A stretch of 21,915 bases of DNA from a virus, in the IMG/VR virus record IMGVR_UViG_3300008952_000334, positions 1 to 21,915 of that record, one strand, 5' to 3'. The position numbers were made by a program, and so were the translations under genes. Below are positions 1-21,915 of the stretch, in pieces; positions within the stretch are counted from its first letter, which is position 1, and each line of letters begins with the position of its first letter. The notes beneath the pieces were generated by a model. The model made no database searches and was not told the DNA's origin. It saw only the letters and a program-made list of their open reading frames with translations.

Positions 1-59
1 CTCTTTTCGTCTAGTATTTCTGGGATCTTATCTCGAACTAACTTATTATACGTCGGCAT
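1..59 (-). CDS. MazG/PRA-PH-like pyrophosphohydrolase, N-terminus only
   Basis: Only the first 19 codons are inside the window: the protein begins MPTYNKLVRDKIPEILDEK and runs off the edge. The phrase YNKLVRDKIPEI is the hallmark start of the small house-cleaning pyrophosphohydrolases related to phosphoribosyl-ATP pyrophosphohydrolase and MazG, which hydrolyse (deoxy)nucleoside triphosphates or related nucleotides to monophosphates. The ATG overlaps the end of the HD-domain gene by 14 nt and has AAGGA (sense strand) 8 nt upstream, so the two are translationally coupled. The catalytic helices with the ExxE motifs lie outside the window, so substrate and activity cannot be judged. The family call is based on the N-terminal motif alone. 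Confidence 0.65.
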   Translation of the reverse strand, partial: MPTYNKLVRDKIPEILDEK

Positions 60-654
60 TCACAGCATCCTTTGATTGAAGTAATACTGCCTGTTTTGCC
101 TGTTGTAAAAGTACTGCTAGCATCGGTTCATTTCGAATATAAAACCGGTTTTCATCGAGATGTGACCCCTGAGACAGGTGGATTGCCAACCATTCATCAC
201 GGGTTAATTGTACACAAAAATGTTGCAGTAAGTACAACGTTAAATGTGGTACGGCAACTTTCGGGAGGGCTTCATTATATTTGTACATCTGACCAAGTTT
301 TTCCCGATGCCAATTCGAATCCTGATCTATAAAGAGATCTTCTTCCAGGCCACCAATTTTTCCTAACTCATGTAATAGACCAACTCGAAGAATTGACTTA
401 ACATCTTGTGTTACTTCATGAGCTTGGGCCAGCTTTCGCATGCGAGAAGTTACGGTCAGTGCATGTTCAACCAAGCCACCTGCATATGCACCACCTTGTT
501 CTAACTTAGTTGATGCTGGACATGCCAGGATCCTTTCGCCTAACGTATCCAATAATGAACCGATTAATTCATCCTGCTCATTTTCGAATGCCTTGCGGCA
601 TAGTCGTTCAAAGGTATCCCAATTTGATTTGATTTGATCGAAGTCAAGTTCCAT
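46..654 (-). CDS. HD-domain phosphohydrolase-like protein
   Basis: A 202-residue protein if translation starts at the ATG at 654, which has GGAG exactly 6 nt upstream; the in-frame ATG at 666 would add four residues but has a poorer site. The pattern GGLVEHAL (about residues 59-66) followed by LLHELGK (about 93-99), and later histidines near 137, 159 and 165, is that of HD-superfamily metal-dependent phosphohydrolases, which act on nucleotides, cyclic nucleotides or RNA ends; the layout recalls the HD domain of YhaM-type exonucleases. The paired HD dyad is His-Glu here instead of His-Asp, which may still bind metal or may weaken activity. A strong promoter lies directly upstream and the MazG-like gene overlaps its 3' end, suggesting a two-gene nucleotide-handling operon. 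The substrate is unknown. Confidence 0.75.
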   Translation of the reverse strand: MELDFDQIKSNWDTFERLCRKAFENEQDELIGSLLDTLGERILACPASTKLEQGGAYAGGLVEHALTVTSRMRKLAQAHEVTQDVKSILRVGLLHELGKIGGLEEDLFIDQDSNWHREKLGQMYKYNEALPKVAVPHLTLYLLQHFCVQLTRDEWLAIHLSQGSHLDENRFYIRNEPMLAVLLQQAKQAVLLQSKDAVNADV

Positions 655-680
655 GATTATCTCCATAAAGTCCTATGAAG

Positions 681-709
681 ATTATATCACATGTAGAGCA
701 AGTTTACAA
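681..709 (-). promoter_or_regulatory. Sigma70-like extended -10 promoter for the HD/MazG-like genes
   Basis: On the minus strand a perfect TATAAT (681-686) is preceded by TGA, giving an extended -10 element, and by TTGTAA (704-709, 4 of 6 consensus bases) with a 17-nt spacer. The predicted start of transcription is near 674, leaving a leader of only about 20 nt that contains the GGAG site at 661-664. It sits in the 59-nt gap between the 197-residue gene and the HD gene, so it would start a new transcript separate from the tail genes. Confidence 0.7.
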
Positions 710-713
710 GAAT

Positions 714-1307
714 CTACTTCGCTTTGTTGTGATTCCACTTATCATCGTCACTATCAACGCCATACACCAAAGCACCACCTGATGCTGCTTCAACTTTGAC
801 TTTTGCATCTAGCTGTAGCGTACGTGCCTTAACGGCACCGCGGACGGTATCATAGACAAATAGTACTGCATATCGATCTTTTTCTAGGCCTTTATTAGAG
901 ATATAGTATCCCCATCGACCTTGAGAATCTTTCTTTTCTTCTGGGGTACTGAATGCCTCTCCCATGGCTTCGGTTCCACCGACTGCCTTTTCCAAAAGAT
1001 CCTCTGTTTTTGATTGGTCATCTTTTCCTTGAACACCAGAAACCTTTAGGTTACTCATTAACTTGCTAGGATTCATCTCTGCAAGGCGATCCTGTTTTTT
1101 GCCACCGCCGAACATATCTTTCATCATCCCAGATATGTTCCCTTGACCAATTCCGCCCAAGACTGTTTTGCCGCTTGATCGACGGCCAGGTTTAGATTTG
1201 CTTTTGGGCTTCTCTTCTTTCGGTTCATCCCCAGGTTTCTCTTCTTCCTCGGATAGAATACGTCGAATTTGAGACCGAATAAAAGCTTCATTTTGTAACT
1301 TTGTCAT
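714..1307 (-). CDS. Protein of unknown function, possible virion component
   Basis: A 197-residue protein with no recognised domain. It opens with a short amphipathic segment (about residues 9-23, FIRSQIRRILSEEE), then a low-complexity stretch rich in Glu, Lys, Pro and Ser (about 21-48), a Gly/Met-rich segment (50-70) and a more ordered C-terminal part with several beta-prone stretches (130-185). Basic/hydrophobic LR..IR..L.E-type openings are seen in many structural proteins of T4-like phages, so a virion or assembly role is possible but unproven. The ATG at 1307 has AAGAAGG about 6 nt upstream. It lies 23 nt after the polymerase gene and probably shares its transcript; the next gene has its own promoter. 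Confidence 0.55.
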   Translation of the reverse strand: MTKLQNEAFIRSQIRRILSEEEEKPGDEPKEEKPKSKSKPGRRSSGKTVLGGIGQGNISGMMKDMFGGGKKQDRLAEMNPSKLMSNLKVSGVQGKDDQSKTEDLLEKAVGGTEAMGEAFSTPEEKKDSQGRWGYYISNKGLEKDRYAVLFVYDTVRGAVKARTLQLDAKVKVEAASGGALVYGVDSDDDKWNHNKAK

Positions 1308-1330
1308 ATCACACCTTCTTCTACTAATAA

Positions 1331-2554
1331 CTATACGCCAGACGCCCTGATGACTTCTAATCCAAGTGGAAAAGACCCTATTCCACCTACATCAATCCCT
1401 TTCGTCGCGAGGGTCCTTATTTTTGAACTACATGATGGGGGCACATCCAGAATTAATGCATCATGAATTACAAACAGCGGCTTAATGCCTGTGTCCATAT
1501 CTTGTAGCTCATTCATTACATTTTGAAATCCTAATAATGCAACGTCAGCCGAGGTTGATTGGATATAGTGGTTTACTAATACATTTTCATCTAGCCTATC
1601 AGGAACTAATTTTCGACCAAATAAATTAGTCATATGACCAGTATCTTTGAGTGCATATGTAAGCTGGTTCGTTAGCTTGGCAACCCCAAAATACTTCTTA
1701 ACACCCTGGATCACTTGGACTGAATTTAGATCATTACCTAACATATTCTGGAGCCTTCTAGCTGAAGCTCCGTATAGTGCACATAGAACAGCTAATTTTG
1801 CCTGATCCCTAGAGAGCATTCCTTGGAATAGCTCTTTTGATATACTGTTGTATACATCCATCTCTGGAACATTGCCAGAAATGAACCTTGCAACCCGCGG
1901 TTCGAGAGAGACAAAGTCAAGCTGGATAATCTCCCCACCATCATATTCAGATGTTATCAAATCTCGATATTTTTTAGGTAATGTCAGGATCATAGGGCCG
2001 CTCTTTACAGTGAGGCGACCAGTGCTTGTTGCAGTTTGATCATATACTACCGGGCGTGCCGTACCGTCTGCCAAGGGGTTAAAACTATTCAAAATACTAG
2101 TTACCGTAGAGTTATCCTCGGATTCCAAATACTTAGAGAGCTTTTGTGCATCTACACGAGCCCTAGAGAGGCCCAGGAGGAAGGCACGCTCCGCAATAAA
2201 GGTTTCCCCATATGCACAGCCAATAAAGGACTCCAGGGCCTGTGTGAGGCTAGACACCAACGCTTGTATCATCTCCTGGAAACGATATGCTGGCAATACT
2301 TTATGCCACGGTAATCTGGGCGTCTCGTTACCCATAAGAGTTCTAAAAGCCCTTGTATGGGCAGAGTTTTCTATTTGAGGAATCTCTATATCCCCCATCT
2401 TCATTATAACATCTAAACTCTTTACTTCGGAAGGATCACCGAATACCCAGGCATCAGCAGGGCTTATAGATGACCATGAATATGAGCCGGACTCGGGGTC
2501 ACAAACTAGATATTTCGAAACGCCTAAAATACTTGGATGTACAGATATTAACAT
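1331..2554 (-). CDS. Compact family A DNA polymerase, polymerase domain only
   Basis: This 407-residue protein carries the family A polymerase core: TGRL at 178-181, motif A QLDFVSLEPR at 211-220 (catalytic Asp213), the O-helix RDQAKLAVLCALYG at 249-262 (Arg249, Lys253, Tyr261) and motif C HDA at 364-366 (catalytic Asp365). The protein would extend DNA from a primer during phage replication. About 175 residues precede TGRL, enough for a reduced thumb but not for a 3'-5' exonuclease. Two positions are unusual: the site equal to E. coli Pol I Phe762 is Leu (257), and the Glu after the motif C Asp is Ala. The usual NPNLQNIP phrase after TGRL is not preserved. No good ribosome binding site precedes the ATG. 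It sits directly behind baseplate genes, an unusual place for a polymerase. Confidence 0.85.
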   Translation of the reverse strand: MLISVHPSILGVSKYLVCDPESGSYSWSSISPADAWVFGDPSEVKSLDVIMKMGDIEIPQIENSAHTRAFRTLMGNETPRLPWHKVLPAYRFQEMIQALVSSLTQALESFIGCAYGETFIAERAFLLGLSRARVDAQKLSKYLESEDNSTVTSILNSFNPLADGTARPVVYDQTATSTGRLTVKSGPMILTLPKKYRDLITSEYDGGEIIQLDFVSLEPRVARFISGNVPEMDVYNSISKELFQGMLSRDQAKLAVLCALYGASARRLQNMLGNDLNSVQVIQGVKKYFGVAKLTNQLTYALKDTGHMTNLFGRKLVPDRLDENVLVNHYIQSTSADVALLGFQNVMNELQDMDTGIKPLFVIHDALILDVPPSCSSKIRTLATKGIDVGGIGSFPLGLEVIRASGV

Positions 2555-2585
2555 GTATCAAACATACAACGTTTATGACAAGTGT

Positions 2586-5500
2586 TCATTCAGAATCTGG
2601 GGCTGCAGCTTGTTTATCAGCATCCTGAAGTGTCTCAGCTGCTTTCACAATGCTGTTCAATGTTGACTCATACTTACCGAAAGTATCTAGCTGAAGCATC
2701 TTAAGTGACGTCTTAAATTCGCCTGACGATATCGAATGAGAAATACCATTCACTGCATAGACGTTATCGGCCGTTGTCCCAGTTCCAAAATCGACAAAAA
2801 ACTGTTGGCCGTACCTTATGATTGGACAACCAATTATATCTAGGCTTAGTTGCGTAGGAGATACCTTTAGCGGTACACCTCTATCTTGGGACACTGCGCT
2901 AGTAGAGGCATTAGCTTGACCTTGTCTCATCATGTGTATCGATGTTAATGCAGGGTCATTCATGCTACTAAGATCTGCAGACAGTATTGCTGAGTTTTGA
3001 GAACCATATATGATCGTTGGCATTGTCTTCTTAACAAATGCCTTAAGGGCAGGAAATCCCCCCTTCATTCGTATTGAGGCTTCTCCTTTTTTTAACTCTG
3101 ATACATCAACAGCTGCCTTTTGTTTTCCCTCTGTATCTAGTACCTCGATTAAGCCAGCATCCATAGCTGCCTTGATTGCATTCATCCATTCTTCATTTTG
3201 GCCAGACTGAGTTTTATTTTGTGTTGCCGCATCACCATCTTTTTGAGCTGTAAACGTTGCCTGGTTTATTGCCCCCATAGAATCATTTCGAGATGCTTGG
3301 AGCATTTGTTGGACTCCAGTATATGCACTACATTGTTTGTCATATATATGAACCTTTAATATCGTTAAAGTTTCACCAGCTTCATCACTTGGATTTGAGT
3401 CACTATGGACAGGAACAGCCTCCATAAATATTGCTAACCGCGGCGGCTTGAATGTTTCATCACGAGTTGGGGCATCTCCACCATCTCGATAGGCATCCTG
3501 TATTCTTTTTGTTTTCATGTCATGAAGCATTGTTGCATCTAGCTTTTCATTTGCTAGTTCCCTGTTTCCATCTTCACCTTCCTTGAACTGGTCGGCAATA
3601 CCCCATGCATATGCGTGTTGTGCAGATATAAAGTTGCGTTGTATAAACCCTATAAACCTGCGAATAGACATATCAGGATCTGTTTTTGTTATTTTCTTAA
3701 ATTCCTTATAAAATTCATCCACGTCAATTGGGTATTGTGCTATATTCCAATCGGCTACATAAGATGCATATGGATTGAATGAATAGAAAATCAACTGAAT
3801 TTCATCATGTTTAGATTCTTGGACTAGTGGGGCACCAACAAAAACTGATAACAGTTTGCCAAGAGAAACGAAAGTCCTCTTACTTACTTTTTCATCAACG
3901 TAGCCTAACATGCTTTCTGGAAATTTCCAATGATCCTTATCAAAATCCAGCCTATAGGTACCAGGAGTTTGGACCCTTACAAACTTTCGTTCTACATCAT
4001 CATTAGGTGCACATCCTATCGTGCGAAAGAATGGATCCCCAGAAGCTGGATCCAACAACAAAGATACACGAGCATTAATAATCTTGGCTATTGTTGTATG
4101 TAAAGATCCGACCTTACCACCTGTACCATCAACGTCCTCACCCAGAAGACCCTCCAGTGCACCTCTTAGCTCCTCGCCTGTTGAACCGGCTTCTGCATCT
4201 TTGCTTTTTTTCATATAGGCCTGGATTTCTTTTATTGTGTCAGCATCAAGTTGCATTGAACTATTAAAGCTGGATACCTTACCTAGAAAATCAGTGCCAG
4301 ATACACTTTTTGCACCACTCTTAGTACCTGATACTTTTCTTTTTATCTGCCTTATTACTCTCGTCAGCTTCTCTATTTCTTTTTTCGCCTGACCTATCGT
4401 GTCATCTGAGCCAATCGTCCCCTTATCAATATCAACAAGGCCGAGCATACTGAGCTTCAATCCTATTGATACCTGGCCTGCATCATCAAACTTAAAATCA
4501 GAGTTCACAACTTGGTATTTCTCTTTTACCCTTAATGCATTTAGAAACTGACCTATTGGATTCGTTGAACTTGGGCCGCCGTCAGGATGAGACCACCCAT
4601 ACTCTATTAACATATGGGTACCGCCGTATAATGCTGGTCGGACAAATTCAGATATCTCACCCAATCTAGATCTGTCATGAAGTGTAACATTCATCTCAGC
4701 AGTTTTATGACACATCATACCACCGGCTGGGGTAACACTAACGCCTAGACCATCAACTGATGCAAATGGTCTAAACTTATCAATAACTGGTGCGGAACGT
4801 GGTCCGCCGATGGCATCTGCTTCGGTTGATTGTACTCCTGTTTTAGGGTCTGTTGTTGTGTAGTCTGCAAATACAACAAACTCTGGCTCATCAGCATTTA
4901 TCATACTTTGTGGTACTGTGAATAATTCCATGCCGGCATATGACATTTTCTTGGCTTCTTCATCATCACCCATGAGCATACCCATACCCACTGGCACACC
5001 ACCAAGAATCTGGCCATCGACGCCATCGGCGCCACCGTCAACCTGCTTTCGGCCTTGTAGGAATGTGTATAATGCCATTCCTGATGGTCGGCCTTTGTCA
5101 TCTAATGCAGGTTGATTATTTATAAATTGGATATTGAGATATGGAACGCACCTACTCAGTTCGATAGTGGGAATCAAGTTCATAAATAAGGAAACCGCAC
5201 CGGTGTCCCTATGTGCAGGAGACAACCTGGCAGGGTGTACCATAAATGCTGCTAATGAAGGAGCAGCAGATGTAGGTGCATCTGGTGCAGAGTTAACTCC
5301 TATAGGGGGCGTGCCTTCTTCATCCTTTGTAGCACCAGGATTTTTAGGAGTATCAGGATTGGGTGCTACAGGCGTAACCATCTCTCTCATTGAGGCCGGC
5401 TTTCCTACCCTATCAGCTGGTACCGTATTTTCAGGATGAATAATACAACAGCACTCTTTTGCCTTAGCATTTGCCTCGAAAACAGCAGGTTCATATATGA

Positions 5501-5870
5501 TATCAAACCAACCCTTTATTTTTGCTGCATCACCTGTAACAACTGCAGGATCTTTACCATCACCAAAATCGACACCATCGGTTACGTACGTCTCAAGCTT
5601 TGCGATAATATCTTTTGTAAGGTGCGCGCCCTCAGACACTGTAAGAAAAAATTTGGCTATATTAGCCTGGGGCGACATCTCTAAAATTTCTTGTACTGAG
5701 GGGGCGTTGGGCTTTGCCGGGTCGGTCAACGCGGTGCTGTCTAGATTTTCTAGTGCAGTTAATTTGCCTAGAAAGTCATCCTTGCTAAGAACACCGAAGT
5801 ATTTTCCTAAGGCTGCTGTGGCCTTGTCTAAGTCGGCCTTGTATGTAGGGTTCTTATCAGCAGCGCCCAT
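2586..5870 (-). CDS. Large baseplate hub-like protein
   Basis: A 1094-residue protein. Its last 100 residues (for example YGQQFFVDFGTGTTADNVYAV at about 1020-1040, then NGISHSISSGEFKTSLKM) match the end of phage hub proteins of the gpD/gp27 type, where a beta-barrel strand pair closes the ring that joins tube and spike. An earlier block (about 360-431) with LHDRSRLGEISEFVRP and IEYGWSHPDG looks like the first hub barrel. Between are a Pro/Ala-rich linker (about 165-207), a likely coiled coil (about 495-513) and a segment rich in charged residues. The ATG shares its A with the stop of the LysM-like gene (TAATG), so translation is coupled. Neighbours are tail genes throughout. The hub role is inferred from C-terminal pattern and position; the exact T4 counterpart is not certain. 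Confidence 0.65.
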   Translation of the reverse strand: MGAADKNPTYKADLDKATAALGKYFGVLSKDDFLGKLTALENLDSTALTDPAKPNAPSVQEILEMSPQANIAKFFLTVSEGAHLTKDIIAKLETYVTDGVDFGDGKDPAVVTGDAAKIKGWFDIIYEPAVFEANAKAKECCCIIHPENTVPADRVGKPASMREMVTPVAPNPDTPKNPGATKDEEGTPPIGVNSAPDAPTSAAPSLAAFMVHPARLSPAHRDTGAVSLFMNLIPTIELSRCVPYLNIQFINNQPALDDKGRPSGMALYTFLQGRKQVDGGADGVDGQILGGVPVGMGMLMGDDEEAKKMSYAGMELFTVPQSMINADEPEFVVFADYTTTDPKTGVQSTEADAIGGPRSAPVIDKFRPFASVDGLGVSVTPAGGMMCHKTAEMNVTLHDRSRLGEISEFVRPALYGGTHMLIEYGWSHPDGGPSSTNPIGQFLNALRVKEKYQVVNSDFKFDDAGQVSIGLKLSMLGLVDIDKGTIGSDDTIGQAKKEIEKLTRVIRQIKRKVSGTKSGAKSVSGTDFLGKVSSFNSSMQLDADTIKEIQAYMKKSKDAEAGSTGEELRGALEGLLGEDVDGTGGKVGSLHTTIAKIINARVSLLLDPASGDPFFRTIGCAPNDDVERKFVRVQTPGTYRLDFDKDHWKFPESMLGYVDEKVSKRTFVSLGKLLSVFVGAPLVQESKHDEIQLIFYSFNPYASYVADWNIAQYPIDVDEFYKEFKKITKTDPDMSIRRFIGFIQRNFISAQHAYAWGIADQFKEGEDGNRELANEKLDATMLHDMKTKRIQDAYRDGGDAPTRDETFKPPRLAIFMEAVPVHSDSNPSDEAGETLTILKVHIYDKQCSAYTGVQQMLQASRNDSMGAINQATFTAQKDGDAATQNKTQSGQNEEWMNAIKAAMDAGLIEVLDTEGKQKAAVDVSELKKGEASIRMKGGFPALKAFVKKTMPTIIYGSQNSAILSADLSSMNDPALTSIHMMRQGQANASTSAVSQDRGVPLKVSPTQLSLDIIGCPIIRYGQQFFVDFGTGTTADNVYAVNGISHSISSGEFKTSLKMLQLDTFGKYESTLNSIVKAAETLQDADKQAAAPDSE

Positions 5871-6166
5871 TATGACACCAACATTGCAATTCCGGATAGG
5901 TCAGTTGGTACCAGAATCCTTGTCCCGGGAGGTACCTGAAGTCCCCAACCTATCCCGCTGGCTGCGGCTATTACCCACCATAATTGACCATTTCCATATA
6001 CTTTACCAGCAAGGTGGTCCAGGCGCTCGCCCTCCTTAAGGATAATCGGTTTTGTAATGACATTATTTCGGCGAACTGCCTTTTGAATTCTTCTAATATT
6101 CTCTGGTGTAGCAAGCTGCTTACCACGATTCATTAGGTCTGTTCTGTCATATCGATTAATTGCCAT
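5870..6166 (-). CDS. LysM-like / gp53-like baseplate wedge protein
   Basis: A 98-residue protein. Residues 44-88 have the LysM-like pattern of small phage baseplate proteins: KEGERLDHLAGKVYGNGQ, LWWVIAAASGI and a closing PPGTRILVP strand. In T4 gp53 and in gpX-like proteins this fold holds baseplate subunits together rather than binding peptidoglycan. The first 43 residues are basic and helical and may bind a partner. AAGGG lies about 8 nt before the ATG, overlapping the stop of the preceding gene (10-nt gap), and the stop overlaps the start of the hub gene, placing it in a tight baseplate operon. Assignment to a precise T4 gene product is by pattern only. Confidence 0.8.
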   Translation of the reverse strand: MAINRYDRTDLMNRGKQLATPENIRRIQKAVRRNNVITKPIILKEGERLDHLAGKVYGNGQLWWVIAAASGIGWGLQVPPGTRILVPTDLSGIAMLVS

Positions 6167-6176
6167 AATTTATCCC

Positions 6177-9100
6177 TTACCCAAATATACCAAAACCACC
6201 GGCATTACCACCCTCATCTTCTTCTGGGTCTACGAGATCTGCACGATTTTGTTGTGCTGCTGACTGGCGGGTTTCTTCGCTGGCATCATTAAAGTTTTCA
6301 CCATGAATATCATCACCTGCTAAAGCATTCATAGCCCTACCAACATTATAAATAGCTCCTCTATTAAAGCCGTCGGCGTCTAAGCCAGGAGGTATATCAT
6401 GGATTGGAGCAAAGCCCATTGTTACTTTAACCCACATAGGAGCTTTTGATCCTAATCGGCGGGTCTCCCATGGAGCACCGTCATAGCCAAGACTTAAACT
6501 AGTTATGTGCCCAGCTAAGCCTCGACCACCTGCAGACTCAAATGACCTTACAATCGCATTAACATCAGGACCAAAGAACTTATTAGGGCCGCCGGCTTGA
6601 TATGCTTCTTTAGCAGCTTTATCTGCTGCATATGCATCTGTTACACCCTTTTCTGTCTCCGCCATTTCGGCCAGGACATCTGGATGGGCTACTAATCTTG
6701 CCCAGGGAACAAAAAACCCATAATCATTCGGGTCATATTTCTTTTTAAGTTTTTCGTCGGTTATCTTTACATGCCAATAGGGTTGCCCTTCAGGGGAAGG
6801 TAGGCCAGGAATAGAGACAGGAGAACCACCCTTAACGGCTATTTCCTCAATTGTACATGTTACTGTATCAATTAGTGTACAACGTTTCTTCTTATCTTCT
6901 GCCGGCTCCTTAAATAAATAACCACTTATCTCAGGCTCAACAATGACCTTGTTACCAACAGCCAACACACCTATTGCTGTCCCTTCCTCAGCTGATTTTG
7001 GTGGAGGTGGGGTTACAGAATTGCCATTCCCATCGTCTATCTTGCCTTTAACGGTACCACTTACTAACTCAGCAATTGCATCTGCTTTCGCCTTTGTAAC
7101 GTTATCAGCTGCAGCCTCACTAGCTTTCTTTAAGTCGGCGATGGTGGCAGAAAGATCAAATAGGCCATCAGGCTGACCCAGGCCGAAGAGGCGGGCCAAG
7201 TTGAATCGTGAATAATTTGTCTTTACAAGATCACCTAAACGGAGCCTAATAAGTGGAGAAGCCATTGGGACTTGTGAAAAAGGCATTACAATTTTATCGC
7301 CGCTAGCCATCTGGAGTGATGTACCCCTGGACCATTGAGGATATATCATTGTTGTTAGCTTATTGATGTCGAACCACATTGCGTCAAAATCTTCAGGGCT
7401 TGTTGCTGCGACCCAAAATGTTAGATTCATAGATCGACTAGTTTTTTTCCAGATCCTTATATCATCAACCCTGCCGTAACTGCTAACAGTATTATAATCT
7501 GGTGAATAGTCATCTGTTATACTTTCTATAAATGCATGGAATCCTAAAATTTCATTTGTTCTAAGATCATGAAAATAAAATGGTACGTACTCTAGTTCAA
7601 ATAAGTCCTCAACATGTTTGACATACGCTTGTGATAGCCTACCATTTTGTACTGGGGTAAAATCTGGATTTCCTGTTTCACCCTTATCATCTGATGCTAC
7701 TTGCCCTTTATTTACATCCGCAACATCAGTGTGGACTATCTTACCCCCGATTGCCGGACTCTCGGCTACCATGCCATCAGCACCCTGGGTTTTTGTCATT
7801 CCCCAACCGATACTAGCTATACCCATTGATGCCGGCATAAGATAGCGGCTGGGCAATGCGGATTGCCTCCAGACTAATTGGCCTGAATCAATTTTTGCCC
7901 TGGATTTTCCAACCCTTGTACCAGGATTCTCAGGAATCTTATCTAGATCTCTTCCCATCGGGGCGCGTGAATAAGTTTCAGATGCTATTATAATATCCCC
8001 CAAGGATCCCATCTGCATTAAAAACCTAAAAGAGGTCGACGAAGCAAACTCTGTAATAATTGTTAGTGCTCCGTTTACCGCTGATAAAACTCCTCCTGTC
8101 GGGAAGTTCATTATTGCTTTTTCTGTTTGTTCAAGATCCCTAACAACCTGTCTCATAACACTGGCATAATATCCAGAAGAGGTGGCAAGATTTTGTGCCG
8201 AATCAATTATATCTTGGGCCGTCATATCCCCCAGGGCTTTATCAAATCCATAAAATGCAGCAAGGCCACGCTCCATAGATAATGATAGTGGGGCCTCAGT
8301 AATAGGGATACCAAGAATGTCATAAAAGAAATTAGCTACTGAGGGTTGGCGTGACTTACCTTTTGGTAGTGTCGTTGGGTTTTCCTGCTCAGGAGTATTT
8401 GGCGGTACCTCAAATGGGTTTGTACTGGCCAGTATTGCTAGCCGAATCAAAACAGTCAGGGCTAGCATTGATATAAGGGATGTTGCAGCAAGGATCACCA
8501 TACCCAATGGAAGCGGGCCGGCGAAAGGTTCAAGGTGTGAGTTTAACTGGCCATATGTTAGGCGGTTATTACTGTGGCCATCGCCATATACTGTATCTTC
8601 ATATTGGCCTTCTGCACCAGCTTCACCGGTGTTTAACAGATATTCACTTTTTCCGCCTAGTTCCCACTCCCCATCAATATGATCAGTTATATTTCTAGCA
8701 GATAAGTCTGCAGTCTCTACATGTAATAGTGGAATAGCTAGCTGCGCTGCATTTGGGAGTACCGCAAGATCTGATAAACCAAATGTATTAGGATCAAATT
8801 TGCCATGGCCTGTTGCAGTATAGATTAATGCACGGCCTAACTTCATCATTTCTTCAGCATCAAAAGCTAGAGCCTCCGGGTTGTACTTACCAAGCTCAAT
8901 CTGCTGTGTCCCCATTGTTCCTTTTGCATTACCAGCTCTACCCCATGCGCCGTCTCTAAGATATGGGGAGCTGGTACCAGGATGAAATCGATTATTTTTC
9001 AATATTGCAGAAGTTCTTTGTTGTATTAGTGTTGCGCCATCTTCATCTTCGGTTGATTTATTAACGTCAGCATATAGCGTATGACCTGGGCCATGAGCTC

Positions 9101-9644
9101 GCTTTTCTAATATCTTCTCTACAGCTATAACGTCTGGGGCACCCTCAGTCGGCATGCCTGCAGAAGCATAATCACCCTCGCCTGTCCTAATAAAATGTTG
9201 TGCCTGAAACATGCCATCGCCCTCACCGGACTTTGACAACATTTCATCTATAAATGTACCAGGAGTACTCTCCTTATCAATACCTACGGCAGCACTTCCA
9301 TAGTGGTCAACCACAGGAGGTGTTGCTTGATATGGGCCCCCAGCAGCTGCCCCTCGAGGATCCGGGACTGTTTCAACATTCCTATGATTAGGGGCCTCAT
9401 TGGACCCACCAACCACACGATAATAGTTTCCTGACTGAGGGTCCTTTACGCGATTGCTTAAATAATCGCCAAGTCTCTCAAGTGATGCACCCTTAAATCC
9501 ATTTTCATCTGCATCACCGGTAGCAGGTAGATCATCACCCTCTTTAAGGCCTTCAGGCACATTTCCGACCTCATTACCAGAACCCTTAGGTTGGTATGTT
9601 GGCCCATATTGTTGTCCTTCAAATGGCTCTTTAGGGTTACTCAC
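6177..9644 (-). CDS. Large baseplate/tail structural protein with a membrane-like segment
   Basis: A 1155-residue protein starting at GTG (9644) with AGGAG 7 nt upstream, inside the stop region of the previous gene. The N-terminal 370 residues are polar and Gly/Pro-rich. Residues 378-407 form one long uninterrupted hydrophobic helix, then come helical stretches (430-560). A conserved-looking block at 688-770 (FYFHDLRTNEILGFHAFIES, GRVDDIRIWKKTSRSMN, ATSPEDFDAMW, then INKLTTMIYPQ) and a C-terminal block at 1040-1102 (ending FAPIHDIPPGLDADGF) resemble two halves of a beta domain found in structural proteins of environmental myoviruses, often beside LysM-like proteins; an inserted region separates them. 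I infer a tube-initiator or baseplate role from these blocks and from the LysM and hub neighbours, but no firm family name can be given. Confidence 0.6.
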   Translation of the reverse strand: MSNPKEPFEGQQYGPTYQPKGSGNEVGNVPEGLKEGDDLPATGDADENGFKGASLERLGDYLSNRVKDPQSGNYYRVVGGSNEAPNHRNVETVPDPRGAAAGGPYQATPPVVDHYGSAAVGIDKESTPGTFIDEMLSKSGEGDGMFQAQHFIRTGEGDYASAGMPTEGAPDVIAVEKILEKRAHGPGHTLYADVNKSTEDEDGATLIQQRTSAILKNNRFHPGTSSPYLRDGAWGRAGNAKGTMGTQQIELGKYNPEALAFDAEEMMKLGRALIYTATGHGKFDPNTFGLSDLAVLPNAAQLAIPLLHVETADLSARNITDHIDGEWELGGKSEYLLNTGEAGAEGQYEDTVYGDGHSNNRLTYGQLNSHLEPFAGPLPLGMVILAATSLISMLALTVLIRLAILASTNPFEVPPNTPEQENPTTLPKGKSRQPSVANFFYDILGIPITEAPLSLSMERGLAAFYGFDKALGDMTAQDIIDSAQNLATSSGYYASVMRQVVRDLEQTEKAIMNFPTGGVLSAVNGALTIITEFASSTSFRFLMQMGSLGDIIIASETYSRAPMGRDLDKIPENPGTRVGKSRAKIDSGQLVWRQSALPSRYLMPASMGIASIGWGMTKTQGADGMVAESPAIGGKIVHTDVADVNKGQVASDDKGETGNPDFTPVQNGRLSQAYVKHVEDLFELEYVPFYFHDLRTNEILGFHAFIESITDDYSPDYNTVSSYGRVDDIRIWKKTSRSMNLTFWVAATSPEDFDAMWFDINKLTTMIYPQWSRGTSLQMASGDKIVMPFSQVPMASPLIRLRLGDLVKTNYSRFNLARLFGLGQPDGLFDLSATIADLKKASEAAADNVTKAKADAIAELVSGTVKGKIDDGNGNSVTPPPPKSAEEGTAIGVLAVGNKVIVEPEISGYLFKEPAEDKKKRCTLIDTVTCTIEEIAVKGGSPVSIPGLPSPEGQPYWHVKITDEKLKKKYDPNDYGFFVPWARLVAHPDVLAEMAETEKGVTDAYAADKAAKEAYQAGGPNKFFGPDVNAIVRSFESAGGRGLAGHITSLSLGYDGAPWETRRLGSKAPMWVKVTMGFAPIHDIPPGLDADGFNRGAIYNVGRAMNALAGDDIHGENFNDASEETRQSAAQQNRADLVDPEEDEGGNAGGFGIFG

Positions 9645-9654
9645 TTACGTTCTC

Positions 9655-9942
9655 CTACTCGTTGCTATCTTTAGCAACAGGTATATCATGTTTTCTTCTT
9701 TCAAGCTCTTTTAAGAGAGCCTTCTTTTTCTCTGGATCATCATTAACTTCTTTTAAGATAACTATCATCTTATCTAATTGTGACGCGATGGTTTTAACAT
9801 TATCTTTTATAATTTGGCGATGTTCTGGTAGTACCTCTTCATCTGATGCTTCTGAAAACAGGTCTATTATCTTATCCATTTGACCGGTGGTATTGAGTAG
9901 CTCATATACATTTTTTTCTTCTAATTTCTTATCATTACTCAT
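9655..9942 (-). CDS. Small helical protein of unknown function
   Basis: A 95-residue, highly charged protein that is predicted from its composition to be almost wholly alpha-helical; residues 40-85 show heptad-like spacing of Ile, Leu and Val and may form a coiled coil. No domain is recognised. It is placed between the tape measure and the large baseplate protein, with 9-10 nt gaps on both sides and AGGAA upstream of its ATG, so it is co-translated with them. An assembly helper or a small baseplate/tape-measure partner is plausible from position only. Confidence 0.55.
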   Translation of the reverse strand: MSNDKKLEEKNVYELLNTTGQMDKIIDLFSEASDEEVLPEHRQIIKDNVKTIASQLDKMIVILKEVNDDPEKKKALLKELERRKHDIPVAKDSNE

Positions 9943-9951
9943 TGTCTATTC

Positions 9952-12900
9952 CTATTGTAGTCCCTTCATGTCTGTTGTACCTGAAACTGGATTGCTATTG
10001 CTTCTTGAAAGGGCTAAGCTATATTTACCTTTTCGTTTTGAAAGTCCCTGTGCAATCTCATCAGCATCCATGGATAGGCTTAGGTTAACGGTAACGTTGA
10101 TAGGTTTATTGTTAACGGTAACTTTCTCTGTGGATATTGACATATTTTCACCAAAGGCATTTAATACGCCTCCGAGATCAATAGTCGGGATGCCGGTGGC
10201 CAATGTGTCATGCATATACTCCATCTCTTCCAAAACATGGGCGAATTGATCTACTACATTTGTAACTGCATCTGTCTTGAGTCCTTTTACGACTCCCATA
10301 AATTGCTTAAACCCACGGGCAAAATCTTTCATTGGCTTCAAGGTAGCAGTTAGGCTCTCAATCTTTGGTATAATCTCGCTAGAGCTTCCAACTTCCATTG
10401 CTGTCAGTGTAGTCATCAACTCTGGGACTGTTTTACCAACCCCTGAACTTTCATATCCCATTATCCAGTTTATACCCTGAAGCGCCGGCCCATATGCAGT
10501 ATATACTTCATTTGCTGTCATACCCTTGAGGGGTTCCATTACCTTTGCAAAATTGGCAACGGCACCCATAGCATCTGATATTACGCTCATTTTTTGAGCT
10601 GCTACTTCTGGATTTGCTATCTTAATACCCAATAGTGAATTAACGATCCTGGGAATATAATCAATTGCTGCATTAACAATTTTTTCTGTCGTCGCAAAGA
10701 ATTCCTTAAGATTATCCTCATCAGACTCAAACCACCCTGGCTCTGGTATCTGACCACTCATAGAACCTAAGGCACCTGCAAAATCTGATAGCGATTTCAT
10801 TGCTAGTGATACAACCTCAAGTTTTGGCTTCATTTCTTCGGGTTTTCCACCCACTGCATCAGCAGCGTCGGTTATTGTTTTTACAATTACAGGAATATGG
10901 GTTTTCATTGCACCCATAATTTTCTCAACAACATTCATATATGAAGTTATTGTTTCCTCGATGGTCGGGCCTGATCCAAAGAACGGCTGTTGCTCCTTAT
11001 TCATTTCAACAACCCCACCTGCCATTGCACCAAGAACCCCACCCATCTTGCCGACAGCATCCATAACTGCAGCTATGGCTTCTGCTTTCTTCTTGGTTGC
11101 TTCTGGTTTCGGGCCAAGATCGATTGCCATCATTTTTTCAATCATTGGAACAACAAGGTCCATCATTGAACCCATAATATCTTTCATTACTGTTGCATAT
11201 GATGTCATAATAGCACTAACATCCACCTTCTGTGGAAAGAAGCCACCGGCCATTGAAGACATTACCTCAAATAAACCAGGTGGAGGCTGGATTGCCGTCA
11301 TCAAGTTTGCTACCGCACCAAGGACACTCCCGATTGCCTCTAGTTTTTTGATCTGGCTTTCCTTCATATTCTTTGTTACCTTAACAAGGACAACAATTAG
11401 CACCATCGCACCCATCATCATTTTTTCCATAAAGTCTGCGGCGCCTTTAAGGATATCCTGTTCACTGCCTGTAGCATTTGATAGGACTTGTAATGCAGCT
11501 ATCTTTATAACGATATCACCCATACTTGCAACAGCACCAATAACGGTTGCTAGTGCTTGGGTCTTTTTCAAAACCTCAGTCGGATCACCCATGTCTGTGT
11601 CTGATATCGTTTTTAATGCCGGTGCAAGATACTTCATAGCAGCATCTGCAAGTTTGGAAACAGCCTGGAATCCTTTTTCTGCAACCCACATTACCATTGG
11701 GTGAGCAAATGGTGCTAATAAAATTGATGCGACTGCTAAAAACCCTAATGCCCCTACAATAACAGCCAGGGCTACCATATCTTTAGCCAAGGATACCATA
11801 TCACCGGCAGCATCTAATCCGGTTCTGATTATTGGTAACCAGGGTAAAAGAAATAAGTCCATTGCCTTAAAAAATACGCTAAGTAGTAATATACCACCGG
11901 CACCGAAGATACCAAATACACCTGCTGCAACAGCAGTTATAGCTAGAAGTTGAACTAGCGCAAATACTGCAGACAGCCCTAAGAACTGTTTACCAATCTT
12001 TAATGGATCTGCAGCCTCTGCCATCGTCTTTGATATATCTGCTATCCATCCAACAATTTTTGGCAAACCGTATAGGAAGGGTGTCATTAATAATAGCCCA
12101 ACGGCACCAACAGCCGCAATCACACCAGTGTATGATGCTATAGCAGCAAGGATTCCCAATGTCCCAAATACCAATGTTAGTTGTAGGAATTGTTTAGCTG
12201 CAGCTGCCCAGTCTAATCCAAACCCCAACAACGTTTCCATAGACTGACCAATTAGATCAACAATATAGGGTAGTACAAATACGAATGCACCGGCAGCAAT
12301 AAGGCCTATTGTTCCAACCGCAAATGCCTGAATTCCTAGGGCTGCAACAATTGCAATTAGCAATAGTGATCCTACAACAGCAGCAAGGCCAAGGAATTGT
12401 TTCCCAGCAGTCTTCCAATCAAGGCCTGTTGACATTAATTGTTTTGCAGATGTAGCTACCCATTCCATTACTTTTGGAAGTGCCTTAAGGAATATCCATA
12501 ATGGGATCATCCCAACCAATCCAGCAGTAAATGCAATTGCGCCGTATGCTAGGGCAACCGCCATCACGGCCATGGCAACAACCATCCCTGCCATCATAGC
12601 AAAACCTAATGCAGCCCCAACAGGATCCTTAATTTTTCGAACCTGTTGTGCTACCACATTTAATGTGTAGACAAAGCCGGCTGCTGCTGCCATCAATAAT
12701 AGATTACCTGCAATTAAGCCCACAACAGCAATTGCAGTTAGTGGGGTTGCTAACAATGCACCTGCGACGACCAGCGCTACCATTGCGGCTGCGGCTGCGG
12801 CCATAACTGCCAGTGAAACGATTGCGGCCGTCGGGTTAACTGCACTCATTGCCTTGGTAACGACAACAAGGGAAAGTGCATATGCAACCCCTGCAACCCC

Positions 12901-15501
12901 AAGGAGGACGGCACCCATTAACATACCAAGGCCAGACATTGCCATAGCTGCTAGACCTGCTTGATTACCTAGTGGGGCAGTTGCCAATAGCAGGGCACCT
13001 ATTGCAACAGCAGCACCAACTAATGCGAACATCCCTTTAGCCAGGGCCGCGAATGGAACAGTAGCTACTATCCTTGCAACAATAACCATTGTTGCCGCGA
13101 ATGCTATTAAAGAAACACCCATCAGTACAACCAATAGTGCTAGTATAAGTCCTGTCTTAATAACCTGGCCAGGACTTATTTTCGAAATAGATTCAAAAAA
13201 TCCGCGGAGGCCGTCACCCATAGGTGCAAACCCACCCTTTAACGATTTGCCCATCTTCTTTGCATCAGCACCACTACCTATCTGGGATGCGGCACCACTA
13301 GTAGCGCTACCAAAGAATTTAGAAAAGATACCTATAACTTTGCCAGCAATGGCACCTTTTACAGCACTAAGAGCCATTATCAAAAGCATTTTTCCTAGCA
13401 TAATGGCACCTACAGCAGCACCTACTTTTGCAATTGTTCCACCATGCTTCTCGAATAATACCTTAAGAAGATTCCCCATTGCCTTAACAAGTTGTGGTAA
13501 TGCTTCCTTTAGCGTTTCAAATGCTGAAACAAATGCAGCCTTTATTGCCGTACCGAATTGCCCAGAACCCTCTTTCTTTGGTTTAGCTAGCCAGTCTGCC
13601 AGCTTCTGGATCATCATGGCCATACCTTTTATCATAAGAGGTATCATCTTGATCATTCCAGATGCTATAGCGGCGAACATTTTCTTCATGCCGCCCCATA
13701 TCTTTGCCCATGCCTTGCCACCAGATCCAAAAAATTCACTAAATGTTGATGAAAGGCCTGCAAAAAGTTTTTCCATACTTAGCTTTCCAGTTTTAGGATC
13801 AAAAGCTTTCTTAAATGCATTCCTTACCCCGTCGGCCATTTTTTGAAACCTTGCAGGATTAAACATATCAGCTATTCCACCCAGAATATCTTTTATACCT
13901 GGAAAAAGCTGAACAAATGCTTTGCCTAAATCTCTGCCTAATCTCCACACAATTCTCATTGATTTATGGATATTTCGCAGCATATCCCTATATTCTTTTG
14001 TACGAGATACACCCTGGGTAAAGCCGTCCATAAGAGCGCCGAAGAAACTGGTACTTTGATTTCCGCTATCAAAAACCTTCTTAATTGATTTTGATAGCTC
14101 TTTCATAGCATCGGCTTGAGCAAGTGCGGAATCTTCAGCCTTGTCGGCACCTTCTGCTATTTCATCATAATCCGCATCACCTGATAATGCTGCCTTGGCT
14201 GCTTCCTCGGAAAGGCCCATTTGACTGGCTAATAATTTCAATTCCTGTCGGCTAAGGTCTTCTACACTCTTGCCAGTTGCATCGAATGATTTCTTCATCA
14301 TATCGATTCGTTTAGCAGGATCTTGTTCATTCATCATGGCCATGGCATCGATATTCATACCAAATGACTGTGCCAACATTGACGCGCTCTTTGCAGCATC
14401 TTCAAAGTTGTCAAACTTATCAATGACACCAGTGAGAGCCTTGATATCAATACCAAGCTTCTTGGCATATACTGACATTTTTGCAAGTTCTTTTGGTGCA
14501 AACGTTCCGAAGTTTGCTACATCCTTGGACATTTCGCCCATGGATTTTCCGATCTCTTTTGCAGAAAACCCAAACTGCTTACCCATTTGGATTGCATAAT
14601 TTGCAGTCTCATTTAGTGACTCTTCTAATGACTTCCCACTAGCCTTAGCATTGATACCAATGCCCTTCATAGCTTCACCTGACAGGCCGAGACCCTTGCC
14701 AAATATTACAAATGAAGCCCCCATCTTTTCGACTTGATCTTTAAGGACACTAAATGTTGCCCCCATCTGGGAAGCATTCTCATGCATATATTTCAATGCA
14801 GCAGCTGCGCCACCTGGGCCTGTACCAAAAACACTGGCCAATGACCGACCAGAACCAGCTAGGTTGCCTGCCTCTGATTGCATATCTCGAAATGACCCCA
14901 TGACTGCGGCGCCGGCGCCCGTGGATAGATCACCAAACTCTTCGCGCACGTCCTCTATGGCTTCACGTAGGGGACTCATACCACTATAGAGAGCATTGGC
15001 CTGAGATATTAGGCCACCAAGGATATCAAATGGCAGCGCAACTATTGACTTACCAATACTAAAAAAGCCTTTGGTAGTGCTACCTAAAAGTTTGACTAGG
15101 CCTTTTGCTTGTGATGCTGCGCCCTTTAGGCCGGTTATCATACCAACACCGGCACCAACTGCAGCCATCTTACCAGCCGTAAGATGCTTAGTTACCCCAC
15201 CCAGCATACCAGAAAGCCCACCCTTTCCAGCAGCGTCTGACGCATTTTGGAGTGCTTCGGAAGTACTGTCTCCCATTTCGCCGGCTTTTTGGGCAGCCTC
15301 TTCCATCCCGGCTTTAATACCGTTAAGGCGCTCCTCCATATCTTCAAGATCAGAGCAGTCAAGGGCCTTACACAATTCTTGAGCCATCTTGGTCTGGCCG
15401 GACAAATATCCGGCTTGAGCTTCAAGAACCTTAGTCCTCTGTTCAAGGACTTTATTGATCTGTGTTTGAATCCCTAACTGTTTATTAAGATCGTCAGCCA
15501 T
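9952..15501 (-). CDS. Tape measure protein
   Basis: The 1849-residue protein is the longest in the window and sits in the canonical place after tube and chaperone-like genes. It sets tail length and fills the tube before DNA ejection. Residues 1-90 are helical and coiled-coil-like; 95-480 are Gly/Ala/Lys-rich helices; 600-1275 are dominated by hydrophobic helices; 1300-1745 are amphipathic helices; the last 60 residues include a beta-rich patch. Two tandem-repeat arrays are present and annotated separately. No lysozyme, peptidase or other enzyme motif was found. At 0.15 nm per helical residue the protein could span about 277 nm, so a long tail is expected. The ATG has GGAG 10 nt upstream, and a 68-nt gap separates it from the previous gene. 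Confidence 0.9.
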   Translation of the reverse strand: MADDLNKQLGIQTQINKVLEQRTKVLEAQAGYLSGQTKMAQELCKALDCSDLEDMEERLNGIKAGMEEAAQKAGEMGDSTSEALQNASDAAGKGGLSGMLGGVTKHLTAGKMAAVGAGVGMITGLKGAASQAKGLVKLLGSTTKGFFSIGKSIVALPFDILGGLISQANALYSGMSPLREAIEDVREEFGDLSTGAGAAVMGSFRDMQSEAGNLAGSGRSLASVFGTGPGGAAAALKYMHENASQMGATFSVLKDQVEKMGASFVIFGKGLGLSGEAMKGIGINAKASGKSLEESLNETANYAIQMGKQFGFSAKEIGKSMGEMSKDVANFGTFAPKELAKMSVYAKKLGIDIKALTGVIDKFDNFEDAAKSASMLAQSFGMNIDAMAMMNEQDPAKRIDMMKKSFDATGKSVEDLSRQELKLLASQMGLSEEAAKAALSGDADYDEIAEGADKAEDSALAQADAMKELSKSIKKVFDSGNQSTSFFGALMDGFTQGVSRTKEYRDMLRNIHKSMRIVWRLGRDLGKAFVQLFPGIKDILGGIADMFNPARFQKMADGVRNAFKKAFDPKTGKLSMEKLFAGLSSTFSEFFGSGGKAWAKIWGGMKKMFAAIASGMIKMIPLMIKGMAMMIQKLADWLAKPKKEGSGQFGTAIKAAFVSAFETLKEALPQLVKAMGNLLKVLFEKHGGTIAKVGAAVGAIMLGKMLLIMALSAVKGAIAGKVIGIFSKFFGSATSGAASQIGSGADAKKMGKSLKGGFAPMGDGLRGFFESISKISPGQVIKTGLILALLVVLMGVSLIAFAATMVIVARIVATVPFAALAKGMFALVGAAVAIGALLLATAPLGNQAGLAAMAMSGLGMLMGAVLLGVAGVAYALSLVVVTKAMSAVNPTAAIVSLAVMAAAAAAMVALVVAGALLATPLTAIAVVGLIAGNLLLMAAAAGFVYTLNVVAQQVRKIKDPVGAALGFAMMAGMVVAMAVMAVALAYGAIAFTAGLVGMIPLWIFLKALPKVMEWVATSAKQLMSTGLDWKTAGKQFLGLAAVVGSLLLIAIVAALGIQAFAVGTIGLIAAGAFVFVLPYIVDLIGQSMETLLGFGLDWAAAAKQFLQLTLVFGTLGILAAIASYTGVIAAVGAVGLLLMTPFLYGLPKIVGWIADISKTMAEAADPLKIGKQFLGLSAVFALVQLLAITAVAAGVFGIFGAGGILLLSVFFKAMDLFLLPWLPIIRTGLDAAGDMVSLAKDMVALAVIVGALGFLAVASILLAPFAHPMVMWVAEKGFQAVSKLADAAMKYLAPALKTISDTDMGDPTEVLKKTQALATVIGAVASMGDIVIKIAALQVLSNATGSEQDILKGAADFMEKMMMGAMVLIVVLVKVTKNMKESQIKKLEAIGSVLGAVANLMTAIQPPPGLFEVMSSMAGGFFPQKVDVSAIMTSYATVMKDIMGSMMDLVVPMIEKMMAIDLGPKPEATKKKAEAIAAVMDAVGKMGGVLGAMAGGVVEMNKEQQPFFGSGPTIEETITSYMNVVEKIMGAMKTHIPVIVKTITDAADAVGGKPEEMKPKLEVVSLAMKSLSDFAGALGSMSGQIPEPGWFESDEDNLKEFFATTEKIVNAAIDYIPRIVNSLLGIKIANPEVAAQKMSVISDAMGAVANFAKVMEPLKGMTANEVYTAYGPALQGINWIMGYESSGVGKTVPELMTTLTAMEVGSSSEIIPKIESLTATLKPMKDFARGFKQFMGVVKGLKTDAVTNVVDQFAHVLEEMEYMHDTLATGIPTIDLGGVLNAFGENMSISTEKVTVNNKPINVTVNLSLSMDADEIAQGLSKRKGKYSLALSRSNSNPVSGTTDMKGLQ
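10282..11586 (-). repeat. Amphipathic tandem repeat array in the tape measure
   Basis: Residues about 1306-1740 contain six diverged copies of a second unit of 75-88 residues, starting near 1306, 1381, 1466, 1554, 1630 and 1708. Each has a charged cap (DPTEVLKK, KESQIKK, KPEATKKK, KPEEMKPK, NPEVAAQK, SSEIIPK), a helix with the pattern ..ALA.VIGAVA.M, then a Gly/Pro-rich link and another helix. This unit differs from the hydrophobic array just before it. Confidence 0.65.
11797..13059 (-). repeat. Hydrophobic tandem repeat array in the tape measure
   Basis: Residues about 815-1235 hold around six to seven diverged copies of a unit of roughly 65-74 residues. Each starts with a short Pro or Asp turn (VP 815, NP 889, DP 959, DW 1028, DW 1097, DP 1165, LD 1229), followed in the clearer copies by A..KQFLGL, a long hydrophobic helix, a Gly break, a second hydrophobic helix, and a final amphipathic helix. 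Copies at 1028, 1097 and 1165 are the most alike (KQF at 1034, 1103 and 1171). The membrane-like character fits tape measure parts thought to enter the host membrane at ejection. Confidence 0.7.
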
Positions 15502-15569
15502 TCAGGGTAATCTCCATCTTGATACGCCTCACTAAGTAAATAGGTTGGTGACCAGATTTCAGGCCGACG

Positions 15570-15824
15570 TTATAACACCCAGGGGACACCCATTATATCT
15601 TGGAATCTCTGGGAGGCTTTATTCTTCTTTGTCAGCAGCTCTGTTACAAGCTCAAAGGTAGAATTATTATTACATAATGCCTCATATAGCTCTTTAGATG
15701 CAACAATTACATCCTTTGTTGCACCTACACGTTCCGGGGAACCTGATAGTTTTACACTTGTCTTTTTACCAAGAATATGTGCGGCCACTGTGGCATTAAA
15801 AGTATTATTTTTTGTTTGGCTCAT
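15570..15824 (-). CDS. Small protein of unknown function upstream of the tape measure
   Basis: An 84-residue protein starting at the ATG at 15824: AAGGGG lies about 8 nt before this codon, whereas the GTG (15833) and ATG (15830) further upstream are too close to or inside that site. The sequence begins polar, has a beta-prone stretch (KKTSVKLSGSPERV), then helices, and ends in FQDIMGVPWVL. No domain is recognised. It lies between the frameshifted chaperone-like gene and the tape measure, so a role in tape-measure or tube assembly is likely from position. Confidence 0.6.
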   Translation of the reverse strand: MSQTKNNTFNATVAAHILGKKTSVKLSGSPERVGATKDVIVASKELYEALCNNNSTFELVTELLTKKNKASQRFQDIMGVPWVL

Positions 15825-15859
15825 GTTCATCACCCCTTACTATCAATAACTATGGTGCA

Positions 15860-16120
15860 CTATGTAAAGCGCCTTAATTTAGAAGGAACTTGGGAACGTG
15901 CACGACCCATCATCGAACGAGCATCTGGGGTATTATGATGGGCAGCCCGGCTGCCCTGGTCATTATTTTGAGATGCCTTCAGCTCTTTATTGATTCTCTT
16001 AATGAACCATATTCTTTGCCAGATAGGAATCTTATAGCATTCACTATATGTGAATCCCATATAATACATTAACAAAAATGTATGTTCGAGAAATATCTCT
16101 TTATCATTCGGCGTCAGGCC
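15860..16120 (-). CDS. Frameshift extension of the chaperone-like gene (GT-type domain)
   Basis: This frame has no credible start of its own: the first usable codon is TTG at 16075 without a ribosome binding site, yet the frame is open without a stop from the seven T residues at 16121-16127 to the TAG at 15860-15862. Entered by a +1 or -2 shift it adds 86 (or 87) residues, beginning GLTPNDKEIFLEHTFLLMYY and containing FTYSECYKIPIWQRIWFIKR, an aromatic/basic motif. The full product would be 375-376 residues. In lambda-type tails the T extension of gpGT binds tube protein and tape measure; the same role is inferred here from the position between tube and tape measure. The alternative is a separately translated 71-residue protein. 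Confidence 0.75.
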   Translation of the reverse strand, partial: GLTPNDKEIFLEHTFLLMYYMGFTYSECYKIPIWQRIWFIKRINKELKASQNNDQGSRAAHHNTPDARSMMGRARSQVPSKLRRFT

Positions 16121-16988
16121 AAAAAAACGTGGCGCCCAAGGGCAGGCGCACCTCCGAGCTTTCGAAACAACTTGGACACTCCATCCATGACTTCATATCG
16201 ATTCCTGGCTCGTTTTTATCAATATGCTTTCGAAGAACCAACGAATCCCTTGCTGGCATATTTCGAATGAATAATCCAATTTTCCCCTTGTCGGTTGTTC
16301 CATCAATAGAGACTATAGCATGCTTAAGGCGTGTAGTTACAAGATTTTCGCCCTGAAGGCCTACCTTCTTTTGACGCTCAGAAGTTATCATAATTTCTTC
16401 TTCATCTTTGCCATCTAGAAATTTATATCTTACAGCCCTCTTTGTTACGGGAAGTGTAATCTCAAATAAATTAGCGCCTTCTGCAACAGGGTCAATTTCC
16501 AACCTCTTAATGGGTAGGCTAGCCAAGTCAAAAGCCTGCTTTGATCTTGTACTACATGCCGGGCAGTCTACTTCAACATTATACTCCTGACCGTAGCCTG
16601 TAATTCTTAATGCAGTCATAACAGCGTTACGATCACCTGCAATCATATCATTTGGATCAATCCGCTTATCAATCATACATGATTTAAGAAGGTGTGTAAT
16701 TACCGTACCCTTCTTAATCAATGCACGAGACGTAAGGATATCCTCTTCCTGAGCTGTCATTGCCTTAATCTCAATTGTTTCTTGGCCATGTAATGGGCTA
16801 TCTGGTGGATATACCCTACCTCTTGACGGAAGTGGTACCGCCTCTACTGGAACTTCATAACCAAAGTCTTCCTTCATTACATTTCGGCGTGGCATTGCCT
16901 CTGATGCGGACGACGTAAATATCTGGTTCTTATCTTCCCTAGATTCTGTCTTGCTAGTCTTTGTTTCGTCTGACACAGTTTTCTCCAT
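16104..16988 (-). CDS. gp26-like zinc-ribbon protein, probable tail-assembly chaperone (G-type)
   Basis: The 294-residue zero-frame product (ATG at 16988; a TTG directly before it is ignored) has a polar N-terminus of about 45 residues, then a block typical of the T4 baseplate gp26-type family (PF12322): VPLPSRGRVYP, IEIKAMTAQEEDILTSRALI, DRNAVMTALRITGYGQEYNV. Two Cys pairs, CPAC (142-145) and CPSC (271-274), probably bind one zinc ion. In T4, gp26 is needed for the baseplate hub. Here the gene occupies the slot between tube and tape measure that in most tailed phages holds tail-assembly chaperones, and its last codons run over seven T residues into an overlapping open frame. No strong ribosome binding site is visible before the ATG. 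The family call is good; the chaperone role is inferred. Confidence 0.8.
   Translation of the reverse strand: MEKTVSDETKTSKTESREDKNQIFTSSASEAMPRRNVMKEDFGYEVPVEAVPLPSRGRVYPPDSPLHGQETIEIKAMTAQEEDILTSRALIKKGTVITHLLKSCMIDKRIDPNDMIAGDRNAVMTALRITGYGQEYNVEVDCPACSTRSKQAFDLASLPIKRLEIDPVAEGANLFEITLPVTKRAVRYKFLDGKDEEEIMITSERQKKVGLQGENLVTTRLKHAIVSIDGTTDKGKIGLFIRNMPARDSLVLRKHIDKNEPGIDMKSWMECPSCFESSEVRLPLGATFFWPDAE
16121..16127 (-). promoter_or_regulatory. Slippery heptamer for programmed frameshift
   Basis: In the sense strand the zero frame reads ACG TTT TTT TGG. With tRNA-Phe on the second TTT and a Trp codon next, a +1 slip gives a perfect TTT re-pairing and continues GGC CTG ACG; a -2 slip also re-pairs perfectly and adds one Phe. 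A -1 slip would hit TGA after two codons. Zero-frame translation ends only five codons later at TGA (16104-16106). Confidence 0.75.
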
Positions 16989-16997
16989 CAATCAATT

Positions 16998-17028
16998 AAT
17001 TACGTAATTGTGCCTCATGCACGTGCAT
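16998..17028. promoter_or_regulatory. Two perfect 12-bp palindromes in the chaperone-gene leader
   Basis: AATTACGTAATT (16998-17009) and ATGCACGTGCAT (17017-17028) are both perfect palindromes, 7 bp apart, lying between the candidate promoter and the start codon at 16988. They could be operator sites or small RNA hairpins in the leader; the first is close enough to the ATG to affect ribosome access. No bound protein can be named. Confidence 0.45.
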
Positions 17029-17032
17029 ATTA

Positions 17033-17061
17033 AATATCACCATACAAGAATTTCTTGTAAA
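17033..17061 (-). promoter_or_regulatory. Candidate sigma70-like promoter for the chaperone/tape-measure operon
   Basis: Minus-strand TTTACA (17056-17061, 5 of 6 consensus bases) and GATATT (17033-17038, 4 of 6) are separated by 17 nt. It lies immediately after the terminator that closes the sheath/tube transcript and would start RNA near 17026, giving a leader of about 38 nt. The -35 element overlaps the 17-nt inverted repeat at 17043-17059. The -10 is imperfect, so this is a moderate call. Confidence 0.45.
17043..17059. repeat. Inverted repeat overlapping the promoter
   Basis: TACAAGAA-T-TTCTTGTA is a perfect 8-bp inverted repeat with a 1-bp centre, lying across the spacer and -35 region of the candidate promoter. 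The extended half-site AGTTTACAAGAA recurs at 701-712 in the other promoter region. An operator is possible. Confidence 0.5.
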
Positions 17062-17066
17062 CTATT

Positions 17067-17101
17067 AAAAAAGACAAAAGCCCTCCACTGGAGGGCTTTT
17101 G
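17067..17101 (-). terminator. Rho-independent terminator after sheath and tube genes
   Basis: On the minus strand a perfect 12-bp stem (CAAAAGCCCTCC / GGAGGGCTTTTG, loop AGT; 17075-17101) is followed by TTTTGTCTTTTTT. The GC core is seven pairs. It lies about 40 nt after the tube stop codon and separates the highly expressed sheath and tube genes from the chaperone and tape-measure genes. Confidence 0.92.
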
Positions 17102-17140
17102 AGACCTAGTTACTGATTTACAGTAGTATATAGAAGAGTG

Positions 17141-17629
17141 CTAGTACTGTAGGACAGCGTTGTCAAAACGAATTGTAATTGCGACCTCAGTGGGATCTTC
17201 ACCCGCATAATCTAATTCGCCAAAAGCAGCAGACTCAAGAAAGCACCCCTTGAGGTCCCATAGTTCAACTACGGTTCCAACAGGATCAAGCAGTTTGAGT
17301 TGACAATCACGCTTATAAAAATCAGCATAACCTGCGCGACCAGACACAGATTCAAAGTGAGTACGAACCCATTCCATGACCTGTTGTGCACCCGAGGGAG
17401 CAATAGGATCGTGCAGCGTTACAGAAATTGCATCAAACTTTGTTTTTCCAGCAAGGAACCTTGTTGAGTTCATATACGCAACTTCTTGTGAAGCAGTATT
17501 AATAGTCGGGCGAGCGGCAGTCTTCATTAAGAATGCATCGATTCCCTCGATTGCAAAGACCCATCTAAATTTGCGCTTCGGCTCAAACTTATTGGGAAGC
17601 ATATCAGTAACGGATAGTGTTTCGGCCAT
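17141..17629 (-). CDS. Tail tube protein, T4 gp19-like
   Basis: A 162-residue protein, almost the same length as T4 gp19 (163 residues). It has the family's opening (LPNKFEPKRKFRWVFAIEGI, about 11-30), a central segment around WVRTHFES, and the typical C-terminal strands (KGCFLESAAFGELDYAGEDP, then TEVAITIRFDNAVL). It polymerises as stacked hexameric rings to form the inner tail tube through which DNA passes. AGGAG lies 9 nt upstream of the ATG, and the 53-nt gap to the sheath stop contains only an imperfect inverted repeat. It is the last gene before a strong terminator. The family call is firm. Confidence 0.93.
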   Translation of the reverse strand: MAETLSVTDMLPNKFEPKRKFRWVFAIEGIDAFLMKTAARPTINTASQEVAYMNSTRFLAGKTKFDAISVTLHDPIAPSGAQQVMEWVRTHFESVSGRAGYADFYKRDCQLKLLDPVGTVVELWDLKGCFLESAAFGELDYAGEDPTEVAITIRFDNAVLQY

Positions 17630-17682
17630 GTCTAAATTCTCCTATAAACTTGTGACATATCTAATTATTCTCTTCGAAAGAA

Positions 17683-20600
17683 TTATACTTCCATTCCAGC
17701 GTTTGTAACCACGAAATCCAAAGAGATGAATTCCACAGTACGTGTTGGTTGCAAGAAAATCTTCCCGCGCACAGTGTTGTTTTCAACATCAGCTTGGGTT
17801 GTTGTTGTTGTATCAATTACAACCTTGAACTTATCAAGACCTTGCTGTTGCTGGATCCTTTGAAGGATCGGGTTGACCGCGTTCGAGAAGCGTGCTAGCG
17901 TCTCTGCCCGGTTTGGTTCGAACAAGAGGGTATTTCCGACTCGCTTAACCTGGCGCCTAATCTCAATGAGTAGACGACGTACATTGACCCTATCAAGTGC
18001 ACTCTTAGCGGCTTGCAGTGTCTTCTGGCCCCAGACCACAACTCCAGGAGTGTGTGGGAAGGCTGAGAGAGGATTGATATCCGCCTCATATAGTGCATCA
18101 AGGTTTGCTCTATTAAGCTTAACCTGGGACTCTACAACCCTAGCAAGGGCACCTCTTGTGAAACCAGCTGGGGCAAACCACGGATGTGCTACTGCATCGT
18201 TAAGTGCAAAGGCACCCAAGACTGCAACTGATGGTGGGCATAATACGTTTGTTCTCGTTGCCGGGTCAGGTACTACCACATCTGGGAAGTATGCTGCGGC
18301 AAATGATGTATCAAGGTTTCTGCCAAGCAGATCCTCTACAGTGTTTGAAACGCTAATAACTTGATCGGCTTTATTTTCAACCAAATCATTTACATCATCA
18401 CGTTCAATAACATCCATAATCAACATTGCGTCGAAGCGATCCTCACAGGTATCAATTGCATACTCTGTAACAGATGCATCTCTGAGGCCTGGAATTGCCA
18501 GCAATTTAATATCAACATCAGCTTTTTCAGCCATTACGTCGAGGGCCTTACGGTATGATGCAACTGTTGGTCCATCAACACCACCTTGTTGTTGGGAATC
18601 TAACATTTCTCTACGGCATGCAAGATCAGTCATCTTGGCTTTATTTTTGTCTAGAATATTCAAACCATCGAATCCACCTTGTAGGAAGAAACTAAACTTG
18701 CGATACTTTCTAGCAGCAATGCTTGAGAAATCTTCTTGGAAGTGTGCACCACCAAGAAGGCGAGGGGTATGTGTATCCCATGAAGTTGCGCCGGTTGCCT
18801 CTGCATCCCTACGGTATACAGCCTCATTCCACTTCTTATTATCGAGCAGCCCTGATTCGAGGTCAATACCTTGAACCTCAACATTTTCAAGTGAGAAAGC
18901 ATTTCGGTTGAATCTATCGGAGTCTAGTACTGAAACCAACCCGTCGAGTGTATCATCAGGAGTACCTGCGTTATCGCCAACAGATAGGTTTAACCATCCA
19001 TCATGGAAGTCAGGGAAATACTTGGTCAGTCCATAAATTGACTTGTCAAATACCCTACTCTTATTCGGCTCAACTGGATCATCATTAACCTGGAACTGGA
19101 CACCCCAGTGTAGATTGCTACTAGCTTTTCTTCTGGGATCTTGCCCTGTTGTAATGTCCTGCCGCATTGGAACTGGGATCTGCACTATTTCGCTTAGTGG
19201 GTCGGTTGTGAATAATACTTCACTGTCGTCTGTTTGATCAAGGCCCATTGGAGAAGAACTAAGGAGACTGTCTGCCAGGAATCCAGGGGAGCCTGCAGAA
19301 GATGCACCAGCGGATGTTGCATCAACAGTACCTGAGGTTACTAGGTGGTTGTGACCACGGAAGCCTACTGGTAATGCAGAGTCATCAATTGTATTTCTGT
19401 CAACTTCACCAGCCATCTCAACGCGGATATACTTGGATCGGTTAGGATGAATCCCATCTATTACTAGTTTTTGTGAACCTTCAGGCTTATCAAAATCATA
19501 ATAGGTGTATTGGTCACCAATCACCCTGGCTATATAGCGCTCAGATGTTGGATCAATACTCAGTTTATAGAACTTTTCAAGTGCAACGATGTTATCATCA
19601 TCATCTTCCATTGCTCTAACAAATAAGTCGAATGTACCGAAGTCGGTTGATTCATTACTTGATGCAGCAATACTTGAGATAGAAATCTTGAATCCATTAC
19701 TACCTGCAGTACCATCATCTAGGGCATGAATCTTAAATAGGTTCTTTACCTTGCCACCGAACTTCTGTGATGTTACCCATGGCGACTTTGCGGTACGATA
19801 TCTATCTTCAAAACATTCTGGGTTCGGAATTATACTCGTACCATCATCGCGGGCCAATGATCCTGTTACCAGGAATGCGGCTTCAACCATATCTGTCATT
19901 GAAGCTGCAGTTAGATTACCGTAGTTCCCGCCTGATAGGTAGTCGACATCAATAATGCCAGTACCACCAGCAACACCATGATTTGTGTGTACATCCCATG
20001 AGGTATATAAGCAGTGACCAGCTTTCTCAGTGCAAGATGGGTCAGTATTAAAGATATTCCTAAAGTAATCTGGTGCAACAGGGTCAAGTGATGCAGTAAG
20101 AATGTTTGGGTGGGCAGGGGTGTTAACATGGCCATTCAATAGCATAACAAACTGTTGTCCTGCATTTGCTCTATTTACTGTGCCCCACATGTACCCACCA
20201 TCATCAGTGGCTGTGTTTGTACCAAACTGGCCTCGAGCTTCTGAGGAAGGAGCATTGTTTCCATTATCTGGAGTATTGTCACCACCTTGGTAATATGAAC
20301 TTGATAGTGAGAGCAATACACCGGATGGTGCTAATATAACACCACGTAGTATCGGTGCAGCCTGCTCATCTGAAATTATTGTTCCATCTACAGAGATACC
20401 TGCATCAGAAAAGAGATTTGATGTTGCAGTTTCTTCTGTAAGGCAACCAAGGAAGTATGTACGCCCAAGTGCTGGAGCAACCTGGCCGATTGCCGCGATG
20501 CCACCAGCAAACTCTGCATCAACTATAATGTTAGCATCGCCGGCACCACCTTCGGTGATGGCTGTATTGCCAAGTACAACACCTGCCGGTGCGGCGCCTG

Positions 20601-21900
20601 CCTGTGTCAACTGAACCGAGGGATTGCCGTTATTTAGAACCGCAAGGGCTGTCATTGTAGCGGAACCACCTTGAGTACCGGTAGAACTTGCATCATTAAT
20701 AAGTGCTACTAAATCATCCTGTAGTTCTTCTGCTGTTGTCCTTGCATCTACGCCGTTATCAAACTCGTTCTCATTGGTGCCAAGGCTATTAAGGAATCTA
20801 ATTCCTCTATCAGCCGCCGCGGGGGAGCCATGAGTGGGATCTGTTACAAGGCCACCTGCAATCTCCTGATCATCAGGGTCACTATAGGCGCCTACAGAAT
20901 CTGCAGTGACAGTACATGTGGCGGCATGTGTAATGTTGGGTGACCAGACTGGAGTGCCCAATACATAGTCAGTATTACCAAGTGCTGTTAGGACTGCAGC
21001 CATAAAGTTATGAACTGGTGCCTTGTTCAATGCGGCGTCGAAGTCCAATGCATTGGCCACAGAGTCTCCAGCAAAACCGGCTTGGGCACCGAAAGCATGC
21101 GGATTTGCCTGAGTGTCAGCCAAATCTTGAATACCAATTGTTGTTGAATTTGATTGATTTACATTCTGTAGAGGGTCAATCACAAAGTGGTAATCTGTAT
21201 CACCATCTTTATCATGAATGGTCAATGTCTGATTTTGAAGTGCTGTTTCTGCATTAGCAATAGAGGCATATCCGGCGATAAAATCATTACCTATCGCTAA
21301 TTCCAGTTCAGCAGCATTACCACTACCATCGTTTAAGTCGACTGTATCAGCACCTGCTGTATTTTGGCCGGTGGCTGATATCGTAATGGTTATAGGATCA
21401 TTATCTATATCTAAAAGCTCGATTGATGTCAGTGTGCCTGCAATGGCACCGGCCCCGCCGGCTATTTCTATAATTGCTGTTGCCTGCTCAGCTGGAATGC
21501 CTGCCGAAGGACCGGCAAAGGCGTTTTCACCCAGGAGACCATTAGACTGGGGTTGCTCAGCACCAACACTGAATCCAGCGTTAGTAACTCGCCCAGCATT
21601 AGGAGAACTGGTAGTTCTTCGATTACCATCCCCTACACCAAGTGTTCTTACATAAGTTCCTGCTCTAGAGTTCTTCATCCACTCGTATACTGCTAGTGGA
21701 CCGAACTTCTCGCCATCGGAAGTTCCGAATTCGGCGACGAAGTCTTGATACGTAGCGAATGTGATTGGAACGAAAGCCCGTCCCTTTAGTGACATGCCGA
21801 TTACGCCAGCAGGTGTTCCCTGCGGTTTGACTGTAGTCGGTCCACTTAAGTCAATTTCGCGAGTAGCTACTCCGGCACTCTTAAAGGTCAATTCAGCCAT
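17683..21900 (-). CDS. Contractile tail sheath protein with large insertion
   Basis: A 1405-residue protein, more than twice the length of T4 gp18 (659). The first 95 residues are sheath-like (FKSAGVATREIDLSGPTTV, VIGMSLKGRAFVPITFATYQ, AVYEWMKNSRAGTYVRTLG). The C-terminal third (about 1040-1405) has the conserved sheath core: a DGLNILDK region, GPTVASYRKALDVM, PPSVAVLGAFALNDAVAHPW, GQKTLQ, NVRRLLIEIRRQV, and the closing strand set RGKIFLQPTRTVEFISLDFV. Between lie several hundred residues of Gly/Ala/Asp/Asn-rich beta-type sequence (see separate entry). The protein forms the contractile tube that drives the tail through the host envelope. AGGAG sits 8 nt before the ATG (21909-21913). The gene start is only 15 nt from the window edge, so any promoter is out of view. 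Confidence 0.92.
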   Translation of the reverse strand: MAELTFKSAGVATREIDLSGPTTVKPQGTPAGVIGMSLKGRAFVPITFATYQDFVAEFGTSDGEKFGPLAVYEWMKNSRAGTYVRTLGVGDGNRRTTSSPNAGRVTNAGFSVGAEQPQSNGLLGENAFAGPSAGIPAEQATAIIEIAGGAGAIAGTLTSIELLDIDNDPITITISATGQNTAGADTVDLNDGSGNAAELELAIGNDFIAGYASIANAETALQNQTLTIHDKDGDTDYHFVIDPLQNVNQSNSTTIGIQDLADTQANPHAFGAQAGFAGDSVANALDFDAALNKAPVHNFMAAVLTALGNTDYVLGTPVWSPNITHAATCTVTADSVGAYSDPDDQEIAGGLVTDPTHGSPAAADRGIRFLNSLGTNENEFDNGVDARTTAEELQDDLVALINDASSTGTQGGSATMTALAVLNNGNPSVQLTQAGAAPAGVVLGNTAITEGGAGDANIIVDAEFAGGIAAIGQVAPALGRTYFLGCLTEETATSNLFSDAGISVDGTIISDEQAAPILRGVILAPSGVLLSLSSSYYQGGDNTPDNGNNAPSSEARGQFGTNTATDDGGYMWGTVNRANAGQQFVMLLNGHVNTPAHPNILTASLDPVAPDYFRNIFNTDPSCTEKAGHCLYTSWDVHTNHGVAGGTGIIDVDYLSGGNYGNLTAASMTDMVEAAFLVTGSLARDDGTSIIPNPECFEDRYRTAKSPWVTSQKFGGKVKNLFKIHALDDGTAGSNGFKISISSIAASSNESTDFGTFDLFVRAMEDDDDNIVALEKFYKLSIDPTSERYIARVIGDQYTYYDFDKPEGSQKLVIDGIHPNRSKYIRVEMAGEVDRNTIDDSALPVGFRGHNHLVTSGTVDATSAGASSAGSPGFLADSLLSSSPMGLDQTDDSEVLFTTDPLSEIVQIPVPMRQDITTGQDPRRKASSNLHWGVQFQVNDDPVEPNKSRVFDKSIYGLTKYFPDFHDGWLNLSVGDNAGTPDDTLDGLVSVLDSDRFNRNAFSLENVEVQGIDLESGLLDNKKWNEAVYRRDAEATGATSWDTHTPRLLGGAHFQEDFSSIAARKYRKFSFFLQGGFDGLNILDKNKAKMTDLACRREMLDSQQQGGVDGPTVASYRKALDVMAEKADVDIKLLAIPGLRDASVTEYAIDTCEDRFDAMLIMDVIERDDVNDLVENKADQVISVSNTVEDLLGRNLDTSFAAAYFPDVVVPDPATRTNVLCPPSVAVLGAFALNDAVAHPWFAPAGFTRGALARVVESQVKLNRANLDALYEADINPLSAFPHTPGVVVWGQKTLQAAKSALDRVNVRRLLIEIRRQVKRVGNTLLFEPNRAETLARFSNAVNPILQRIQQQQGLDKFKVVIDTTTTTQADVENNTVRGKIFLQPTRTVEFISLDFVVTNAGMEV
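20101..21603 (-). other. Inserted, probably surface-exposed region of the sheath
   Basis: Residues about 100-600 of the sheath are poor in Lys and Arg and rich in Gly, Ala, Asp, Asn and Thr. Two related beta-type modules can be seen: one around 220-345 (TLTIHDKDGDTDYHFVID, NKAPVHNFMAAVLTAL, TCTVTADSVGAYSDPDDQEI) and one around 360-465 (GIRFLNSLGTNENEF, AEELQDDLVALINDA, PSVQLTQAGAAPAG). Such modules resemble the repeated decoration or adhesin-like domains of tail proteins in environmental phages. They would lie on the outside of the contracted or extended sheath. Confidence 0.55.
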
Positions 21901-21915
21901 TGGTTTTGCTCCTAC

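Follow-up and report, generated by a model that had tools for sequence, protein, structure and literature searches.

Evidence for a probable programmed +1 frameshift in a gp26-like, putative tail assembly chaperone gene of T4-like contractile-tailed phages

In a 21.9 kb virus contig (21,915 nt; IMGVR_UViG_3300008952_000334), hereafter the window, we identified a gene pair that very likely (probability roughly 0.88) encodes, as two products, a programmed-frameshift tail assembly chaperone of the gpG/gpGT type belonging to a T4-like contractile-tailed phage. There is no protein-level evidence for this reading. On the basis of gene position (tube - G - tape measure) and predicted fold, the gpG/gpGT system is likely to be built here on the Pfam T4_baseplate family. 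A first-pass annotation had proposed that a gp26-type zinc protein is joined to a small downstream frame as a tail-assembly chaperone pair, and the comparative evidence supports that proposal.

Genes on the minus strand of the window are arranged in the order tail sheath (1405 aa), tail tube (162 aa), gp26-like gene, small frame, an 87-aa ORF, tape measure (1849 aa) and more genes. The tube gene (17141..17629, minus strand) is T4 gp19-like (phrog_4542, E 4.6e-29; PF06841, E 1.9e-4), and the tape measure gene (9952..15501, minus strand) was assigned from its length, its position and a match to phrog_167 (E 4.2e-5). Between these two genes sit two overlapping frames, referred to here as G and T, with one extra ORF, that of 87 aa (15570-15833, minus strand), between T and the tape measure gene. 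The order is the same in isolates, which have the arrangement sheath - tube - G/T - tape measure in common with the window. One relative (L004) has an ORF similar in size to the 87-aa ORF, and many relatives run directly into a long ORF. The sheath gene (17683-21900, minus strand) is unusually long, with the sheath profile confined to the C-terminal third of its product. A terminator-like hairpin with a T tract, recognized from its sequence, lies between the tube and chaperone genes (17071..17104, minus strand); similar hairpins were found in 24 of 38 relatives versus 1 of 30 control regions. The SP-15 annotation also places a terminator between the tube and chaperone genes. Such a hairpin could conceivably set the ratio of sheath and tube to chaperone and tape measure.

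The zero-frame gene, G (16104..16976, minus strand), encodes a G-like chaperone of the T4_baseplate family with two CxxC pairs and a predicted gp26/gp51 fold. It matches PF12322 (E 1.4e-11; 45 bits versus a curated cut-off of 24.5, residues 68-290) and phrog_150 (E 1.8e-16). We infer from the sequence that translation probably starts at GTG 16976 rather than at the alternative ATG 16988, because GGAG is located six bases upstream of the former; neither ATG 16988 nor the listed TTG and ATG starts have a ribosome binding site. The gene ends ACG TTT TTT TGG CCT GAC GCC GAA TGA, with the stop codon at 16106-16104 on the minus strand, and contains a run of seven T (16121..16127, minus strand) in which the P-site codon would be UUU at 16124-16122, the skipped base 16121 and the next codon in the new frame GGC at 16120-16118. 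From the slip site the +1 frame (15860..16120, minus strand) reads FGLTPNDKEIFLEHTF..., crosses the zero-frame stop and ends at TAG 15862-15860, specifying a T-like domain of 86 residues. The first-pass annotation had described this T run, the zero-frame stop and the downstream frame open to 15860, and had stated that a -1 slip stops at once; both observations held, the -1 frame meeting TGA three codons on. Its claim that the other frame is open from that exact point failed in detail, as the open stretch of the +1 frame begins some 65 nt ahead of the T run.

Related loci came from two IMG/VR scans (66 loci, and 80 kept out of 577 relatives reported) and from a genome scan that contributed two Flavobacteriales MAG contigs. 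Some loci were one contig fetched twice, and 107 distinct sequences were left, window included. All relatives were reached via the G gene; a direct search of phage records using the small frame found nothing. Comparing homologues for conservation of the T run and the overlap, a check proposed in the first-pass annotation, we found that the junction codons of the 141 loci reaching it were TTT TTT TGG in 131, TTC TTT TGG in nine and TTC TTC TGG in one. TTY TTT TGG together with the same +1 domain was present in 140 loci and in all 107 distinct sequences, among which the second Phe codon, TTT, and the W codon were invariant and the preceding codons varied freely. Elsewhere in the same genes 79% of Phe codons were TTT (230/290, 38 representatives), and other conserved Phe columns were 67-93% TTT, although these statistics count related loci as independent. 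In 833 kb of related DNA, TTTTTTTGG occurred 131 times on the gene strand, and 130 of these occurrences were at the chaperone slip site. The arrangement is not due to chance, because 140 loci keep TTY TTT TGG with the same +1 domain and all but one of the TTTTTTTGG occurrences are at the site. Neither an upstream Shine-Dalgarno-like stimulator nor a downstream structure was conserved in the 107 distinct loci, which weighs against the frameshift reading.

A sequencing or assembly error could create the same picture if the real gene were one continuous frame with six or eight T, and this possibility deserves consideration given that homopolymers are error prone and the contigs metagenomic. However, 107 distinct loci from many samples share the frame relation, including variants with four T, the isolate Mel-JY01 and the MAGs, and the zero frame keeps FFWP with a stop within 1-5 codons after FFW. 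The homologues thus answer the homopolymer-error alternative raised in the first-pass annotation, and we regard it as practically ruled out.

The +1 frame is a coding sequence. It specifies a conserved small helical domain (consensus Gl....re..LEe.f.Lm.h..l..sY...r.lPv.yR.WFi.rl) and is under purifying selection as strong as that on the zero frame, also before any start codon. Across 49 pairs with 80-98% identity, pN/pS was 0.060 in the +1 frame and 0.055 in the zero frame upstream, compared with 3.8 and 2.3 in the two wrong frames; for +1-frame codons 6-15, which precede any usual start, it was 0.054. The pairs share branches, so these values are descriptive.

Alternatively, the small frame may be a gene in its own right, with translation beginning at TTG 16075 or resuming by re-initiation past the zero-frame stop. 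Gene callers annotate it apart in Mel-JY01, immuto and SP-15, and in LR756511 the domain does begin at an ATG overlapping the stop. However, TTG 16075 is the first possible start within the small frame and lies 15 codons inside the conserved domain, selection is equally strong ahead of any start, and in 43 of the 107 distinct loci the stretch from the preceding +1-frame stop to codon 15 lacks ATG, GTG and TTG. Natural controls also bear on this question. Locus L062, where FFWP is encoded with the junction TTC TTC TGG, has no T domain next in the +1 frame; its next gene is a second, full-length gp26-like copy with the T domain fused in frame. Two Bacteroidota genomes have injection-system-like clusters (L170 and L171) in which a single open frame, in a gene following a tube-like gene, encodes PF12322 and PF20546 with FF at their join. 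The in-frame fusion of this domain in L062 and L170, with the join at the same FF in both, argues against an independent gene, which we consider very unlikely. The first-pass statement that the small frame has no convincing start of its own held, and the separate-start alternative is answered by the homologues.

The direction of the slip is an inference from sequence. The first-pass annotation had left it as +1 or -2; we found support for +1, which is very likely the direction used, and -2 is disfavored. A -2 slip, as in phage Mu, would give the same fusion with one extra Phe, and the seven T of the window allow UUU to re-pair after either slip. The variants discriminate between the two. In the nine TTC TTT TGG loci good re-pairing is possible only by +1 (UUU to UUU), since -2 puts tRNA-Phe on UCU. 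Several distant isolates have UUU followed by U or C at the site and the domain in +1, namely Mel-JY01 (UUU_UGG), BRock (UUU_CGC), LuckySocke (UUU_CAG), GXN1 (UUU_CGU), SP-15 (UUU_CAC), LR756508 (UUU_CUA) and immuto (UUU_CUU_UGG). In BRock and LuckySocke, which read CTG TTT C, -2 gives UGU, and +1 re-pairs in all of these relatives. Because the TTC TTT TGG variants and the UUU_C sites disallow -2 re-pairing, we favor +1 and judge a -2 slip very improbable. The tRNA-Phe decodes both UUU and UUC, and for this reason a +1 slip costs no pairing. Listeria phage LIS04 is an exception, with TTT TTT AGT (UUU_UUU_AGU), where the same single-codon slip is less clear. LIS04, SP-15 and GXN1 have CC CGA TTY in common a few codons past the Phe codons, an alternative candidate for the shift site in that group.

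RNA polymerase slippage on the T run, giving mixed transcripts and hence a fusion, is suggested by the seven consecutive T in the window. Against this, the frame relation is kept with only four T (TTCTTTTGG, nine loci) or three (BRock), below the known slippage length, and the codon phase of the T run is invariant among the 107 distinct loci; we find this explanation very hard to sustain. As to ribosomal +1 slippage, UUU_CGN already counts among the known +1 sites (cited in PMC7230728), and in the prfB context few codons shift by +1 more readily than UUU (PMC10885494). In the window the zero-frame A-site codon UGG is used 8.4 times per 1000 versus 23.7 for the +1 codon GGC. As judged from sequence only, the window therefore satisfies what is expected of a +1 site carrying UUU in the P site, with UUU_Y re-pairing one base 3′ and UGG rarer than GGC.

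Structures of G and T were modeled separately and not as the fusion. The G model (pLDDT 85) matches predicted T4-type hub proteins from many phages. Among 723 PDB chains, the top three for its N-terminal part (residues about 30-140) were YqbN (3klu), the HK97 tail assembly chaperone (2ob9) and 3fgx, with Z 5.6-5.7. These scores are modest, being under the Z of 8 able to stand alone, and a Foldseek search of the G model against the PDB gave no match at E <= 0.001. The model-predicted resemblance to tail assembly chaperones is thus modest alone and becomes telling in combination with gene position. The T model consists of three helices with pLDDT over 90 and had no significant match in the PDB by Foldseek. 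One could accept the frameshift and still suppose that its products act only in baseplate hub assembly, and not as tape-measure chaperones. For T4, published work counts gp26 and gp51 among the hub assembly chaperones (PMC3004832), and PHROGs names the family baseplate hub. However, in these phages the gene is situated after the tube gene and ahead of the tape measure gene, and the closest, if modest, structural matches of the G model are tail assembly chaperones. Moreover, the two roles need not differ, because in T4 the tape measure protein, gp29, also forms part of the hub (PMC3004832). A hub-only role appears unlikely.

Under the tail assembly chaperone reading, most ribosomes would remain in the zero frame and produce G, a protein of about 290 residues with a zinc ribbon, ending in FFWP and three further residues. 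A minority, holding peptidyl-tRNA-Phe on UUU 16124-16122 while the less common UGG awaits decoding in the A site, would slip one base forward onto UUU and resume reading at GGC, yielding G-T with the extra 86-residue helical domain. By analogy with lambda, and with no binding data, G may coat the tape measure, and the less abundant G-T may bring the tube protein through its T domain; the ratio of the two products is likewise inferred.

Distant T domains were also assessed by profile against shuffled controls. Those of immuto, L062, LuckySocke, LR756511, LR756508 and GXN1 beat all shuffles, and those of SP-15, LIS04 and BRock scored among the best shuffles. In the huge phage LR756511 (L082, after position 3771), the ATG that opens the T domain overlaps the stop codon of the gp26-like gene, and translation is probably coupled there instead of shifted. 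In Xanthomonas phage XacN1 (L084, 3738-3998), a helical-looking small frame lies in -1 past the gp26-like gene, with the junction GCT TTT TTT ATT; it was absent from the listed hits of the T-domain profile search, and homology is not shown by sequence. In a contractile-injection-like cluster of a Bacteroidota genome (L169, 647-900, minus strand), a DUF6760 frame without a start near its beginning is in -1 relative to a short gene with a zinc motif, whose stop is preceded by TCG GGG GAA. This may be a case of -1 frameshifting outside phages, a suggestion that remains tentative.

If our reading is correct, the classic tail-length chaperone frameshift of phages now extends to the T4 gp26/gp51 family, which was thought to lack it, and the best understood tail-length system would take in the gp26/gp51 'baseplate hub' proteins, on whose function in T4 there is no consensus. 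The loci would also offer many natural versions of one clean bacterial +1 frameshift site, including cases in which evolution has replaced the shift by gene duplication and fusion. In current annotations the first member of the pair appears as a hub protein and the second as a hypothetical protein or not at all. No frameshift in gp26-family genes was named in the literature searched; journal coverage was partial, and we do not claim priority.

The T domains resemble DUF6760 (PF20546) proteins, with a best E of 1.2e-7 and 21 of 56 members at E <= 0.1, although the window domain, at 15.6 bits, is under the curated cut-off of 27. Known +1 precedents among chaperones are those of haloviruses, the HSTV-2 and HF1 group (PMC5009743, PMC7230728), whose site, UUU_CGC, differs from that of the window and is shared here only by BRock-type relatives. 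The first-pass annotation had also cited Listeria phage PSA as a +1 chaperone pair, which is wrong, as the genes with a +1 shift in that phage are cps (capsid) and tsh (tail shaft) (PMC5009743). HF2 chaperones, considered as members of the same Pfam families, match neither PF12322 nor PF20546. Among the closest known systems are lambda gpG/gpGT and, more widely, the G-T frameshift in phages with long tails (Xu et al. 2004, via PMC5009743). The predicted G fold has a modest likeness to the HK97 chaperone and YqbN; unlike in lambda, the shift here would be +1 at UUU_U and not -1, and G, as a zinc-containing T4_baseplate protein, is larger.

Atkins et al. (PMC5009743) state that long-tailed phages widely conserve the G-T frameshift, T4 being the exception. 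T4 gp26 (208 aa) and gp51 (249 aa) both belong to PF12322, sharing Pfam and PHROG families and predicted fold type with G, but they are encoded by two separate genes, without a frameshift, beside hub genes and away from the tube gene. Past the zinc region gp51 has about 50 extra C-terminal residues. A profile-profile comparison of these residues with the T domain scored 22.1, the best of 300 column shuffles being 17.3; when the C termini of T4 gp51 were searched with the T model as a single profile, they did not score above shuffles. Being required for assembly and absent from the particle (PMC3004832), gp51 would by analogy fit a chaperone role. We infer, with moderate support and as the least proven step, that gp51 is a gp26-like protein plus a T domain, and that T4 may make G (gp26) and GT (gp51) from two genes; if so, the C-terminal 50 residues of gp51 should act as a T domain. 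A bolder reading, toward which we lean only slightly, is that the gp26/gp51 family is the gpG/gpGT chaperone system, for which T4 uses two diverged gene copies, as does L062, its relatives use +1 and perhaps -1 (XacN1) frameshifts, overlapping genes or in-frame fusion, and contractile injection systems carry the same pair.
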